Shown here: positions 1-64,000 of the stretch, one piece after another | Position numbering within the stretch: the first letter of the stretch is position 1 | Layout: every line of letters begins with the position of its first letter | Assembly: GCF_000421605.1 (NCBI RefSeq) | Contig: NZ_ATXI01000004.1 | Location: 1-64,000, forward strand | From: Thermodesulfobacterium thermophilum DSM 1276 | GTDB lineage: Bacteria > Desulfobacterota > Thermodesulfobacteria > Thermodesulfobacteriales > Thermodesulfobacteriaceae | Length of the DNA stretch: 64,000 nucleotides | Direction: 5' to 3' | Program-made: the position numbers and the translations under genes | Notes under the pieces: generated by a model | The model's database searches: none | What the model saw: the letters and a program-made list of their open reading frames with translations, nothing else | What the model was told of the DNA's origin: nothing

Positions 1-526
1 GCATCTTAACTGCGATGATATACAATACTATTCCTATAACTTTTTTAACCTGAGGAGCAGTTAACCTTTTTCTCATAAGATAGTTTCCAAGCAATGCACC
101 AGCTATTGAACCTATGGCGCATAAAACAAGAAGATAAGGGTCTATGTTCCCCACAGAAATATGCCCTAAAAATCCTGAAAAAGAAGAAAAAATTACGATA
201 AAACTGGTGGTGGCTGAGGCTTTTTTAGGGTCAATACCAAGCCAAACAAGAGCTGGAACTATAAGATTCCCTCCACCTACTCCCAAAAGCCCTCCTATAT
301 AACCCGCAAATCCACCAACCGCAACTCCATAAATAATAAGCTTTTTACTATCTGAAATCTCCCTTTTTTTGGGTTTATACCAAAGCATCATAGACCCTGC
401 AAAAATTAGAAAACCAACAAAAAGCCATAAAAGCAGGGTTCTTGAAAGATGTTCTGCTGTGATAGCACCAACTGGAGAAAACACCGAAGCAAATACTAAA
501 ATAGGTAGGGCTGTTTTATAAACCAT
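1..526 (-). CDS. TSUP (TauE/SafE) permease, N-terminally truncated and cut by the window edge
   Basis: The frame is open from ATG 526 to the window edge (175 codons), so the C-terminus is not seen. It reads as the end of the first repeat and all or most of the second repeat of a TSUP permease, a family that moves sulfite, sulfoacetate or other anions across the inner membrane. Visible are two hydrophobic segments, a basic linker (YKPKKREISD), the glycine motif GGLLGVGGGNLIVPALVWLG, then SATTSFIVIFSSFSGFLGH and further membrane segments. Family members carry two such repeats in about 250-280 residues; the leading helices and first glycine motif are absent. An in-frame TGA lies 11 codons upstream, and a 13-bp hairpin sits directly before the start, so the missing part is not simply a mis-called start. 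It may be a pseudogene or a half-size protein. The only Shine-Dalgarno-like bases (AGGG) lie inside the hairpin. Confidence 0.7.
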   Translation of the reverse strand, partial: MVYKTALPILVFASVFSPVGAITAEHLSRTLLLWLFVGFLIFAGSMMLWYKPKKREISDSKKLIIYGVAVGGFAGYIGGLLGVGGGNLIVPALVWLGIDPKKASATTSFIVIFSSFSGFLGHISVGNIDPYLLVLCAIGSIAGALLGNYLMRKRLTAPQVKKVIGIVLYIIAVKM

Positions 527-527
527 T

Positions 528-565
528 AAAAGCCCTGAGAGGCCTTCTAAAACCTCTCAGGGCTT
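528..565 (-). terminator. Perfect 13-bp hairpin, likely terminator of the yeiH unit
   Basis: Arms 530-542 and 553-565 are perfectly complementary (AAGCCCTGAGAGG with CCTCTCAGGGCTT) around a 10-base loop. On the minus strand the stem is followed by a short T run and then, one base later, by the ATG of the truncated TSUP gene. It lies 25 bases after the stop of the 56-residue gene, a normal place for an intrinsic terminator. The very short T tract leaves attenuation as an alternative to full termination. Confidence 0.7.
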
Positions 566-589
566 AAGTTTTTAGATATTAACTAAATC

Positions 590-760
590 TTATCCGTGAG
601 AAGAAGGAAAGAAGGTATAACTAACCCAAACTAAAACAATCAAAAGTACTATTCCTAACCCTATAGTCCATTTTACCAGTTTGCTTTCTATAGGTAACCA
701 TGGATCATATTGCATCTTCTGAAGTTCTTCTATCAACCTTGCTTCTTTTTCTTCTGCCAT
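590..760 (-). CDS. Small single-pass membrane protein (56 aa), unknown function
   Basis: ATG 760 is preceded by a strong ribosome site (GGAGGTTATT) and the frame ends at TAA 590-592. The 56-residue product has a charged, probably helical N-terminus (MAEEKEARLIEELQKMQYDP) followed by one hydrophobic segment, about residues 32-50 (TIGLGIVLLIVLVWVSYTF), and a short polar tail. This suggests one membrane span with the charged end in the cytoplasm. It starts 35 bases after the YeiH-family exporter gene and ends before a hairpin, so it probably shares that transcript. A role as an accessory subunit of the exporter is inference from position only. I do not recognise a named family. Confidence 0.8.
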   Translation of the reverse strand: MAEEKEARLIEELQKMQYDPWLPIESKLVKWTIGLGIVLLIVLVWVSYTFFPSSHG

Positions 761-795
761 AATAACCTCCTTTAGTAAAGTTTTTCAACCAAAAA

Positions 796-2412
796 CTACT
801 GTCCTATTATAGGTGGTTTAACTCCATGGAAGAAAATATAAGAAATCAACAATCCAATCCAGATGATAAATCCAAACAAGCATACCAGATAAACTACTGC
901 TAAACGCCCTATTCCTTCTTCCCAGAGTTTTCTGAAGTCAGAGATAATACCGATAGTAAAGAAAGTAAGTAGGAACATAATCTTTCTCAAGTTATTCAAA
1001 CCACTAGTAGCTGTTTTGGTTTGGTCAACTATCTTTTTGGAATCTTTTATACTAGCTTTTAATTCATCAATTTCAGCTTTTTTGGTAGCTATTTGCTGAG
1101 CTAACTGCTCCTTAATGGCAGGGTCGATAGCTGTAGCAGCTTGTTTTTCAAGCTTTTCTAATTGTTTCTGAATAGCTTTGATTTGATGTTCCGCTGTTCC
1201 TACTTTAGGAGCATGAGGAGCAGAAATGATTAAGAAAATCACAAAGCCAAGGGCATAAGCTAAAACAAATTTGGGGAATCTATGCCAAATCTCTTTGGCG
1301 GTAACTGTTTGCCCTTCTTTACACTCTATGTGTGCGCACCAAATATAAGCTAAAATAAAAGCCCAGATACTTATAAAAATGTCGATGAAAAGTTTGGTGG
1401 TAGCGGCAGCCATCAGGATCCAACCAGGTTCATATTTAATACCAGCTACCGCTTCAGCCTTACCTCTTATTAAAGCATCCACTATAGCACCAGAGGCAAA
1501 AGCTGCTCCATCAGTCTTAACCGCAAGCCCCATCCAAGCACCAGCAACCATAGGTTCTTGCCATAAAAATTCACGAGCTAAGAAAGGTAAAATAAGCAAC
1601 TCAATCACAGCAAAGATAACTACTAAAGAAGAAACCATAACAGGAACAACAGGTCTTGCTTTAATGGCACCTCCTGTGGCAATAGCTGCAGAAACACCAC
1701 AAATAGAGATACCTGAAGCTAAAGGAGCTGCCCACTCTTTACTAAATTTAAAATATTTTCTTGCAAGCCAATATACAAGAGCCCAGTAAATAAGATAAGC
1801 CTCAACTATAGCACAAAGTCCTCTGAAAAGAACTGCAGAGGCAAGACCAAAAGCTTCAGCTGATTTTAATCCCAAAACAGCTCCCATCAAACCAATACCT
1901 GTCTTAACATAAAACTCTGGTAAAACCGCTTCTTTTATAAAATTGGCAAAACCTCTAAAAAAGTTACCTATAATCAAACCTAAAATTAAAGCAAAAATAA
2001 GTCCACCTTCCCCGGTAAGTTTGAGAGACCAGGGAATTTTGTGTTTAGTTGGGTCTGTAGCAGCAAAATAGGCATAATGTCCTAACAACCAGCATGCATA
2101 ACTAAGCCAAAAAACAAAAAAGAACCCAACTATAAACCTTCCTACATTAAGGCCTAAGAAAGCTGCTCCAATAGCAAAAAATACCGTTAAAAACAACCAG
2201 GTTAAGATTAAAGATACACCACCTGAAATACCCACTTTTTTACTAAGTGGAGCGAGAGCTTTATCAAAAGATAGCCACTCGGAGGTCTTCACCGTCCAAC
2301 CAAAAGGATCTATCCCTAAATAAGATAGAAAAGAAATTATTATTAAAGCCACAGCTAAATAAAAGGCTAACCAATCTTCATTAACCAGCCCCTTCTTCTT
2401 TCCTTCTACCAT
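796..2412 (-). CDS. YeiH-family (UPF0324) putative sulfate/sulfite exporter with coiled-coil insert
   Basis: A polytopic inner-membrane protein of 538 residues, matching the conserved-hypothetical-698 / YeiH family, annotated as putative sulfate exporters; the true substrate is not established. The core with FYVKTGIGLMGAVLGLKSA and the ASGISICGVSAAIATGGAI motif is clear. Typical members are about 340-350 residues. This one has an N-terminal extension of extra helices and a charged insert at about residues 397-470, rich in Lys, Glu and Gln heptads, between the last membrane segments; this should form a coiled coil. ATG 2412 follows AAGGAGGAG. The gene lies downstream of a heme-type sensor kinase and NtrC regulator and behind a sigma-54 promoter, followed by a small membrane protein and a TSUP gene. 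This context suggests regulated export of a sulfur oxyanion. Confidence 0.85.
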   Translation of the reverse strand: MVEGKKKGLVNEDWLAFYLAVALIIISFLSYLGIDPFGWTVKTSEWLSFDKALAPLSKKVGISGGVSLILTWLFLTVFFAIGAAFLGLNVGRFIVGFFFVFWLSYACWLLGHYAYFAATDPTKHKIPWSLKLTGEGGLIFALILGLIIGNFFRGFANFIKEAVLPEFYVKTGIGLMGAVLGLKSAEAFGLASAVLFRGLCAIVEAYLIYWALVYWLARKYFKFSKEWAAPLASGISICGVSAAIATGGAIKARPVVPVMVSSLVVIFAVIELLILPFLAREFLWQEPMVAGAWMGLAVKTDGAAFASGAIVDALIRGKAEAVAGIKYEPGWILMAAATTKLFIDIFISIWAFILAYIWCAHIECKEGQTVTAKEIWHRFPKFVLAYALGFVIFLIISAPHAPKVGTAEHQIKAIQKQLEKLEKQAATAIDPAIKEQLAQQIATKKAEIDELKASIKDSKKIVDQTKTATSGLNNLRKIMFLLTFFTIGIISDFRKLWEEGIGRLAVVYLVCLFGFIIWIGLLISYIFFHGVKPPIIGQ

Positions 2413-2527
2413 ACAATCTCCTCCTTTTTGTTAATATTTTTAAAAATAGAGGCAAACAATTCCTTAAACTTCAACCTTTTTTCATAATCTCACCCCCCCT
2501 AATTTGTCTTTATTCTGTTGTAAAAAT

Positions 2528-2543
2528 TGCAAAAACTATACCA
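2528..2543 (-). promoter_or_regulatory. Sigma-54 (-24/-12) promoter of the yeiH unit
   Basis: On the minus strand the sequence is TGGTATAGTTTTTGCA. The GG (2541-2542) and GC (2529-2530) are separated by exactly 10 bases, as required for RpoN promoters, and the TTGCA element is intact. The -24 part is weaker than consensus (TGGTA for TGGCA). Transcription would start near 2517, about 105 bases before the exporter ATG. The gene just upstream encodes an NtrC-class activator, the type of protein this promoter class needs. Confidence 0.75.
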
Positions 2544-2608
2544 ATTATTTTGTTATTTTATTTTTTATAAATATGTAGAAAAATCTAAAGTTTAAGACCC
2601 TATTAATT

Positions 2609-2674
2609 TGTGACCTAATTTTGCATGTTACCTAATGGTAACATATTTTGAAGATTGTGTTTCTTTTGGGTAAC
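2609..2674. promoter_or_regulatory. Upstream activator site cluster for the NtrC-type regulator
   Basis: A perfect inverted repeat with 8-base arms, ATGTTACC / GGTAACAT around TAAT, lies at 2625-2644, about 110 bases upstream of the predicted sigma-54 start. A related copy, TGTGACCTAAT (2609-2619), matches 10 of 11 bases of TGTTACCTAAT (2626-2636). A further half-site GGTAAC occurs at 2669-2674. Spacing and symmetry fit binding by dimers of a Fis-type HTH activator. That the neighbouring regulator binds here is inference. Confidence 0.65.
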
Positions 2675-2695
2675 TCAAAGTTAAAAAACTAAGAG

Positions 2696-4081
2696 CTACT
2701 CTTCTGATTGGATTGCATCCTCTGAGTGATGGTAAAGAAGGTTAAATTTTTTGAGTTTTTGCCATAGGGTTTTTCTACTGATACCTAATTTTTTGGCTGC
2801 TTCGGTTTTGTTCCAGTTGGTTTCTATTAAAGTTTTAAGTATAAATTCTTTTTCTATAGATTCCTTAGCAAGCTTATAATCCGAAACATCTTTTGCTTCT
2901 GATTTAAAACTCTGGCTTATTTCCTTAGGTAGATGGTCAAGAGTAATCTTACCGTCTACGGCTAATAAAACCGCCCTTTCTATGGCGTGCTTGAGTTCCC
3001 TTACGTTACCAGGATAATCATATTTTATCAAAGCTTGAAAAGCTTCTTCTGTTATCTGAGGTAAAGATCTTTGAAACTCCTCAGAAAAATATTTTAAATA
3101 ATAATTAATTAAGATGGGAATATCTTCTTTTCTGTCTCTAAGGGGAGAGATCTCTATAGACATTACGTTTATTCTGTAGTATAGATCTTCTCTAAATTTG
3201 CCTTCTTTTACCAACTGTTTTAGGTCTTTACTGGTTGCATAGATGAACCTTACATCAACCTTAATAGGTTTATCTCCTCCTAATCGATAAACTATTTGGT
3301 CTTCTAAAACTCTTAGAAGTTTAGCTTGTAGGTTCTGAGGTAGTTCTGCTATTTCATCCAAAAAAAGCGTTCCTTTGTTAGCCAGTTCTAACATACCTTT
3401 TTTGGAATTATGAGCACCGGTAAAAGCCCCTCTTTCATAGCCAAAAAGCTCTGCTTCAAATAGATTTTCAGGAATGGCTGCACAATTGATTTTAAGATAA
3501 GGATTTTTTGTTCTTAAGCTTAAAGCCTGGATACAATCTGCTACCAACTCTTTTCCTGTGCCACTTTCTCCCAAAATAAGCACAGGAACGTCTGTTTTGG
3601 CTACAAGCTCTATTTTATTGATTACCTCTTTTATAGCCTTACTTTCTCCTACTATTTGCCTTAAAGCCTCTTTTTCTCTTAATTTTTCTCTTAGTTCATC
3701 TACCTCTTTTCTTAAATTTTTAAACTCAAAAAACTTTTCAACTACAACCATCAATTCTTCATTACTAAAAGGTTTAGCTAAGTAATCGAAAGCCCCTTCT
3801 TTTATAGCCTGTACCGCACTTTTAACCTCAGCAAAGGCAGTAATCATTATTATCCCAGTTTGTTCTTGTTTTTCTTTAATTTTCTTAAGTAAGGAGATAC
3901 CGTCTATGTCTGGAAGTTTAAGATCAAGGATGCACAGGTCAAATTTTTGTTCTGCTATTTTCTTTAAAGCATCTTCTCCTTTCTCACAAGTATCTACTTC
4001 AAACCCCTGATCTTTAAGATAATGAGACAAACCAAACAAAATTATTGGTTCGTCGTCTACTATCAGTATTCTACCTTTCAT
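2696..4081 (-). CDS. NtrC-family sigma-54-dependent response regulator
   Basis: A cytoplasmic transcriptional activator of 461 residues with the full three-domain plan. The receiver domain (about 1-120) has acidic residues D9/D10, phospho-acceptor D53 in LCILDLKLPDIDG and the lysine in LAKPFS. The AAA+ domain (about 140-380) has Walker A GESGTGKE, the sigma-54 contact loop GAFTGA and a Walker B ending LFLDEI. The C-terminal Fis-type helix-turn-helix contains NKTEAAKKLGISRKTL. Its start overlaps the end of the sensor kinase gene by 11 bases, so the two should be translated together. All key residues look intact although the partner kinase carries a nonsense codon. The likely target is the sigma-54 promoter 150 bases downstream of its own stop. 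Confidence 0.93.
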   Translation of the reverse strand: MKGRILIVDDEPIILFGLSHYLKDQGFEVDTCEKGEDALKKIAEQKFDLCILDLKLPDIDGISLLKKIKEKQEQTGIIMITAFAEVKSAVQAIKEGAFDYLAKPFSNEELMVVVEKFFEFKNLRKEVDELREKLREKEALRQIVGESKAIKEVINKIELVAKTDVPVLILGESGTGKELVADCIQALSLRTKNPYLKINCAAIPENLFEAELFGYERGAFTGAHNSKKGMLELANKGTLFLDEIAELPQNLQAKLLRVLEDQIVYRLGGDKPIKVDVRFIYATSKDLKQLVKEGKFREDLYYRINVMSIEISPLRDRKEDIPILINYYLKYFSEEFQRSLPQITEEAFQALIKYDYPGNVRELKHAIERAVLLAVDGKITLDHLPKEISQSFKSEAKDVSDYKLAKESIEKEFILKTLIETNWNKTEAAKKLGISRKTLWQKLKKFNLLYHHSEDAIQSEE

Positions 4082-6044
4082 GTATCCTTCGCCCCTCTAA
4101 AGGTATTTCCACTACAAAGGTAGTTCCTTTTTCAGAGGTAGTAAACCATATTTTTCCTCCATGTTGTTCCACAATAGACTTGGAAATAAATAAACCAAGC
4201 CCGGTGCCTTTACCCAAAGGTTTAGTAGTAAAAAAAGGATCAAAAACTTTTTCTGCTACATGTGGCGGGATACCTGAACCTGTATCTGACACCTCAATAA
4301 ACATTTTACTATCTTTATGATAAACTTTTATGGTTAAAACTTTTTCTTCAGAATTTTCCATAGCATCTACCGCGTTTAAAATCAGGTTAAGTAAAACTTG
4401 TTCGATTTTGTTTGAATCTAAATAAACGGGACTTAAATTTTGTTCTAATTCTATCTTTAGTTTTATACTTTTTTCTTTTAAATAATAATTTATCAATTTT
4501 AAAACATTTTCTATCAAGTCTTTAACCTCACAAACTCTAAGATTTAGCTCTGTTGTCCGAGAAAAATCAAGTAATACCTTTATTATGTTTTGAATACGGG
4601 ACAATCCCTGGTTTATAAGTTCTATATGTTGATTTTTGGTTTTCTCATCCATAGAACTTCTAATAACATTATCTAAACATAAAATAATTCCACCTAAAGG
4701 ATTATTTATTTCATGAGCTATGCCTGCGGCAAGTTGCCCTATAGCAGCCAATTTTTCAGTAATAGCCATCTGTTCTTCTATTCTCTTTTTTTCTGTCACG
4801 TCTTCTACGTAGTGAACTACCTTTATCACTTTACCGGTTTGATCAAATACCGGATAGAGATGGGTATAATAATAACCTCCTTCAGGTGAGCTGATATACT
4901 CTGACACAGGGTGTTTAGTTTCAATCACCTTTCTTATCAGAGCTATAGGGCAGGTTTTATTTTTGTCTGCTTTAAGTGGATCACATTCCGTATTAAAAAC
5001 TGGTCCTTTTTTTTGACTTATCCATTCTTGATAGGCTTTATTACTAACCTCTACTTTACAGTTCAGATTAACCAACGCTAAAGGGTCTGTTATGTGGTTA
5101 AATATGGTCTGTAAGGTTTGAGCATAGGTTTTGATAGCTTCTTGTGCCTCAAAAAGATGATTAGCTAACTGATTAAAAGATTGAAGAAGTTCTCCTATTT
5201 CGTCCCCTCTTTCTACTTCTAATCTTTGGCTTAAAGGAGCATTTCCAGAAATAATATTTTTAAAATGGACTGTAAGTTTTTTTATAGGTCTACCTACTAT
5301 AGCCCAAAAAACTCATTCTATGGTTACTAACAACAAAATAACGGTTAACATTCCAGAAATAAAAGTGATAATTGCAATGTGTTTTATTTCTAACAACCAA
5401 TTTTCAAGAGGTACATAAATAGCCTCTAATCCCATCAAATCCCCAACCCTCCAGAGGAAATCTTCTTTCCGGGGATAGATCTTAAGAAGACTTTTGGGGG
5501 CGTCTTTTGTTTTACCATGACATACAAGGCATTCCCTTTCCACATGGATAGGTTTTATAACCACAAGATATTTATCTTTGTTGAAATCTACAATATTTTC
5601 CCAACGTTTAATCTCAGGATTCTGCATAAAATTTTTTAAAATTTTTCTTTCAAAATCGTTAGGTAAATGTTGTGGATTTATAGGTTTTAGAGAAACCCTT
5701 CTATAATCATAATCAACAAACTTAGTTTTAAACCTTTGCATTACTTTTGTCCTAATATGAGTGGTAGACATGGCTTCTAAAATAAAATCTTCTTTTATGT
5801 TTGATTCTTTAAAAAATCTAAAAAGAGAAGGTCTTAACTCCTCTTTTACATAATCCCCCAAGGCATCTATTTGAGTAATTAATAGTTCAGCCTCCCTTCT
5901 TGCCTCCTCCAGTGCTTGATTTTTTAAAAAGTAATAAATTATCGTAGAAAAAAGAAAACAGAAAAGAGTAATAACAAACAGAAGATACAGGATAAACTTT
6001 GTACTTAAACTTAGATTTTTAAAAATGAATTTGATTTTTTTCAT
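4071..6044 (-). pseudogene. Heme-type (DUF3365) membrane sensor histidine kinase interrupted by in-frame TGA
   Basis: One frame of 658 codons with a single internal stop, TGA at 5313-5315 (codon 244). Before it: a membrane helix (about 15-39), a periplasmic DUF3365/Tll0287-like sensor domain with a c-type heme motif CLVCH at 172-176, and a second membrane helix (about 223-241). After it, in the same frame: a HAMP domain (VGRPIKKL to GDEIGELLQSF), a PAS domain, a HisKA domain with AHEINNPLGG and a HATPase domain with DTGSGIP and GKGTGLGLF. Both parts are well preserved and only one base separates TGA from TGG (Trp), so the change is recent, a sequencing error, or a recoded codon. A TTG at 5075 could start a soluble PAS-kinase fragment. 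As read, the membrane sensor and kinase parts are separated. The gene overlaps the downstream regulator by 11 bases. Confidence 0.85.
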
Positions 6045-6087
6045 CTACATATTTGATTTTAAAAGTAATGCTCCTTTTTTCAAGTAG

Positions 6088-6093
6088 ATTATA
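6088..6093 (-). promoter_or_regulatory. Candidate -10 element of the sensor kinase gene
   Basis: The minus strand has a perfect TATAAT, about 45 bases upstream of ATG 6044, in the spacer shared with the divergent tRNA-Gly gene. No good -35 box is visible at 16-18 bases. ATG 6044 has no nearby ribosome site; a GGAG lies about 30 bases upstream. Confidence 0.35.
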
Positions 6094-6114
6094 CAAACTT
6101 AATAAAAAACAACC

Positions 6115-6142
6115 TTGCCAAACTGAAGAAATAATTTATAAT
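6115..6142 (+). promoter_or_regulatory. Sigma-70 promoter of tRNA-Gly / rimP operon
   Basis: A -35 box TTGCCA (6115-6120), a 16-base spacer and a perfect -10 TATAAT (6137-6142) lie 16 bases before the mature tRNA. Transcription should begin near 6149 and may continue through rimP and nusA, because no terminator hairpin is seen between the tRNA and rimP. Confidence 0.8.
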
Positions 6143-6157
6143 TCTATCTTATAAAAA

Positions 6158-6229
6158 GCGGGCGTAGCTCAGGGGTAGAGCACCAGCTTCCCAAGCTGGG
6201 GGTCGCGGGTTCGAATCCCGTCGCCCGCT
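6158..6229 (+). tRNA. tRNA-Gly (anticodon CCC)
   Basis: A complete cloverleaf can be drawn. The acceptor stem GCGGGCG pairs with CGCCCGC, the D arm is GCTC/GAGC, and the anticodon stem CCAGC/GCTGG encloses loop TTCCCAA, giving anticodon CCC. The T arm has the TTCGAAT loop. The discriminator base is T at 6229 and the CCA end is not encoded, so it must be added after transcription. It decodes GGG glycine codons. It sits 23 bases upstream of rimP on the same strand. Confidence 0.97.
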
Positions 6230-6252
6230 CTTATTTTATTTTTAAGGATAAA

Positions 6253-6720
6253 ATGATAGAAAAGGACTTAAAAGAAAAAATTAGAGAGCTTATTGAGACC
6301 CCTATCCTAAAAAAGGGGATAGAGCTTGTAGACCTTGAATGGAAAAGAGAAAGAACAGGTTGGGTTTTAAGGTTGTTTATCGACAAACCTGGTGGAGTTA
6401 CCATAGGAGATTGCGCTAAGATTAGTGAAATGGTAGGTAAGATTTTAGATAAAGAGGACCTGATTCATCGTTCATATAATTTAGAGGTTTCCTCTCCAGG
6501 GATTGAAAGACCACTGGTAAAAAAAGAAGATTTTGAGCGATTCCGTGGAGAAAAGGCTAAAGTAGTTTTAAAAACTCCTTTAGAAGGAAGAAAAAATTTT
6601 TCAGGCATTATTTTAGGGATTGAAGAAGAATTTTTGTTGTTAGAGGTAGATCAAAAGGTTTGGAGATTGCCTTTAGGTGAGATTAAAAAAGCTAATCTTC
6701 AACCAGAGTTAAAATTTTAA
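6253..6720 (+). CDS. rimP: Ribosome maturation factor RimP
   Basis: A 155-residue protein of normal RimP length, needed for assembly of the 30S subunit. The N-terminal half contains VDLEWKRERTGWVLRLFIDK and the conserved SSPGIERPL motif; the C-terminal half is a small beta-barrel (Sm-like) domain. ATG 6253 has a weak upstream AAGGAT. The gene is followed 16 bases later by nusA, the usual bacterial order, and lies in the tRNA-Gly transcript. Confidence 0.93.
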   Translation: MIEKDLKEKIRELIETPILKKGIELVDLEWKRERTGWVLRLFIDKPGGVTIGDCAKISEMVGKILDKEDLIHRSYNLEVSSPGIERPLVKKEDFERFRGEKAKVVLKTPLEGRKNFSGIILGIEEEFLLLEVDQKVWRLPLGEIKKANLQPELKF

Positions 6721-6736
6721 AAAGGAGCATACCTTT

Positions 6737-8002
6737 ATGCAACAAGGAGAACTAAAAAAAGTTATAGAAACTTTAAGTAAAGAAAAAGGCCTTTCTAAAG
6801 AGATTTTAATCGAAGCTCTGCTTGAAGGGATAAAAACTGCAGCCAAAAAAAAGTTTGGTAATAAAGCTAAGATTGAGGTAAAGTACAACGAGGAAAACGG
6901 AACGATCGACATTTATAGATTAAAAGAAGTGGTATCTCAGGTTTCTAACCCTGAAACTGAGGTGTCTTTAGAAGAAATACAAAAAATGGGATTAGACGCA
7001 AAGATAGGAGATTTGATAGGAGAAAAAATAGAACTTCAAGAACTTGGAAGGATTGCTGCCCAAATAGTAAAACAACTCTTTTCTCAAAAGGTAAGGTTAG
7101 CAGAAAAGCAAATCGTATATGAAGAGTTTAAACATAAGCTGGGAGATATTGTAAGTGGTTATGTCCACAGGTTTGATAAAAGAGGGGTGATCCTTTCTGT
7201 GGGTAGAGCTGAAGCCCTTTTACCTGAAGAAGAACAAGTCCCAGGAGAAAAGTACATCAGAGGAAACCGTTTAAAAGCACTTTTGATAGAGGTTTACAGA
7301 CAACAGGAACCTCAATTGGTAGTGTCCCGTTCTCATCCTGCTTTTGTAAAAAAACTGTTTGAAAAAGAGGTCCCTGAAATACAAGAAGGGATTGTAAAGA
7401 TAGTAGCTGTGGCCAGAGAACCTGGTTCAAGAACTAAAATTGCTGTTACCTCTAACAATCCTAACATCGACCCTGTAGGAGCTTGTATTGGGGTTAGAGG
7501 CTCTCGTATTTCGGTAATCTTAGAGGAAATAAACCTTACCTCAAAAGGAGATAAAAGAGAATATAGAGAAAAGATTGACGTAGTACTATGGGATCCAGAC
7601 CCAGCCAAGTTTGTCTACAATGCCTTAGCTCCAGCAGAGTGCAGTAAAGTTATAGTAGACGAAAAAAACAAACTTTTAGAGGTAATAGTCCCTGACGATC
7701 AACTTTCTCTTGCCATAGGAAAAAAGGGAGAAAATGTTAAACTTGCCTCTAAACTTGTAGGATGGAAGATTGACATACTAAGTGAAACCCAATTTTTAAG
7801 AAGACAAGAGCCTGAGTTTTTAAAGCTTCTTAAAGTAACGGGGCTATCTGATGAAATTGCCGGAAACTTGTACGAGGTAGGAATAAAGGATCTTAAGACC
7901 CTTTTAGAAACCCCTGCTGAAAAAATAGCAGAGATTACTAAGTTAAGTTTAGACCAAGTAACCCAGATTTTAGAAAAGGCTAAAAAAGAACAAGTTGGTT
8001 AA
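6737..8002 (+). CDS. nusA: Transcription termination/antitermination protein NusA
   Basis: A 421-residue protein that binds RNA polymerase and nascent RNA and affects pausing, termination and antitermination. Domains in order: N-terminal polymerase-binding domain (about 1-110), S1 RNA-binding domain (about 130-200, GDIVSGYVHRFDKRGVILSV), KH1 (with DPVGACIGVRGSRI) and KH2 (with LSLAIGKKGENVKLASKLVG), then a short helix-hairpin-helix tail (about 365-421). It lacks the long acidic C-terminal repeats of E. coli NusA, which is common outside gammaproteobacteria. RimP precedes it; the ylxR start overlaps its last codons. Confidence 0.97.
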   Translation: MQQGELKKVIETLSKEKGLSKEILIEALLEGIKTAAKKKFGNKAKIEVKYNEENGTIDIYRLKEVVSQVSNPETEVSLEEIQKMGLDAKIGDLIGEKIELQELGRIAAQIVKQLFSQKVRLAEKQIVYEEFKHKLGDIVSGYVHRFDKRGVILSVGRAEALLPEEEQVPGEKYIRGNRLKALLIEVYRQQEPQLVVSRSHPAFVKKLFEKEVPEIQEGIVKIVAVAREPGSRTKIAVTSNNPNIDPVGACIGVRGSRISVILEEINLTSKGDKREYREKIDVVLWDPDPAKFVYNALAPAECSKVIVDEKNKLLEVIVPDDQLSLAIGKKGENVKLASKLVGWKIDILSETQFLRRQEPEFLKLLKVTGLSDEIAGNLYEVGIKDLKTLLETPAEKIAEITKLSLDQVTQILEKAKKEQVG

Positions 8003-8222
8003 AAAAGGACACATCCCTGAAAGGACCTGTGCCTTTTGTAAAAAGAAGGCACCTAAGTTTGAGCTTTTTAGGTTTGTAAATAAGGGAGGGGCTTTGGTTT
8101 TTGACCCTGAAAAAAAGCTTCAAGGTAGAGGTGCTTATTTGTGTAAAGAATGTTTTGAAAAGAGGGATAACCGGAAGATTATAACTAAACTTTTAAGGTC
8201 ATTAAGGATAATCTCTTCTTAA
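7995..8222 (+). CDS. ylxR: YlxR family (DUF448) small RNA-binding protein
   Basis: A 75-residue protein with the YlxR hallmarks: PERTCAFCKKKAP near the start and GRGAYLCKECFEK near the end, a fold with a possible zinc site made by the CxxC pairs. The best start is TTG 7995, overlapping the end of nusA by 8 bases; no closer ATG keeps the family N-terminus. In many bacteria rimP-nusA-ylxR continues into infB, but here pheA follows one base after the stop. Exact function is not established; members associate with RNA and transcription control. Confidence 0.85.
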   Translation: MVKKGHIPERTCAFCKKKAPKFELFRFVNKGGALVFDPEKKLQGRGAYLCKECFEKRDNRKIITKLLRSLRIISS

Positions 8223-8223
8223 A

Positions 8224-9300
8224 ATGGATAAAGAAGAGCTAAAAAAACTAAGGCAAAAAATAGATAAGATTGACGATCAACTGCTTTACCTGCTAAAAAA
8301 ACGTTTAGAGTTAGCTAAAACCATCGGCAAGATAAAAGAAGGGATTGGATCTCAAAGCTTTGACCTTAGCAGAGAAAAGGAAGTTTTAGGAAGAATTCTT
8401 AAGCAAAACCAAGGTTTTTTCCCTGAAGAAGCTTTAAAGGTAATATATTCTGAAATCATAAAAGCCTGTAGAAGCGTTCAAGAAAAAATCAAGGTAGCTT
8501 ATCTTGGGCCTGAAGCTACCTTTAGTCATATCGCTACCTTAGAATATTTTGGCACCTCTGCTGAACTCATACCTGTTGAAACCATATTAGATGTGTTTGA
8601 AGAGGTATCAAGTGAGAGGGTAAAATTTGGAGTAGTTCCTATAGAAAACTCCATCGAAGGAGTGGTAGCTACCACCCTTGATGCTATCTATGAATACGGT
8701 CTAAAAGTCTGCGGAGAGGTCTATCAGTCGATTTCGCACCATCTGTTAAATCAAACCGGAAGACTTGAAGATATTAAAAAAGTTCTTTCCCATCCTCAAG
8801 CTATAGCTCAGTGTAGAAAATGGTTAAGAAAGAAACTACCCTCTGTACCTGTAGACACTGTACCATCTACAGCACTTGCTGCTAAATGGGCAGCGGTAGA
8901 CGAAAAAGTTGCCGCCATAGCAAGCCTTATGGCTGCTAAGTTATACCATCTTCAGGTGGTAGCTAAAAACATCGAAGACATAAAAGGAAACTCTACCAGG
9001 TTTTGGATTATCGGAAAGGAAGAAGTTCCCTTTACTGGTAAGGATAAAACTTCTCTGATTTTTAGTGTTTCAGACAGACCTGGAGCCTTGTTTGAGGTGC
9101 TGGGGTGCTTTGCTAAAAGAAAGATAAACTTAACCAAAATAGAAAGCAGGCCTTCCAAAAATGAACCATGGAAATATATCTTCTTTCTTGATTGTGAAGG
9201 TCATATCCAGGAACCAGTGGTACAAGAATGTATAGAAGAGATGAAAAACTACTGTTTACAGGTAATCTGGTTAGGTTCTTATCCGAAAGGGAAAAGTTAA
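8224..9300 (+). CDS. pheA: Bifunctional chorismate mutase / prephenate dehydratase
   Basis: A 358-residue enzyme that converts chorismate to prephenate and then to phenylpyruvate for phenylalanine synthesis. Residues about 1-88 form an AroQ-type chorismate mutase (LRQKIDKIDDQLLYLLKKR). Residues about 92-275 form the prephenate dehydratase, starting VAYLGPEATFSHIA and ending with the catalytic-loop motif GNSTRFWIIG. Residues about 280-358 form an ACT domain with IESRPSK, the phenylalanine feedback site. ATG 8224 follows the ylxR stop with one base between. The shikimate genes feeding it (aroD, aroE, aroA, aroK) lie at 27-30 kb in the same window. Confidence 0.95.
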   Translation: MDKEELKKLRQKIDKIDDQLLYLLKKRLELAKTIGKIKEGIGSQSFDLSREKEVLGRILKQNQGFFPEEALKVIYSEIIKACRSVQEKIKVAYLGPEATFSHIATLEYFGTSAELIPVETILDVFEEVSSERVKFGVVPIENSIEGVVATTLDAIYEYGLKVCGEVYQSISHHLLNQTGRLEDIKKVLSHPQAIAQCRKWLRKKLPSVPVDTVPSTALAAKWAAVDEKVAAIASLMAAKLYHLQVVAKNIEDIKGNSTRFWIIGKEEVPFTGKDKTSLIFSVSDRPGALFEVLGCFAKRKINLTKIESRPSKNEPWKYIFFLDCEGHIQEPVVQECIEEMKNYCLQVIWLGSYPKGKS

Positions 9301-10533
9301 GTGTTTTATGAAGAACTTATCTATCTTTGGATAGGTTTTATACTTTTTGAACTCTTTCCAGAAACGAAACTAAGTCTTTCTCCCTTTATCTTTATTTTAA
9401 AGGAATTTCTCTTTTTTTTTAGCATTATCATCTTAAAAAAATTTTTAAAACCTCAAAGAATTTCTGGGTTTTGTATTAATTTTTTTAATATAGTTGTGTT
9501 GGTTTTATTTGTAGTTGACCTGGGATTGTTTGGTTTTAAATCCTTTTTAAATCAGTATTATTTTTCTTCTTTTTTAGGTTTCTTATGGTTTTTACATTAT
9601 GTAGTACTAATAAGGGTTTTTCTTCTTGGTTTCTCTTTGTCTTATTTAAAAATAATTCTTGGTATGATGAGCCCTATAATCATTTTGGTTTTGATAGAAA
9701 GTGTTTTGGATATGCTTAATCTTAAACTGGAAAGTTATGCCTATCCTTTAATCTTTCTTCTGGTACTTTTTATTTCTCCGATTTTTATGATTAGATTATT
9801 TCCGGTAAAGGTATTAGAAGATATAAGAATAAGAGAACTAGTTTTTAGGTTTTTTCAAACCTTTGGGGTTAAAATAAAGGAAATTTATGTACTCAAAGAC
9901 TTTGGCAAAAAAGTTTATACAGCTGGAGTAATAGGATTTTTTCCTAAGTTTAAGTATATTTTCTTTTCTCAACCTCTGTTAGACCTTCTAAACGAAGAAG
10001 AACTTATAGGAGTTTTAGCCCACGAACTTGGGCACATAAAAAATAAACATGCTTTTTGGTTACTTTTAGTTTTATTAGGACTTCCTTTGTGTTTAACGTC
10101 GATTTTTTGCCTGTTTTCTTTTTTTGACCAGCTTTTAGGTTTAAAGGTTTTAGCCTATCTAAAAAGTTTACCTTCTTATCATACAGAAACCCTTAGCGCC
10201 TTGGTCTTGGTTTTTTCTTCATATCTTTACTTAAGATATGTATTCGGTTATTTTTTAAGACAGCTTGAGAGAGAAGCTGATTTTTACGCCTTAACCATAC
10301 TTAGTAACCCAAAAGGATTAATTGCCTCTCTCCTTAAAATAGGAGAAATTTCAGGACAGCTTTATAAAAAAAGCTGGCATCATTATGGTATCTTTGAAAG
10401 GATCTGTTTCTTACAACAGGCCTCTTTAGAGGAATTTGATTTTAAAAAATTTTGGATAAAAAACAGAGTACAAATATTCAGTTTTTTGATAGTAAACGTT
10501 ACCTTAATATCTGCTTTCTTGGTTTTTGATTAA
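9301..10533 (+). CDS. Membrane M48-family zinc metalloprotease
   Basis: A 410-residue integral membrane protease of the HtpX/Ste24 (M48) type. The zinc motif HELGH is at 241-245 and the third ligand is probably E325 in QLEREADFY. Several hydrophobic segments fill residues 1-170 and two more follow the zinc motif, so the active site should face the cytoplasm near the membrane, with a role in membrane protein quality control (inferred from family). The GTG start at 9301 directly follows the pheA stop, and the ATG-free N-terminus agrees with this choice. It is longer than HtpX (about 290), so it is not called htpX. Confidence 0.85.
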   Translation: MFYEELIYLWIGFILFELFPETKLSLSPFIFILKEFLFFFSIIILKKFLKPQRISGFCINFFNIVVLVLFVVDLGLFGFKSFLNQYYFSSFLGFLWFLHYVVLIRVFLLGFSLSYLKIILGMMSPIIILVLIESVLDMLNLKLESYAYPLIFLLVLFISPIFMIRLFPVKVLEDIRIRELVFRFFQTFGVKIKEIYVLKDFGKKVYTAGVIGFFPKFKYIFFSQPLLDLLNEEELIGVLAHELGHIKNKHAFWLLLVLLGLPLCLTSIFCLFSFFDQLLGLKVLAYLKSLPSYHTETLSALVLVFSSYLYLRYVFGYFLRQLEREADFYALTILSNPKGLIASLLKIGEISGQLYKKSWHHYGIFERICFLQQASLEEFDFKKFWIKNRVQIFSFLIVNVTLISAFLVFD

Positions 10534-10580
10534 TTAGATTTAAAAACTTTTTTAAACATTAAACGTAAGGATTTGAAAAT

Positions 10581-11393
10581 ATGCTAAAAGGAAAACATAA
10601 AAAATATAAAGATCTTTATACCTATATGGTTAAACCTTCCCATCCTGACTTACATCAGGTTGAGGATGAAGATTTTATAGGTTTTTGGGAAGAAGATGGA
10701 ATGGGGATCTTATTTTTTCATTGTCCTAAAGAGCAATTGATAGATAATTTAGCTAAAAAATACGAATTTAAAATTTATGATAAGCAAGTTATCCCTTATA
10801 AGGAGTGGAATGAAAACAGGTTCCCTAAGCCTATAAAAGTAGGTAATATTACCATAGCTCCTGTTTGGGTTGAGGGAAACTGGGATTTAGTCTTTGACCC
10901 AAGTGTGGTTTTTGGAGAGGGGCAACATCCTACCACCGCCATGATGCTTGAGTTGAGTTGGGAGCTTTATCTCAAGTTTGAAAAACCTAAGAAGGTCTTA
11001 GACATAGGTTGTGGAAGTGGTATTTTAACACTTTTTTGGACAAAGTTAGGTGCTAACGTCACCGCGGTTGACCTTAATCCTTTATGTGTAAAGGTTACCG
11101 AACATAATTTAGAACTTAACGGTTTAAGAAATCAGGCGGAGTTAAAACAAGGAAATATTTTGGACTTGTTACCTATAAAAGCTGATTTGGTATTAGGAAA
11201 TCTTTATCGACTTTTATTACTTAAACTCTTTGAAAACGAATATTTTTGGCAGGCAAAGTATTACCTACTTTCAGGGTTTAGCTTGGATATGGAAAAAGAA
11301 CTTTTAGAAAAAATCTCAAACCTTCCCCTTGAAATGGTTATAAGGAGAACCTCTCAAAACTGGGTTTGCTGGTTGGTAAAAAAACTTACTTAA
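10581..11393 (+). CDS. prmA: Ribosomal protein L11 methyltransferase-like enzyme
   Basis: A 270-residue class I methyltransferase. The SAM-binding motif is KVLDIGCGSGILT and the PrmA signature FGEGQHPTT (consensus FGTGxHxTT) is present, preceded by the PrmA-type N-terminal substrate domain. The motif IV region reads LGNLYRLL rather than the usual ANI, so the substrate could differ from L11, although PrmA is the best match. ATG 10581 begins 47 bases after the protease gene; coaX follows with a 17-base gap. Confidence 0.82.
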   Translation: MLKGKHKKYKDLYTYMVKPSHPDLHQVEDEDFIGFWEEDGMGILFFHCPKEQLIDNLAKKYEFKIYDKQVIPYKEWNENRFPKPIKVGNITIAPVWVEGNWDLVFDPSVVFGEGQHPTTAMMLELSWELYLKFEKPKKVLDIGCGSGILTLFWTKLGANVTAVDLNPLCVKVTEHNLELNGLRNQAELKQGNILDLLPIKADLVLGNLYRLLLLKLFENEYFWQAKYYLLSGFSLDMEKELLEKISNLPLEMVIRRTSQNWVCWLVKKLT

Positions 11394-11410
11394 AGGAGGT
11401 AAGAGAGACC

Positions 11411-12181
11411 ATGCTTCTTACCGTAGACATAGGTAACACAGCAACTACCTGTGGAGTTTTTGAAAAAGACGGACAACTAAAGGCACTTTTTAGTTTTAAA
11501 ACCTATGTTCCGGTTTCTGGAGAAGAACTTTTAGTAAAGTTAAAGGCTTATTTGGACCTTTATCAAATAGAATTTAAAGAATTAGAAGGAATATCGATAG
11601 CTTGTGTAGTTCCCCCTGTGCTAAACTGGTGGGTCGAAGTAGGTAAAAGGTGGTTAGCCAAAGAGGTTTTGATTGCTAACCACGAAACGGTCAACATTCC
11701 TTTAGACCTTCTTTATCCATGTGAGGTTGGAGCAGACCGGTTAGTTAACGCTTTAGCAGGATGGAAAAAATATCAAGGTCCTTTGATCATAGTTGATTTT
11801 GGTACAGCCATAACCTTCGACTGTATCTCTTCAACGGGAGTTTATCTTGGAGGTGCTATTGCTCCAGGGATTTTTATCTCTACTGAAGCCCTTTTTAAAG
11901 GCACTGCCAAGCTTCCTAAAATAGACTTAAGTGAACCCCCTTCTCAGGCCATAGGGAAAGATACCATTTCAGCCCTAAAAAGCGGACTTTTGATAGGTTT
12001 TGCCGGACTCACAGATGCCTTGGTTAAAAAACTTTTTGAAGAGATGGGTAGCAATCCTAAGGTTATAGCCACGGGTGGTTTAGCCAAGTTTTTAGTACCT
12101 TTTACTACCACCATAGAAAAAATCGACCCTTACCTTACGTTAGAAGGCCTTTATTTCCTATGGAAAGCCCGGTTAAAATAG
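11411..12181 (+). CDS. coaX: Type III pantothenate kinase
   Basis: A 256-residue enzyme of the ASKHA fold that phosphorylates pantothenate, the first step of coenzyme A synthesis; the type III form is insensitive to CoA feedback. Motifs seen: LTVDIGNTATTCGVF (phosphate loop), GADRLVNALAG, VDFGTAITFDCIS and ATGGLAKFL. The frame is open back to 11366, but ATG 11411 is chosen because it has the ribosome site AAAGGAGGT nine bases upstream and gives the family N-terminus. The 3' end overlaps the LD-carboxypeptidase start by 22 bases. Confidence 0.93.
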   Translation: MLLTVDIGNTATTCGVFEKDGQLKALFSFKTYVPVSGEELLVKLKAYLDLYQIEFKELEGISIACVVPPVLNWWVEVGKRWLAKEVLIANHETVNIPLDLLYPCEVGADRLVNALAGWKKYQGPLIIVDFGTAITFDCISSTGVYLGGAIAPGIFISTEALFKGTAKLPKIDLSEPPSQAIGKDTISALKSGLLIGFAGLTDALVKKLFEEMGSNPKVIATGGLAKFLVPFTTTIEKIDPYLTLEGLYFLWKARLK

Positions 12182-13023
12182 CTATCTTCTCTCCAGCAAG
12201 CCTTCCTACCCCAGAAGAATATAAGAAAGCTCTGGAATTTTTAAAAATTAATGAAATTGAGATTCAATCTTTTGTTGATTTTAATTCAAAAACTCCTTAT
12301 GAAAAAGCTAAAGAAGTAGCTTTATTTCTTACCGACACCAAATGGGACTACCTATGGACAGTAAGAGGAGGTTTCGGATGTCTTAAGCTTCTTCCTTATC
12401 TTGATGAATTTTTGTCAGACAACGAAAATCTGTTACTTAAGCCTTGTTTAATAGGTTTTAGTGACCTTACCGCCCTTCATGTTTATCTTTATAAAAGATT
12501 TAAAAAATCAGGTATACATGCTCCCAATGTGGTTAGTTTAAACAAACTTAACCCAAAGGCCTGGGGAGAACTTTTAGATTTAATTTTGCGAAAAAAAACT
12601 AAGTTAGTTTTAGAAGGAAAGGGTTGGGTTGAAGGGGAGGCTGAAGGGGTGGTATTAGGAGGGAACTTAGCTACGTTAGCCAGTCTTTGTGGAACTCCTT
12701 ATTTTCCTCTTATGGAAGAACCTTTCATTCTTTTTATAGAAGAAATCAACGAAAAACCTTATCGTATAGAAAGGTTTCTTCTTCAGTTAATTTTTACCGT
12801 TAGTAGGAAAAACCTAAAAGGTTTAGCCTTGGGAGATTTGGGAATAACAGACATAAAACCTATTTTACAGACTCTCTCTCTTTATATAAAAAAAGACCTT
12901 CCTATAGGCTATGGATTTTCTGTAGGACATATCCCAGACAATTTTCCTTTTATTTTAGGAAAAAAAGGAAGATTAAAAGTTCTTAAAGATAAGGCTATTT
13001 TTTCACAAGAACCATGGCCGTAA
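12160..13023 (+). CDS. LD-carboxypeptidase (peptidase family S66)
   Basis: A 287-residue serine peptidase of the LdcA/MccF family, which trims L,D-bonds in murein tetrapeptides during cell-wall recycling. The nucleophile serine is in LIGFSDLTALH, the catalytic glutamate is probably in FIEEINEKPYRIERFL, and the histidine is in GYGFSVGHIPDNFP. No signal peptide is seen, consistent with the cytoplasmic location of LdcA. It overlaps coaX by 22 bases and is the last gene of this operon; 143 bases without a clear terminator follow. Confidence 0.87.
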   Translation: MESPVKIAIFSPASLPTPEEYKKALEFLKINEIEIQSFVDFNSKTPYEKAKEVALFLTDTKWDYLWTVRGGFGCLKLLPYLDEFLSDNENLLLKPCLIGFSDLTALHVYLYKRFKKSGIHAPNVVSLNKLNPKAWGELLDLILRKKTKLVLEGKGWVEGEAEGVVLGGNLATLASLCGTPYFPLMEEPFILFIEEINEKPYRIERFLLQLIFTVSRKNLKGLALGDLGITDIKPILQTLSLYIKKDLPIGYGFSVGHIPDNFPFILGKKGRLKVLKDKAIFSQEPWP

Positions 13024-13129
13024 AAACAATTATTACAGCTTTAGTTCAACCCCCAAAAGGCTCAAAAAAATTTTTTCTCCTAAACCTTTATCACGCCTGA
13101 ATGGAAAAACTTACTGTTTTAGTGATGGT

Positions 13130-13158
13130 TTGATTTATTTTTTAGCCTGTGGTATAGT
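13130..13158 (+). promoter_or_regulatory. Sigma-70 promoter giving an almost leaderless FAD-dehydrogenase mRNA
   Basis: A -35 TTGATT (13130-13135), a 17-base spacer and a -10 TATAGT (13153-13158) are well matched. The -10 ends only 8 bases before ATG 13167, so transcription should start at or next to the start codon. No Shine-Dalgarno sequence lies between, which supports leaderless translation. Confidence 0.7.
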
Positions 13159-13166
13159 TTTTAAAT

Positions 13167-14549
13167 ATGAAACATAAAAAATATGATGTGGTGATTGTTG
13201 GAGCTGGACCGGCAGGGATTTTTACAGCCTTAGAGCTTTCAAAAAACGAAAATCTAAAGATCCTTATCATAGAAAAAGGAAAAAGTATAGAAAAAAGAAA
13301 GTGCCCTACCCTTAAAGTAGGAAAATGTGCAAAGTGTATCCCTTGTAATATCATAAGCGGATGGGGAGGAGCCGGGGCTTTTAGTGATGGAAAACTTAAT
13401 CTTTCGAGAGAAATAGGCGGATTTCTAAACGAATATTTAGACCCTAAAGAACTCTTAACCCTTATAGACTATGTAGACCAAATCTATCTCCGTTTTGGTG
13501 CCCCTGAAATGCTTTATGCTCCTGATGAGATAACCATCAAAAAAATTACTACTGAGGCTACCAAACACGGACTTCTCTTTATTCCTTCTAAGATAAGACA
13601 TATAGGCACTGAAAAATGTAGAGAGGTGTTAACTAACTTTCAAAACTACCTAAAAGATAAGGTAGAACTTCTTTTTCAAACTGAAGTAGAAGAAATTCTT
13701 GTTTCTAAAAAACAGGTGAAAGGAGTAAGATTAAAAGACGGAACACAGGTGTTAGCCTCTTTTGTAGTTATAGCTCCTGGTAGATCTGGTAATGAATGGG
13801 TACAAAAGGAATGTAAAAGACTAAAACTCTCTACGGCTATCAACCCTGTAGATATTGGGGTAAGGGTGGAAGTTCCTGCTGCAATAATGGAGGACCTTAC
13901 GTCCAAAGTTTATGAGCCTAAGTTCGTTTATTTTTCAAAAACTTTTGATGATAAGGTAAGAACCTTTTGTGTGAACCCCTATGGGGAAGTGGTTATGGAA
14001 AACATAGACGGCATATGGACGGTAAACGGCCATAGTTATGCTAATCAAAAAACAGAAAACACCAACTTTGCTATCCTTTGCAGCACATATTTTACCGAAC
14101 CTTTTAAAGAACCTGTTTTATACGGAAAAAACATCTCTAAATTAGCCAACTTTTTAGGAAACGGGGTCTTAGTACAGCGCTTAGGAGATATAAAAAGAGG
14201 GAGAAGGTCTAACGAAAAAAGGATAGCTAAAAACTTAGTACAACCTACCTTAAAAAGCGCAACCCCTGGAGACTTAAGTTTTGTACTGCCTTATCGATAC
14301 CTGGTAAATATTTTAGAGATGTTAGAAGCACTTGATCAAGTCATACCAGGTATAGCCTCTCCATATACGCTGCTTTACGGAGTAGAAGTTAAGTTTTATA
14401 GTCTAAGGATAAATCTTAGCCCTGTTTTAGAAACAGAGATTAGAAATCTCTTTGCTGCAGGGGATGGAGCAGGTATTACCAGAGGCTTAATTCAAGCTTC
14501 AGTATCAGGGGTGGTAGTAGCAAGAGAAATCTTAAGACGTTTTTCTTAA
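13167..14549 (+). CDS. Uncharacterised FAD-dependent dehydrogenase (COG2509 type)
   Basis: A 460-residue flavoprotein with an N-terminal Rossmann motif (VVIVGAGPAGIFTALELSK), a cysteine cluster C46, C54, C57 and C60, then ISGWGGAGAFSDGKLNLS, and a C-terminal FAD motif (LFAAGDGAGITRGLIQASVSG). This matches the uncharacterised FAD-dependent dehydrogenases related to geranylgeranyl reductase-like flavoproteins; substrate unknown. The clustered cysteines could hold a metal centre, which is inference. It stands alone, with a near-leaderless promoter upstream and dnaN with its own promoter downstream. Confidence 0.85.
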   Translation: MKHKKYDVVIVGAGPAGIFTALELSKNENLKILIIEKGKSIEKRKCPTLKVGKCAKCIPCNIISGWGGAGAFSDGKLNLSREIGGFLNEYLDPKELLTLIDYVDQIYLRFGAPEMLYAPDEITIKKITTEATKHGLLFIPSKIRHIGTEKCREVLTNFQNYLKDKVELLFQTEVEEILVSKKQVKGVRLKDGTQVLASFVVIAPGRSGNEWVQKECKRLKLSTAINPVDIGVRVEVPAAIMEDLTSKVYEPKFVYFSKTFDDKVRTFCVNPYGEVVMENIDGIWTVNGHSYANQKTENTNFAILCSTYFTEPFKEPVLYGKNISKLANFLGNGVLVQRLGDIKRGRRSNEKRIAKNLVQPTLKSATPGDLSFVLPYRYLVNILEMLEALDQVIPGIASPYTLLYGVEVKFYSLRINLSPVLETEIRNLFAAGDGAGITRGLIQASVSGVVVAREILRRFS

Positions 14550-14572
14550 AAAACTGCAAACAACTAAATTTA

Positions 14573-14581
14573 TGTTATAAT
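14573..14581 (+). promoter_or_regulatory. Extended -10 promoter of dnaN
   Basis: TG-T-TATAAT at 14573-14581 is a perfect extended -10. A CTGCAA at 14554-14559, 16 bases upstream, may act as a weak -35. The predicted start is near 14588, about 20 bases before the dnaN ATG and its GGGGG ribosome site. Confidence 0.65.
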
Positions 14582-14609
14582 AAGAGCAAACTTGAAACAG
14601 GGGGCACAT

Positions 14610-15725
14610 ATGCAGGTTAAAGTAGATACCTCCAAGTTAGAACGAGTTCTTAAAAACATAGAAAAAGTATCAGATAAAAAGGCTTCCATGGCAGTACTTT
14701 CTATGGTTTTAATCGAACCAAACTTAGAGGAAAACACCCTTTACTTTACGGCTACCGACCTTGAGATAGGGTATAAAGGTAAAGTTTTTGCGGAAATAGA
14801 GGGAGATTCAGCTCCTTTTTGTGTTTCTGCTAAAAAATTATACGAAATAGTCAAAAATTTTCCGGAAGACACCCTTTATCTTATAAAAGAGGAAAACAAA
14901 CTGGTTATAAAAGATGAAGAAGAAAAAATTTTATATAATCTTAGCATCATGGATGGAGAAGACTTTCCGAGTTTACCAGAGTTTGGAGAGGATCACACAG
15001 TAGAAATTCCTGGAAAAACCTTGGCAGAACTTATAGATACTACAGCTTTCTGTACTTCTAAAGAGGATACCCGCTTTGTTTTGGCTGGGATTTATTTAGA
15101 ACCTTTAAAAGAGGAAGGTAAACTTAGGGCTGTATCTTCAGATGGTCATAGATTAGCCCTCTTAGACAGAGAAGTTAGTGGGATAGAAAACTTTCCAGAG
15201 GGTTTTATCATAGCCAAAAAGGCAGCTAAACAAATAGAAGAGATAGCAGAAGAAGAGCTGTTGGTAAGGTTAGGATTTACTAATAACTATGTGGTTATCT
15301 GGACCTCAACGGCACTTTTTTTTGCAAGAACCATAGAAGGACCTTATCCTGATTACCGAATGGTAATACCTTCTGCATACCAAAACATTTTAAAAATAGA
15401 CAGAAAACTTTTTATAGAAGCCTTAAAAAGGGTTTCGTTGGTAGCTAACGAACGTTTTAAACCTGTCACCTTAGAGTTGCTACCTAAGGAGGTTATTCTT
15501 ACTTCGCAGGAAACTGAAATGGGTAAAGCTCAGATAAGGATCCCCGGAGAATATGAAGGAGAACCTATGGTGGTTAACTATAACGCCGACTACCTACTTG
15601 ATGCCTTACAAATAATGAAGTCCGAAGAAGTAGAAATGAAAATAGGTGCAGGGAAAATCCCTGCTATCTTAACCGGTTATAGAGACGAAGGGTTTTTGTA
15701 CCTATTGATGCCTATGGTTTTATAG
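14610..15725 (+). CDS. dnaN: DNA polymerase III sliding clamp (beta subunit)
   Basis: A 371-residue protein, close to the usual 366, made of three clamp domains. It forms the dimeric ring that tethers DNA polymerase III and binds many repair proteins. Recognisable pieces include the AVLSMVLIEP stretch, VSSDGHRLALLDREV, RTIEGPYPDYRMVIP and the C-terminal YLLMPMVL. The frame extends to TTG 14592, but ATG 14610 has a purine-rich site (CAGGGGG) just upstream and gives the expected N-terminus MQVKVDTSKLE. gyrB follows 43 bases later, so the two are probably one transcript. Confidence 0.95.
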   Translation: MQVKVDTSKLERVLKNIEKVSDKKASMAVLSMVLIEPNLEENTLYFTATDLEIGYKGKVFAEIEGDSAPFCVSAKKLYEIVKNFPEDTLYLIKEENKLVIKDEEEKILYNLSIMDGEDFPSLPEFGEDHTVEIPGKTLAELIDTTAFCTSKEDTRFVLAGIYLEPLKEEGKLRAVSSDGHRLALLDREVSGIENFPEGFIIAKKAAKQIEEIAEEELLVRLGFTNNYVVIWTSTALFFARTIEGPYPDYRMVIPSAYQNILKIDRKLFIEALKRVSLVANERFKPVTLELLPKEVILTSQETEMGKAQIRIPGEYEGEPMVVNYNADYLLDALQIMKSEEVEMKIGAGKIPAILTGYRDEGFLYLLMPMVL

Positions 15726-15768
15726 TTTTAGTAAACTTCAAAAATTATCTAAAGGTGTTGTAGAGGCT

Positions 15769-18180
15769 ATGGAGACAAAGAGAAACATGCAGTATGAAGC
15801 TCAAAGTATTAAGGTTTTATCAGGTTTAGAAGGTGTTAGGACAAGACCTGCGATGTACATAGGGTCTACTGATGTTTCAGGATTTCATCATCTGCTTTGG
15901 GAAGTCTTAGATAACGCCATAGATGAGGCCTTAGCAGGATTTGCTACTGAAATCTGGATCAGAATCCATCCTGACGGTTCTGCCAGTGTAGAGGATAACG
16001 GAAGAGGGATCCCTGTAGACCTTCATCCAGAAGAAAAAGTGCCAGGGTTGGAACTGGTTATGACCAGACTTCACGCAGGAGCAAAGTTTGACCATGGAGT
16101 TTATAAAGTCTCGGGTGGACTTCATGGAGTAGGAGTTTCGGTAGTAAACGCCCTTTCAGAATGGTTGATAGCTGAGGTTTACCGAGATGGAAAAATTTAC
16201 AAACAGACCTATAAAAGAGGAATCCCAGACGGTCCTGTACAGGTAATAGGGGAAACCAAAAAAAGAGGGACTTTAGTTAGGTTTAAGCCTGACAGAGAAA
16301 TCTTTGGAGATTTAGAGTTTGACTTAGATATAGTAAAAAGAAGGGTAAAGGAATTAGCCTATTTAAACCCAGACATAAAACTTTATCTTGTAGATGAAAG
16401 AATAGGTTATACAGAAAAATTTCACTATAAGGGAGGTATCGTAGAGTTAGTCAAGACATTAAACGCTAAAAAAAATCCTGTTCATTCTAAAGTAATATAC
16501 ATTGTAGGAGAAAAAGAAAATATAAAAGTAGAGGTAGCACTCCAATATAATTCAGGCTATACAGAAACCATTTACAGCTATGTAAACAACATCCTTACTA
16601 AGGAAGGGGGCACCCATGTTATAGGGTTTAGAACTGCTCTTACCAAAGCCATAAATCGCTATATTTCAGACGATAAAGTTCCCAAGCAGTTTAAGATAAA
16701 AATAGAGGGAGAGGATGTAAAAGAAGGGCTTTGTGCAGTAATCTCCCTTAAAGTGCCTGACCCACAGTTTGAAGGACAAACCAAAATGAAACTTGGAAAC
16801 AGTGAAGTAAAACCTATCGTAGAATCAATAGTTTATGAAGGACTCTTAAAATTTTTCGAAGAAAATCCGGGAGAAGCTAAAAAAATTATCCAAAAATTGG
16901 TAATAGCTGCCAAGGCGAGAGAGGCATCAAGAAAGGCTAAAGAACTTGTCAGGAAAAAAAGTGAAATAGAAGATTTTATCGTAGCTGGTAAACTAGCTGA
17001 CTGTTCAGAAAAAGCTCCAGAAAAAAGAGAACTCTTTATCGTAGAGGGAGATTCTGCAGGAGGGTCTGCCAAACAAGCAAGAGACAGAAGATTTCAGGCT
17101 ATCCTTCCTTTGAAAGGGAAAATTCTTAACGTAGAAAAAGCTAACATGGAAAAAATGCTTTCTTCTGAAGAAATAAAAGGCTTGATAGCAGCTTTGGGAA
17201 CTGGGATAGGTCCTGAAAGTTTTAACCCAGATAAATGTAAATATCATAAAATAATCATCATGACTGATGCCGACGTAGATGGAGCCCATATAAGGACCCT
17301 TTTACTAACCTTTTTTTACAGACAGATGTTTGAGTTGATAGAAAGAGGCTGGATTTTTATAGCTCAACCTCCCCTTTATAGGGTGGTTGATGGCAAAAAA
17401 GAAGTTTACCTAAAAAACGACGAAGAGTTAGATAAGTATATCATGAATAGGTTGGCAAAAAACGTAAAGATCTCCTTTACTAAAGATCAACAAACCTTTT
17501 TATTAAAGGATTTCAAATCTTTCTTCCTTAGTTGTGCTAAACTTGATAGACAGCTTCTTAACTTACTAAAAAAAACCTATCCCCCTCAGGTAGTACTAAT
17601 TTTACTTCAGGCAGGTTTTGACAATCTTACCTATTTTGAAGATCTAAACAAGATAGAACAAATAGCTACAGATTGTCAAAAAGCAGGATTTAAAGTTTCC
17701 AGAATAAAATCCAGTAGTTATAATCCAAAATATTATGAATTTTTCGTGTTTTCTGAAAAAGAAACGACAGTTTCCTGTTTGGTAGGACCAGAGCTAATCT
17801 TAGAAAGAGACTACAGGGAGGCTTTAAAAGTATTTTCTCACCTTAAACCTAATCTGGGACAGACGATTAACATAGAGTATAAAGGAGAAAAGAAGTCTTG
17901 GAATAACTGGTTCTTCTCTATTTCTGAAATCCTTTCTTATCTTAGAGAAGAGGGAAGAAAAGGTTTATTTGTACAGAGATATAAGGGATTAGGAGAGATG
18001 AACTCAAAACAGTTGTGGGAAACCACGATGGACCCTCAAAAAAGGGTTTTAAAACAAGTAACCATCAAAGATGCTGAAAAGGCAGATGAGCTTTTTTCTA
18101 TCCTTATGGGAGAAAACGTAGAACCAAGAAGAGAATTTATCTATAAACACGCCCTAGAATACAGAGAATTAGACATATAA
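15769..18180 (+). CDS. gyrB: DNA gyrase subunit B
   Basis: An 803-residue ATPase subunit of DNA gyrase. The GHKL ATPase domain has EVLDNAIDEALAG, EDNGRGIPVD and GLHGVGVSVVNALS. The TOPRIM domain has LFIVEGDSAGGSAKQARDRR and MTDADVDGAHIRTLL. Length near 800 and a stretch of about 170 residues between the TOPRIM acidic motif and FVQRYKGLGEMN show the proteobacterial-type insert. The C-terminus matches the GyrA-binding end (REFIYKHALEYRELDI). It follows dnaN and precedes hpt by 12 bases. Confidence 0.96.
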   Translation: METKRNMQYEAQSIKVLSGLEGVRTRPAMYIGSTDVSGFHHLLWEVLDNAIDEALAGFATEIWIRIHPDGSASVEDNGRGIPVDLHPEEKVPGLELVMTRLHAGAKFDHGVYKVSGGLHGVGVSVVNALSEWLIAEVYRDGKIYKQTYKRGIPDGPVQVIGETKKRGTLVRFKPDREIFGDLEFDLDIVKRRVKELAYLNPDIKLYLVDERIGYTEKFHYKGGIVELVKTLNAKKNPVHSKVIYIVGEKENIKVEVALQYNSGYTETIYSYVNNILTKEGGTHVIGFRTALTKAINRYISDDKVPKQFKIKIEGEDVKEGLCAVISLKVPDPQFEGQTKMKLGNSEVKPIVESIVYEGLLKFFEENPGEAKKIIQKLVIAAKAREASRKAKELVRKKSEIEDFIVAGKLADCSEKAPEKRELFIVEGDSAGGSAKQARDRRFQAILPLKGKILNVEKANMEKMLSSEEIKGLIAALGTGIGPESFNPDKCKYHKIIIMTDADVDGAHIRTLLLTFFYRQMFELIERGWIFIAQPPLYRVVDGKKEVYLKNDEELDKYIMNRLAKNVKISFTKDQQTFLLKDFKSFFLSCAKLDRQLLNLLKKTYPPQVVLILLQAGFDNLTYFEDLNKIEQIATDCQKAGFKVSRIKSSSYNPKYYEFFVFSEKETTVSCLVGPELILERDYREALKVFSHLKPNLGQTINIEYKGEKKSWNNWFFSISEILSYLREEGRKGLFVQRYKGLGEMNSKQLWETTMDPQKRVLKQVTIKDAEKADELFSILMGENVEPRREFIYKHALEYRELDI

Positions 18181-18192
18181 CGAGGGGCTAAC

Positions 18193-18726
18193 ATGGAAAA
18201 ACCTCAACTAAAACTTGTTATATCTGAAAAAGAAATTTTACGCAAAATAAAAGAGTTATCCGATAAAATTGATAAAGATTTTAACGAAGAACCGATAGTA
18301 TTTATAGGTACGTTGAAAGGAGCTTTTATGTTTCTTTCAGACCTTATAAAGCACATCAGAAATCCTAATGTAGAGGTTGATTTTGTTCGGGTTAAAAGTT
18401 ACGGACTTTCTGACAAATCTTCTGGAAATGTTGAATTGGTAAAAGATTTAGAATTACCTGTAGAGGGTAAAAATGTAATCATCGTAGAAGACATTGTTGA
18501 TACCGGACTTACCTTGAAATTTTTGTATGAAAGGATTAAAGAGTTAAACCCTAAAACCCTTAAAGTGTGTGCTCTCATCAACAAAAAAGAAAGAAGAGAA
18601 GTAGATGTGCCGGTAGATTACATCGGTTTTGAAGTAGAAAAAGGGTTTTTAGTAGGATATGGTTTAGACTTTGCTGAACGCTACAGACATCTCTCTGAGG
18701 TTTATGAGGTAGTAAAAGATGAATAA
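18193..18726 (+). CDS. hpt: Hypoxanthine phosphoribosyltransferase
   Basis: A 177-residue cytoplasmic purine salvage enzyme that makes IMP or GMP from hypoxanthine or guanine and PRPP. The PRPP-binding motif is VIIVEDIVDTGLTL, and VDFVRVKSYG and VDYIGFEVEKGFLVGYGLD are typical. ATG 18193 follows GAGGGGC. It is the last clear gene of the dnaN-gyrB-hpt run and ends just before a strong bidirectional hairpin. Confidence 0.95.
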   Translation: MEKPQLKLVISEKEILRKIKELSDKIDKDFNEEPIVFIGTLKGAFMFLSDLIKHIRNPNVEVDFVRVKSYGLSDKSSGNVELVKDLELPVEGKNVIIVEDIVDTGLTLKFLYERIKELNPKTLKVCALINKKERREVDVPVDYIGFEVEKGFLVGYGLDFAERYRHLSEVYEVVKDE

Positions 18727-18841
18727 AAAGCAATTTATCTGGAATTATCTTAAAAACAGCCCCTGGTATTTATGGGTGATAAGGATATCAGGGGCTGTTT
18801 TTCTTGCTTATACCTTGATAAAACTACTAAAGTTAAAATAA
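18719..18841 (+). CDS. Possible 40-aa hydrophobic peptide overlapping hpt
   Basis: A frame starting at ATG 18719, eight bases inside the end of hpt, runs 41 codons to TAA 18839-18841. The product has a polar start (MNKKQFIWNYLKN) and a hydrophobic segment (WYLWVIRISGAVFLAYTLI), ending in basic residues, like a single-pass membrane peptide. GAGGTAG lies at ribosome-site distance. Against it, the terminator hairpin falls inside the frame, so the coding look could be chance. No family recognised. Confidence 0.3.
   Translation: MNKKQFIWNYLKNSPWYLWVIRISGAVFLAYTLIKLLKLK
18752..18803. terminator. Bidirectional intrinsic terminator between hpt and yeeE
   Basis: Perfect 11-bp arms AACAGCCCCTG (18755-18765) and CAGGGGCTGTT (18789-18799) flank a 23-base loop. 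The plus strand continues with a T run after the stem and the minus strand has five T residues on its side, so it can stop both convergent transcripts. Confidence 0.8.
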
Positions 18842-18847
18842 ACCACT

Positions 18848-19846
18848 TCAAATATAATAACGCTTTAACAACTTTTTGGTTTTGCTGTTCCACCAACTAA
18901 AAGTCAACCAGAAACCTAACACCACCAATGAGATTAAAAGAGCCCCTGAATAACCAAAATAATCTGGCAGATAAATGTTTAGATCTTTTAGTGGTCCTTG
19001 TAAGAAAGAAAGAGAGATGGTTGAGTTTAAAGCTTTATAACAGCTTAGTAAAACCCCTAAGGTAATGAAAGACTTAAGATCTCCCTCTCCTGATTTTGCA
19101 AAGAGACTTGCTCCACAAGAGCCTGCTAACAACATACCTAATCCAAAGATTATCCCCCCGACAAGACCTAAGATTCCAAAATTTGGTAAAACATAGGTAT
19201 AGGGTTCTAATACCTGGTAAAATTTGAGTCCCCATATACCTAAAACCGCTAATCCTAACGTTAAAACCACAGCTTGGGTATTGATGTTTTTTTCTGAAAA
19301 GAAGGGTTCTTTTAGCGTATTCACCATACACCAGTTGCTTTTTTGTAGAACCATTCCTATAGCTGCCCAAAAAACAAGATCCCAGGATTTAAAACACAAC
19401 CAAACCAAAACCCCAAGGCTTAGTAAAGCCAGCAGAGGATTTAACTTGGTAAATCTTATTTGTATCGCTCTAACCTGTTGCTTTTTTTCTAACTCTTTTA
19501 GCTGATATTTTATCCCTATAAAACCCCCTATCCACAAACCAACCAGTACCACCAAAGAACCTGCGGAAAGGTTAACAAAGGGCATTACAAAAGAGGTAAT
19601 GTTGTCTCCTGTCGCTAAAAAAGCCCCTATACCCATTAAAATACCTGCCATAAAACTTTTTATCAGTTCTTGATTAGATGGAATTCTTAATCCACACTCT
19701 TTAAAAAGATTGGCAGAAAAAAATGCTCCTAACCAAAGAACAAATAAATTAAAAAAAGGTTGGTTAGTAATACCCCAGGGAGCACCAAAATATTCTCCCA
19801 AAACCAACAAGAGAGCTAATAAAATACCTCCTACCCTTACATCCAT
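18848..19846 (-). CDS. YeeE/YedE-family sulfur transporter
   Basis: A 332-residue polytopic membrane protein of the YeeE/YedE (sulfur transport) family. Known members take up thiosulfate through a chain of conserved cysteines. Here candidate cysteines occur in KSNWCMVNTL and in LLAGSCGASLFA, the latter at the family's GxC position. About nine to ten hydrophobic segments are visible. ATG 19846 follows GAGGGAGGGT. It lies 17 bases after a UvrA-like gene and probably forms an operon with it and polX; the functional link is not obvious. Confidence 0.8.
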   Translation of the reverse strand: MDVRVGGILLALLLVLGEYFGAPWGITNQPFFNLFVLWLGAFFSANLFKECGLRIPSNQELIKSFMAGILMGIGAFLATGDNITSFVMPFVNLSAGSLVVLVGLWIGGFIGIKYQLKELEKKQQVRAIQIRFTKLNPLLALLSLGVLVWLCFKSWDLVFWAAIGMVLQKSNWCMVNTLKEPFFSEKNINTQAVVLTLGLAVLGIWGLKFYQVLEPYTYVLPNFGILGLVGGIIFGLGMLLAGSCGASLFAKSGEGDLKSFITLGVLLSCYKALNSTISLSFLQGPLKDLNIYLPDYFGYSGALLISLVVLGFWLTFSWWNSKTKKLLKRYYI

Positions 19847-19863
19847 AAAAACCCTCCCTCTTT

Positions 19864-22170
19864 CTAAAATTTAGCCACAAACCGTTGATAAAACGCAAAT
19901 TTTTCTTTAAGTGTTTCAGGTTGAGCCTTTAGCCAGTCCTCAAAAAAACCTTGAAAAATTATCTTCTGGTTTTGGACCTCTGTTAAAAAATCAGCTAAAA
20001 ACACAGCCAACGGGTTTGTCTCTAAGATAATAAAAGTCACAGGTTTTGCAACCATCTTTTCTATCCACTGATAAAGCCTGTTTATATCTTCTAAATGTAG
20101 CCCTTCGAAGGGAAACTCCAAAAAAACATATTCCACCTGTTTTTTTTCAGTTAAATTTTTTATTAAAGAAAGCCTACTTTTTTCTCCTCCAGAAAGGGTC
20201 TGAACTTCTTGAGAAAGTTTTAGATACCCTAGTCCGATGTCTATTAGATGCATCAACTTTTCTTTTACCTTAGGTAGGTTTGAAAAAACCTGAAAGGCCT
20301 CTTCTATGGTAAAATCTAAAACTTCAAAAATTTTAAAACCTTTGTATTCTAAGTTTAATACCTCTAAACTTAATCTTTTACCCAAACATTCTTCACACAA
20401 AACTTCTATCGCAGTTTCTTCTTTATATATCTTTTTCCCTTTACCCTTACAACCTACACAAACTCCTTCTTTGGAAGTGAAACTAAAATGTTTTTTGCTA
20501 AGGCCTTTTACCCTTGCCGAAGGAAGTTGAACCAAAACTTCTCTTAACAAGTCCCAAAGGTTTAGATACTGGATAACCCAATCCTCTTTTTTTCTAAAAA
20601 CTGAGAGATCACTGAAAACCACCTGTTTATCCTGATTGACTAAAAACTCGAAAAGTTGGTTAAACACTTTGGTTTTACCACTCCCAGGCCTTCCATAAAT
20701 GAGATTTATCCGGTTAGAAAGAATCTTAACCCGACCCAAAGATAAGGAGAGATCAAGCATCTCTGCTTCTCTTGTCTTTTCTTTCTTGACAATCCTTTTT
20801 TCTCCTGAAAAATAATCTGAGGTTAAGGTGCGATTTTTTTCAAAGTATAAAGGATTAAAATCTGCTTTTACTAAGTATCCCCCTTTCTCTCCCCCCCCAA
20901 CACCTAACTCGATGATAAAATCAGCTTGATAGATGAAAAAAGGATCATGTTCTACGACTAACAAAGAGTTTCCTTTTTTGACAAGATTTTTCAAAAATTC
21001 TAACACTTTAAACCGCTGTTCTACTTCAAGCCCTAAAGTAGGTTCATCAAGGATAAAAAGACAGTGAGTAAGATCTGCGGTTAAAACCTGTAAAACCTCT
21101 ATCAGTTTTTTCTCCCCTACAGAAAGCTTAAACACAGGGGTGGAAGGGCTAAGATAGGCTATTCCTAAAAATTCAGCCTGTTCTAACTTATATAGCAAAA
21201 ACTTTATGAAAGTTTCTAAACCTTTAATTTTAGAAAATCTTGATAAAAAATCCTTAAAAGTTTTAAGGTCTAACCTTAAGATTTCTTCTATACTAAAATC
21301 CCCTATCCTACTTTTTAAAACCTCTTCTCTTAACTTTAATCCGTTACAAGTCTCACAGGCTACCTTTTGTTTATAACCTCTACCTCCGCAGGTTTTACAA
21401 TAAAACCAACCTACCGGTAGGATACTCCCGCAACGAAAACAAACAGGCCTTAAACTAAACTGAGCTTGAAGACCTTCGGTAGTTTTTAAGAAGAACCTTC
21501 CGTTACTAAGGGAAAAACTAATTCTTATGTTTTCAACCAACCTATCTCGGCCATTCCCTTCTTTAACCATCCTATCTAAAATCAAAAAAACTTCATTAAA
21601 ACTTTGAGGCAGTTGTTCTTCTGAGAGGTCTATTTCTCTGTCATCTATAAGATATTTTACAAAACCCTGAGAAACTAAATATTCGATGGCTTTAGGAGTA
21701 ATTTCTAAAAGTGGAACTAAAAAATAAAATTTAGTTCCTTCTTTTAAAGTTTCATACCAAGAAATAACCTGGGAGATAGAATGTACCCGGTTAAAAGCCC
21801 CACAGGAAGCACAAAAAACCTCTCCTTCAAGTAAAAATAAAACCTCTAAAACCTTAACCAATCCTAAAAACTCTCCCACAGTTTTATAGGGGAACCAATT
21901 TCTTACGCCCTGAGCTAAGGCAAAGACAGGAGGTATAGAAGAAGAAAACATAGCTTGATAAGAAGTAGTTACATAAAATTCTTTATCATAATTCAAAACT
22001 TTTAAAAGTCGACTCTTCCCTTCTTCGGCGATCGTATCTATAGCAAGGGAACTCTTTCCAGAGCCTGAAGGTCCGGTGATAACGACCAAAGAGTTTAATG
22101 GAATTTGAAGGTTAAACCCCTTGAGATTATGGGTTGAAACCTGTTGTAACTCAAGATACTCCTTTTTCAC
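19864..22170 (-). CDS. UvrA-like ABC ATPase paralogue with degenerate second site
   Basis: A 768-residue protein with UvrA architecture, shorter than UvrA (about 940). NBD1 looks active: Walker A GPSGSGKS (33-40), a variant signature LSVGE, Walker B FILDEPTLGLE and switch histidine in VVEHDPF. NBD2 keeps Walker A (GRPGSGKT, about 493-500) and LSGGE (659-663), but the Walker B is LEFPFEGLH in place of LDEPTTGLH, and the switch histidine is replaced in LETNPLAV. So the second site has lost its catalytic Glu and His. Zinc-finger cysteines remain: CASC and CFRC/CKTC/CETC in the first half, CVGC and CEEC in the second. It may be a repair or drug-resistance-type UvrA paralogue. It starts directly at the end of polX. 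Confidence 0.85.
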   Translation of the reverse strand: MKKEYLELQQVSTHNLKGFNLQIPLNSLVVITGPSGSGKSSLAIDTIAEEGKSRLLKVLNYDKEFYVTTSYQAMFSSSIPPVFALAQGVRNWFPYKTVGEFLGLVKVLEVLFLLEGEVFCASCGAFNRVHSISQVISWYETLKEGTKFYFLVPLLEITPKAIEYLVSQGFVKYLIDDREIDLSEEQLPQSFNEVFLILDRMVKEGNGRDRLVENIRISFSLSNGRFFLKTTEGLQAQFSLRPVCFRCGSILPVGWFYCKTCGGRGYKQKVACETCNGLKLREEVLKSRIGDFSIEEILRLDLKTFKDFLSRFSKIKGLETFIKFLLYKLEQAEFLGIAYLSPSTPVFKLSVGEKKLIEVLQVLTADLTHCLFILDEPTLGLEVEQRFKVLEFLKNLVKKGNSLLVVEHDPFFIYQADFIIELGVGGGEKGGYLVKADFNPLYFEKNRTLTSDYFSGEKRIVKKEKTREAEMLDLSLSLGRVKILSNRINLIYGRPGSGKTKVFNQLFEFLVNQDKQVVFSDLSVFRKKEDWVIQYLNLWDLLREVLVQLPSARVKGLSKKHFSFTSKEGVCVGCKGKGKKIYKEETAIEVLCEECLGKRLSLEVLNLEYKGFKIFEVLDFTIEEAFQVFSNLPKVKEKLMHLIDIGLGYLKLSQEVQTLSGGEKSRLSLIKNLTEKKQVEYVFLEFPFEGLHLEDINRLYQWIEKMVAKPVTFIILETNPLAVFLADFLTEVQNQKIIFQGFFEDWLKAQPETLKEKFAFYQRFVAKF

Positions 22171-23889
22171 CTACGGTCTTAACCTCTTTAACCAAGATAT
22201 AAGCTCTGAATAAGAAAGAGTATTTAAAACATGTCTTTTTTCACACCAACCTCTTCTTGCGGTAGCTGTCCCCAGATGTAAGTAGTCCATCTGATCTATA
22301 AAGTGTGCATCAGTACCTATGATAACAGGAACTCCCTTTTCTATGGCTGCTCTTACGTTGACATCATTTAGGTCTAACCTTTTATAATAAGCGTTTATTT
22401 CCAAAGCTTTTTGGTATTGAGCAGCTACTTCTATTACTTTGAGAAGGTTTATGGCATAAGGTTCTCTTTCTCCGATGACCCTACCTGTAGGATGGGCTAT
22501 CGCATGAACTAAAGGATGTTTTAAAGCAGAGATAATCCTTTGGGTAATCATTTCTTCAGATTGCTGAAAACCTGTATGGATAGCAGCAATCACAAAGTCT
22601 ATCTCTTTCAACACCTCATCAGGATAGTCTAAAGAACCATCTGAAAGTATGTCTACCTCTGCTCCAAAAATAAGTTTAACCTTTTTGGATCTTTTGTTTA
22701 TTTTTTCTATTTCTCTTTTTTTCTTAAAAAGGTCTTCTACAGGCACCCCTCCCGCCACTTTTAATCCTTGAGAATGATCGCAAACTATCACCCATTCAAG
22801 CCCCATCGCTTCAGCTTTTTGAACGATTTCTGGTAAGCTTGCCGTGCCGTCACTATATTTTGAATGTACATGTCCATCTCCTTTTATTTCTTGGTACTCT
22901 ACCAATTTAGGCAATCTTCCTTCAAAAGCTGCTTCTATTTCCCCGCGGTCCTCTCTAAGTTCAGGAGGTATAAAAGGAAGACCTAACACTTGATAAATCT
23001 CTTCTTCAGTCTTTCCAGCAATTTTAGTCTCACCTTTATAAACTCCATATTCATTTATTTTTAAACCTTTTTCTAAGGCAAGTTCTCTTATCCTGATGTT
23101 ATGAGCCTTGGAACCTGTAAAATAAGCTAAAGCTGCCCCCCAAGAATCAGGAGCCACTACCCTTATGTCCATTTGAACACCTATTTTTAACCTAACGCTT
23201 GTTTTAGTTTCTCCAAAGGCTATTACCTCTTCCACTAAAGGTAGTTCAGTGACCTTTTTCATTACCTGCTCTGGCTTTTGAGACGTAATAAGCACATCGA
23301 TGTCTTTGACAGTTTCTTTTCTTCTTCTTATACTTCCGGCTATAGCAATCTGCTCCACAGGACTTATAGTTTTAAGAGTTTGGACTATCTCTTCTGCTAT
23401 AGGCAAAATCTCTCCTAAAGGTCTTCTTCCTCTTTTTTCTTTAAAAAGTTTAATTCCTTTTAGAATATTTTCTTCAGTTTTTATTCCAAAACCAGGAAGT
23501 TTAGCCAATCGATGCTCTTTACAGGCTTTTTCTAACTCGTCTAAGCTTAAAATGTTTAACTTTTCATAAAGTACTTTTACTTTTTTAGGACCAAGTCCTG
23601 GGATTTCTAAAAAAGTAAGAAGCACCGGTGGTATTTCTGACTTTAGCTCTTCATAAAGTTTTAACGTTCCTGTTTGCAAAATCTCTTTGATTTTACCTGC
23701 TAAATCTGCACCAATTCCAGGAAGTTTTTCCAACTTATTTTCTTGAGCCAGCACTTCTACATCCTGAGATAAAGACTCTATCACTTGAGCTGCCCTTTGA
23801 TAAGCCCTAATCCTGTAAGGATTATCTCCCTTTATTTCTAAAAGCGCCGCTACTTTATCTAAGATATCAGCTACTTCTTTGTTTTTCAT
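22171..23889 (-). CDS. polX: Family X DNA polymerase with PHP domain (PolX)
   Basis: A 572-residue repair enzyme. The N-terminal half is a Pol beta-like core with helix-hairpin-helix motifs (EKLPGIGADLAGKI, LEIPGLGPKKVKVL) and a nucleotidyltransferase site, GSIRRRKETVKDIDVLI, with the third acidic residue in QMDIRVV. The C-terminal third is a PHP domain (HVHSKYSDGTASL, VCDHSQGL, IGTDAHF) that in this family gives 3'-5' exonuclease or AP-endonuclease activity. It is the first gene of a minus-strand operon with the UvrA-like ATPase, supporting a shared role in DNA repair. Confidence 0.95.
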   Translation of the reverse strand: MKNKEVADILDKVAALLEIKGDNPYRIRAYQRAAQVIESLSQDVEVLAQENKLEKLPGIGADLAGKIKEILQTGTLKLYEELKSEIPPVLLTFLEIPGLGPKKVKVLYEKLNILSLDELEKACKEHRLAKLPGFGIKTEENILKGIKLFKEKRGRRPLGEILPIAEEIVQTLKTISPVEQIAIAGSIRRRKETVKDIDVLITSQKPEQVMKKVTELPLVEEVIAFGETKTSVRLKIGVQMDIRVVAPDSWGAALAYFTGSKAHNIRIRELALEKGLKINEYGVYKGETKIAGKTEEEIYQVLGLPFIPPELREDRGEIEAAFEGRLPKLVEYQEIKGDGHVHSKYSDGTASLPEIVQKAEAMGLEWVIVCDHSQGLKVAGGVPVEDLFKKKREIEKINKRSKKVKLIFGAEVDILSDGSLDYPDEVLKEIDFVIAAIHTGFQQSEEMITQRIISALKHPLVHAIAHPTGRVIGEREPYAINLLKVIEVAAQYQKALEINAYYKRLDLNDVNVRAAIEKGVPVIIGTDAHFIDQMDYLHLGTATARRGWCEKRHVLNTLSYSELISWLKRLRP

Positions 23890-24051
23890 AACCAGAAACT
23901 CTAAATAATCGTAATAATATAGTAATTTATTTAAATAAACCCTGTTTCTTATTAAATTTTAACCATTCTTTGTTTTTTTTAAAGTTTTATCGTTTTTTAA
24001 TATTTGACTTTTTCGGTTTTTTATAGTAATTTTAGAAAAATCTTAGAAGTT

Positions 24052-24079
24052 TTGACTATTTTTTTAAATCTTTTAAAAT
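24052..24079 (+). promoter_or_regulatory. Candidate promoter of the D-Ala-D-Ala carboxypeptidase gene
   Basis: TTGACT (24052-24057), a 16-base spacer and TAAAAT (24074-24079) lie 55 bases upstream of ATG 24134, which has AAGGAGGA in front. The 244-base divergent spacer (23890-24133) is extremely AT-rich, so other -10-like boxes exist (for example TATAGT near 24021). Confidence 0.45.
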
Positions 24080-24133
24080 TTTTTAAGTTGTAGCGTTAAA
24101 TTTAATTAAAATTTTAAAAGAAGGAGGAAACAA

Positions 24134-25198
24134 ATGAAAAAAAACATAAAAAAATTTTTAGGATTGATTTTGTTTTTTTGCTTAATCCTCTTTGGGAAAC
24201 AAGGATTGGCTGAAGACATAAACAGTTTATCTGAAATAAGTGCCATAACTGCGGTTACTTTAGATGCAACCACAGGAAAAGTTCTTTTTGCCAAAAATCC
24301 TAACCTTAAAATACCTCCTGCAAGCACGGTAAAATTAGTTACAGCAATGGTAGTTTTAGATAAGTTATCCTTAAACAAAAAAGTAACCATTTCTAAAACC
24401 GCAGCTGAAACTCCGAGTGTGGCTCCTCTTTTAAAAGAGGGGGAAGTTTACACGGTAAAAGACCTTTTGTATTTAATGCTTATGAAATCTTCCAACCAAG
24501 CTGCGGTAGCTCTGGCAGAGAAAATGGCAGGTTCTGAAGAAAACTTTACTTTTTACATGAACCGAAAAGCAAAAGAATTAGGATTAAAGAATTCTCATTT
24601 TACTTCTGCTTCCGGATTACCTGCTCCTGGACAGTATACTACTGCCTATGAACTATCCTTGATTCTTTATCATGCTCTTAAGTATCCTTTAATAAAGGAA
24701 ATCATCCATACACCTACGAAAATCATATCCTCGGAAAATGGAAGGGTGCTTGTACTTAAAAACACTAACAAACTTTTAGAAGACCCAGAAGTAAAAAATT
24801 ATGTGTTAGGTGGAAAAACGGGTTTTACCAGAGCTTCTAAACACTGTTTGGTAACAGCTTCTCAGGTTAACAATCATTTAATCATAACCTCTGTACTTGG
24901 AGCTCCTTCAAGAAAAAGCTTATGGCGTGATTCTAAAGAACTGATTAAGTTTAGCAGATTTGTTTTAGAAAACAAAGCAGAACCTTTATACCTTACCACG
25001 GTGGTAACCTCACAAATTCCGATGCATCATGTATCTAAAAGCAAAATTTTCAAAGCAAAATCGGTAGTTAAAAGTTCTAAAAAATCTAATAAATTCGCTA
25101 AAAAAACTTCTAAGCTAAAAACAAAGATGGCTAAAACTAAGAAAAAAAATACCAAAATAACGGTTAAGGATTCTAACACTCAAAAAAAACGTTCATAA
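24134..25198 (+). CDS. D-alanyl-D-alanine carboxypeptidase (PBP5/DacA family)
   Basis: A 354-residue exported serine peptidase that removes terminal D-Ala from murein pentapeptides. A signal peptide (basic start, hydrophobic residues about 9-20, cleavage probably near GLA-ED) is followed by the S11 motifs: STVK at 64-67 (nucleophile S64), SSN in MLMKSSNQAAVAL, and KTG in LGGKTGFT. The C-terminal beta-sheet domain of PBP5 seems absent; instead the last ~70 residues are very Lys/Ser/Thr-rich (repeats of KxxKK), perhaps for binding wall polymers or membrane. It is monocistronic or linked to ugd, 28 bases downstream. Confidence 0.9.
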   Translation: MKKNIKKFLGLILFFCLILFGKQGLAEDINSLSEISAITAVTLDATTGKVLFAKNPNLKIPPASTVKLVTAMVVLDKLSLNKKVTISKTAAETPSVAPLLKEGEVYTVKDLLYLMLMKSSNQAAVALAEKMAGSEENFTFYMNRKAKELGLKNSHFTSASGLPAPGQYTTAYELSLILYHALKYPLIKEIIHTPTKIISSENGRVLVLKNTNKLLEDPEVKNYVLGGKTGFTRASKHCLVTASQVNNHLIITSVLGAPSRKSLWRDSKELIKFSRFVLENKAEPLYLTTVVTSQIPMHHVSKSKIFKAKSVVKSSKKSNKFAKKTSKLKTKMAKTKKKNTKITVKDSNTQKKRS

Positions 25199-25226
25199 TT
25201 TAAATTACTGACTTAAGAGGTAAAAG

Positions 25227-26534
25227 ATGCACATTACCATCATAGGGACAGGATATGTAGGGTTAGTTTCTGGTGCAGGGTTAGCAGACTTTGGTATGAA
25301 GGTTTTTTGTGTAGATAAAGACCAAAAAAAAATAAACAAATTAATAAATGGAGTTATACCTTTTTATGAGCCTGGCTTAGAAGAATTGGTAAAAAAGAAC
25401 GTAAAGGCAAACCGACTGTTTTTTACTACAAACTTAGAAGAGGCAGTTAAAAATTCTTTGGTAGTCTTTATCTGTGTAGGAACGCCTCCTAATCCTGATG
25501 GTTCTGCAGACCTTTCCCAAATAAAAGAAGTAGCCCTATCTTTAGCTGAGATCATCGATGAATATAAGGTTATCGTTACCAAAAGTACGGTACCGGTAGG
25601 AACCAACAGATGGATCAAAAACTTGATAGATTCAAACAAAAAAACCTCTGTAGCTGTGGATGTAATTTCTAATCCTGAATTTTTAAGAGAAGGCTCTGCT
25701 GTAGAAGATTTTATGCATCCAGATAGGGTGGTTATCGGAGGGGAAAGTTCCTATGCCATTGCTATCATAAAAGACATTTATCGTCCTTTATATTTAGCAG
25801 AAACTCCTTTTATCATAACCAACCTTGAAACAGCTGAGCTTATCAAGTACGCAACCAACGCTTTCTTGGCTACTAAAATCTCCTTTATCAATGAAATCGC
25901 CAATTTTTGTGAAAAAGTAGGAGCTGATGTTACTACTGTAGCCAAAGGTATAGGAATAGACCCAAGAATAGGGTCTAAATTTCTAAACCCAGGGCCTGGG
26001 TTTGGAGGCTCCTGTCTACCTAAGGATGTAAAATCTCTTATCCATCAAGGAAGAAAAGTAAGTTCACCTTTTAGACTCCTTGAAGCAGTAATAGAAGTTA
26101 ACGAAAAACAGAAACTAAGAGTAATAGAAAAATTAGAAAAATTTTTAGGAGACTTAAAGGATAAGACTATAGGAGTTTTAGGACTCTCTTTTAAACCTAA
26201 CACAAGCGATGTCAGAGAAAGCCCTGCTTTATCTATCATTCCCGTACTTTTAGAAAAAGGAGCAAAAGTAAAGGTTTATGACCCTGTAGCTATGGAAGAG
26301 TTTAAAATAGCTGCCAAAGGACTTAACATAGAATATGCCTCTGATCCGTTAAACTGTGCTACTCAAACAGATGGGTTGGTACTTCTTACCGAATGGAATG
26401 AATTCAGGTTTTTAGACCTCTCTCAACTTAAAAAGGTAATGAAAAATCCTTTGATCATAGACATGAGAAATATTTATGAACCTTCGGTGGTAAAATCCTT
26501 AGGGTTTAGCTACGAAGGAATAGGAAGATTATAA
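25227..26534 (+). CDS. ugd: UDP-glucose 6-dehydrogenase
   Basis: A 435-residue NAD-dependent enzyme that oxidises UDP-glucose to UDP-glucuronate for surface polysaccharides. The N-terminal Rossmann motif is IIGTGYVGLVSGAGLADFG, substrate residues are in VKSTVPVGTN-type text (VTKSTVPVGTN), and the catalytic cysteine is in FGGSCLPKDV. The C-terminal domain with GLSFKPNTSDVRESPAL is typical. ATG 25227 follows AAGAGGTAAA. Its substrate is made by GalU, encoded at 37 kb here. It converges with the MBL gene and the two overlap by 6 bases. Confidence 0.95.
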   Translation: MHITIIGTGYVGLVSGAGLADFGMKVFCVDKDQKKINKLINGVIPFYEPGLEELVKKNVKANRLFFTTNLEEAVKNSLVVFICVGTPPNPDGSADLSQIKEVALSLAEIIDEYKVIVTKSTVPVGTNRWIKNLIDSNKKTSVAVDVISNPEFLREGSAVEDFMHPDRVVIGGESSYAIAIIKDIYRPLYLAETPFIITNLETAELIKYATNAFLATKISFINEIANFCEKVGADVTTVAKGIGIDPRIGSKFLNPGPGFGGSCLPKDVKSLIHQGRKVSSPFRLLEAVIEVNEKQKLRVIEKLEKFLGDLKDKTIGVLGLSFKPNTSDVRESPALSIIPVLLEKGAKVKVYDPVAMEEFKIAAKGLNIEYASDPLNCATQTDGLVLLTEWNEFRFLDLSQLKKVMKNPLIIDMRNIYEPSVVKSLGFSYEGIGRL

Positions 26535-27176
26535 AAGTTCTTCTAAGAAGGGATTGTTATTCTTTTCCTCTCCTATCGTAGATACAGGTTTAGATCCATA
26601 ATCATGTCCTGGAAAAATAGAGGTTTCCTCAGGTAGGGTTAAGATCTTTTTTTTGATAGAGTCCATCATCTGAAAAAAATTACCCCCAGGTAAATCTGCC
26701 CTCCCCACCCCTTCCACAAACAAAGTATCTCCTGTAAACAAAACCTGTTCTTTTTGATTATAAAAACATATCGACCCAGGAGAATGTCCAGGCGTATGTA
26801 TGACCTTTATTTTCTCCTTTCCAAAAACAATTTCATCACCTTCTTTTAACCTAAGGTCTGCTTTTGGATTCTCTGGAAAACCCCAGGACCTAAAAAAAGA
26901 AAAATTGTTTTTATCTTGAAAAAACCTGTCGTCTTCCTCATGCAACCCAAATGGAACGTTTAAAGCTTCCTTCAAAAAGGAAACACCTACTACATGATCA
27001 GGATGTCCGTGGGTACCTAAAATAACTTTTACCTTAATACCCAAAGTCTTAATTAACTCTAAAATTCTTGGGTCTTCTGCCCCAGGGTCTATGATAACTC
27101 CTTCTTTGGTGTCTTCACAATAGACGATATAACAGCAAACCTCAAAACTTCCTACAATTAACCTTTCTATCTTCAT
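26529..27176 (-). CDS. MBL-fold metallo-hydrolase, glyoxalase II-like
   Basis: A 215-residue soluble metallo-beta-lactamase-fold hydrolase. Metal ligands are visible in GTHGHPDHVVG (HxHxDH), HTPGHSPGS, LFTGDTLF and FPGHDYGS, the set found in hydroxyacylglutathione hydrolase-like and persulfide dioxygenase-like proteins. The thiol substrate cannot be told from sequence. It overlaps aroK by 4 bases (ATGA) and is the last gene of the aro operon. Confidence 0.85.
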   Translation of the reverse strand: MKIERLIVGSFEVCCYIVYCEDTKEGVIIDPGAEDPRILELIKTLGIKVKVILGTHGHPDHVVGVSFLKEALNVPFGLHEEDDRFFQDKNNFSFFRSWGFPENPKADLRLKEGDEIVFGKEKIKVIHTPGHSPGSICFYNQKEQVLFTGDTLFVEGVGRADLPGGNFFQMMDSIKKKILTLPEETSIFPGHDYGSKPVSTIGEEKNNNPFLEELL

Positions 27177-27715
27177 ATAATTTCCCCTACCATATTTTGG
27201 TTTTTCAATTGTTTAAGGATTAAATCCAGTATCTCTTTTGGAGACTTTTGCTCAGTATCTATACTTAAGTCTGCAACCTCACGATAGAGCGGTTCTCGAG
27301 ATTTTAAAACTTGAAGAACCTCTGAAGTTAAATCTTCAGAGGTAAGCTTAGGTCTTTCTTTTAGGGTTTTTTCATCTTTAAGCATTCTTTCTATAATGGT
27401 TTCAGGTGAGGCTTTAAGCCATACAACCAATGCTTTTGATTTTAAAGCTTTGATTTCTTGTTGATGTAAAATTCCTCCCCCACCTAAAGCAATCACTATT
27501 TCTTTTCTATCAACCAACCTAACCAAAACCTCTTTTTCAATACTCCTAAAAGTCTCCCATCCTTCAGTTTCGACTATCTCTTTTATCGTTTTCCCGGAAA
27601 GGCTTTGAACCTCTTGGTCTGTGTCTATAAAATCCCAATTTAAAGCTCTACTAAGGAGTTTACCTACGGTAGTTTTACCTACCGCCCTAAAACCTATTAA
27701 TAACACCTTATCCAT
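27173..27715 (-). CDS. aroK: Shikimate kinase
   Basis: A 180-residue P-loop kinase that phosphorylates shikimate at the 3-OH. Walker A is GFRAVGKTTVGKLL, the shikimate-binding region contains FIDTDQEVQ and FRSIEKEVL, then the GGGGIL stretch, and the lid is KERPKL. It lies in the order aroD-aroE-aroA-aroK, overlapping aroA by 8 bases, so the whole lower shikimate branch here is translated in a coupled way. Confidence 0.94.
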   Translation of the reverse strand: MDKVLLIGFRAVGKTTVGKLLSRALNWDFIDTDQEVQSLSGKTIKEIVETEGWETFRSIEKEVLVRLVDRKEIVIALGGGGILHQQEIKALKSKALVVWLKASPETIIERMLKDEKTLKERPKLTSEDLTSEVLQVLKSREPLYREVADLSIDTEQKSPKEILDLILKQLKNQNMVGEII

Positions 27716-28991
27716 AAAGAGCTTCCAGATATTCCCAAAAATCAGGAAAAGATTTGGTTACACATTCAGGGTTTATTATTTTAATCTTTCCGGTCTTTAA
27801 CCCTAAAAGGGCAAAGGACATAGCTATTCGGTGGTCATCATAAGTTTCTATCTCTGCGGGCTGAAAATCCTGGGTACCTTCTATCACAGCTCCGTCAGGA
27901 AGTTCTTGAGCATTAACTCCTATCTTCTGTAATTCAGTCACCATAGCTTTTATACGGTCTGTTTCTTTAAACCTAAGATGTGGAGCCCCTTTAAGGATCG
28001 TTTTGCCTTCAGCTACAGCCCCTAAAACACACATCGTAGGAAAAAGGTCTGGGGTATCCTTTAAGTCAAGTTCTACGGCCTTAGGTCTTCCTTTAAAAGC
28101 TACCCTTACACCTTTAGGATAAAGAGGTTCTACGCAAGCTCCCATCTTTTTGATAAACTCTATAAACTTAGTATCTCCTTGTTTAGAAAAATAATTATAG
28201 TTTTTGACTACTACCTCTCCTTCACCTAAAATCAAAGGTAAACCTAGAAAATATGAAGAACTTGAGGCATCAGCCTCAACTTCATACACCGATGGTTTAT
28301 ACCTACCAGGACTTACCTTAAAATATCTTTCTTCAGCATAAACCTCAACCCCAAACTCTTTCATAACCTCTAAGGTAATCTCTACGTAAGGACGTGAAAA
28401 AAACGGTCCTTCTATTAAAATCTCTACACCGTTAGGAAGATAAGGCCCTATTAACAATAACGAAGACACAAACTGACTACTCACATCTCCTGGTAAGACG
28501 ATGCTTTCAGACCTGAGAACGTTTGATTTTACCCGTATAGGAAAATACCCTTCTTTTTCTAAACATTCGATTTTTGCGTTTAATTTTCTTAAAGCCTCTA
28601 CCAAATGTTTTACCGGTCTTTCATGAAGTCTTGGCTTTCCGTAAACATCTATAAAACTTCCCTTCCCTAAACAGGCATAACTTAAGAAAAATCTTGAACC
28701 TGTACCATTATTCCCTAAATAAACCTTTACACCCGAAAGTAAAGGAGGAAAACTTCCCTTGATCTCCCAAAGTTTTTCTTCCTCAACTACTTTAACCTCT
28801 ACGTTAGTAGCAACCAAAGCGTCTTTTAAAAGCAAGGTATCTTCACTTATCAAAGGATTTACCAGTTGAGACTTCCCCTCTGCTAAGGAAGCACAAATCA
28901 AAGCCCTTTGGGTTAAACTCTTAGAAGAAGGTAATTCTATCTCAATTTTTTTTAAACCTTTTAGAGGAAGTATCGGTTTAACACTTTTCAT
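27708..28991 (-). CDS. aroA: 3-phosphoshikimate 1-carboxyvinyltransferase (EPSP synthase)
   Basis: A 427-residue enzyme that joins phosphoenolpyruvate to shikimate-3-phosphate. The signatures LPSSKSLTQRALICASLA, LGNNGTGSRFFLS, RLHERPVKHLVEALRKL and HLRFKETDRIKAMVTEL are all present, in the usual two-domain layout. ATG 28991 overlaps the aroE stop by one base. Product feeds chorismate synthase (not in this window) and then pheA and pabBC, both in this window. Confidence 0.95.
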   Translation of the reverse strand: MKSVKPILPLKGLKKIEIELPSSKSLTQRALICASLAEGKSQLVNPLISEDTLLLKDALVATNVEVKVVEEEKLWEIKGSFPPLLSGVKVYLGNNGTGSRFFLSYACLGKGSFIDVYGKPRLHERPVKHLVEALRKLNAKIECLEKEGYFPIRVKSNVLRSESIVLPGDVSSQFVSSLLLIGPYLPNGVEILIEGPFFSRPYVEITLEVMKEFGVEVYAEERYFKVSPGRYKPSVYEVEADASSSSYFLGLPLILGEGEVVVKNYNYFSKQGDTKFIEFIKKMGACVEPLYPKGVRVAFKGRPKAVELDLKDTPDLFPTMCVLGAVAEGKTILKGAPHLRFKETDRIKAMVTELQKIGVNAQELPDGAVIEGTQDFQPAEIETYDDHRIAMSFALLGLKTGKIKIINPECVTKSFPDFWEYLEALYG

Positions 28992-29815
28992 TAAGCTTGT
29001 CTCCTCTGTACTTCGGCATAAAGTTCTTTTTGAATAATAGACAAACTTTCTTGAGATAAACTTTTTTTAGTCCAAAGTCTAAGTTGCTCAATACCTTGAT
29101 AAAATAACATTTGAAGGCCGTCTATGACCTTACAACCTTTTTCCTCAGCATAGGTCAAAAAAGTGGTTTTGAGGGGTGAATAAACTAAATCCATCGCAAC
29201 CTTAAACCTTAAAAGTACCTCTGGTCCAACTACACTTTCTTTGGAATTTAATCCTACACTTGTGGTTTGGATGATAATCTCTCCTTCAGCCTTGTTTAAC
29301 TCATCCCAAGGTTTGGGTACACCACCAAATTTTTGAGCAAGTTCAACCGCCTTTTGATAAGTCCTATTATAAATCACTATTTCTTTTGCACCAGCCTCTT
29401 TTACCGCATAAACTACCGCCTTAGCCGCTCCTCCTGCACCGATTACCACTACTTGTTTGCCTTTCAAACTTATCCCATTCTCCTCAAAAGCCTTTAATAC
29501 CCCTATCCAATCTGTGTTAAAACCTAAAAGCCTCCCTTCTTCTACCACAACCGTATTTACAGCCCCTATTTCAGAAGAAGTTTTATATATTTCGTCTAAG
29601 TATTTCATAATGCGTTCTTTATAAGGAACTGTTACAGATAATCCTTGAATTCCTAAGGCTTTGATTCCTATGACTGCTTGTTCAAAGTTTTCAGGAGAGA
29701 CTTCAAAAGTGCCGTAAACTGACTTAAGTCCCAAAAGTTTAAACCCTAAGTTATGAATAACCGGAGATAGAGAATGTTTAACAGGATATCCTATTACTCC
29801 ATATACATCATACAT
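28991..29815 (-). CDS. aroE: Shikimate dehydrogenase
   Basis: A 274-residue NADP-dependent reductase that makes shikimate from 3-dehydroshikimate. The substrate-binding N-terminus is YGVIGYPVKHSLSPVIHN, the catalytic Lys-Asp pair lies in VTVPYKERIM and GFNTDWIGV, and the nucleotide motif is VVIGAGGAAKAVVYA. A longer frame starts at TTG 29830, overlapping the aroD stop, but ATG 29815 has GAGGAT upstream and gives the family N-terminus, so it is preferred. Confidence 0.94.
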   Translation of the reverse strand: MYDVYGVIGYPVKHSLSPVIHNLGFKLLGLKSVYGTFEVSPENFEQAVIGIKALGIQGLSVTVPYKERIMKYLDEIYKTSSEIGAVNTVVVEEGRLLGFNTDWIGVLKAFEENGISLKGKQVVVIGAGGAAKAVVYAVKEAGAKEIVIYNRTYQKAVELAQKFGGVPKPWDELNKAEGEIIIQTTSVGLNSKESVVGPEVLLRFKVAMDLVYSPLKTTFLTYAEEKGCKVIDGLQMLFYQGIEQLRLWTKKSLSQESLSIIQKELYAEVQRRQA

Positions 29816-29826
29816 TAGGCTTATCC

Positions 29827-30531
29827 TCAAGAAGGTTTAGGTAAATGGTCTAAAAGGTTAGAGTATATAGTTTTAGCAGTTAAAAGGTCGATTTGTCCAG
29901 GTGCTACTGCCTCTTCCTTAGAAGGTGCTACATAAGTAAAAGGTGATCCAGCAAGTAAACATAACACCCGACTTAACCTCCCGGCCTCTCCCATACCAAA
30001 GGTTACAAGCTCTATCCCTAACTCCTTGGCAAATCTTATTACGTCTAAAAGTCTTAAACTGTCTTCAAAAACCTTAGCCATGGTCACAATCTTGGCCTTT
30101 TTAACTCCTTTCTCCCCCATCTCACGTAACATCCTCTTTAGATACCCCTTTTCAGGGGTTCGGTTAAAGTTATGATAGGAAACTAAAATTTTATCATATT
30201 TATCATAAAAAGAAGTAGTTAAATTAAATTTTTCATAATATCTCTTAAAATAACGCCATTCTACATCTATCAGATAAAAAGGTTGTTGTAAGGCCCATAG
30301 AATCCAATCTATATAAGACTGAGGGGAAAGCTGTGCTTTTCCCCCTTCTCGATAAGTTCTTAAAGTAAAGATAAACCTAAAGGGATAGGAAAAAACTTTT
30401 AGAATTTCATCTCTTGAAAGATTTTCTAAACTATCAATTCTTATTTCAAAAAGGTCTGTTATTTCTGAAAATTTTTCTATCTGTTCGCAAACTTGACTAA
30501 TGTTTGGTTTAGCTAAAGAAACGCAAAACAT
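29827..30531 (-). CDS. aroD: 3-dehydroquinate dehydratase, type I
   Basis: A class I aldolase-type dehydratase of 234 residues that forms a Schiff base with 3-dehydroquinate. The opening FCVSLAKPNISQ, FEIRIDSLENLS, the histidine in LVSYHNFNRTPE and the lysine in KKAKIVTMAK match family active-site regions; FGMGEAGRLSRVLCLLAGSP closes the barrel. The frame extends back to ATG 30582 inside the upstream gene, but ATG 30531 is chosen because the family begins here and the extension has no match; neither start has a good ribosome site. Confidence 0.9.
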   Translation of the reverse strand: MFCVSLAKPNISQVCEQIEKFSEITDLFEIRIDSLENLSRDEILKVFSYPFRFIFTLRTYREGGKAQLSPQSYIDWILWALQQPFYLIDVEWRYFKRYYEKFNLTTSFYDKYDKILVSYHNFNRTPEKGYLKRMLREMGEKGVKKAKIVTMAKVFEDSLRLLDVIRFAKELGIELVTFGMGEAGRLSRVLCLLAGSPFTYVAPSKEEAVAPGQIDLLTAKTIYSNLLDHLPKPS

Positions 30532-30538
30532 ATTTATT

Positions 30539-31129
30539 TTATACACTAAACCTTGAAAGGTAATCAAGGATGGTTCTATCATAACGACTGGTTAAAGCAA
30601 ACACCTTCTTAGCAAGCTCAAATCTGGTTTTAAGGGTGGTGTTACCATAAGTTCTTATTTCTTCAAGAACCTTTTCATAATCTTCTGGGTCTACCACTAC
30701 CGTAACATATTTAAAATTTTTGGCAGAAGCCCTAAGTAAAGTAGGACCTCCTATGTCTATGTTTTCTATAGCCTCTTCTAAGTCTCCTCCTTTTTCTACC
30801 ACTTTTTCAAAGGCATAAAGGTTTACCACCACCAAGTCTATAGGTTTTATCTGAAGTTTTTTGATAGTTTCTACATGCTCTGGGTTATCTCTTTTAAAAA
30901 GAATTCCTCCATGAATATGTGGATGTAACGTTTTTACTCTTCCTTCTAAGATTTCAGGGAAACCTGTAACTTCGCTAATCTCTACCACTTTAACCCCAGC
31001 TTCTCTCAAAACTTTAGCAGTACCACCTGTAGAGATGATTTCTATCCCTAAGTTTTCAAGCTCTTTAGCTAACTCCACTACTCCCTTTTTATCTGTTACG
31101 CTTATCAAAGCCCTTTCTATCTTATTCAT
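30539..31129 (-). CDS. Stand-alone IMP cyclohydrolase domain (N-terminal half of PurH)
   Basis: A 196-residue protein equal to the N-terminal MGS-like IMP cyclohydrolase domain of PurH, which closes FAICAR to IMP in the last step of purine synthesis. Motifs: [53 protein letters not shown] and [15 protein letters not shown]. In most bacteria this domain is fused to an AICAR transformylase domain (total about 510-530 residues); here the gene ends with its own stop and the next gene is aroD. The transformylase step must be encoded elsewhere, perhaps by a separate purH C-domain gene or a PurP-type enzyme. Confidence 0.88.
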
Positions 31130-31150
31130 AAATTTCTCCTTAGGTAGATT

Positions 31151-32335
31151 TTAAGCTATACCTATCTCTTCGTCAGTTAGATAACAAGCTGGGTCAGGGG
31201 CCCAAACATCTCCTGTTACTGCCTCTGCCCTCACCCTAAAGTTTCCGCCACATACTTTCAAAAACTTGCAAGCAGCGCATCTCCCCTTAACATGCTTCTT
31301 TTTCTCTTTAAGTTTAGCCATCAACGGATCTGATAGATCTGTCCAGATCTGACTAAAAGGTCTTTCCCTTACGTTACCAAAAGAATAGTGCCTCCAAAAC
31401 TGGTCTGCATGAACCTCTCCGTCCCAGGAAATACATCCTATACCTACCCCACTATTGTTACCTCCGTTCATCTTAAGAAGTTCATAGACCTCTTCTGCCC
31501 TGGGATTTCCTTCTCTTTTCATCCTAAGATATAAATAAGGACCGTCGGCATGATTATCTACGGTTAACACCTCTACTTTATGTCCTTTATCATGCAACTC
31601 TTTGGTGCGATCTATGATGTAGTCTACCCAATATCGAGTTTCCTCATGGTCTAAATCCATATCAATCAAAGAGCTACCTCTTCCGGCATAGACTAAATGA
31701 TAAAAACATATCCTTGGAATAGAAAGTTCCTCAACCAAATCAAAAACCTTAGGAATCTCTTGGGCATTAAGTTTATTGATAGTAAATCTTAAACCTACTT
31801 TTATTCCTTCTTTTTTACAATTTTCTATAGCAGAGATAACTTTGTCAAAACAGCCCTTTACTCCTCTAAACCTGTCATGCACATCTTTCCATCCGTCAAG
31901 GCTAATCCCTACGTAGGAAAGCCCTATTTTTTTAAGTTCCTTGGCTAAAGGTTCATCTATCAAAACTCCGTTGGTAGAAAGCACAGCCCTCATCCCTAAC
32001 TCTACAGCCTTTCTTATCAAATCTAAAATATCTGACCTTACCAGAGGTTCTCCCCCAGAAAATAAGACCACAGGTACTCCAAATTGAGCTAAATCCTCAA
32101 GCAAAGCCATACCTTCTAAAGTGGTAAGTTCTTCTGGATGGGGCTTGTTGTCTGCCTTAGCATAACAGTGAATACACCTAAGATTACAAGCCTTAGTTAC
32201 GTTCCATACTACCACTGGCTTTTTATCTGCTGAAAATTGAAGAAGATGGGATGGAAGGTTTTTCGAGTGCCTTCCATACCTTAAAGGGTCTGAAGCCTCT
32301 ATGGTGCCACAATAAAGTTTAGAAATCCCTATCAT
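31151..32335 (-). CDS. ahbC: Radical SAM 12,18-didecarboxysiroheme deacetylase-type enzyme (AhbC)
   Basis: A 394-residue radical SAM protein of the AhbC/NirJ family. The SAM cluster motif is CNLRCIHC in WNVTKACNLRCIHCYAKAD, and C-terminal SPASM-type cysteines occur in GIGCISWDG, GRCAACKFLKVCGGN and DPACYLT. The N-terminal extension SKLYCGTIEASDPLRYGRHS is characteristic of AhbC and NirJ. In sulfate reducers and archaea AhbC removes acetate side chains of didecarboxysiroheme on the alternative route to heme b. NirJ (heme d1) is closely related, but no nir genes are seen, so AhbC is preferred. It supports a sulfate-reducer-like origin. Confidence 0.85.
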   Translation of the reverse strand: MIGISKLYCGTIEASDPLRYGRHSKNLPSHLLQFSADKKPVVVWNVTKACNLRCIHCYAKADNKPHPEELTTLEGMALLEDLAQFGVPVVLFSGGEPLVRSDILDLIRKAVELGMRAVLSTNGVLIDEPLAKELKKIGLSYVGISLDGWKDVHDRFRGVKGCFDKVISAIENCKKEGIKVGLRFTINKLNAQEIPKVFDLVEELSIPRICFYHLVYAGRGSSLIDMDLDHEETRYWVDYIIDRTKELHDKGHKVEVLTVDNHADGPYLYLRMKREGNPRAEEVYELLKMNGGNNSGVGIGCISWDGEVHADQFWRHYSFGNVRERPFSQIWTDLSDPLMAKLKEKKKHVKGRCAACKFLKVCGGNFRVRAEAVTGDVWAPDPACYLTDEEIGIA

Positions 32336-32348
32336 TACCTTTCAACCT

Positions 32349-32705
32349 CTATTTTTTTATATATTTTAATACTTTGTTTAAAAATTCCTCTTCTTTAAAA
32401 GGATAAACCAAAATATCGTCACAACCACAATCCTTAGCCCTATGTTCTTCCTCTTTTAACGGAACTTTACAAACCCCGACGATAGGTATGGTTTGAGTTT
32501 CTGGGTTAGACTTTAAAAGTAAAGTCGTAGCAAATCCATCTAACAAAGGGATATCTTTTTCCAAAATAATTAACCTAGGTTTTTCCTTTTTAGCTAATTT
32601 AAGTAGGGTCTCTCCGTCTTCTATTAATTTATATCTAATTTTATGTTTTTCTAAAGCCTCTTTTAACTTCTTAAACAAATCTTCCGAAAGGGCTAAGTAA
32701 ATCAT
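32349..32705 (-). CDS. Degenerate receiver-domain protein (pseudo-receiver)
   Basis: A 118-residue protein consisting only of a CheY-like fold. The phospho-acceptor strand reads LIILEKDIPLLDG, with Glu where Asp is expected; the first acidic pair is weak (LALSEDLF) and the conserved lysine before PF is replaced (LVYPFKEEEF). It should therefore not be phosphorylated normally and may act as a constitutive binding module; a Glu can mimic the phosphorylated state. Its start overlaps the ClpX-like ATPase gene by 4 bases, suggesting the two work together, for example as adaptor and unfoldase (inference). Confidence 0.8.
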   Translation of the reverse strand: MIYLALSEDLFKKLKEALEKHKIRYKLIEDGETLLKLAKKEKPRLIILEKDIPLLDGFATTLLLKSNPETQTIPIVGVCKVPLKEEEHRAKDCGCDDILVYPFKEEEFLNKVLKYIKK

Positions 32706-34333
32706 ATAACCATACCCTTTAATTTTTTAGAGGTTTGTTTATAAAATCTCTCTGGATTTTTAAAAGCAAGTGAGGTTATGGTAATCTCTTCTATATCCCA
32801 AAAATCTTTTAAATAAATTAGTTCATCTTTTAAACGAGACATAAGTTTTTCACAAATACTAAAAACACCCGTTTCTTTTTTTATAGCTCTTTCCATGATG
32901 AAGTCTATCGCATCATCTGAAAAGCAAATCTTTAAGTTATACCTATTTTCGAAAAATTTTTCATAATTTTTAACTTGTTGCCATACATAACAAAGTTTTT
33001 CCCATCCCTTGTTTAGTTCAATAGCCCCGTTCAAATAAAAGTCAAAAAGTAATTCAACCCTTTTAAGGGTTAACTCAAAAAAACTCTCAGATTTTAAAAT
33101 ACCTTTTGAATTCAGATAACGTTTAAACCTTTCTTCTTCCTCTAAAAGACACGCCCTAAAGATTTCTTTCCAACGGTCACTTTTAGGAGAGTTTAACATA
33201 GCTTGAAGGACCCCTTCAGGGTCTTTTACCATCTCTTCGGTTACCCCAAGATGTTTAAACCCTTTAGAAGGTAAGAGTCTTTCATATGGGGTTAAAACTC
33301 TCTCCAATACCATCACCAAGGCTCTGGCCCCGGTATTTTCTTTAGCACTAACTTCGGCAATTTTTCTTAAAGCTCCATCGGAAAAAGCTAAGGTTATTCC
33401 ATAAACGTTAAAATCTTTTCTCTTATTTAAAACCATAGGGTTGTTAGGATTCGCAAGAATTTCAAAAAGGTCTTCCTCAGAAAGAGGATCAAATACAACA
33501 ATAACAGGGAATCTCCCTACAAACTCTCTTTCAAAACCATAAACCACAAGGTCTTCTGGTGAGACAAATTTTAAATAGTTTAATTTTTGTTCTAATCTAT
33601 CTTCTATTTCAGAAAGAAAACCCATCTTTTGTTTTTTTAGCCTTTTTTTAATGATATCTTCTAAACCCTGGAAAGCACCACTCGCTACAAAAAGAACATG
33701 CTTAGTGTTTAGAATTATCTTTCTTTTACGAGTTTTATCAAAAATATCTTTACGATCAAACCCAGAACCTGCCTCAGGTGGGAATTTTATCTCTACCGTT
33801 GTTTCCTCTAAAGGTTTTAACAAAGCCCTTTGTACTCCTGTACGAGAAACGTCTGGTCCTATGGTTTCTCCGGTAGAGGCTATCTTGTCTATCTCGTCTA
33901 AAAAAATCATTCCATAATGGGCTTTCTCAAGATCTCCTTCTGCTTCCCAATAAAGTTCTCTAATTAAATCTTCTATATCACCTCCCACATAACCTGTCTC
34001 GCTAAACTTGGTTGCATCCCCTTTTACAAAAGGAACTCCTATTTTCTTGGCTATTAACTTCATCATATAGGTTTTACCAACTCCAGTAGGTCCTATGATA
34101 AGAAGGTTGTTTTTCACAAAATCAAAATCTTCGTTTCTTTTTAAAACGTAATGTTTAATTTTCTGAAAGTGAGTACATATCTTGGTAGAAATAATCGCCT
34201 TGGCCTCTCTTTGTCCTACTATATATTCGTCTAAAAAACTTTCCAACTCAAGAGGTTTAAGGTCAAATTGATATACTGAAGAAAACCGCTCAGAAGACAG
34301 TTTTTCTATCTTGACTTTTGAAGTTTTTATCAT
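32702..34333 (-). CDS. ClpX-like AAA+ unfoldase without zinc domain and with a second small domain
   Basis: A 543-residue ATPase of the ClpX/HslU class. It lacks the N-terminal zinc-binding domain of ClpX. Seen: Walker A GPTGVGKT (81-88), pore loop GYVG (114-117), Walker B MIFLDEIDKIA (142-152), a KMGF loop (about 236-239) where ClpX has its ClpP-docking IGF loop, FVGRFPV with the arginine finger, and sensor 2 NTGARAL (333-339). After the normal ClpX end, about 190 residues follow, closing with ICFSDDAIDFIMERAIKKET, which resembles a second copy of the small domain. It is the first gene of the operon, with a near-leaderless promoter, and overlaps a pseudo-receiver gene. Confidence 0.85.
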   Translation of the reverse strand: MIKTSKVKIEKLSSERFSSVYQFDLKPLELESFLDEYIVGQREAKAIISTKICTHFQKIKHYVLKRNEDFDFVKNNLLIIGPTGVGKTYMMKLIAKKIGVPFVKGDATKFSETGYVGGDIEDLIRELYWEAEGDLEKAHYGMIFLDEIDKIASTGETIGPDVSRTGVQRALLKPLEETTVEIKFPPEAGSGFDRKDIFDKTRKRKIILNTKHVLFVASGAFQGLEDIIKKRLKKQKMGFLSEIEDRLEQKLNYLKFVSPEDLVVYGFEREFVGRFPVIVVFDPLSEEDLFEILANPNNPMVLNKRKDFNVYGITLAFSDGALRKIAEVSAKENTGARALVMVLERVLTPYERLLPSKGFKHLGVTEEMVKDPEGVLQAMLNSPKSDRWKEIFRACLLEEEERFKRYLNSKGILKSESFFELTLKRVELLFDFYLNGAIELNKGWEKLCYVWQQVKNYEKFFENRYNLKICFSDDAIDFIMERAIKKETGVFSICEKLMSRLKDELIYLKDFWDIEEITITSLAFKNPERFYKQTSKKLKGMVI

Positions 34334-34345
34334 ATCAACTTTTAT

Positions 34346-34373
34346 AATATATGCCTTTTTTAAAAAATGTAAA
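34346..34373 (-). promoter_or_regulatory. Promoter of the ClpX-like operon with almost no leader
   Basis: On the minus strand, TTTACA (34368-34373), a 16-base spacer and TATATT (34346-34351) precede ATG 34333. The predicted start is near 34339, leaving about 6 bases of leader and no Shine-Dalgarno sequence. Just upstream, a palindrome with arms TTTTAACTTT (34393-34402) and AAAGTTAAAA (34405-34414) could be an operator. Confidence 0.5.
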
Positions 34374-34712
34374 CCTTACCTATAGTTTTACTTTTTAACT
34401 TTAAAAAGTTAAAACTTTATCTGCCTCTTTAACGAGTTCATAAAGATTTTAACATAAAGGATACCGGACAAGCGGAAGAAGGCTTAAGCCCATGAGCCTT
34501 TAAACATACACCTCAGACATAAAAATCTCTTTGAAAAGTGTTTATTTGTTTCATTATGTTAAACTGCTTATTAGAAAGCTTTTCAAATAAAACAGCTTTT
34601 TCTAACATAAAAACCGAAAACTCACCACTCTTTTGATAAACAATATTTGCTAAATTTCATAGCATTGTAGATAATTTCAAGATCGCTATTGGTGATTAGG
34701 TACATATATCTT
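34374..34712. other. Gene-poor spacer with relic-like sequence between priA and the ClpX-like gene
   Basis: This is the longest gene-free stretch of the window. On the minus strand a 27-codon frame (34705-34622) opens MYLITNSDLEIIYNAMKFSK, and a 31-codon frame (34608-34513) opens MLEKAVLFEKLSNKQFN. Both are short and in different frames, as in a decayed gene; YLITN-type text is common in transposases, but the match is too short to name a family. At 34461-34500 base composition is visibly GC-richer than around it, with a perfect palindrome GGCTTAAGCC (34481-34490) nested in AAGGCT/AGCCTT. This could be the end of a lost insertion sequence or a small structured RNA. Confidence 0.35.
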
Positions 34713-37070
34713 TTATAAAAGGTCTTCTGGGTCTATATCATGATTTATCTTTAAACCCTTGAACATAAACCTACCCAAAAAAATTTGTAAAATTTGATTA
34801 ATTTTTTTATGACTTTCTGATTTGATAAGAATATGCCACCGATAAAAACCTTTTAACTTTCTAAAAGGGCAAGGAGAAGGCCCTATTACCCAAACCCCTT
34901 CCAACCCCTCTTCCTCTACAATTTTTTCTAAAAATTCTTTGGCTTTAATGCTTCCTTGCTTAACTATTTCTTCTTTTATACCCTCTATTCTTATAACTGC
35001 TAGCCTTACAAAAGGGGGAAACAAAAAAGCCTTCCTTAAAGCTATTTCCTCTTTATAAAAACTTTCGTAGTCCTGGGTCAAGGCATACTTTATGACATAG
35101 TGTTCCTCTAAAGAGGTTTGGAAAAACACCTTACCTCTTTCAGTCTTTCTTCCAGCCCGACCTGCTGCCTGAGTAAGAAGATGGAAGCTTCTTTCTGCGG
35201 CTTTATAAGAAGGAATAAACAACCCCTCCTCTGCCCTTAAAACCCCTACTAAACTTACCTCTGGAAAGTTGTGCCCATGAACCCCCATTTGAGTTCCCAC
35301 GATAATTTTCGGAATAGGCTGGTAAATTTTTTCCATGATCTTTAAAAACTTCCTTTCTGTATTGATACTATCCCTATCTAATCGTATTATCTCTACTTCT
35401 GGAAAAATCTTTCTTAACTCTTCTTCTACCCTTTCTGTTCCTGCACGATAAAACTTTAAGTTAGTCCCTTTACAAACAGGACAAACTAAAGTTTTGTTTA
35501 ACTCAAAACCACAGTAATGACACAAAAGGCTGTCTTCTTCTTTATGATAAGTTAAAGGTATACCGCAATTAGGACATCCCCAAAGATGATGACAATCTTC
35601 ACACCTAACCAAAGGGGCATATCCTCTCCGGTTAAGATATAAAAATACCGATTTACCTTTGGCAAGTTCCTCATCTATAGCCTTTTTTAAAGATGAAGTA
35701 ATCAGCTTAAAACCTGGATGTTTTATAAGACGAACCTCTGGAAGTTGTGTATAAGGACGTTCTTTTAAAACCAAAAGTTCATACTTCCCTTCAACAGCCT
35801 TATAAAAAGTTTTTATACTTGGGGTAGCTGAACCTAAAATTACCGGTATGTTTTCTAAGTTCCCTCTTACCAAAGCAAGATCTCTCGCATTGTATTTACA
35901 GGAAAGGTTTTCCTCTTTATAAGAAGGGTCATGTTCTTCATCTACCACTATCAATCCCAATCCTTCTATAGGAGCAAAAATAGCAGACCTTGCTCCTACC
36001 ACGATTTTAACCTCACCCTTAACAATTCTTTGCCACTCTCTAAATCTTTCTCCTGCTGAAAGACCACTATGAAGAATCGCTATGTCTGTTTTGAAATGTT
36101 TAAGCAACAACATTTCCATATAAGTGGTTAGCACGATCTCAGGAACCAGAACTAAGACTTTTTTTCCCTGATTTAAGACCTCCTTTATCGCCTCTAAATA
36201 TATTAAAGACTTGCCACTTCCTGTAACCCCAAAAAGCAAAATAGGATAAAAACCCCCTTTATCAAGCCTTTCCTTAATCTTAAAAAAAACCTCCCTTTGT
36301 AAAGAGGTCAAACGATAATCCTCTGGAACAGACATAAACATAGAAATCTTTCTCATTTTTAAATACTCTACCCGCTCTAAAAATCCTTTTTTGATCAACT
36401 TGTTTACTTCTTTAGAAGAAAAAAGATTTTTTAAAACTTTCTCAGGAACTTCTTTTAATCTATTGACATAACGTAATATTTCTTCCTTTTCTATAAATTC
36501 TTCTGACAAATTAGGTTTTAATCTAAGAAAAGTTTCTGTAGGTATTTTTACTTCAGGAAAGTAGTACTGGATCTCTATCAATCCCTGTTTTTTCAACTTA
36601 AGTAGTTCTTTTGAGGAAAGTTTTGCCTTTCTAAGAAAAGTCTTAAATTCATATCCTTTTGTTTTTATAAGAGAAAAAACCTCAGGAAGGTCTCCTTTTT
36701 TTAAAGCCTCTTTCCCTTGATAGGTAAGAAAGATGCGTTTTTTAGGAAGACTAAAAGTCCCAGAAGGAAGGGCGATTTTGTACACCAAACCTAAAGCACA
36801 TAGATAATAATTTGCTACCCATTCAAGAAAAGAAAACATCTTTGGAGGAACGATAGGTTCTTTGTCTATTACTTCTTCTACTTCTTTGTAGGTAAAAGGA
36901 GAATTTTTGATGAGGTTTTCCTCGGCTAACTCACAGTTTAGAACAATCCCTATTAACCTTGAATTTCTAAAAGGGACAATACACCTTACCCCAGGAAGGA
37001 TAAACCTATCACTTAGGTAGGAAAAAGTTTGGTGTAACGGTAAAGGAAGGACTACCTCAACAAGATACAT
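34713..37070 (-). CDS. priA: Primosomal protein N' (replication restart helicase PriA)
   Basis: A 785-residue SF2 helicase that reloads the replisome at stalled forks. The N-terminal DNA-binding domain (VVLPLPLHQTFSYL, VRCIVPFRNSRLIGIVL) is followed by Walker A FGVTGSGKSLIYLEA, the DEEH motif VDEEHDPSYKEE, the strand-binding zinc region (CEDC, CPNC, CHYC and CPVC pairs) and helicase motifs VGTQMGVHGHNFP and QAAGRAGR. It follows galU by 15 bases and is the last gene of the minus operon that begins with ycaO or pilT. Confidence 0.95.
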   Translation of the reverse strand: MYLVEVVLPLPLHQTFSYLSDRFILPGVRCIVPFRNSRLIGIVLNCELAEENLIKNSPFTYKEVEEVIDKEPIVPPKMFSFLEWVANYYLCALGLVYKIALPSGTFSLPKKRIFLTYQGKEALKKGDLPEVFSLIKTKGYEFKTFLRKAKLSSKELLKLKKQGLIEIQYYFPEVKIPTETFLRLKPNLSEEFIEKEEILRYVNRLKEVPEKVLKNLFSSKEVNKLIKKGFLERVEYLKMRKISMFMSVPEDYRLTSLQREVFFKIKERLDKGGFYPILLFGVTGSGKSLIYLEAIKEVLNQGKKVLVLVPEIVLTTYMEMLLLKHFKTDIAILHSGLSAGERFREWQRIVKGEVKIVVGARSAIFAPIEGLGLIVVDEEHDPSYKEENLSCKYNARDLALVRGNLENIPVILGSATPSIKTFYKAVEGKYELLVLKERPYTQLPEVRLIKHPGFKLITSSLKKAIDEELAKGKSVFLYLNRRGYAPLVRCEDCHHLWGCPNCGIPLTYHKEEDSLLCHYCGFELNKTLVCPVCKGTNLKFYRAGTERVEEELRKIFPEVEIIRLDRDSINTERKFLKIMEKIYQPIPKIIVGTQMGVHGHNFPEVSLVGVLRAEEGLFIPSYKAAERSFHLLTQAAGRAGRKTERGKVFFQTSLEEHYVIKYALTQDYESFYKEEIALRKAFLFPPFVRLAVIRIEGIKEEIVKQGSIKAKEFLEKIVEEEGLEGVWVIGPSPCPFRKLKGFYRWHILIKSESHKKINQILQIFLGRFMFKGLKINHDIDPEDLL

Positions 37071-37085
37071 TTAAGGTTTAAATTT

Positions 37086-37970
37086 TTAATCTTGAAACCG
37101 TTCTTGGTAAAAATTTTTTAAAACTGCCTCAAGCTTGGGGTCTTTACAGGCGTAATGAAGGATAGTTTGAAAAAAACCCTCTTTGTTTCCTGTATCAAAC
37201 CTTTTTCCTTTAAATAAATAGGCGTATACCTCGTGTCCTTCATCTATCATAAGCTGAATGGCGTCGGTAAGCTGGTATTCTCCATTGACCTTAGGTATTC
37301 TTTTAAGATAATCAAATACTATAGGACTAAATATATAACGCCCTATGATAGCAAAATTAGAAGGAGCCTCTTCGGGTTTAGGTTTTTCTACCACCTTTCT
37401 TATCTTTATAAGGTCTGTGCTTACCCTTTCCCCCTCGATAATCCCATACTTAGAAACATCTTTCCAGGTTACCTCTTCAACTCCTATAAGGCTTATTTCA
37501 GAACTCTCGGGAGATAAACTTTGATAAACCTCTAACATCTGCTTAATACAGGGGGGATCTGCATCTACCAAGTCATCTCCTAATAACACAGCAAAAGGTT
37601 CGTTTCCTACCGCCTTTTCTGCCATCAAAATAGCATGTCCTAACCCCTCAGGCACCTTTTGTCTAACTTCTATAAGATGTTTGATCTTTTCTTCTACCTC
37701 TTGTACCTTTGCTAAAAGTTCTGTCTTTCCTCTTTCTTTAAGAAAACTCCTTAAGTTTAAATCAATATCAAAATAATCTATAATCTTACCTTTACCTTGA
37801 GAAATGATAAAAACCAAGGTATTAACTCCAGACTGAATTGCTTCGTCTATCACATATTCTATCGTAGGTCTTTCTATCACAGGTAAAAGCTCCTTAGGGA
37901 CTACTTTAGTAATCGGAAGCATCCTTGTCCCAAGTCCTGCTACAGGTAGCACCGCTTTTTTTATCATCAT
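37086..37970 (-). CDS. galU: UTP-glucose-1-phosphate uridylyltransferase
   Basis: A 294-residue nucleotidyltransferase making UDP-glucose. The nucleotide-binding motif is AVLPVAGLGTRMLPITKVVP, followed by ELLPVIERPTIEYVIDEAI, FAVLLGDDLVD and the KPKPEEAPSN segment, all as in GalU. ATG 37970 overlaps the upstream gene by 4 bases; ATG 37967 is an alternative. Product can feed Ugd (25.2 kb) for UDP-glucuronate, so both serve surface polysaccharide synthesis. Confidence 0.95.
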   Translation of the reverse strand: MMIKKAVLPVAGLGTRMLPITKVVPKELLPVIERPTIEYVIDEAIQSGVNTLVFIISQGKGKIIDYFDIDLNLRSFLKERGKTELLAKVQEVEEKIKHLIEVRQKVPEGLGHAILMAEKAVGNEPFAVLLGDDLVDADPPCIKQMLEVYQSLSPESSEISLIGVEEVTWKDVSKYGIIEGERVSTDLIKIRKVVEKPKPEEAPSNFAIIGRYIFSPIVFDYLKRIPKVNGEYQLTDAIQLMIDEGHEVYAYLFKGKRFDTGNKEGFFQTILHYACKDPKLEAVLKNFYQERFQD

Positions 37971-38443
37971 ACCCCTCCCTCAAGACTTTTTTCAAAAAAA
38001 TATTTTTGAGTTTTCTTAAAATGTTTATAAAGATCTTCCCAATAGGAAAGACCCTTGGTATAAATGGTTGAAAATTCTGATAAATGCTGAGGGTTTAAAA
38101 CTAAATTAGCACTCCATAAAAAAGTAGTTTTTGGGTCTAAAGTTTGTACCTGAGGACTTACATATATCACCTCAAGCTCTCTTCTTAGTTCAACAGAGAT
38201 TTTAAAATCTAAAAATTGTTTGATCTCATAAGCTTCTTCTAAAGAATTAACCCCTATCACTAATACCTTTAAAAGTCTGTTTTTAATCAAAAATATTAAG
38301 TCTTCCTTATCTTTAATTTCTCTTACAACATAATCTTTATTAACTTCAAACCACTCTGCTATAGGACTGAAAGAATCGGAAAGTTTCCAAAAAAAACCGA
38401 CGACTAATTTTTGTAAAAATAAATCTGAAGAATCAACTCTCAT
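37967..38443 (-). CDS. Unknown protein (158 aa) between pilT-like genes and galU
   Basis: I do not recognise this protein. It is soluble, without signal peptide or membrane segment. The middle part (LLKVLVIGVNSLEEAYEIKQ then LEVIYVSPQVQTLD) has the alternating strand-helix look of a receiver-like or other Rossmannoid fold. It lacks a phospho-acceptor Asp. The C-terminus is helical and aromatic/basic (YWEDLYKHFKKTQKYFF). It starts 12 bases after a PilT-type ATPase gene, ends in a 4-base overlap with galU, and so is surely expressed with them. A role in twitching or pilus control is only inferred from position. Confidence 0.75.
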   Translation of the reverse strand: MRVDSSDLFLQKLVVGFFWKLSDSFSPIAEWFEVNKDYVVREIKDKEDLIFLIKNRLLKVLVIGVNSLEEAYEIKQFLDFKISVELRRELEVIYVSPQVQTLDPKTTFLWSANLVLNPQHLSEFSTIYTKGLSYWEDLYKHFKKTQKYFFEKSLEGGV

Positions 38444-38455
38444 AAAAAAAACCTC

Positions 38456-39619
38456 TTATTTTACCCCTTTGCCTCCAAGCTCTAAGTTAAGTGCCTCTTC
38501 TTCAACCCTTCTTTTTTTCTTGATAAGGTCTATTTGTCTTCCCACAACATCTTTTCTTAATGCATGATAAATAGCCAATTCTTCTTCTATAAGATTTTTT
38601 TCGTAAAGCTCTATCAGATGTTGATCAAAGGTTTGCATCCCAAAGGGTTTACCCTGGGTCATAACGTCATAAAAGGTTTTACCCTCTGATTCTCCTGTAA
38701 GGATAATTTCCTTGGTCCTTAAGTTATTGTAAAGAATATCAAACACTGGGATCCTTCCTCCTCCTATCTTAGGAAGAAGTTTTTGCCCTATCACCCATTT
38801 TAAAGAGGCTGCTAATCTTTGTCTGATAAAATTTTCTTCATCAGGAGGATAAAAACCTATAACCCTGTTTATCGTTTGGGAGGCTCCTATCGTATGCAAA
38901 GTAGAAAAAACTAAATGTCCTGTTTCAGCTGCCATAAGTGCAATATCCATAGTTTCTCTATCTCTTATTTCTCCTACTAAGATCACGTGAGGAGCTTCTC
39001 TTAGGGCTGCCCTAAGCCCCTCTGCATAAGAGCTAAAATCTGTACCTAATTCTCTTTGATTAATGGTAGCTTTAATTGGTTGATGGATATATTCTACAGG
39101 GTCCTCTAAGGTTAAAATATGGACCGGTTGAGTCTTATTTATTTCATGAAGGATAGCAGCTAAGGTAGTGGTTTTCCCCTGACCTGTAGCTCCGGTAACC
39201 AACACAATCCCAAATTTTTCCTTAGCTATTTTATAAAAAACCTCAGGGAGGCCCCATTCATCTATACCCTTAACCCTCCCTTCAAGTTTTCTCATGATGA
39301 TGTTATAGTTTTTTTGACGAGAAAAGACGTTTACCCTAAAACGAGTTTCGTCATCTAAAAAATAAGAAAGGTCTGCATATCCGTCTTTTAAAAGTTTCAC
39401 AAAAAGTTGAGGGTTTTCTTTTAAAAGGTTGAACGCAATGTTCTCGGTTTGATGAGGAGTTAACCTTTCTACATAAAAATCCTCTAAAAATACATTTTTC
39501 ATCTTTCCATAAACCATAACCTGAAAAGGATAACCTGAAAGGATAAAAATATCAGAAATACCTGGTTCTATGTTAGCTAACTTGTAAAGTAGCTCTTTTA
39601 TATCAAAATCTGTTAGCAT
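38456..39619 (-). CDS. PilT/PilU-type secretion ATPase, second copy
   Basis: A 387-residue hexameric-type secretion ATPase related to PilT, which powers type IV pilus retraction. Walker A is variant, GATGQGKTTTLAAIL (PilT: GPTGSGKST); the Asp box (LTLEDPVEYIH), Walker B region (APHVILVGEIRDRETMDIAL) and His box (TGHLVFSTLHTIGASQ) are present. It differs from the upstream paralogue in the N-terminal domain and in a charged C-terminal tail (DLIKKKRRVEEEALNLELGG), features that resemble PilU-like accessory ATPases. It lies 7 bases after the first pilT. Confidence 0.85.
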   Translation of the reverse strand: MLTDFDIKELLYKLANIEPGISDIFILSGYPFQVMVYGKMKNVFLEDFYVERLTPHQTENIAFNLLKENPQLFVKLLKDGYADLSYFLDDETRFRVNVFSRQKNYNIIMRKLEGRVKGIDEWGLPEVFYKIAKEKFGIVLVTGATGQGKTTTLAAILHEINKTQPVHILTLEDPVEYIHQPIKATINQRELGTDFSSYAEGLRAALREAPHVILVGEIRDRETMDIALMAAETGHLVFSTLHTIGASQTINRVIGFYPPDEENFIRQRLAASLKWVIGQKLLPKIGGGRIPVFDILYNNLRTKEIILTGESEGKTFYDVMTQGKPFGMQTFDQHLIELYEKNLIEEELAIYHALRKDVVGRQIDLIKKKRRVEEEALNLELGGKGVK

Positions 39620-39626
39620 GGATTTA

Positions 39627-40718
39627 CTAACCCGGCATTTCGGTGAAGTCTAAAATTTCTTTGTTTTGGACAAAAGGAATAAACCTACTTTTATCAACTG
39701 CTTTGATAAAGGCCTCTTCAGGACTTATCCACTTGTTGTTAAGATATTCCATAATACAGTCATCAAGAGATATCATCCCATACTTTTTACCCATCTGAAT
39801 CATCGAAGGTATTTGATGGATCTTATTTTCTCTTATAAGGTTTCTGATCGCAGGGGTAGCTATCATGATTTCCATGGCCACAATCCTACCAGGTCTGTCT
39901 ATCCTTTTAAACATCGTCTGAGAGATAACTGCTCTTAAAGCCTCTGATAAAGAAACCCTTATCTGGTCTCTTTCCTCCGGAGGGAAAGCATCCACAATTC
40001 TACTTACAGTTTGAGCTGCGCTGATGGTATGAAGGGTAGCAAATACTAAATGTCCGGTTAAAGCTGCTTCAAGAGCTAAAGAAATGGTTTCTAAATCTCT
40101 CATCTCACCTATCATGATAATATCAGGGTCTTCTCTCAGAGCAGCCCTAAGGGCATTAGCAAAACTTTTGGTATGGATGCCAAGCTCTCTTTGGTTTATC
40201 AGACAATTCTTAGGTTCATGCACAAATTCTATAGGGTCTTCTATGGTAAGAATATGGTCATAACGCATTCTGTTAGCATAGTCTATGATAGCAGCTAAGG
40301 TGGTAGACTTACCTGACCCTGTAGGACCAGTAACCAACACCAAACCTCTTGGCAAAAGGGCTAACCGATTAAGGATGGAAGGAAGGCCTAACTCTTCTAC
40401 GGTTTTTATCTTGTTAGGAATAAGTCTAAAGGCTGCAGCAACTCCCCTTCTTTGACGATAATAGTTAACCCTAAAACGAGCTAAACCAGGAATTTCATAA
40501 CCCCAGTCTACTTCTCCTTGTTCCTCAAACCTTTTGATGATTTCTTCTGGGGCTATCTCATAGAGCATTTCTCTAAGTTCTTCATCTTCTAAAACTTTAT
40601 ATTTAACTCTTTGAAGATCTCCGTGAATCCTGAGTAGAGGAGGGTTACCTGCAGAAAGATGCAGGTCAGAAGCTTGGGTGTCAACCATCAATTTAAAAAA
40701 AGCGTCTAACTTTGCCAT
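39627..40718 (-). CDS. pilT: Type IV pilus retraction ATPase PilT
   Basis: A 363-residue PilT ATPase. N-terminus MAKLDAFFKLMVDTQASDLH is typical; then Walker A GPTGSGKSTTLAAII, Asp box LTIEDPIEFVH, Walker B with DPDIIMIGEMRDLETISLAL, His box TGHLVFATLHTISAAQT and the C-terminal retraction motif AIRNLIRENKIHQIPSMIQM (PilT AIRNLIRE). It should act at the cytoplasmic base of a type IV pilus. No pilin or assembly genes are in the window apart from the adjacent paralogue. The gene has its own promoter with little leader. Confidence 0.93.
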   Translation of the reverse strand: MAKLDAFFKLMVDTQASDLHLSAGNPPLLRIHGDLQRVKYKVLEDEELREMLYEIAPEEIIKRFEEQGEVDWGYEIPGLARFRVNYYRQRRGVAAAFRLIPNKIKTVEELGLPSILNRLALLPRGLVLVTGPTGSGKSTTLAAIIDYANRMRYDHILTIEDPIEFVHEPKNCLINQRELGIHTKSFANALRAALREDPDIIMIGEMRDLETISLALEAALTGHLVFATLHTISAAQTVSRIVDAFPPEERDQIRVSLSEALRAVISQTMFKRIDRPGRIVAMEIMIATPAIRNLIRENKIHQIPSMIQMGKKYGMISLDDCIMEYLNNKWISPEEAFIKAVDKSRFIPFVQNKEILDFTEMPG

Positions 40719-40727
40719 TGTCTAATA

Positions 40728-40755
40728 ATTATGATAAATGTTACCAAAAAGTCAA
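40728..40755 (-). promoter_or_regulatory. Promoter of pilT with almost no leader
   Basis: On the minus strand TTGACT (40750-40755), a 16-base spacer and CATAAT (40728-40733) precede ATG 40718. The predicted start is near 40721, so the leader would be about 3 bases, and no ribosome site is present. Confidence 0.6.
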
Positions 40756-40762
40756 TAGACCC

Positions 40763-41197
40763 TTAAGTAAAACTTTCTACCTCTCTTTCTACATGGACCT
40801 CCATGGCTTTGGTGATACAAACTGCCACACAAAACTCACAAGCTGTGCATTTTTCAGGGTTAAACCTTATATAAAAGGTATCTTTTTCCACATAAAGAGC
40901 CCCTGTTGGACATGCAGCAGTACAATTTCCACAATGAATACATTTTTCCTCATTCTTGATGATCTGTTGTTCTAAAGATTTGACTTCAACCCCTACTTCC
41001 TTAAGATAGTTTAACCCTTCTTTTAGTCTTTCAGGTGTACCCTCTAATTCCAAGATCATGATGCCTTCTTTACCAGGGGTGATTACCGCTCTAAGAATGT
41101 TAAAAACTAAATCATAATCCTTTACCAGCCTATATACTATAGGCTGGTCTACTATCTCTGGGTTAAACTTAAGATATAAACCCTTTTTGTAGACCAC
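40763..41197 (-). CDS. NIL-domain 2[4Fe-4S] ferredoxin
   Basis: A 144-residue protein with an N-terminal NIL domain (about 1-75, FNPEIVDQPIVYRLVKDYDL) and a C-terminal two-cluster ferredoxin with CIHCGNCTAACP and CTACEFCVAVC. NIL ferredoxins accompany a reductive sulfur-incorporation route to homocysteine and other sulfur-transfer steps in anaerobes (family knowledge). The start is GTG 41197 with GGAGGGTAAAG before it. It follows the ycaO gene by 16 bases, suggesting electron supply to, or sulfur chemistry with, the YcaO protein. Its usual partner, a COG1900 protein, is not seen. Confidence 0.9.
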   Translation of the reverse strand: MVYKKGLYLKFNPEIVDQPIVYRLVKDYDLVFNILRAVITPGKEGIMILELEGTPERLKEGLNYLKEVGVEVKSLEQQIIKNEEKCIHCGNCTAACPTGALYVEKDTFYIRFNPEKCTACEFCVAVCITKAMEVHVEREVESFT

Positions 41198-41213
41198 CTT
41201 TACCCTCCAAGGA

Positions 41214-42956
41214 TTAGTTTTGGTTGTTTAAAAACTTTCCACAATATTCTAATCCCATTTTAGCAACCGTCAAATCAGGATTAAGCTCTAAGGCTTTTAA
41301 GAAAAAAACCTCTGCAGTAGGTAGCTGGTTTAACGCCTTTAAACAATAGCCTACATTGGCATAGTCTATAGCTGAACCTGGATTTAAATCTATAGCTTTA
41401 AAAAAGGCATCCATGGCCAGAAAATATTCTTCTAACTTATAATAAGCCCTTCCTAAGATGTTGTAAAGCTCAGGTACCTCTTCTAAAGAAAGGCCTTGTA
41501 AAGCAGTTTCCACCGCTTTTTTATACTGTTCATCCTTTAAATAAGCATCGGCTAAATGTGTATAAAGGGCTATTTTGTCGTCGTCAAAATCGATCATTTC
41601 AAGTGCCTTTTGATAGGCTGAAATTGCTTTGGTAGTGTCTTTTAACTCTTTATAAACATTACCCAAAAAAGCCCAAAGAAAATATCTGTCTGGTACCTCT
41701 TTTATCAACTCTTCTAATATTGATTTTTGAGACTCAAGAGGAAGATAAAGGCTTAAAGTTCTTACAAACTGATAAAGATAGGAAATCTTAGTTCTTTCTC
41801 TAAAAAGTATTCCTGGAATCACCGCATAAACCGCAGGAATTTCTAAATCTGGGCGAGTTATGTCTATCAAATAGGTTTGATATTCTAACTCTTTTAGTCT
41901 ATCAGCTAAGACCTCAAGTTCTTGAATATGATCTTCAGAATAAAAATTAGGAAGATCTTGCAAACTAACCTCTCCGTTGGTAGCCAATACCTGAGTAGCT
42001 TCTTCTAAGGTACGAAACTTTGGAAGCCCACTTTCTAAATATTTACCCTCGGTATCAAAATCTCCAGCCAGCTGAGCTACTTCTGTCAAGGCCCTTATTA
42101 AAGCCCTTTCTGGTGAAGTACCTGTACCAGCAGCATAAACGATTTCACTTCTGTGAGGATAGGTAGAGGGATCCATCGCCATCACCGCTATCGTTGGAGC
42201 AGGCATTCCAAAGGTCATATCTCTTATCCATACCTTTATCCCCAATCTCTCATAACAAGAAAGCAGTCTCTCTCCTTCCCCTGAAATTGAACTTCTTTTT
42301 ATTTCAGCCATTGGTATACCCTTTCTCACCGAAAGAGCGTTCACATGTCTTTCTATCAACTCACAGATAGCCTGAGTAGCTGCCTCAGGATAGGTATTCC
42401 CCCCAGCAGACCCATTATATTCATAAAGCATCCAAAACCAATGAAAAGGTAGATATTTAACTTTTTTAGTAGTAACCTCTAACCCAGGAACAAACCACAT
42501 AGGAGTCTTTTTTATATAACGATAGGCTATTTCTCTAACCTTATCTTGTTCGTCATCTTCTACAGACCTCAAAAATACCTCCCAGGCAAGGGCATCTTCT
42601 CCCAACTCCTCGAACGTTGTTAATCTTCCTACCTTTTCTACCGATCGATAATAAGAAAACAGAGAAAACCTTTCTACCAACTCCATAAGTGCACTTGCTT
42701 TAGCTAAAACCTCAGTAGAACCTTTACCCATCTGTTTAAAATTTCCGGTAGTTCTCTGCCCATCTATATCATAAAGACTTATATAAACAGGGATTCCAAG
42801 CCTTCCCTTATCTATCCTCTGAACTCCTTTATAAACCTTAAGCCCCAGGCTTTTAAGCCTATTTTCTACCCTCAATACCGTCTCTTCAGGAAAAGCTGCC
42901 TTGTCAGCTATTACTTTTTTAGAAGGTTGAAAAAATTTTTTTAAAAGGCCTTCCAT
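41214..42956 (-). CDS. YcaO-domain protein with C-terminal TPR repeats
   Basis: A 580-residue protein. Residues about 60-410 form a YcaO domain: the ATP/Mg-binding ladder reads KASALMELVERFS, QAICELIERHVNAL and RALTEVAQLAGDF. YcaO enzymes use ATP to activate amide backbones, giving azolines, amidines or thioamides. From about residue 420 to the end several TPR units are visible (AFLGNVYKELKDTTKAISAY, YTHLADAYLKDEQYKKAVET, YNILGRAYYKLEEYFLAMDA), as in the E. coli YcaO type with a C-terminal helical domain. No precursor peptide or TfuA partner is evident; a NIL ferredoxin follows. It may modify a protein, possibly by sulfur insertion (inference). Confidence 0.88.
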   Translation of the reverse strand: MEGLLKKFFQPSKKVIADKAAFPEETVLRVENRLKSLGLKVYKGVQRIDKGRLGIPVYISLYDIDGQRTTGNFKQMGKGSTEVLAKASALMELVERFSLFSYYRSVEKVGRLTTFEELGEDALAWEVFLRSVEDDEQDKVREIAYRYIKKTPMWFVPGLEVTTKKVKYLPFHWFWMLYEYNGSAGGNTYPEAATQAICELIERHVNALSVRKGIPMAEIKRSSISGEGERLLSCYERLGIKVWIRDMTFGMPAPTIAVMAMDPSTYPHRSEIVYAAGTGTSPERALIRALTEVAQLAGDFDTEGKYLESGLPKFRTLEEATQVLATNGEVSLQDLPNFYSEDHIQELEVLADRLKELEYQTYLIDITRPDLEIPAVYAVIPGILFRERTKISYLYQFVRTLSLYLPLESQKSILEELIKEVPDRYFLWAFLGNVYKELKDTTKAISAYQKALEMIDFDDDKIALYTHLADAYLKDEQYKKAVETALQGLSLEEVPELYNILGRAYYKLEEYFLAMDAFFKAIDLNPGSAIDYANVGYCLKALNQLPTAEVFFLKALELNPDLTVAKMGLEYCGKFLNNQN

Positions 42957-42976
42957 ATTCCACTCCTTTTGTTTAT

Positions 42977-43018
42977 AATTTAAAAAATTTAATTACTTTG
43001 GTAAACTTTATTTTACCA
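42977..43018. promoter_or_regulatory. ycaO promoter with overlapping inverted repeat in the ycaO/mnmA divergent spacer
   Basis: On the minus strand TTTACC (43000-43005), a 17-base spacer and TAAATT (42977-42982) form a plausible ycaO promoter. The -35 box lies inside a perfect inverted repeat TGGTAAA (42999-43005) / TTTACCA (43012-43018), spaced by 6 bases and ending 7 bases before the mnmA ATG. A bound protein could affect both divergent genes. Confidence 0.45.
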
Positions 43019-43024
43019 TAAAAC

Positions 43025-44041
43025 ATGAAAATCGCCATTTGTCTAAGCGGAGGAATTGATAGCGCTATTTCTGCCTATCTTTTAAAAAAACAAGGGGCCT
43101 CTTTAGTCGGAATCACCTTTAAGCTTTTTAAAAAACAAAAAGAAGTAGAAAAAGCTAAATTTATAGCCCAAACCCTTGACATACCCCATCACACCATAGA
43201 CCTTACCCAGGAATTTCAAGAACAAATCATCTCTTATTTTATAAACACTTATGCCCAAGGCCAAACTCCCAATCCATGTGCTCTATGTAACGCAAAAATA
43301 AAATTTGGGAAAGTCCTTGACTGGACGTTAAAAAATTTAGAGACCGAAAAGTTAGCTACCGGACATTACGTGGATTTAGGGGAATACCAAGGAGAGCTCC
43401 TGTTAAAGAAAGCAAAAGATTCTAAAAAGGATCAATCTTACTTTTTATCTTTGATCAACAAGGATGCTTTATCTTTTCTAACATTTCCTCTAAGTGGTTA
43501 CTTAAAAGAAGAAGTTAAAATGATGGCTAAAGAAGTTTTTGGGATAGAAACCTCGCAAGAATCTCAGGACGTATGTTTTTTAAAAGGAAGTTCAGTTAAA
43601 GAGTTTTTATCTATGTTTTTAAAACCTAAAAAGGGGCCTGTGGTTTATAAAGATAAAGTAGTTGGGACCCATGAAGGGATATTTTTCTATACCGTAGGGC
43701 AGAGAAAGGGCTTAAGGCTTCCGTTAGGCAAACCTCTTTATATAACCTGTTTAGACCCGCAAACTAATACCATCTTTTTAGGAGAAAAAAAAGACCTTGC
43801 AGCTAAAGGTCTTGTACTTGAGAGTCTAAATCTACACCTTCCGATCGAGAAATGGACCTCTCCTGAAGCTCAGATAAGATACCGTAGCCCTATGGCTAAG
43901 GTTAAAGAGGTAATAACTGAAGAGGGGAAAACAAAGGTTCTTTTTGAAGAGGTTGTTTTTGGTGTAACCCCTGGTCAGGTTTGTGCCTTCTATGAAAAGG
44001 GTTTTTTGTTAGGAGGGGGAATCATCATAGACAAGATATAA
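43025..44041 (+). CDS. mnmA: tRNA 2-thiouridine(34) synthase MnmA
   Basis: A 338-residue enzyme that thiolates U34 of tRNAs for Lys, Glu and Gln. The PP-loop is CLSGGIDSAISAYLL; the catalytic cysteines are in NPCALCNAKIKFG and SQESQDVCFL. The C-terminal beta-barrel (YTVGQRKGLRLPLGKPLYI) is typical. ATG 43025 has no Shine-Dalgarno sequence, so it may be another short-leader gene. Here it is divergent from ycaO. MnmG, which modifies the same nucleotide, is at 48.8 kb. Confidence 0.95.
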   Translation: MKIAICLSGGIDSAISAYLLKKQGASLVGITFKLFKKQKEVEKAKFIAQTLDIPHHTIDLTQEFQEQIISYFINTYAQGQTPNPCALCNAKIKFGKVLDWTLKNLETEKLATGHYVDLGEYQGELLLKKAKDSKKDQSYFLSLINKDALSFLTFPLSGYLKEEVKMMAKEVFGIETSQESQDVCFLKGSSVKEFLSMFLKPKKGPVVYKDKVVGTHEGIFFYTVGQRKGLRLPLGKPLYITCLDPQTNTIFLGEKKDLAAKGLVLESLNLHLPIEKWTSPEAQIRYRSPMAKVKEVITEEGKTKVLFEEVVFGVTPGQVCAFYEKGFLLGGGIIIDKI

Positions 44042-44063
44042 TCTCAGGTTATAATCAACCTCT

Positions 44064-45560
44064 ATGGAGTTTAAGCTCACCCAAGAACAACAGGAAGTTT
44101 TAGCTACCCTTCAAGATGCAATCGTAATAGCAGGTCCTGGAACAGGGAAAACCTATACGCTTGTGGCTAAGCTAAAACAACTTATCGAAAAAAACGAGGT
44201 TTCACCAAAAAAAATTTTAGTTCTCACTTATTCTGTTAAAACCTCAAAGGAATTAAGGCAAAGATTGATTCAGGCAGGTTTAAAAGAAATAAAGGTTGAT
44301 ACCTTCCATGGTTATGCCTATGATTTATGGTGTGAACATCACCAAAAACCTCCTAAACTGCTTACAGAAAAAGAAAAAAAGGAAATTTTAAAAAAACTCT
44401 TTGGTAGAACCCCAAAACCTTTAACTCAGTCAACAAACAAACTAACTTTTTTTGAATACCTCAAAAAGAACCAGCTTTTAGACTTTGAACTTTTACTTTA
44501 TGAGGCCTCATCCATTCATAACCTAAACTTTTCAGGTTATCATGTAGTTATAGACGAATTTCAAGACCTTTCAGAAGATATTTTAGAATTTTTAACCCTT
44601 TTTAAAAATGCAACCTTTACTTTGTTTGGTGATCCTAATCAATCTATTTATGGTTTCCGAGGAGTAAACCTAAAAAAAATTAAAAACTTTTGGCATACCT
44701 TTAGACCTAACCTTAAGGTACTAACTCTTTCTCAGAGTTTTAGATGTCCAGAAAAAATACTTAAAATAGCTGAACGGTTTAAATGTTCACCCTGGGAACA
44801 AGCATCCTACAACAGTCTAAAAACCGGAGGGAAGGTTCAGGGGCTTTTTTTTGAAAATTCTTTTCACGAAAGAGAAATTTTAACTGATTTGGTAAAAGAC
44901 CTCTTAGGAGGATTACAGTTAGAACACCAAAAACAGGGAGGGATTCCTCCTAAGGAAATCTTTGTTCTTGCAAGATTAAAAGAGGTCTTTCAACCCTTAA
45001 AAGAAGCCTTCCTCAAGGCTGGGATACCGGTTAACCTGGTAGAAGAAGAGGCTAAAGCTGCTTATGAGACTCTACAAAAGTTTATATCTGAAGCTCAATC
45101 TTCGGTTTTTTCTATAACAGATCTGATAAAAAAAGCACCTTCCAAGATCAAAACCTATCTGGAAAATCTTTGGGAACTTTCAACCCAACATAAAGAAAGA
45201 TTTTTAGGCTATCTTATCAGCACTCAACCTTCTGACCTTATAGACACAGACCGAGAGGGGGTTAACTTTCTCTCTATACATGCCTCAAAAGGGCTTGAAG
45301 CTGAAGTAGTTATCTTAGTGGGCGCAGAGCAAGGACTTATTCCCCTTACAATTTTTAAGGACACAGACGAAGATGAAGAAAAAAGACTGGTTTACGTTGC
45401 CCTAACTAGAGCTAAAAGAGAATTTTATTTTTCTGGAGTAAAGGAAAGAAAAGTCTATAATTTTTGTCTAACCCAAGGGTTATCTCCCTTGTTTAAAGGA
45501 ATCCCTCTTCAAACCTTTAAGCCAAAACCACCTAAACCTAAGCAATCAAGCCTTTTTTAA
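44064..45560 (+). CDS. Compact UvrD/Rep-like SF1A helicase
   Basis: A 498-residue superfamily 1A helicase, well below the 650-720 residues of UvrD, PcrA or Rep, so the 2B domain must be small. Motifs: AIVIAGPGTGKTYTL (Walker A at 23-30), VIDEFQDLSED (II), LFGDPNQSIYGFRG (III), FLSIHASKGLEAEVVILVG (V), RLVYVALTRAKREF (VI). The last residues, KPKQSSLF, resemble the beta-clamp binding motif QLSLF, so it may be recruited to DnaN. It is 22 bases downstream of mnmA and converges with rpoD, overlapping by 4 bases. Confidence 0.88.
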   Translation: MEFKLTQEQQEVLATLQDAIVIAGPGTGKTYTLVAKLKQLIEKNEVSPKKILVLTYSVKTSKELRQRLIQAGLKEIKVDTFHGYAYDLWCEHHQKPPKLLTEKEKKEILKKLFGRTPKPLTQSTNKLTFFEYLKKNQLLDFELLLYEASSIHNLNFSGYHVVIDEFQDLSEDILEFLTLFKNATFTLFGDPNQSIYGFRGVNLKKIKNFWHTFRPNLKVLTLSQSFRCPEKILKIAERFKCSPWEQASYNSLKTGGKVQGLFFENSFHEREILTDLVKDLLGGLQLEHQKQGGIPPKEIFVLARLKEVFQPLKEAFLKAGIPVNLVEEEAKAAYETLQKFISEAQSSVFSITDLIKKAPSKIKTYLENLWELSTQHKERFLGYLISTQPSDLIDTDREGVNFLSIHASKGLEAEVVILVGAEQGLIPLTIFKDTDEDEEKRLVYVALTRAKREFYFSGVKERKVYNFCLTQGLSPLFKGIPLQTFKPKPPKPKQSSLF

Positions 45561-46900
45561 TCTCTGATGTCAAACTTTTCCTTTTGAGCAAGTTGTCGCA
45601 TCTTGTAAAGCGCCTTTTTTTCTATCTGCCTAATCCTTTCTCTTGAAACCTTAAACATATACCCTATTTCTTCTAACGTATATCCCTCATATTCTCCAAG
45701 ACCAAACCTCATGCGAATGATTTTTTCTTCTCTGGGAGAGAGGGTGGCTAAAAACCTTTTTATCTTGTCTGAAATATCCTTTTTTCTGGCTGTATCATAA
45801 GGAGAAGGGCTTTTTTTGTTTTCTATAAAGTTCCCTAAGGTGCTGTCTTCATCTCCGATCGGAGTTTCTAAAGAGACAGGTTCTTTTGAAGTTTCAAAGA
45901 TTACCAAGATTTTTTCATAAGGAACCCCAGTTCTTTGAGAAAGCTCTTCAGGAGTAGGCTCCCTTCCTAACTCTTTAGAAAGCTCATAAAAAACCTTAAA
46001 AACATAGTTTCTAAGCTCTAAAAAATGTACAGGAAGCCTTATGGTTCTTGTCTTATCAAGGATAGCTCTGGTGATAGACTGCCTTATCCACCAAGAAGCA
46101 TAGGTGCTAAACTTATTACCTTTTCTATAGTCAAAACGATAGACTGCCCTCATCAAACCAAGGTTTCCTTCTTGAATAAGGTCAGCCAAAGACAACCCCT
46201 GTCTTACATACTTTTTAGCAATAGATACTACCAACCTAAGGTTAGCCTTTACCATTTCATCTTTAGCCTTTTCTATACGAGAGATATTCTTTTTTATATC
46301 AACACAAAAATCTTTTATACCTTTAGGCTCTATCTTTTGTTTCTTATTTTTTATATATCTTTCTTCTAATTCCTTAACCATCCTTTCAAGATAATTAACG
46401 TAAGTTTTTTTAGGTTTAAGATTAGGGTCTCTTCGCTCCCATTCCTGAACTACCGCTTTTACCTCTAAAATCTCTTTACAGTCTATCTGAGTTTCTCTTA
46501 TAATCTTTAATATATTATCAAACCCCTCTCTTATCTCTCTTGACAACTCCTCCTCTCTTTCTGGGGTTAAAAGGTCATACTTACCCATCTCTTTAAGATA
46601 AAGAGATAATAGCTCCTCTGAACCTGGCTCTGAGATAGTCTCTTCTTCAGTCAATTCTCCTTCGGTAAAAGTGGAAAGCTCCTTAATCTTATCATGGACC
46701 TTCTTCTCTATATATTCCTCTCTTTCATAAGGATCCATGTCTTTTAACTCTATCCCATAACTCTCAAGAAGGTCAAAAATCTCTTCCATCTTGTCAGGGT
46801 CGCTATACTCTTCAGGTAAGATCTTGTTTAAAATTTCATAAGTAAGCTGACCGGTTTTCCCTAACTCTAAAATCTTTTCGTTAAGGTCCTTTTGTGCCAT
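45557..46900 (-). CDS. rpoD: Primary RNA polymerase sigma factor (RpoD/sigma-70)
   Basis: A 447-residue group 1 sigma factor. Region 1.1 is present at the N-terminus (YEILNKILPEEYSDPDKMEE); region 1.2 reads LYLKEMGKYDLLTPEREEEL; regions 2.1-2.4 contain ANLRLVVSIAKKYVRQGLSL, IQEGNLGLMRAVYRFDYRKG and YASWWIRQSITRAI; region 4.2 is TLEEIGYMFKVSRERIRQIE. The long non-conserved insert of E. coli sigma-70 is replaced by a short one. ATG 46900 has GAGGT just upstream. Its promoters in this window fit TTGNNN-16/17-TATAAT. Confidence 0.95.
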   Translation of the reverse strand: MAQKDLNEKILELGKTGQLTYEILNKILPEEYSDPDKMEEIFDLLESYGIELKDMDPYEREEYIEKKVHDKIKELSTFTEGELTEEETISEPGSEELLSLYLKEMGKYDLLTPEREEELSREIREGFDNILKIIRETQIDCKEILEVKAVVQEWERRDPNLKPKKTYVNYLERMVKELEERYIKNKKQKIEPKGIKDFCVDIKKNISRIEKAKDEMVKANLRLVVSIAKKYVRQGLSLADLIQEGNLGLMRAVYRFDYRKGNKFSTYASWWIRQSITRAILDKTRTIRLPVHFLELRNYVFKVFYELSKELGREPTPEELSQRTGVPYEKILVIFETSKEPVSLETPIGDEDSTLGNFIENKKSPSPYDTARKKDISDKIKRFLATLSPREEKIIRMRFGLGEYEGYTLEEIGYMFKVSRERIRQIEKKALYKMRQLAQKEKFDIRD

Positions 46901-46985
46901 TTACCTCAACCACCCCTTTTCTTTTTAAATTATTTTGTTAAATTTAAGTTTAAATAAAATAATTATTAAACTTTCATCTTCAACC

Positions 46986-47741
46986 ATGCACGATCCACTT
47001 TTGTTAAAAACTTTAATCTATATGCTCAGCTATCACCCCGATGAGTTCAGTCTTATTCCTGATAATAATGAATTTTTCAAAATAAAGGAAATTTTTCAAG
47101 CTCTAAATTTTACTAAAAAATTTAAAAAACTAAACTTAAACATATTAAAGCAGCTATTTTCTTACTATTATAGAGATTTTTTTGAATTTTTAGAAACATC
47201 AAACTTAGTAAAGCCTAAAGAGAAAAAATTCACTCCCCCCTTTAAGGTAAGTTTAACCCAAATTTATAATTTTAAAAAACTTTGGACATTTGTCAAGCCG
47301 AGGTTGTGGTATCAATTGTGTTTAGATGAAAAATGGAGTCCTAAAGAAGGACGTTTCCCTGTATTTACTGAAAAAGAATTGGCAGAAAATTGGGCTAAAG
47401 CTAAAGGTGCACTGTTAATAGAAGTTTTACCCTATAAATTCTACGAAGATCTTGAGATTTACCAGTTTGGAGAAAGGGTTTTGTTACTCTCCTATCTTCA
47501 TTATGCCTTCTTAAAAGGGCCTCCTATCGATCAAAAGTTCATACGTAAATACTTACCTCAAGAAAAACCTACTGAAAGGCCTGCTCCTATCACCCCTTTT
47601 AATCAACCTGGTTTTACAGAAGACGTTTACCAACCTGACCAAGACTTGCCTTTTAGAAAGCTTACTCACGGAAAGAAGAAAGAAAAACCCTGGAAAAAAT
47701 ATCAGAAAAAAAAGGCAAGGTTAAGAGAAGAATTAGAATAG
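46986..47741 (+). CDS. Unknown protein with KptA-like winged-helix N-terminus
   Basis: A 251-residue protein. Residues after the start (MHDPLLLKTLIYMLSYHPDE then FKIKEIFQAL) resemble the N-terminal winged-helix domain of RNA 2'-phosphotransferase KptA, but the RH pair of KptA's LRHxP motif is SY here, and no ADP-ribosyltransferase half is evident. The C-terminal 60 residues are Pro- and Lys-rich (KKEKPWKKYQKKKARLREEL), suggesting RNA contact. The frame extends to TTG 46935, but ATG 46986 is preferred because the family-like part starts here; no ribosome site is visible. It lies between rpoD (divergent) and a poly(A) polymerase-like gene (convergent), which fits an RNA-related role but does not prove it. 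Confidence 0.65.
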   Translation: MHDPLLLKTLIYMLSYHPDEFSLIPDNNEFFKIKEIFQALNFTKKFKKLNLNILKQLFSYYYRDFFEFLETSNLVKPKEKKFTPPFKVSLTQIYNFKKLWTFVKPRLWYQLCLDEKWSPKEGRFPVFTEKELAENWAKAKGALLIEVLPYKFYEDLEIYQFGERVLLLSYLHYAFLKGPPIDQKFIRKYLPQEKPTERPAPITPFNQPGFTEDVYQPDQDLPFRKLTHGKKKEKPWKKYQKKKARLREELE

Positions 47742-47743
47742 GG

Positions 47744-48823
47744 TTAATCCAAAATATCTTGTAAAATACTTACTAATTTTAGAATTTGATGAAAATAAGT
47801 TTTTTTTCGTATTTTTTTAGGAAAAGGTTGGTTTTTTTGAGCAAAATAAATTCCTTTATAGACATCTCTTAATAAATCCATAGACCGTTCAAACAACCCT
47901 CGATTAAACCTAAACGTAAAAAACAAAGAGAAAAACAAACGCAATAACTCTTTTCTTTCAAAAACAGGCACCGGTTGAAAAGGTAAAGGAACATAGGTTT
48001 TACCTATCAACGGTAAAAAAACATAGGCAAAAAGGCAAATCCGTTCTTCCACAGCTAAGCTCTGGTCTTGAGAAAGTTTGGTCAAAACCAGCCTAAGAAA
48101 TTTTTCATCTAAGGATTTTTCTTCGACCATTTTCAGATAAAAAGGATATATCTGATAAAGTAACCCAGACTTTTGTAGAAGTCTAAACCAGTCCAGCACC
48201 CAAAAACCCATAAGGTCTTTTAAAATTTCATCCCTCAACCTTTCCCAAACAACTTTTTTAATAAGATGAGAGTTTCTAATAATTGCTTCCCAAGCCATTG
48301 ATTCTATGTTAAATTTTAATCTTGATGTATGTCTTATAGCTCTCAACATACGAACAGGATCGTTTAAAAACCTTTGATCAGGGTTTCCTATAACCCTTAT
48401 TATACCTTTTTTTAGGTCTTCTAATCCTCCGACATAATCTATGATCTCTTTTGAAAAAACGTCATAAAAAAGGGCATTTATGGTTAAGTCTCTTCTTAAA
48501 GCATCCTCTTCTGGGGTTCCGTAGTTTTCCTTTACTTTACCGTCGTATTCCTCTTTACCTCTAAAGGTACTAACTTCTACATACTGATCTTTGGTTATAT
48601 AGACATGAACTATTGGAAACCTTCTTCCTATGATAAAAGCCCTCTTAGGAAAAAGAGAGACCACCTCTCGAGGAGTGGCGGTAGTTCCGATATCATAATC
48701 CTTAGGGTCTAATCCCAAAAGTAGATCCCTTACACACCCCCCTACCAGATAGGTGGTGTATCCCTTTTGTTTTAAACGCTTGATGATCTTTAAGATTGGT
48801 CTTGGGATAGAAAGGTCTAACAC
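47744..48823 (-). CDS. Class II tRNA nucleotidyltransferase / poly(A) polymerase family protein
   Basis: A 359-residue enzyme. The catalytic region has [20 protein letters not shown] with two Mg-binding aspartates, then [38 protein letters not shown] and [11 protein letters not shown]. The text around GRRFPIVHV and [10 protein letters not shown] is closer to PcnB-type poly(A) polymerase than to classical CCA enzymes, but the two cannot be separated safely by eye. Because tRNA-Gly at 6.2 kb lacks an encoded CCA, a CCA-adding activity must exist in this organism and could be this protein. It overlaps mnmG by 7 bases. Confidence 0.85.
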
Positions 48824-50685
48824 TTTTTCTTTAGATATACCTGGATCGCTGAAATAGCTGCAGGGGTAGCTCCTGGGATCCTTAGGGCCTGACCTAAAGA
48901 AGTAGGTCTTATCTTACTAAATTTTTCACGAACCTCGTTGGTAAGCCCAGGAATTTCGTAATAATTTAGGTCTTCTGGCAGTTTTATGTTTTCAAGTCGT
49001 TTAAATCTTTCTACCTCTTTGAGTTGTCTTTCTATATATCCACTATATTTTATCTCTGTTTCCACCTCTAAGAGAACTTCTTGGTCAAACCTTTTTAATT
49101 CTGGGAGGAACTCTACAAGGTCCTCTATATCTATTTCTGGTCTTCTTAAAAGGTCGTAAGCCTTGGTAGTTTGTTTGATAGGAGCTATACCTTTACTTTG
49201 AAGGTAACCGTTTATTAAATCAGGGGAAACCCTAATTTCTCGAAGAAGGGTCTCTAAGGTTTCTAATTTTTGCTTCTTATCAAGGTATCTCAACCACCTT
49301 TCCTCATCGATTAAAGCTAACCTTTTTGCCTTTTCCGTAAGTCTTAGGTCCGCGTTGTCTTCTCTTAGCAACAACCTGTATTCTGCCCTTGAGGTAAAAA
49401 TTCGGTAAGGTTCATCTACCCCTTTGGTGACCAGGTCATCGATCAAGACTCCGATATAAGCCTCTGAACGGTCCAGAATAAAAGGTTCTTCTTCCTTTAC
49501 GTAAAGGGCTGCGTTTATACCTGCTATAAGACCTTGGGCTGCAGCCTCTTCATAACCTGTGGTTCCGTTGATTTGTCCGGCTAAAAACAACCCTGAGATG
49601 AGTTTGGTTTCTAAAGAGGGTTTAAGTTGAGTTGGGAACACAAAATCGTGTTCTATCCCATAGCCTGGCCTTAATATCTCAGCCTTTTCCAAACCAGGAA
49701 TACTTCTTACCATCTTCCATTGAACGTCTATAGGAAGGCTGGTGCTTATCCCGTTAGGATAAACCTCAACGGTATCAAGACCCTCAGGTTCGATAAAAAC
49801 TTGATGTCTCTCTTTGTCTGGGAAACGGAAGACTTTATCTTCTATCGAAGGACAATACCTAACCCCTCTCCCTTTAATTTTTCCTGTAAAAAGGGGAGAC
49901 CTGTCTAAAGCACCTTGGATAATCTTATGGGTCTCTTCTGTGGTATAGGTTATAAAACATGGGACCTGAGGAAGGGGAGGACGTTTTCCTAAGTTTTTAA
50001 AAGAAAAAAGAGGTGGGGGGAAATCTCCCCATTGGATTTCCATTTTAGTATAATCTATCGTACGGGCATCAAGCCTGGGACAAGTTCCGGTTTTAAACCT
50101 ACCAAGCTCAAAACCCAGTTCTTTCAGATGTTCTGCCAGTTTGTTGGAAGGAGGGTCTCCAAGCCTTCCTGCCGGAAAGCTTTCAAGCCCGATGTGTATA
50201 AGTCCATGAAAAAAAGTTCCTGGGGCTATTACCACAGCTTTGGCCCCAAACTCTTCTCCCGCTTTAGTCCTAACTCCTATTACCCTTTTATCTTTTACCA
50301 AAATTTGAGTAACCAATCCCTGTTTGATAAAAAGGTTAGGTACCCTTTCTAACCTTTTTTTCATCCTCTCTTGATATCTAAAGCGATCTGCCTGGGCTCT
50401 GGTAGCCCTTACCGCGGGTCCTTTCTTGGTGTTAAGTTTTCTAAACTGAATACCTGTTTCGTCTATAGCTAAAGCCATCTCCCCACCAAGGGCATCTATC
50501 TCCTTTACCAAATGGCCTTTACCTATTCCACCTATGGAAGGATTACAACTCATAGCCCCTATTCTTTCAAGATTGATGGTAATTAGAAGGGTTTTACATC
50601 CCATCCTTGCAGAGGCTAAACAAGCCTCAATTCCTGCATGGCCTGCTCCTATGACTATCACATCAAAGGTATCAAGAAAAATCAT
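48817..50685 (-). CDS. mnmG: tRNA uridine 5-carboxymethylaminomethyl modification enzyme MnmG (GidA)
   Basis: A 622-residue FAD-binding protein that, with MnmE, installs cmnm5 at U34 of tRNAs. FAD motif [20 protein letters not shown]; conserved [53 protein letters not shown] and [20 protein letters not shown]. The C-terminal domain ends with [23 protein letters not shown] 50685 follows AAGGAAGG. Together with MnmA (43 kb) it completes the wobble-uridine pathway. Confidence 0.96.
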
Positions 50686-50718
50686 CCTAACCTTCCTTAA
50701 TATTCTGATTTAATCAAA

Positions 50719-50746
50719 ATTAAAACTCTCAGGTTTTAATATTATA
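50719..50746 (-). promoter_or_regulatory. mnmG -10 box with inverted repeat at the transcript start
   Basis: The minus strand has a perfect TATAAT (50741-50746) preceded by an extended-type TGTGG. Directly downstream a perfect 8-base inverted repeat ATTAAAAC/GTTTTAAT (50719-50740, 6-base loop) covers the predicted start and could be an operator or a 5' hairpin. The ribosome site and ATG 50685 follow. Confidence 0.45.
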
Positions 50747-50868
50747 CCACATTAACCCTTCCCTTAAATCCCTTATCCCTAAGAATACCATCTTTTTCTA
50801 CCAACCTACTTTTTAATAAACCTAATTAGATATTTAATAGCTAAAACGATAGTGGTTTTTTTAAGTTA

Positions 50869-50877
50869 TGTTAAAAT
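50869..50877 (+). promoter_or_regulatory. Extended -10 promoter of ileS
   Basis: TG-T-TAAAAT at 50869-50877 is an extended -10 element 40 bases before ATG 50917. AAAAAGGAGG precedes the ATG. The rest of the 231-base spacer (50686-50916) is AT-rich and shows no T-box or other leader structure. Confidence 0.5.
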
Positions 50878-50916
50878 TAGAAGTCACATAGCTTACTTAA
50901 AAAGGAGGCTTTCATT

Positions 50917-53718
50917 ATGGATTGGAAAGATACTTTGAACCTTCCTCAGACTGAATTTCCGATGAAGGCTAATCTCGTAGAAAGAGAACCAAAATTTTTA
51001 GAGTTTTGGGAAAAAGAAAAAATCTATAAAAAAATGCTTGAAAAAAGAAAAGATGCTCCTTTATACATCCTTCATGACGGGCCTCCTTATGCCAACGGAA
51101 ATATACATTTAGGTACAGCTTTAAACAAAATCTTAAAAGATATTATCGTAAAAAGCAAAATGATGGCTGGGTACAAGGTACCCTTTGTTCCAGGATGGGA
51201 TTGCCATGGATTACCTATTGAATTGAAGACAGAACAAGAATTAGGGGTAAAAAGAGGAGAACTCCCTCCTCTCACAATAAGAGAAGCCTGTAGAAAATAT
51301 GCAGAAAGGTATATCAACATCCAGAGAGAGGAGTTTAAAAGGCTTGGAGTCTTTGCTTTTTGGAATAAACCTTATCTTACGATGGATTACAAATATGAAG
51401 CTACGATTGCCAGAGAATTTTTAAGGTTTTTAGAATCAGGCCAGGTTTATAGGAAAAAAAAGCCTGTTTTTTGGTGTCCAACCTGTGTAACTGCCTTGGC
51501 AGAGGCTGAGGTAGAGTATGGACCACATAAGTCTTATTCTATTTTTGTAAAATTCCCCTTTACCGAAGACCTTAAAGAATTTATCTCTAAAGAATATCAG
51601 GTAACCTTAGACAAACCGGCTTATGTATTAATCTGGACCACTACTCCGTGGACATTGCCTGCAAACTTAGCTTTAGCCTTAAACCCTGAATTTGAGTATT
51701 TACTGGTAGAGTGGGAAGGAGAATATTATTTAGTAGCTGAAGGCCGTGTTTCAGGTCTTTGTGCTGAACTTAACAAGGATTTACCCAAAATCGTTGCTAA
51801 GATAGACCCCAAAACTTTAGAAGGCAAAAAAGCTCTTCATCCCTTTTATAACAGAGAAAGTCTTATCATCTTAGCTGACTTTGTAAGTTTAGAAACTGGA
51901 ACAGGAATAGTGCACATAGCCCCTGGACACGGAGAAGAGGACTATCAGGTAGGGCTTAAATATGGATTAGAGGTTTATGTGCCTGTTGATCAGGAAGGGA
52001 GATTTTACAAAGATGTAGAATTAGTTGGTGGACTTTCTATCTATCAGGCTAACGAAAAAATCTTAGAAATTTTAAAACAAAAAGGGCATTTACTTTTCTC
52101 GGATAAAATAGAGCACAGTTATCCTTTTTGCTGGAGATGTAAAAAACCGGTTATTTTTAGGGCTGAGGACCAGTGGTTTATTTCTATGGAACTAAAGGGT
52201 TTAAGGGAAAAAGCTTTACAAGCAGTAGAAAAGGTAAAATTTATCCCTTCCTGGGGGAAAAACCGTCTTTACAGCATGTTAGAAAACAGACCTGATTGGT
52301 GTATATCCAGACAAAGGGTATGGGGTGTCCCGATTACCGTGTTTAAATGTGAAAACTGTGGAGAAATCTTAAAAGATTTTAGATATTATGAAAAGGTCAT
52401 AGAGATTTTTGAAAAAGAGGGTTGTGACCCCTGGTTTGTAAAACCAGCAGAAGAGCTTTTACCAGAAGGTACAGTCTGTCCTAATTGTGGTCATAACCGG
52501 TTTTCTAAGGAAAAAGATATTTTAGACGTCTGGTTTGATTCAGGGGTTTCTTTTGCAGCAGTGCTTGAAAAAAGAGAAGAGCTTTCCTTCCCTGCAGACT
52601 TATATTTAGAAGGATCAGACCAACATAGAGGTTGGTTTCATAGTTCCCTTCTCTGCTCGGTAGGAACAAGGGGGGTTCCTCCTTACAAAGCCTTACTTAC
52701 TCACGGGTTTGTGGTAGACGGACAGGGAAGGAAAATGTCTAAAAGCTTGGGGAATGTTATCCATCCTCAGGATATAATCACAAAACATGGAGCAGAAATT
52801 TTAAGGCTTTGGGTATCGGCTGAAGACTACCGGGATGACATAAAAATCTCTAAAGAAATCCTTTCAAGGTTGGTTGAAGCCTACCGTAAGGTTAGAAATA
52901 CCTGTAGGTTTTTGATAGGTAATCTCTATGACTTTGATCCTAAAAAAGACTTGATACCTTTTGAAAAACTTCCCTCCTTCGAAAAATACATTCTCTACAG
53001 GTTAAGCAAAGTAATAGAAAAAGTAAAAAAGGGATATGAGGACTTTGAATTTCATGTAGTCTATCATGAGATCTATCGTTTTTGTGTAATCGAACTTTCC
53101 TCCTTAATCATAGATATCAACCGTGATTATCTTTATTGTGAACCTCGAGAAAGTTTCAAACGTAGGGCTACTCAAACGGTCTTTTACTATGCGTTAGATT
53201 CTATAGTAAAACTTATAGCTCCTATCTTTTCTTTTACCGCAGAAGATATTTGGCAGAACCTTCCCTATCCTAAAGAAGAAATTTCGGTTTTTCTTACCGA
53301 GTTTCCTGATTACAGGTTTGATCTTTCTCAAGATGAGGTTAAGAGATGGGAAACCATACTTAGCCTTAGAGAAGAATTTCTAAAAGCCTTAGAGATAGCC
53401 AGAAAGGACCACAAAGTTATCAGCACCTTTTTAGAGGCTGAAGTCTATGTAGAGGCTCCAGAAGATATAAAAGAACTCTTAAAAGATAACTCTTTTTGGG
53501 AATACTTTTTGATAGTAGCTAAGTTTGAATTGATAGAAGCATTAGACCCAGTATCTAAACCTCAAACCTTTGTTTCTGAGGAAATATCAGGACTTAAGAT
53601 TTTGGTGAAGCCTACCGAATATAAAAAATGTGAAAGGTGCTGGCAAAGAAAGCCTGAAGTTGGTAGGCTACCTAATCCTGAGCTTTGTGAAAGATGTTAT
53701 CAGGTGGTAGGTGGTTAG
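50917..53718 (+). CDS. ileS: Isoleucyl-tRNA synthetase
   Basis: A 933-residue class I synthetase that charges tRNA-Ile. The HIGH motif is in HDGPPYANGNIHLGTALNK, the KMSKS motif in GRKMSKSLGNVIHP, and the editing domain contains VLIWTTTPWTLPANLALALN. Two zinc-type sites are seen: CEKC-like pairs in the body (CWRC, CENC, CPNC) and the C-terminal CERCWQRK ... CERC. ATG 50917 has a strong ribosome site. lspA starts directly after its stop, as in many bacteria (ileS-lspA). Confidence 0.97.
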   Translation: MDWKDTLNLPQTEFPMKANLVEREPKFLEFWEKEKIYKKMLEKRKDAPLYILHDGPPYANGNIHLGTALNKILKDIIVKSKMMAGYKVPFVPGWDCHGLPIELKTEQELGVKRGELPPLTIREACRKYAERYINIQREEFKRLGVFAFWNKPYLTMDYKYEATIAREFLRFLESGQVYRKKKPVFWCPTCVTALAEAEVEYGPHKSYSIFVKFPFTEDLKEFISKEYQVTLDKPAYVLIWTTTPWTLPANLALALNPEFEYLLVEWEGEYYLVAEGRVSGLCAELNKDLPKIVAKIDPKTLEGKKALHPFYNRESLIILADFVSLETGTGIVHIAPGHGEEDYQVGLKYGLEVYVPVDQEGRFYKDVELVGGLSIYQANEKILEILKQKGHLLFSDKIEHSYPFCWRCKKPVIFRAEDQWFISMELKGLREKALQAVEKVKFIPSWGKNRLYSMLENRPDWCISRQRVWGVPITVFKCENCGEILKDFRYYEKVIEIFEKEGCDPWFVKPAEELLPEGTVCPNCGHNRFSKEKDILDVWFDSGVSFAAVLEKREELSFPADLYLEGSDQHRGWFHSSLLCSVGTRGVPPYKALLTHGFVVDGQGRKMSKSLGNVIHPQDIITKHGAEILRLWVSAEDYRDDIKISKEILSRLVEAYRKVRNTCRFLIGNLYDFDPKKDLIPFEKLPSFEKYILYRLSKVIEKVKKGYEDFEFHVVYHEIYRFCVIELSSLIIDINRDYLYCEPRESFKRRATQTVFYYALDSIVKLIAPIFSFTAEDIWQNLPYPKEEISVFLTEFPDYRFDLSQDEVKRWETILSLREEFLKALEIARKDHKVISTFLEAEVYVEAPEDIKELLKDNSFWEYFLIVAKFELIEALDPVSKPQTFVSEEISGLKILVKPTEYKKCERCWQRKPEVGRLPNPELCERCYQVVGG

Positions 53719-54189
53719 ATGAAAACCTTTTGGATATGGGCTAATATAGTTTTTTTATTAGACAGATTAACCAAGTTTTGGTTTATAAACTTGACCTATC
53801 CAGGTCATCAAGACGTTTGGCAGGTTTTACCTGGTGTTAATCTGGTTAAGGTGTGGAATAAAGGAGTAGCTTTTGGGCTTTTTGCTAAAAATAGCTTTTT
53901 AGGAACCTTAGGGTTGATTTTTCTAAACCTAATCCTCCTTTCACTGATATTTTTTTGGGCTAAACATAAAGCTTATAAGCCTGAAACTAAGACAGAAATC
54001 ATCGGCTTAGGGTTGATATTTGGGGGAGGGGTTAGTAACCTTTTAGACCGATTGGTATTTGGGGCAGTTTTCGATTTTATAGACCTTTATGTAAAGAACT
54101 TCCATTGGCCTGCTTTTAACATAGCCGATATAGCCATAACCTTAGGACTTTTTATCTTAATTTATAAACAAGTAAAACATGTTTCTTAA
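53719..54189 (+). CDS. lspA: Lipoprotein signal peptidase (signal peptidase II)
   Basis: A 156-residue inner-membrane aspartyl protease that cleaves lipoprotein signal peptides. Four hydrophobic segments are visible, with [11 protein letters not shown] near the start, NKGVAFGLF, and the catalytic aspartates in [17 protein letters not shown] and [11 protein letters not shown]. Its start is one base after the ileS stop; its end overlaps the next gene by 11 bases. Confidence 0.95.
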
Positions 54190-56062
54190 GATTGTTGAAG
54201 TCCAGAGATTAAAACATTTCTTGTTTAAAACCTCTTATCAAGAGGTAGACTATAACATAGAAGAGTTTTTAAAAAAGACATATAAAGTAGTATCCCCTAA
54301 TCTTTACCAGATTGCACCTAAAAACCTGGTTTATCTCAACGAGATCCTTTACAACCTGAAAGAGCGGTTTAAAAAATTTTTAGGTTCTTCCCCTTTACCG
54401 TTTTATGTAATCCTCTCAAAAGAAAGGAACTTTTCAGAAAAACCTCGATATGTAAGGGCAGGAAAAATCTATTTTCAAGAAAACCTAAAAAAAGAGGTTT
54501 TACAGGAATTTGAAGGTGTAAATCTTTTTTATAAGGTTCAGGACTGGTTAGACGACTGGAAAGAGCTAACGCTGCCTGCTACTGTTGACCCTAAAATCGA
54601 TTTTTTTTATAAAGACTTCTTTTTTACCGGACCAAACCCACCATGTTTTTTCTGTGGAAGCACCCATCACCCTTACCACAAATGTCCTGGTCTTTTAGAA
54701 CCTCAACCAAGATCGGTGTTAGAACAAGCCTTAGACCTTCCTTTTTCAGAGACTTCTCAAATTATATGGCAGGGCTTGATAGAGGAAAAACCAAATTATT
54801 TTAATATAAGGCACTTTTATCTTTTACCTGAATTTTTAAAGATAGTTTTTTACCGAGGAGAAGGGTTAACTTCCTGGTCTCAGTTAAAACTTTCGATAGA
54901 AACCCCTGTAAGAGGAGGAAACATCGGGATAGGTTTGGATGCTCTCATAAAAGGAGATTTAAACGTGGCTGAAAGTCGATTTCTTGAAGAAGAAAGTGAT
55001 TTAAAGGCCTGTATAGGGTTGACCTTTGTAAACCTGTTAAAAAATAGATGGGATAGGGCTCTATACTTTCTTGAAACCGCTCTAAGTCAAAACACTTCTA
55101 ATTTTACCAAAAGTTATATAATTTTTTTAAAAGGATATCTCTACGAATATCAAGGAAACGACCTGACAGCCAAAGAACTATATCAAAAAGCTTTTGAGTT
55201 AGATAAAACCTTTTTACCTGTCTTTTTCAGATTAAGAGTTTTAGATTATTTAAATGATGAACCAATTGATAAGTTTATGGGTTATTTTGGACATCCCCTT
55301 CTTATTTTCTGGGCTTTTACCGAGCCTCTGTTTATTAGAGATCAGGAGGAGTTAGAAAATTTTATAGAAAAACGAATCCTTGAGAAAAGAGAAAATGCCT
55401 TGCAAAGACTTAAAGAAGCTGAAGACCTGTTTCATCGGTTAAAACACGTAATGACCAAAGATGAGATCAAAGAATACGAAGAATTACTTAAAACCTTAGC
55501 GTATGACATTTATCACAGAGGTATGGGAGCAATAGATAAAGCCTCAGACCGAGCACTTGACCTTACCCTTGAATTGCAGGCTTTGGTTTATAACAAAGTA
55601 AAAGAAATAAACCATAAAATAACAGAGTTAAAAAAACAATATGAAGTTCTTGCGACCTTTTGGTCAAAATATCCTTATAAAGAAGAAGATATAATCTTCG
55701 GAAAAGAATTAAAAACCCTAAAGAATTTACTTGAAAAAAACTTAGAAAATACCAAAAAAAGAGATATATCACAGATTTTGACCCTGATGTTTTCAGAACT
55801 AAACTTAGCAGAAGAAAAGGTTCAGCTATTAAAAGACCTTAAAGATGACCTTAAGAGAAAATGGGTGTTTAGAAGAAGGCTGACAGACTTTTTAAGAAAT
55901 TTTTTACTGTTAGAAACCCTTTTGGTAACCTTCTATGTAATCGGATATCTTTTTGAAGATTCTTTTTTAGAAAGCCTGCTTACTATTCCCGTGTTTTTAA
56001 TTATCTCTGTTGTTATCTTATTCCTTTGTTTGATCCTTGCCTATACTAAAAATCCTGAATGA
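54179..56062 (+). CDS. Unknown TPR protein with CCHC zinc knuckle and two C-terminal membrane helices
   Basis: A 627-residue protein of no recognised family. In order: an N-terminal part of about 150 residues; a perfect CX2CX4HX4C zinc knuckle at C156, C159, H164, C169; a region of TPR-like helices (about 250-350, for example [20 protein letters not shown]); a long charged coiled-coil stretch (about 400-560, [19 protein letters not shown] and similar); and two hydrophobic segments at the end ([17 protein letters not shown] and [19 protein letters not shown]). It is probably anchored to the inner membrane by its C-terminus with the rest in the cytoplasm. It overlaps lspA by 11 bases and pabBC by 4, so it is co-expressed with them. 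Confidence 0.8.
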
Positions 56063-57837
56063 TGAAATTTATTTGGGTTAACGCAGAAAAATTTCCCTAT
56101 CAGGTTTTATCTTTCGAAAACCCTTTAGAAGTTATCAAAATAGATGATCCTTCTAATCTATCTCTTTTTTTTGAAAAACTCCAAAATTTTATCAAAAAAG
56201 GTTTTTATGCCTGTGGTTTCTTATGTTATGAGACAGGATACTTATTAGAAAAAAGACTTAACAAGTTTTTTAAAAAACCTAACCTGCCACTTGGTTATTT
56301 TGGAATCTATCCTCCTCCTCGAAAATTTTTTATCAACCCCCTTGAATTAGCTAAAACGGAAAGTTTTCTGTCAATCGAAAACCTTAGTTTTTCTGTATCT
56401 AAAGAAATCTATCAGAAAGACATTAAAAAAATAAAAGATTACATAGCTTCTGGGGATGTTTATCAGGTTAACTACACCTTTAAGGTCAAGTTTTGTTTAA
56501 AAGGCCATCCATCTGACTTATTTTATCGGCTCCTCTTTTCTCAGCGCTGTAAATACAGTTTTTATTTAGAAGAAGAAAATTTCTCGATAGCCTCTTTATC
56601 TCCAGAACTTTTTCTCGAAAAAGATGGTTCTTTCTTATTAACCTCCCCGATGAAAGGAACGATTAAGAGAGCCCACTTTTTCTTTTTAGACCAAAAGAGA
56701 AAAAGGGAACTTTTTGTGGATGAAAAAAATCGGGCAGAAAACGTAATGATAGTGGACCTTTTAAGAAATGATTTGGGAAGGGTTTGTGTGCCAGGAGAGG
56801 TTTGGGTAACCCATATTTTCAACATAGAAACCTACCCTACCCTTCATCAGATGACCTCTTCTATAAAGGGGAGACTTTTCACCGAAAATTTGTTTGAAAT
56901 CTTTAAGGCGCTTTTCCCCTGCGGTTCAATTACCGGAGCACCTAAGATAAGGGCGATGGAAATTATCGCTGAGGTTGAAAAAGAACCCAGAGGAGTTTAC
57001 ACAGGAGCGATAGGGTATATAGACCCAAACTATAATTTTCTATTTAACGTGGGGATAAGAACCTTGGTATTCACTAAAAAAGATTTAGAAAGTTATCTTG
57101 GAGAAGCAGGTATTGGAAGTGGAGTGGTTTGGGATAGCAAATCTGATGAAGAATATGAGGAGTGTTTGCTCAAAGCTAAATTCTTTTTAAATCCCTTGCC
57201 TTATTTTCAACTGATAGAAACCTTCTGGTTTAAGCCCCATACCCTCAACCCCCTTCTAAAACTCCACTATCAAAGGTTGATATTTTCTGCCAAATATTTC
57301 AGGTTTAACCTACCCAAGGTTTTACAGAATTTTTCCAGTTTCCAAAGGTTTATCGAAACCCACATACCTGACCAAAAAAAATATAAAGTAAGGCTTCTTC
57401 TTTATCCTGAAGGAAGGATAGAGATATCTCTTCTTCCTTATGAGGGCTGGAAAAAAGGGCTAAAAATAGCCTTTATGAAGCGAGATTTTGATTTATCTAA
57501 TCTTTTCTATCACAAAACTAACGTAAGATCTCCCTTAGAAAAAGCCCTGCAAAAAGTAAAACAGTTGGGATTCGATGAAGTAGTGTTTTTTGATGAAAAC
57601 GGTAAAATTCTCGAAGGATCTTTTTCTAACTTTTTCGTCAAAAAAGAGGGGAAACTCTATACTCCACCTTTAAAATTAAAACTTCTTGATGGAGTACTTA
57701 GACAATTTTTGGTTAAAAGGAAAATAGCTTTAGAACAAGAACTCTCTCTTGAAACCCTAAAAAACTTTTCAGAAATTTATGTAGGGAATTCAGTGCGTGG
57801 ACTTGGTAAAGTAGAAGATTGGTTTATACTAAAGTAA
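56059..57837 (+). CDS. pabB: Fused aminodeoxychorismate synthase component I / aminodeoxychorismate lyase
   Basis: A 592-residue fusion for p-aminobenzoate and folate synthesis. Residues about 1-370 are PabB (SGDVYQVNYTFKVKF, LFPCGSITGAPKIRAMEIIA, YTGAIGYIDPNYNFLFNVGI, EAGIGSGVVWDSKSDEEYEE), which aminates chorismate. Residues about 385-592 are PabC, a PLP fold-type IV lyase with HKTNVRSPLEKAL and FFDENGKILEGSFSNFFV, releasing pyruvate to give p-aminobenzoate. This PabB-PabC fusion is known in several lineages. The glutaminase PabA is not in the window. ATG 56059 overlaps the previous gene (ATGA); ATG 56062 is an alternative. Confidence 0.93.
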   Translation: MMKFIWVNAEKFPYQVLSFENPLEVIKIDDPSNLSLFFEKLQNFIKKGFYACGFLCYETGYLLEKRLNKFFKKPNLPLGYFGIYPPPRKFFINPLELAKTESFLSIENLSFSVSKEIYQKDIKKIKDYIASGDVYQVNYTFKVKFCLKGHPSDLFYRLLFSQRCKYSFYLEEENFSIASLSPELFLEKDGSFLLTSPMKGTIKRAHFFFLDQKRKRELFVDEKNRAENVMIVDLLRNDLGRVCVPGEVWVTHIFNIETYPTLHQMTSSIKGRLFTENLFEIFKALFPCGSITGAPKIRAMEIIAEVEKEPRGVYTGAIGYIDPNYNFLFNVGIRTLVFTKKDLESYLGEAGIGSGVVWDSKSDEEYEECLLKAKFFLNPLPYFQLIETFWFKPHTLNPLLKLHYQRLIFSAKYFRFNLPKVLQNFSSFQRFIETHIPDQKKYKVRLLLYPEGRIEISLLPYEGWKKGLKIAFMKRDFDLSNLFYHKTNVRSPLEKALQKVKQLGFDEVVFFDENGKILEGSFSNFFVKKEGKLYTPPLKLKLLDGVLRQFLVKRKIALEQELSLETLKNFSEIYVGNSVRGLGKVEDWFILK

Positions 57838-57873
57838 AATTATTCAAAAGCGCATAGTAAGGAGGGAGTTAAA

Positions 57874-59010
57874 ATGGCTAAAAAAGGTGGAACTTGTAAA
57901 AGGAAAAAACGAGCTTCTCAAGAAGTACAAGAAGTAAAAAAGATTTACAAAATAGCCGTCATTCCTGGAGATGGAACAGGGCCTGAGGTCATAAGAGAAG
58001 GAATAAAAGTTTTAGAAGCTGCAGGCAGAAGGTTTAACCTAAAATTTGACTGGAACTTCTTTGACTGGGGAGGAGAAAGATATCTTAAAACCGGAGAGAC
58101 TATCCCAGAGGGGGGTATTGAGGAGCTTAAAAAACATGATGCCATATACTTAGGAGCAATAGGGCATCCTGAGGTAAAACCTGGAATTCTTGAAAAAGAA
58201 ATATTATTAAGGATCAGGTTTGAGCTTGACCAGTATGTTAACCTTAGGCCGATAAAACTTTATCCAGGGGTTTGGACTCCTATCAAAGATAAAGGTCCAG
58301 AAGACATAGATTTCGTGGTAGTTAGAGAAAACACAGAGGGACTTTATGCAGGAGGAGGTGGCTTTTTAAGAAAAGGGACTCCCTATGAAGTAGCTATACA
58401 GGAATCCATAAACACCAGATACGGTGTAGAAAGGTGCATCAGGTTTGCCTTTGAATACTGCAGAAAAAGAAATAAAAAGAAAAAGGTTACTTTAGTGGGA
58501 AAGACCAATGTTCTAACCTATGCCTTTGACCTGTGGTATAGAGTATTTCAAGAGGTAGGACAAGAATATCCTGACATAGAAAAAGACTATGCCCATGTCG
58601 ATGCCACCTGTATGTGGTTTGTAAAAAATCCTGAATGGTTTGACGTAATCGTTACAGACAACATGTTTGGTGATATCATCACCGACCTTGGAGCCATGAT
58701 ACAAGGTGGCATGGGTATTGCTGCTGGAGGAAACATTAACCCCAACGGAGTTTCTATGTTTGAGCCCATCGGTGGTTCTGCCCCTAAATATACAGGAAAA
58801 AACGTAATTAACCCCTTGGCTGCCATTTGTGCAGGTATGATGATGTTAGAACACCTTGGAGAAGAAGAAGCGGCCAAAGCCATAGAAAATGCAGTTATTA
58901 AGGTGTGTAGGGACCATTTAAAAAGTATGGCTGCTGGACAGATGGGTTATTCTACTACTGAGGTTGGAGATTTAGTGGCTAAGTATACCGAAGAAGGAGT
59001 AGAACTTTAA
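57874..59010 (+). CDS. leuB: 3-isopropylmalate dehydrogenase-type enzyme
   Basis: A 378-residue beta-decarboxylating dehydrogenase. The start of the fold reads IAVIPGDGTGPEVIREGIKV; substrate residues lie in LLRIRFELDQYVNLRPIKLY, and ENTEGLYAGGGG, TDNMFGDIITDLGAMIQGG and FEPIGGSAPKYTGKNVINP are typical. The YVNLRP text fits leucine-pathway LeuB rather than isocitrate dehydrogenase. A 23-residue extension rich in Lys (MAKKGGTCKRKKRASQ) precedes the fold and is unusual; no internal start with a ribosome site removes it, whereas ATG 57874 has AAGGAGGGAG. No other leu genes are near. Confidence 0.82.
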   Translation: MAKKGGTCKRKKRASQEVQEVKKIYKIAVIPGDGTGPEVIREGIKVLEAAGRRFNLKFDWNFFDWGGERYLKTGETIPEGGIEELKKHDAIYLGAIGHPEVKPGILEKEILLRIRFELDQYVNLRPIKLYPGVWTPIKDKGPEDIDFVVVRENTEGLYAGGGGFLRKGTPYEVAIQESINTRYGVERCIRFAFEYCRKRNKKKKVTLVGKTNVLTYAFDLWYRVFQEVGQEYPDIEKDYAHVDATCMWFVKNPEWFDVIVTDNMFGDIITDLGAMIQGGMGIAAGGNINPNGVSMFEPIGGSAPKYTGKNVINPLAAICAGMMMLEHLGEEEAAKAIENAVIKVCRDHLKSMAAGQMGYSTTEVGDLVAKYTEEGVEL

Positions 59011-59018
59011 CATGAAAG

Positions 59019-60821
59019 ATGTTAACGATAAACCTGAAAGAAATCCCGGAATCTCCAGGGGTTTATCTTTTTAAAGGTGAAAAAGGAGAGGTCCTTTACG
59101 TAGGAAAAGCTAAAAACCTAAAAAACAGGTTGTCTTACTATGTAAAAGGACCTCTTCTTTCTCCTAAAATTCAAAGGTTAGTAGAAACTGCCGAAGATTT
59201 AGAATACTTTCTTACTCAAACAGAAAAGGAAGCTCTTTTACTTGAAGCTAATTTTATCAAAAAATACCGCCCTAAATATAACGTCCTTTTAAAGGATGAT
59301 AAAAATTATCCCCTTTTAAGGTTGGGTTTACAAGAAGAATATCCCTCTTTACAGATTGTTCGGAGGAGAAAAAAGGGAGATAAAGCCCTGTATTTTGGAC
59401 CCTTTACCTCTACTCGTGGGCTAAGAGAGGTATTAAAGCTTCTTTCTAATATCTTTCCCCTAAGAAAATGCAGTCTCTCAGAAATGAAAAGGAGAAAAAC
59501 TCCCTGTGTGTACTATCAAATCAAAAAATGTTTGGCTCCTTGTGTTAAACCTATTTCTAGGGAAGAATATCAAAAATTAGTAAACGGAGTGATAGAATTC
59601 TTTCAAGGGGGAGGGAAAAAGCTAGCTATAAAGATACGGGAAGAAATAGAAAGACTTGCCGAAAACTTAGAATTTGAAAGAGCAGCCTTTTTAAGAGATA
59701 GATTAAAAGACCTTGAAAACATCCTGGAAAAGCAAGCAGTAGTTTTTCAAGAAACGGCAGACTTGGACTTCTGGTTAAACCAAAAAACAGAAAACAAAGA
59801 ATACTTTATCGTCCTTTTTATCAGACATGGTTATCTATATGGCTTTCAGACCTTTGAGGTTAAAACCCCTCTTGAAGGTTCAGCCCTAAAAGAGGTTTTA
59901 ATCCAGTTTTATCTTGACGGAAAGATTATTCCTCCAGAAATTTATCTCCCGCAGGAAATAGAAGAGAAAGAAGACTTAGAAGAAGTCTTCACAGAAAGCA
60001 CAGGACATAAAATAAAACTGTTGATACATCCTAACTCAGAAGAATTTATCGTTTTAAAGCAAATCGCCTTAAAAAACTTGCAAGAATATATCCTTTCAGA
60101 AAAAAGAAGAGAGAAACCCTGGTATGCAGGCCTTTCAGAAGAGATTAAAAAAGTTCTAAAGCTTTCTAAGGAACCTCAACGGGTAGAAGCCATCGACCTT
60201 TCGCAGTTTTATGGAGAAGCTAAGGTTGGTGCAACCGTATGTTTTTTTGAAGGAGAACCAGATAAAAGTTTTTATCGAAGGTATAATATCAAAGAAGCAG
60301 GTAGAGATGACTATTCGATGCTTTATGAAGTTTTATACAGAAGATTAAGACGAGGATTAGAAGAAGGAACCCTACCAGACTTATTCTTGATAGATGGAGG
60401 AAAAGGACATTTAGAAACTGCCTTAAGGGTACTCGAAGACCTTAACATAACAGACTTAGAAGTAAGGGCTGTAGCTAAAAACGAAAAGAGACAACCAGAA
60501 AAGATTTATATCCCTGGGAGAAAAAATCCTGTGTTTTTACCTAAGTATAAAGAGGTTTTTCATTTTATCGGAAGGGTAATGGAAGAAGCCCACAGGTTTG
60601 CCCAAACCTTTGCTGAAAAGAAAAAACGAGAACAAGATTTATCAGGCTATTTAGATAAAATCAAAGGGGTAGGACCTAAACGTAAAGAAATTCTCCTTTC
60701 TCATTTTAAAAATTTAGAAGAGTTAATACAAGCCCCTTTAGAAAAAATCGCCAAACTTCCTGGCTTTAACCTAAAAATAGCTAAAACCTTAAAAGAAAGC
60801 TTAACTCAACAATCAAATTGA
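59019..60821 (+). CDS. uvrC: UvrABC system protein C
   Basis: A 600-residue nucleotide-excision repair nuclease that makes both cuts around a lesion. The GIY-YIG domain begins IPESPGVYLFKGEKGEVLYV and continues VGKAKNLKNRLSYYV; the UVR (UvrB-binding) motif is KIREEIERLAENLEFERAAF; the RNase H-like C-terminal nuclease has EAIDLSQFYGEAKVGATVCF and LIDGGKGHLETAL; tandem HhH motifs (IKGVGPKRKEILLSHF, IAKLPGFNLKIAKTL) end the protein. ATG 59019 begins 8 bases after leuB. Confidence 0.96.
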   Translation: MLTINLKEIPESPGVYLFKGEKGEVLYVGKAKNLKNRLSYYVKGPLLSPKIQRLVETAEDLEYFLTQTEKEALLLEANFIKKYRPKYNVLLKDDKNYPLLRLGLQEEYPSLQIVRRRKKGDKALYFGPFTSTRGLREVLKLLSNIFPLRKCSLSEMKRRKTPCVYYQIKKCLAPCVKPISREEYQKLVNGVIEFFQGGGKKLAIKIREEIERLAENLEFERAAFLRDRLKDLENILEKQAVVFQETADLDFWLNQKTENKEYFIVLFIRHGYLYGFQTFEVKTPLEGSALKEVLIQFYLDGKIIPPEIYLPQEIEEKEDLEEVFTESTGHKIKLLIHPNSEEFIVLKQIALKNLQEYILSEKRREKPWYAGLSEEIKKVLKLSKEPQRVEAIDLSQFYGEAKVGATVCFFEGEPDKSFYRRYNIKEAGRDDYSMLYEVLYRRLRRGLEEGTLPDLFLIDGGKGHLETALRVLEDLNITDLEVRAVAKNEKRQPEKIYIPGRKNPVFLPKYKEVFHFIGRVMEEAHRFAQTFAEKKKREQDLSGYLDKIKGVGPKRKEILLSHFKNLEELIQAPLEKIAKLPGFNLKIAKTLKESLTQQSN

Positions 60822-60829
60822 TAAAAACT

Positions 60830-60850
60830 TAGGGGGCATCGAACCCCCTA
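60830..60850. terminator. Hairpin between convergent uvrC and thi4
   Basis: Perfect 7-bp arms TAGGGGG (60830-60836) and CCCCCTA (60844-60850) flank a 7-base loop. On the minus strand the stem is followed by AGTTTTT, a good intrinsic terminator for thi4; on the plus strand the trailing sequence is T-rich but interrupted. Confidence 0.75.
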
Positions 60851-60893
60851 TGTATATTTATCGTATATTTTGTATTTGTATCTCCTTGAAATT

Positions 60894-61664
60894 TTATGCT
60901 TTTTTAGAAAGGTCGGCTGCTATAACCTCTGCGATTTTTTTACCGCTCATAAGCATACCGCCAAAAATCGGTCCCATCCTTGGTAAACCAAAAATTTCAC
61001 AAACAGCAATCCCTGTAACATATAGACCCTCTGCTACCTTCCCTGTATGTTCTACCACCAATCTTTCAGAGACTTCGCTCCAGTTTGACCTTTCTCCTTT
61101 GATAAAAATGTTTAGATCTGGGTTTTTCTCAGCAGCAATCTGGACTATTTCTGCCCCATGACCAGAGGCATCAACCAGAGCTTTTGAAGCAGTAAAAAGT
61201 GGGTCTACATGTAATCCTGCCATTTCTATAGCTGTCCATTTCCACAAAACCCCACAAACCTTAGGTGGATTATCTCTAACGATTACGTCTTCTACATAAA
61301 CCCCAAGAAAACATTTGGCGCCTGCATCTAAAGCCCCTGTAGCCAGTTTAGCTATAAGTTCTGCAGGATCAACTACATATAAGCCTTTATCTGCTTTTTG
61401 ACATTTTATCTTAAAATCTTCTACTATAGGTAATACCTCCTCCTGAACCACTATCTTAGGTATCATGTTACCTCCACCACCTATCCCCCCACCAAAAGAC
61501 AACCTTTTTTCATAAACCGCTACCTTGTAGCCCTTTTCAGCTAAATATTTAGCACAAGTAAGACCTGAAGGCCCTGCCCCTACTATTAGTGCGTCTACCT
61601 CACTATACTCGTAAAGGTCCTCCATTCCATACTTTACAATAGCTCTCTGAATCTCAAGCTCCAT
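60894..61664 (-). CDS. thi4: Thi4-type thiazole synthase, sulfide-dependent form
   Basis: A 256-residue FAD/NAD-fold protein of the Thi4 family, which builds the adenylated thiazole of thiamine from NAD and glycine. The Rossmann motif is ALIVGAGPSGLTCAKYLAEK, followed by YEKRLSFGGGIGGGGNMIP and GPIFGGMLMSGKKIAEVI. In eukaryotic Thi4 a cysteine donates sulfur once; here that region reads EMAGLHVDPLFT, with His at the expected position, as in archaeal enzymes that use free sulfide catalytically. This suits a sulfide-rich anaerobe. ATG 61664 follows GGGAGGAG. Confidence 0.9.
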   Translation of the reverse strand: MELEIQRAIVKYGMEDLYEYSEVDALIVGAGPSGLTCAKYLAEKGYKVAVYEKRLSFGGGIGGGGNMIPKIVVQEEVLPIVEDFKIKCQKADKGLYVVDPAELIAKLATGALDAGAKCFLGVYVEDVIVRDNPPKVCGVLWKWTAIEMAGLHVDPLFTASKALVDASGHGAEIVQIAAEKNPDLNIFIKGERSNWSEVSERLVVEHTGKVAEGLYVTGIAVCEIFGLPRMGPIFGGMLMSGKKIAEVIAADLSKKA

Positions 61665-61761
61665 AAATCTCCTCCCTATTTTAAAAATTTAAATAATAAC
61701 TAAAATAGTTTAAAAATAAATATTTTTAAGGTTAAGAGAAATATTTCACATAACCAATGAC

Positions 61762-63159
61762 CTAAAACAGTTGTTTATCATATCCCCATTTTTTAAGCTT
61801 AAGGGTTAGGGTTTTTCTGTCTATCCCTAATTTTTTAGCGGCTAAACTTTTGTTCCAGTTAAGCTGCTTAAGAACTTTAATTATATACTGCTTTTCTATC
61901 TCTTCTACAGGAACGATCTCTTCCCCATTTGAAGTAACCAATTCTTTTGTTAATTCTTCTGTCCTTTTTTCTTTAACCAGAGGCTCAAATTCTGCTAAAA
62001 GCAAATCTTTTTCTGTGATTTCCTCTTTGGTAGAAAAAATAACCAATCTTTCTATTAAGTTTTTAAGTTCCCTTATGTTTCCTGGCCAGTGATAATCCAT
62101 AAAAAGCGATAAAACTTTAGGAGAGAAAATTTTCATAGGCTTTTTATATTTTTCACAAAAGTATTTTAAGAAATAGTTAGCCAAAAGTAATATATCTCCT
62201 TTTCGTTCCCTTAAAGGAGGCAAGTGAAGGTTTACCACGTTTAAACGATAGTAAAGGTCTTCTCTAAAAGTTCCCTTTTTAACCTCTTCTTTTAGGTCTT
62301 TGTTGGTTGCGGCTATGATTCTTACGTTGGCTTTTATCACCTTTAAACTACCTACAGGAGAAAATTCCTTTTCCTCTACCACTTTTAGAAGTTTGGCTTG
62401 AAGGTCTAAAGGAATATTGGCTATTTCGTCAAGAAAAAGCACTCCACCTTGAGCAAACTCTATTTTTCCTATCTTAGCTTGCTGAGCTCCGGTAAAAGCG
62501 CCTTTAGCATGTCCAAAAAGCTCACTTTCAAAAAGAGTTGGCACTACCGCCCCGCAGTCTACGCATACAAAAGGGCCCTTATAAACTAAATCCATTTCGT
62601 GAATTTTTTTGGCTAAAAGCCCTTTACCTGTACCTGACTCACCAGTAATAAGAACGGTGCAGTCGGTAGAAGCGATAATTTTAGCCTTTTCAAGAATTTG
62701 TTTTATCTTTGGGTCTTCTCCTACAAAGTTTATCTTTTCTTCTTTTTCTTTCAGGCTTAGTTTAAGATAAAGGTTTTCTAAGAGAAGCTTTTTTTTCTCT
62801 ATAGCTTTTTCAACCGCTACCTTAGCCTGATAGACTGAAAAGGGCTTTTCTAAAAAATCAAAAGCCCCCATCTTGATAGCAGAAACAGCTGTCTCTATGT
62901 TACCATAGGCAGAAATAACGATAATCTGGCTTTCATAGTTTATCTCTAAAAACTCTTTTAAAAGGTCCAAACCATTTCCATCGGGAAGTTTTAGGTCCAA
63001 AAAAACTACATCGTATTCTTTCTTAGAAAAATGTTCCAGAGCTTCTTTCTTATTTTCAGCGTTATCTACCTGATAACCTTCTTTTTGAAAAAAGATAGAC
63101 AATCCTTCTCTTATATCTATTTCATCGTCTACCACTAAAATCCTTCCTTTATATCGCAT
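61762..63159 (-). CDS. NtrC-family sigma-54-dependent response regulator (second)
   Basis: A 465-residue activator. The receiver has D11/D12 in LVVDDEIDIREG and phospho-acceptor D55 in VVFLDLKLPDGNG. The AAA+ domain has Walker A GESGTGKG, GAFTGA in HAKGAFTGAQQAKIG and Walker B VLFLDEIANI. The C-terminal HTH is NKSLAAKKLGIDRKTLTLKL. It overlaps the kinase gene upstream by 11 bases, exactly as in the first pair. No sigma-54 promoter was seen in the 97-base gap before thi4, so the target is probably outside the window. Confidence 0.93.
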   Translation of the reverse strand: MRYKGRILVVDDEIDIREGLSIFFQKEGYQVDNAENKKEALEHFSKKEYDVVFLDLKLPDGNGLDLLKEFLEINYESQIIVISAYGNIETAVSAIKMGAFDFLEKPFSVYQAKVAVEKAIEKKKLLLENLYLKLSLKEKEEKINFVGEDPKIKQILEKAKIIASTDCTVLITGESGTGKGLLAKKIHEMDLVYKGPFVCVDCGAVVPTLFESELFGHAKGAFTGAQQAKIGKIEFAQGGVLFLDEIANIPLDLQAKLLKVVEEKEFSPVGSLKVIKANVRIIAATNKDLKEEVKKGTFREDLYYRLNVVNLHLPPLRERKGDILLLANYFLKYFCEKYKKPMKIFSPKVLSLFMDYHWPGNIRELKNLIERLVIFSTKEEITEKDLLLAEFEPLVKEKRTEELTKELVTSNGEEIVPVEEIEKQYIIKVLKQLNWNKSLAAKKLGIDRKTLTLKLKKWGYDKQLF

Positions 63160-64000
63160 CTTCTCTCAAGGTCTCCCTGGTTGGTAAGGGAAAAAGGATC
63201 TCAAAACAAGCCCCTCCTTCTTTCAGGTTATAAACATTGATCCTACCTCCATGATTTTTAATGATACCATAACAAATAGAAAGGCCTAGACCTGTAGCCT
63301 CACCTTTTTCTTTAGTAGTAAAAAAGGGATCAAAAATAAAAGGCATAATTTCTGGAGGTATACCTGGACCGGTGTCTTTTACCTTTATGATAACCGTATC
63401 ATATTTGACAGAGGTTTCTACAATAATTTCTCCCTTTCCTTTCATCGCCTGGGCTGCGTTGATAAAAAGATTAAAAAACACCTGTTCTATCTGCTTTTGA
63501 CTAACATATACCTTAGGTAGGTTTTTTTGTAGTTTAAACGTAAAAGTTACGTTTTTAAACATAGGATACTCAGAAAGTAGTTCATACACTTTTTTAACAC
63601 TAAGGTTTAAGTCTACCCATTCTCTCTTTTCTTCCTCTGGCCTACCAAAAGCTAAAAGTCCGTTGATAATGTTTCTACATCGTTCGGTCAGATTAATAAT
63701 CCTATCGATCCAGGTTTGATAAGTAGGAACCTCTCCTATTTCCTCTTTTAACATGCTGGCATACAAAAGAATACCACTTAAAGGATTCTTAAGCTCATGA
63801 GAAATCTCTCCTGCCATCCTTCCTAAACTGGCAAGCCTTTCAGTATTAATCCAGTATGGGAACCTAAACCAGTCTTTTTCCTGAATAAATACGTGTATCG
63901 TATAGTTAGGATTGATAGGTAGGTTGAACAGGTAATAAAAGTTATTTTCAAAAGTAAAAAAAGTCAACCCAAACGTGTCAAAAACCGGACCAAAAAGTTC
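63149..64000 (-). CDS. Sensor histidine kinase, C-terminal part (cut by window edge)
   Basis: The frame is open to the last base of the window, so the N-terminal sensor part is missing. What is present starts in a PAS-like region ([10 protein letters not shown] to [12 protein letters not shown]), then a HisKA domain with the phospho-acceptor histidine in [14 protein letters not shown] and a HATPase domain with [22 protein letters not shown] and [13 protein letters not shown]. It is the cognate kinase of the overlapping NtrC-type regulator. No membrane segment is visible in the included part. Confidence 0.9.

Follow-up and report, generated by a model that had tools for sequence, protein, structure and literature searches.

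Does the 283-bp spacer that separates an NtrC-type regulator gene from a yeiH-like transporter gene in the heat-loving sulfate reducer Thermodesulfobacterium thermophilum contain the elements through which the regulator would switch on the transporter? The genome measures 1.79 Mb, and the spacer lies in the opening 64 kb of its contig 4, a stretch to which we refer as the window. It is part of a minus-strand cassette comprising, in order, genes for a sensor kinase (6044-4071), the NtrC-type response regulator (4081-2696), the spacer itself (2413-2695), the transporter (2412-796), a 56-aa protein (760-590) and a TauE/SafE (TSUP) protein (526-2) cut by the contig end. The coordinates and the minus-strand layout confirm that, as the initial annotation had it, an NtrC-type gene directly precedes the spacer, which is bounded by the stop of the regulator gene (2696) and the start of the yeiH-like gene (2412).

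To interpret such a circuit we first consider what its protein components are. The 538-aa transporter is a member of the PSE family (PF03601; 78.8 bits against a gathering score of 24.5), and its closest named relative in our search comes from Thermodesulfobacterium hveragerdense (96% identical). It scores only 45 bits against the YeiH subfamily model TIGR00698, far under the cut-off of 232.6; hence the earlier designation as a YeiH exporter holds at the level of the PSE family and is otherwise too specific. In Desulfovibrio vulgaris (PMC10102598), growth with molybdate improved when most of the DVU0542-0545 genes, the PSE gene among them, were disrupted, and the kinase was needed under molybdate. 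As this phenotype would also fit oxyanion uptake, we avoid the term exporter for the transporter of the window. Its residues ~400-470 form a coiled-coil-like inserted loop that occurs in some clades, is short or absent in the 480-aa versions of others and weakly matches HpsJ/FcmC membrane proteins. A search of the PDB for sequence relatives returned none. The 56-aa protein has a single predicted TM segment and no Pfam or NCBIfam match. It accompanies this transporter subfamily across phyla, the pair being common to most of the loci that we collected, and we take it to be an undescribed partner of the transporter. In T. hveragerdense an FmdE-family gene is found between the small gene and TauE (L052, 8024-8647). 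The regulator combines a receiver domain, a sigma-54-type AAA+ domain with the GAFTGA motif and a Fis-type HTH, as is typical of NtrC-type bEBP response regulators; at 411.4 bits against the NtrC equivalog TIGR01818 (cut-off 558.6) it is NtrC-like rather than NtrC.

The putative sigma-54 promoter, TGGTATAGTTTTTGCA, is located on the minus strand at 2543-2528, with TGGTATA and TTGCA as its -24 and -12 boxes separated by GTTT, and predicts a transcript start at ~2517. It displays GG-N10-GC at -24/-12 and the genome encodes RpoN elsewhere. The consensus TGGYAYRN4TTGCW has two perfect matches in the 64 kb, of which this is one, and allowing up to one mismatch yields 4 matches against 1.7 expected. 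Taken by itself the site is weakly significant (p ~0.02 within the upstream region), and finding one sigma-54 match in the window is close to what chance would give. Together with a 9/12 sigma-70-like site at 2571-2544 this might suggest that all the spacer elements are chance sites in A+T-rich DNA and that the yeiH-like gene is driven by a sigma-70 promoter. However, sigma-70-like sites number 17, against a shuffle mean of 17.2, and the palindrome, its spacing and the sigma-54 site are conserved with the regulator across phyla, as detailed below, leaving this explanation a very slim chance. The GG-N10-GC spacing reported by the initial annotation is thus present, but its strict -12 GC is lost in several close relatives: the -12 box is TTGTA in one with 96% protein identity, TTGTT in one with 94%, and TTGAT, TTGAG or TTGAA in other Thermodesulfobacteriaceae. 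These relatives retain the -24 GG and the position of the site. The yeiH-like gene of the window is predicted from these features to be sigma-54-dependent.

Further upstream lies a perfect 8+8 palindrome, ATGTTACC-TAAT-GGTAACAT, whose arms reach 2625-2644 around the core TGTTACC-TAAT-GGTAACA (2626-2643). Its centre is ~117 bp from the predicted transcript start. Generic palindrome p-values computed without a motif are uninformative in such A+T-rich DNA; the motif itself has one match in the window at up to 3 mismatches against 0.04 expected, and is single in the whole genome at up to 2 mismatches. The second copy that had been proposed is also real: TGTTTCTTTTGGGTAACT at 2658-2675 is a weaker candidate site that matches 11/14 motif positions, is kept in 4/4 Thermodesulfobacterium loci and is centred 32 bp, or three helical turns, from the centre of the main palindrome. 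The further half-site TGTGACC (2609-2615) is present as described but is not conserved. The location of the main palindrome 50-70 bp past the regulator's stop codon would suit a transcription terminator of that gene. We rejected this candidate, whose probability we judge close to negligible, as the stem is A+T-rich without a T run, was unflagged by a terminator scan, and is also present in divergent layouts, where no gene ends at that point. Paired enhancers of the NtrC type consist of two palindromes that are separated by ~3 helical turns and lie 70-130 bp upstream of the -24 box, and the arrangement in the spacer is the same; it differs in the site itself (TGTTACC-N4-GGTAACA) and in apparently having one target in this genome.

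The regulatory idea was compared across relatives. We collected 84 non-redundant loci, all encoding relatives of the transporter, of which 74 had enough upstream DNA, and scored a sigma-54 site as positive when it was better than 95% of shuffles, using a matrix of our own weighting. Such a site was recovered upstream in 16/20 loci with two-component genes against 6/54 without them (Fisher p=3.5e-8), a value to be read with the phylogenetic correlation of the loci in mind. The scored sites lie 87-181 bp ahead of the start codon, nearly all at 118-181 bp. The 18-bp architecture TG-N3-CC-N4-GG-N3-CA, at 13 or more of 15 positions, is present upstream of the promoter in 16/24 sigma-54 loci, where shuffling predicts 0.07; the control upstream regions gave 1/38 against 0.16 expected. 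The architecture was derived from part of the tested set, with L066, L067 and L139 fitted afterwards, which makes its p-value optimistic. In 15/20 loci the second-best copy of the locus's own motif is 31-33 bp from the first, the three helical turns expected for paired enhancers. The core of the site also tracks the recognition helix of the regulator by lineage, TGTTACC going with SRKTLW and TGTT(C/G)CC with SRKVLW, and TGCNKCC-type sites accompany a second, more distant type of regulator with an HTH ending in Q-K-I.

The association persists across three layouts, in which the kinase/regulator pair is upstream and co-directional with, divergent from, or downstream of the transporter gene, and extends to genomes in which the two are apart: in G419, G420 and G421 the sites do not adjoin the regulator, and an ortholog of it is present (58-60% identity, with a cut-off of at least 52%). 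Conversely, eight transporter genomes without sites (G005, G002, G111, G076, G143, G422, G425 and G426) lack a regulator ortholog, the best full-length hit being at most 49% identical. The exceptions to this pattern are G424, the locus L131, where two-component genes are present and a site is absent, and the genome of L063, which encodes a 53% identical regulator yet is without a site. Hence the conservation before yeiH that had been called for as a check is found, and the regulatory reading of the spacer is well supported by comparative genomics, because site, regulator and promoter co-occur and the sites vanish without the regulator. By these criteria the predicted kinase/regulator/sigma-54 wiring is retained in relatives from at least two phyla.

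The same comparison bears on whether the palindrome serves another promoter, in autoregulation of the two-component genes or of a divergent operon, and not that of yeiH. In L055 and L117 it separates yeiH from a divergent Fer4/cytochrome b561 operon, and in L072, L127, L133, L138 and L139 it could serve a divergent kinase operon. In the window and many relatives, however, the regulator gene is upstream and co-directional, leaving that of yeiH as the sole promoter downstream of the palindrome, and the scored sigma-54 sites point toward yeiH; we accord this alternative a slim chance. The operon that shares the yeiH regulatory region in L055 (4088-5729) and L117 encodes a 4Fe-4S protein of the Tat type together with cytochrome b561, and it is possible that these divergent electron-transfer genes are co-regulated with yeiH.

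Searches with the motif, which are blind to protein similarity, recovered the exact palindrome in 6/30 genomes of the family, in 5/6 of these before the transporter gene, and never in a backward-read control. The one extra place found is in G022, where it precedes an operon encoding a universal stress protein (USP), a PF03601 transporter, a second USP and a TM protein (L190, 1796-5082), with AGGAATGAAAATTGCT, again of the form GG-N10-GC, between palindrome and start codon. This match is independent of the protein search, because the transporter of the operon is only 23% identical to that of the window. The layout resembles the D. vulgaris DVU0542-0545 operon in joining universal stress proteins to a PSE transporter. 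G022 also has a yeiH copy of its own, which carries a frameshift, and a regulator ortholog that contains a stop.

At the input end, the sensor kinase contains a Tll0287/DUF3365 domain (PF11845; sCache_heme) with a CLVCH motif, followed by a HAMP-type junction, PAS, HisKA and HATPase domains, and the CxxCH is present in 17/17 of the sensor kinases. In a recent preprint (PMC12889525) such domains are described as c-heme Cache domains whose signalling members resemble NO sensors. By analogy with other Tll0287-HAMP proteins, NO or redox would be the likeliest signal of the kinase. An in-frame TGA at 5313-5315 interrupts the kinase gene; at this position a Gly codon (GGA/GGG) is found in T. hveragerdense and in two further Thermodesulfobacterium genomes. 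Given these Gly codons we rejected selenocysteine or another form of recoding, and the TGA reflects an error in the assembly or else a recent nonsense mutation. The kinase of L060, which also comes from a draft assembly, has an in-frame TAG near the same junction. Owing to the nonsense codon the circuit may be uninducible in this strain, and it could be that relatives have a genuine, ancestral wiring that is dead here through truncation of the kinase, expression then being low or dependent on cross-talk. The TGA at a Gly position speaks for this; that the regulator, all sites and the remainder of the kinase are intact and well conserved speaks against it, as do the possibility of an assembly error and the comparable stop in the L060 draft. 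We consider it unlikely, though well above the other alternatives; it is compatible with the preferred explanation for the family, and the two likelihoods are not mutually exclusive.

The above observations make it highly probable, in our estimate, that the cassette encodes a two-component circuit leading from a heme Cache kinase through an NtrC-type regulator to the sigma-54 promoter of the yeiH-like gene. What the sequences establish is that the elements exist, are conserved, co-occur with the regulator and have matching spacings; binding, sigma-54 dependence, the direction of phosphotransfer and the signal go beyond this and are inferences. In such a circuit the extracytoplasmic c-type-heme Cache kinase (4071-6044) would phosphorylate the regulator (2696-4081), which would then bind the palindromes at 2626-2643 and 2658-2675 on one face of the helix and contact the RNA polymerase-sigma54 at 2543-2528 by DNA looping. 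Transcription would open at ~2517 and proceed through a leader into the yeiH-like and 56-aa genes, and probably tauE; sulfite, sulfate or another oxyanion are candidate substrates of the transporter.

The leader itself contains a mini-ORF, ATG AAA AAA GGT TGA (MKKG*; minus strand, 2485-2471), with an SD-like AGGGGGGGTGAG ahead of it (2500-2489). Homologous mini-ORFs of 4-5 codons are present in eight Thermodesulfobacteriaceae genomes, encoding MKKG* (four), MPGKG*, MRGKG* and MLGKG* (two, with different codons); their Gly and Lys codons vary at third positions and the peptide end K-G-UGA is retained. Scanning 99 whole genomes with two ORF patterns gave one match in each of eight genomes and none in backward-read controls; 7/8 directly precede an intact transporter gene and the eighth, in G022, precedes the frameshifted copy. 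The relatives share a strong leader SD, AAGGAGGTGA, between promoter and yeiH, and the window's own GGGGGTGA can pair with the anti-SD of its 16S 3' end (GGATCACCTCCTTT) with one G-U. Other clades often keep an extra SD without the mini-ORF, and at least 7 nt of SD occur within -140..-30 in 17/72 loci against 2.7 expected. A fold acting as an attenuator was considered and rejected: the leader of the window does not outperform its shuffles (z +1.6), three of the six leaders folded do so (z ~-1.9 to -2.9) without a common shape, and no conserved leader RNA fold emerged. An Rfam search found no family in the leader, the sole match being a tRNA outside the region. We advance two candidate roles, a translated mini-gene or SD-bound ribosomes that shield the 5' end of the mRNA. 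A purpose-built, translated mini-gene of the form SD-AUG-[x-Gly/Lys]-Lys-Gly-UGA that controls the transporter post-transcriptionally is a tentative proposal, to which we give a little less than an even chance; it would act via ribosome occupancy, stalling at the stop codon or SD-mediated protection of the mRNA, and would add a second layer of control beneath the sigma-54 switch. A leader mini-gene of four to five codons appears to be new.

If this reconstruction is correct, an uncharacterised transporter cassette of sulfate reducers and Nitrospirota becomes a regulon whose operator code can be read, the newly recognised c-heme Cache sensors gain a concrete candidate target in the form of a sulfur-oxyanion-type transporter, and direct tests become possible both of the substrate and of the inducing signal, be it NO, redox or sulfite. 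The operator code is new; the case also has a heme-Cache input and the mini-ORF leader, an unexpected post-transcriptional element and the least expected of the three.

Control of PSE transporters by sigma-54 and NtrC-type regulators as such is established in D. vulgaris: nine operons under sigma-54 that contain TSUP or PSE transporters are listed (Kazakov 2015, PMC4641369), DVU0539 and DVU0946 bind and activate such promoters, with reporter activation for pDVU0542 (Rajeev 2011, PMC3333781), and the DVU0542 operon encodes a PSE transporter, DVU0543 (PMC10102598). Hence the initial supposition that YeiH-family transporters are not described as sigma-54-controlled fits Salmonella, where YeiH confers sulfite resistance under the LysR regulator YeiE (PMC12880088), but does not extend to the PSE operons of D. 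vulgaris. The Salmonella pair shares with the window a PSE-superfamily transporter adjoining a regulator gene; it differs in its one-component LysR regulator, and the window transporter falls under the TIGR00698 cut-off. The DVU0540/DVU0539-DVU0542-0545 and DVU0943-0946 circuits of D. vulgaris have NtrC-type sigma-54 regulators directly controlling PSE (TC 2.A.98) operons, a small TM protein, and a regulator gene that adjoins the operon or belongs to it. The window has this combination of NtrC-type regulator, PSE transporter, small TM gene and sigma-54 site; the likeness, including that to its transporter, is one of architecture, and the regulators differ. Universal stress proteins belong to the DVU0542-0545 operon, as in the G022 operon, and a mini-ORF leader is not mentioned in the available D. 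vulgaris texts. With the sCache_heme sensors, as presented in the available part of PMC12889525, the kinase shares the Pfam domain, the CxxCH and a membrane-bound signalling architecture; no target gene is given there, whereas here we propose a conserved target operon.

Follow-up and report, generated by a model that had tools for sequence, protein, structure and literature searches.

YcaO enzymes that thioamidate a protein backbone work by a known mechanism, in which sulfide adds to the amide carbonyl, ATP phosphorylates the oxyanion and the oxygen departs as a phosphorylated group (PMC13063428, PMC5589413). In methanogens, a YcaO with or without TfuA (MJ1094 and the M. kandleri enzyme; TIGR03266) acts on a glycine of McrA, and thioamidases without TfuA do exist among them, M. 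jannaschii and M. kandleri bearing the McrA modification while lacking TfuA (PMC5589413). E. coli YcaO, which carries a C-terminal TPR domain and works on a whole protein with neither TfuA nor a precursor peptide, has now been shown to thioamidate ribosomal protein uL16 at Met82, and in the same paper McrA and uL16 are the only proteins described as having both a backbone thioamide and a known enzyme (PMC13063428). Protein thioamidation by YcaO without TfuA is thus already known (PMC5589413, PMC13063428), and the category of sulfur-unrelated, RimO-type YcaO proteins invoked in an earlier reading of this DNA (hereafter the sequence-only reading) is outdated by the uL16 result. In D. vulgaris, the YcaO-TPR protein DVU2210 has been linked, along with Sat, to sensitivity to molybdate, its native target being stated as unknown (PMC7774982), while homocysteine synthesis requires DUF39 (HcyBio), a NIL/ferredoxin protein and COG2122 together (PMC5764234).

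The locus studied here lies in a 64,000-nucleotide stretch (the window) of Thermodesulfobacterium thermophilum DSM 1276, whose genome (1.79 Mb, 46 contigs) is 100% complete, and its YcaO-TPR protein has its closest named match in Thermodesulfobacterium hveragerdense (96% identity). It resembles the methanogen enzymes in catalytic domain, ATP motif, best structure match and a predicted glycine target, and differs from them by its extra TPR domain, its bacterial host and a predicted target that is DsrC rather than McrA. With E. coli YcaO it shares the YcaO plus C-terminal TPR layout, the lack of TfuA and, as far as predicted, a whole-protein substrate instead of a precursor peptide, but identity over the structural alignment is about 19-20% and the predicted substrate is another one. 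DVU2210 has the same architecture. Given the orthology, the intact ATP site, the tie to dsrA, the repeated dsrC adjacency and the Gly/Ala coupling computed here, we lean towards the reading that YcaO-TPR is an ATP-dependent backbone thioamidase of sulfate reducers, with a DsrC glycine as substrate and sulfide as sulfur source.

Gene layout and features of the YcaO-TPR protein

Table 1. Coordinates of the genes and protein features of the ycaO locus within the window.
Feature	Position	Strand	Remarks
YcaO-TPR gene	41214..42956	-	580 aa, ATG start; putative DVU2210-type ortholog of sulfate reducers
NIL-ferredoxin gene	40763..41197	-	144 aa, GTG start; probable homocysteine-synthesis partner of HcyBio
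Intergenic gap ycaO / NIL-ferredoxin	41198..41213	.	16 bp
mnmA (tRNA 2-thiouridine synthase)	43025..44041	+	divergent from ycaO; in some members of the order downstream and on the same strand
YcaO catalytic domain, residues 76-383	41808..42731	-	PF02624, structure match to 6peu
ATP/Mg motif SAGGNTYPEAATQAICELIER (Sx6-7Ex3Qx3ExxER)	42348..42410	-	sequence; motif definition in PMC7774982
C-terminal array of TPR helices, about residues 393-579	41220..41780	-	Pfam TPR_1 and others; AlphaFold2 helices

Coordinates and domains bear out the gene layout that the sequence-only reading had described, with the two genes 16 bases apart and mnmA, which scores above its NCBIfam cut-off, divergent at 68 bp upstream of ycaO. 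The reported lack of TfuA extends to the whole genome, where no PF07812 match was found, and profile searches returned a single YcaO gene. By contrast, the single promoter assigned to the pair was not recovered, as a sigma-70 consensus scan yielded no site on the minus strand between ycaO and mnmA (68 bp), where a promoter of another type may lie.

The window protein clearly belongs to the YcaO superfamily, with 208.7 bits against PF02624 (cut-off 25.7) and the ATP motif Sx6-7Ex3Qx3ExxER. Indeed, 14 positions of the ATP/Mg site, including E191, Q195, E199, E202 and R203, are invariant in all 116 rows of the canonical YcaO-TPR group defined below. The protein stays below the thresholds of three described classes, namely McrA-glycine thioamidation (TIGR03266, 109.1 of 365 bits), azoline formation (TIGR03604, 100.1 of 219.25 bits) and the E. 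coli-type uL16 or 'S12 accessory' class (NF040716, 56.4 of 700 bits), and the genome lacks the partner of the thioamide-forming YcaO-TfuA pair. A role in RiPP or azoline synthesis was set aside on the TIGR03604 score; the search for a precursor peptide covered the list of open reading frames.

The AlphaFold2 model, built from a 49-row alignment, has a mean pLDDT of 94.2 over the whole protein. Its best solved match in VIA-align is the McrA-thioamidating YcaO of M. jannaschii (6peu; Z 37.9, 339 aligned residues, 2.8 A), followed by LynD (34.4), the M. kandleri YcaO (34.1) and E. coli YcaO (30.9). For the TPR part, the matches are TPR domains (about Z 19-21), among them several that bind peptides, a result that any TPR would give. 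These comparisons bear on whether the protein could modify uL16 as E. coli YcaO does. The shared layout and a full-length Foldseek match to E. coli YcaO (4q86) speak for such a target. However, NF040716 gives low scores for the window protein and for two orthologs (43-45 bits), the structure is closer to the McrA type, the pI is 5.2 compared with 4.4 for the E. coli enzyme (PMC13063428), and a uL16 target would not explain why the protein occurs only with dsrA. Membership in the uL16/RimO-type class was rejected on the NCBIfam scores and the structure comparison, and we regard uL16 as a most unlikely target.

The NIL-ferredoxin neighbour and its probable role in homocysteine synthesis

The sequence-only reading had suggested for the YcaO-NIL pair a protein-modifying or sulfur-transfer pathway outside the usual peptide natural products. 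The pair is indeed not restricted to this genome, since the NIL-ferredoxin gene lies directly 3' of ycaO in 17/17 further Thermodesulfobacteria-type loci (L002-L018), in which mnmA is divergent and upstream in seven and on the same strand downstream in six. The adjacency also appears in a second family (G069, G095), where the NIL gene is upstream. In contrast, no NIL gene was found beside YcaO in the seven more distant loci (L019-L025), six of which (L019-L024) have dsrC instead (searched as PF04358), a 106-aa gene with the C-terminal end KMAGLPKPTGCV.

The window NIL-ferredoxin combines a NIL domain (PF09383, residues 9-73, 62.6 bits) with two 4Fe-4S motifs, the domain combination of the homocysteine-synthesis ferredoxin. 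It is the sole NIL protein of a genome that also encodes a single HcyBio (DUF39) away from the locus (C14:13200-14273, 510 bits). Across a phylum sample of 247 genomes, each at least 90% complete, HcyBio occurs in 167 and NIL in 195. Among the matches listed (143 HcyBio genomes and 139 NIL genomes), at least 34 genomes place a NIL gene no more than 3.5 kb from HcyBio and at least 12 place one within the same distance of YcaO, and G095 has the consecutive order HcyBio-NIL-YcaO. Since it is the only NIL protein, HcyBio is present and NIL genes often adjoin HcyBio, the window NIL-ferredoxin most likely serves HcyBio as its electron or sulfur partner in making homocysteine, and probably has no more than a transcription unit in common with YcaO. 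It agrees in these respects with the published HcyBio, NIL-ferredoxin and COG2122 system (PMC5764234) and differs in that the NIL-ferredoxin of this order adjoins ycaO and not HcyBio.

A dedicated two-protein system of YcaO-TPR and NIL-ferredoxin for thioamidation or sulfur insertion would account for an adjacency kept in 18/18 Thermodesulfobacteria loci, window included, and for the upstream NIL genes of G069 and G095. The single NIL copy, the presence of HcyBio, the NIL genes beside HcyBio elsewhere and the lack of a NIL neighbour at most canonical YcaO genes argue against it, and we consider such a system very improbable and rejected it as the main reading. Adjacency of YcaO and NIL is kept in the Thermodesulfobacteria-type loci and lacking in most of the YcaO group, and what stands of the proposed pathway is a protein-modifying YcaO outside peptide natural products, probably with thioamide chemistry and with sulfur-trafficking neighbours, without the NIL-ferredoxin as its dedicated partner. 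Thioamide formation is retained as the idea, but with another partner and with DsrC as a specific, testable target.

Association of YcaO-TPR with dsr genes and with one DsrC residue

In the phylum sample, PF02624 is found above its cut-off in 100/247 genomes. We used 120 of the 127 YcaO neighbourhood stretches (leaving aside six second YcaOs of covered genomes and one overlapping stretch), which together with L001 and L002-L025 gave 145 neighbourhoods, some organisms being present twice. The commonest neighbours were NIL-ferredoxin (28 loci), DsrC (26) and MnmA (22), and 21 of the 26 DsrC genes lay within 1.5 kb of YcaO, all 21 on its strand. A FastTree phylogeny of 143 YcaO rows displayed a main group of 116 (here called canonical), 7 short proteins (481-516 aa) and divergent remaining rows; the canonical border relies on starred forks and architecture, because FastTree places long branches loosely. 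The window YcaO falls in a 47-row clade (27 NIL-linked, 19 dsrC-linked and one neither), in which its 27-row NIL-linked clade is sister to the dsrC-linked G216 of the same order. On this tree, NIL linkage needs 2 changes and dsrC linkage 7. The published DVU2210 motif agrees at 14-17/20 positions with canonical Desulfovibrio-type members and at 6-8/20 with the second class of those genomes, so that the window YcaO and DVU2210 appear to belong to one orthologous group, DVU2210 being placed only by this 20-residue motif with 17/20 at best.

Canonical YcaO-TPR was found in 92/247 genomes, 91 with a full dsrA and the 92nd (G204) with dsrA fragments, while 33 genomes have dsrA without it and 122 have neither (Fisher p 6e-38, p-values of this kind overstating independence because the genomes are related). 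In addition, 22 genomes carry dsrC no more than 4 kb from canonical YcaO, versus about 0.3 expected (25 genomes when non-canonical YcaO is included), with dsrC on the upstream side in one family and on the downstream side in the others, and the control pairs HcyBio-dsrC and NIL-dsrC gave 0 each among the matches listed. Most canonical YcaO genes have no NIL neighbour, and their recurrent partner is dsrC, which is itself not adjacent in most canonical loci, window included. Note that in 3 of the 22 genomes (G014, G051, G081) the nearby dsrC is a divergent paralog without the FPSGP-x-KGAC segment, as is the dsrC near a short YcaO in G105.

Such a distribution could also arise if the target were another sulfate-reduction protein (DsrAB, AprAB, QmoABC or DsrMKJOP), dsrC adjacency then reflecting merely membership of a Dsr regulon. 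YcaO presence does track dsrA, and three short, non-canonical YcaO genes (G067, G200, G240) lie within 5 kb of it. This explanation seems quite unlikely to us, as the association shows at one DsrC residue, and a +16 mark has been reported on the peptide that holds it.

The residue is position x of the DsrC C-terminal end, FPSGP-x-KGACKxAGLxKPTGCV. It is Gly in 95/95 main DsrC copies that occur with canonical YcaO-TPR (read in 89 of the 91 canonical genomes with a main DsrC and in 6 GTDB loci); without the enzyme it is Ala in 29/37 and Gly in 8/37 (G188, G030, G220, G181, G162, G209, G189, G229). A first reading of this position had given 41/45 with the enzyme and 26/28 without it. The TTSER-type DsrC rows of G014, G051, G081 and G105 were kept out of the residue counts and of the pairs test described below, and for G051 and G105 the counts leave aside the main DsrC as well. 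Coupling to YcaO was examined in DsrC only.

Taken alone, the Gly/Ala contrast is weak because most Ala rows form one deep clade; in the DsrC tree before G120 was added, Ala corresponds to that clade plus G035. A phylogenetic independent-pairs test, also before G120, gave 2 pairs for, 0 opposite and 3 tied (p 0.5), which is not significant. Family f37 is the more telling case, since G069 and G095 have canonical YcaO and Gly, whereas G035 (a single contig) lacks canonical YcaO and has Ala in a DsrC 85% identical to that of G069. As G035 has Ala and both genomes lack canonical YcaO, Ala was predicted beforehand for G120 of the same family, and it was then read as GPAKGACKMAGLPKPTGCV. The Ala of these two genomes may go back to a single event. 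Of the 49 DsrC columns whose conservation across the YcaO set reaches 97% or more, three change in both G035 and G120 (K60Q, V67I and G90A). Solved DsrC structures have Ala in 1yx3, 1sau and 1ji8 (which we take to be those of A. vinosum, A. fulgidus and P. aerophilum) and Gly in 2v4j, 2xsj, 3or1 and 3or2.

Alternatively, DsrC could donate sulfur to a YcaO-TPR that thioamidates another protein. In E. coli, TusE passes sulfur to MnmA, and the recurrent neighbours of YcaO are the sulfur-trafficking genes dsrC, NIL-ferredoxin and mnmA. The sulfur source of E. coli YcaO is given as unknown with co-opted primary-metabolism proteins suspected, but sulfide alone is enough for that enzyme in vitro, at an unphysiological concentration (PMC13063428). 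A donor role for DsrC would leave unexplained both the Gly found with the enzyme against mostly Ala without it and the +16 mark on the DsrC peptide, and we hold it to be unlikely.

A candidate thioglycine in the DsrC C-terminal arm

Gly90 of this organism's DsrC corresponds to Gly89 in D. vulgaris, four residues ahead of Cys93 (Gly89, Cys93 and Cys104 are numbered from the 105-residue DsrC sequence of 2v4j). Cys93 and Cys104 are the redox cysteines. If DsrC is the substrate, YcaO-TPR would activate the carbonyl of this glycine by phosphorylation, and sulfide, plentiful in sulfate-reducer cells, would displace the carbonyl oxygen to give thioglycine with no need of TfuA, the TPR domain possibly aiding DsrC docking. 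A thioglycine at this place might stiffen or tune the arm that bears both cysteines.

A 2011 interactome study of D. vulgaris lists the native DsrC peptide LKEVYELFPSGPGK with an 'oxidation', given as LK*EVYELFPSGPGK with 'Trimethylation+Oxidation' in three pull-downs (ApsA, CooH and RoO; ProtScore 1.7, 1.7 and 1.5), the authors discussing methylation alone (PMC3125180). Met, Trp and Cys are all absent from the marked peptide, whose last two residues are Gly89-Lys90. The computed masses are 58.0419 Da for trimethyl plus oxygen, 58.0241 for trimethyl plus thioamide (11 ppm apart) and 58.0055 for carboxymethyl (22 ppm), to be set beside a Mascot precursor tolerance of 100 ppm, the modification search itself being run in ProteinPilot (PMC3125180). 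The in-solution digest used DTT, but iodoacetic acid was permitted 'as appropriate' when modifications were searched (PMC3125180), so the +58 Da could be carboxymethyl-lysine; it could also be a real oxidation. The +16 Da is no more than consistent with a thioamide. The case recalls uL16, whose thioamide was overlooked because the O-to-S exchange is near-isobaric with oxidation (PMC13063428). We regard as evenly poised the specific proposal that a thioglycine four residues from the redox cysteine of DsrC, made by YcaO-TPR with environmental sulfide, was recorded in 2011 as 'oxidation'. In CC-licensed PMC full texts, FPSGPGK occurs in PMC3125180 only, and no paper joined DsrC with YcaO, DsrC with thioamide, or YcaO, thioamide and sulfate-reducing.

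Published genetics is compatible with DsrC as the substrate, without proving it. A delta-sat delta-DVU2210 strain is molybdate resistant, as is a DVU2210 S195R mutant (ATP-binding region) in the delta-sat background, while delta-DVU2210 alone grows normally on sulfate, and the authors thought that DVU2210 was not directly involved (PMC7774982), two points that count against the DsrC reading. Sulfate-free syntrophic evolution produced non-loss DsrC mutations in six lines and a DVU2210 mutation in one dilution culture (PMC8319347).

Altogether, a thioamidated DsrC, if true, would be the third protein thioamide with a known enzyme after McrA and uL16, and would give a function to DVU2210. Sulfide, the end product of the pathway, would then tune the chemistry of the tail of sulfate respiration's key carrier, and the view of an enzyme system of global importance would change. 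What YcaO does in sulfate reducers would also become open to test with strains already made, deposited structure maps and proteome data that are already public.

Genes flanking the YcaO loci

The NIL-ferredoxin gene of the window is followed by two T2SSE/PilT-like ATPase genes, and this tandem beside the NIL-ferredoxin gene is also kept in Thermodesulfobacterium relatives. Among the YcaO loci with a neighbouring dsrC, nine (including L020-L024) carry a gene of 163-165 aa immediately 5' of ycaO and on the same strand, which matches DUF2934 and, below threshold, DUF5335.

Coordinates of genes flanking ycaO or the NIL-ferredoxin gene
Feature	Location	Position or strand
T2SSE/PilT-like ATPases, tandem (n = 2)	window 38456-40718	directly 3' of NIL-ferredoxin gene
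163-165-aa gene, example copy	L022:4445-4936	same strand as ycaO

Additional YcaO genes

One Thermodesulfobacterium relative (G088:C1, loci L107 and L151) contains two YcaO genes separated by ~8 kb, of which one is canonical (i.e., in the main group of the YcaO tree) and NIL-linked and the other, of 485 aa, adjoins dsrC. A third kind of YcaO, of ~440 aa, lies at most 5 kb from dsrA in three genomes (contigs G067:C3, G200:C178 and G240:C7).

DsrC variants and modifications

A divergent DsrC paralog with the C-terminal end TTSERAICKIAGLPKPTGCI is located close to YcaO in genome family f17 (L063, L071, L074 and L103); it keeps both cysteines, while the glycine segment (the stretch holding the predicted thioamide site) is absent. 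In D. vulgaris, lysine trimethylation, a separate modification of sulfate-reduction proteins, was reported on DsrC, ApsA and ApsB (PMC3125180, as listed in its Table 1).
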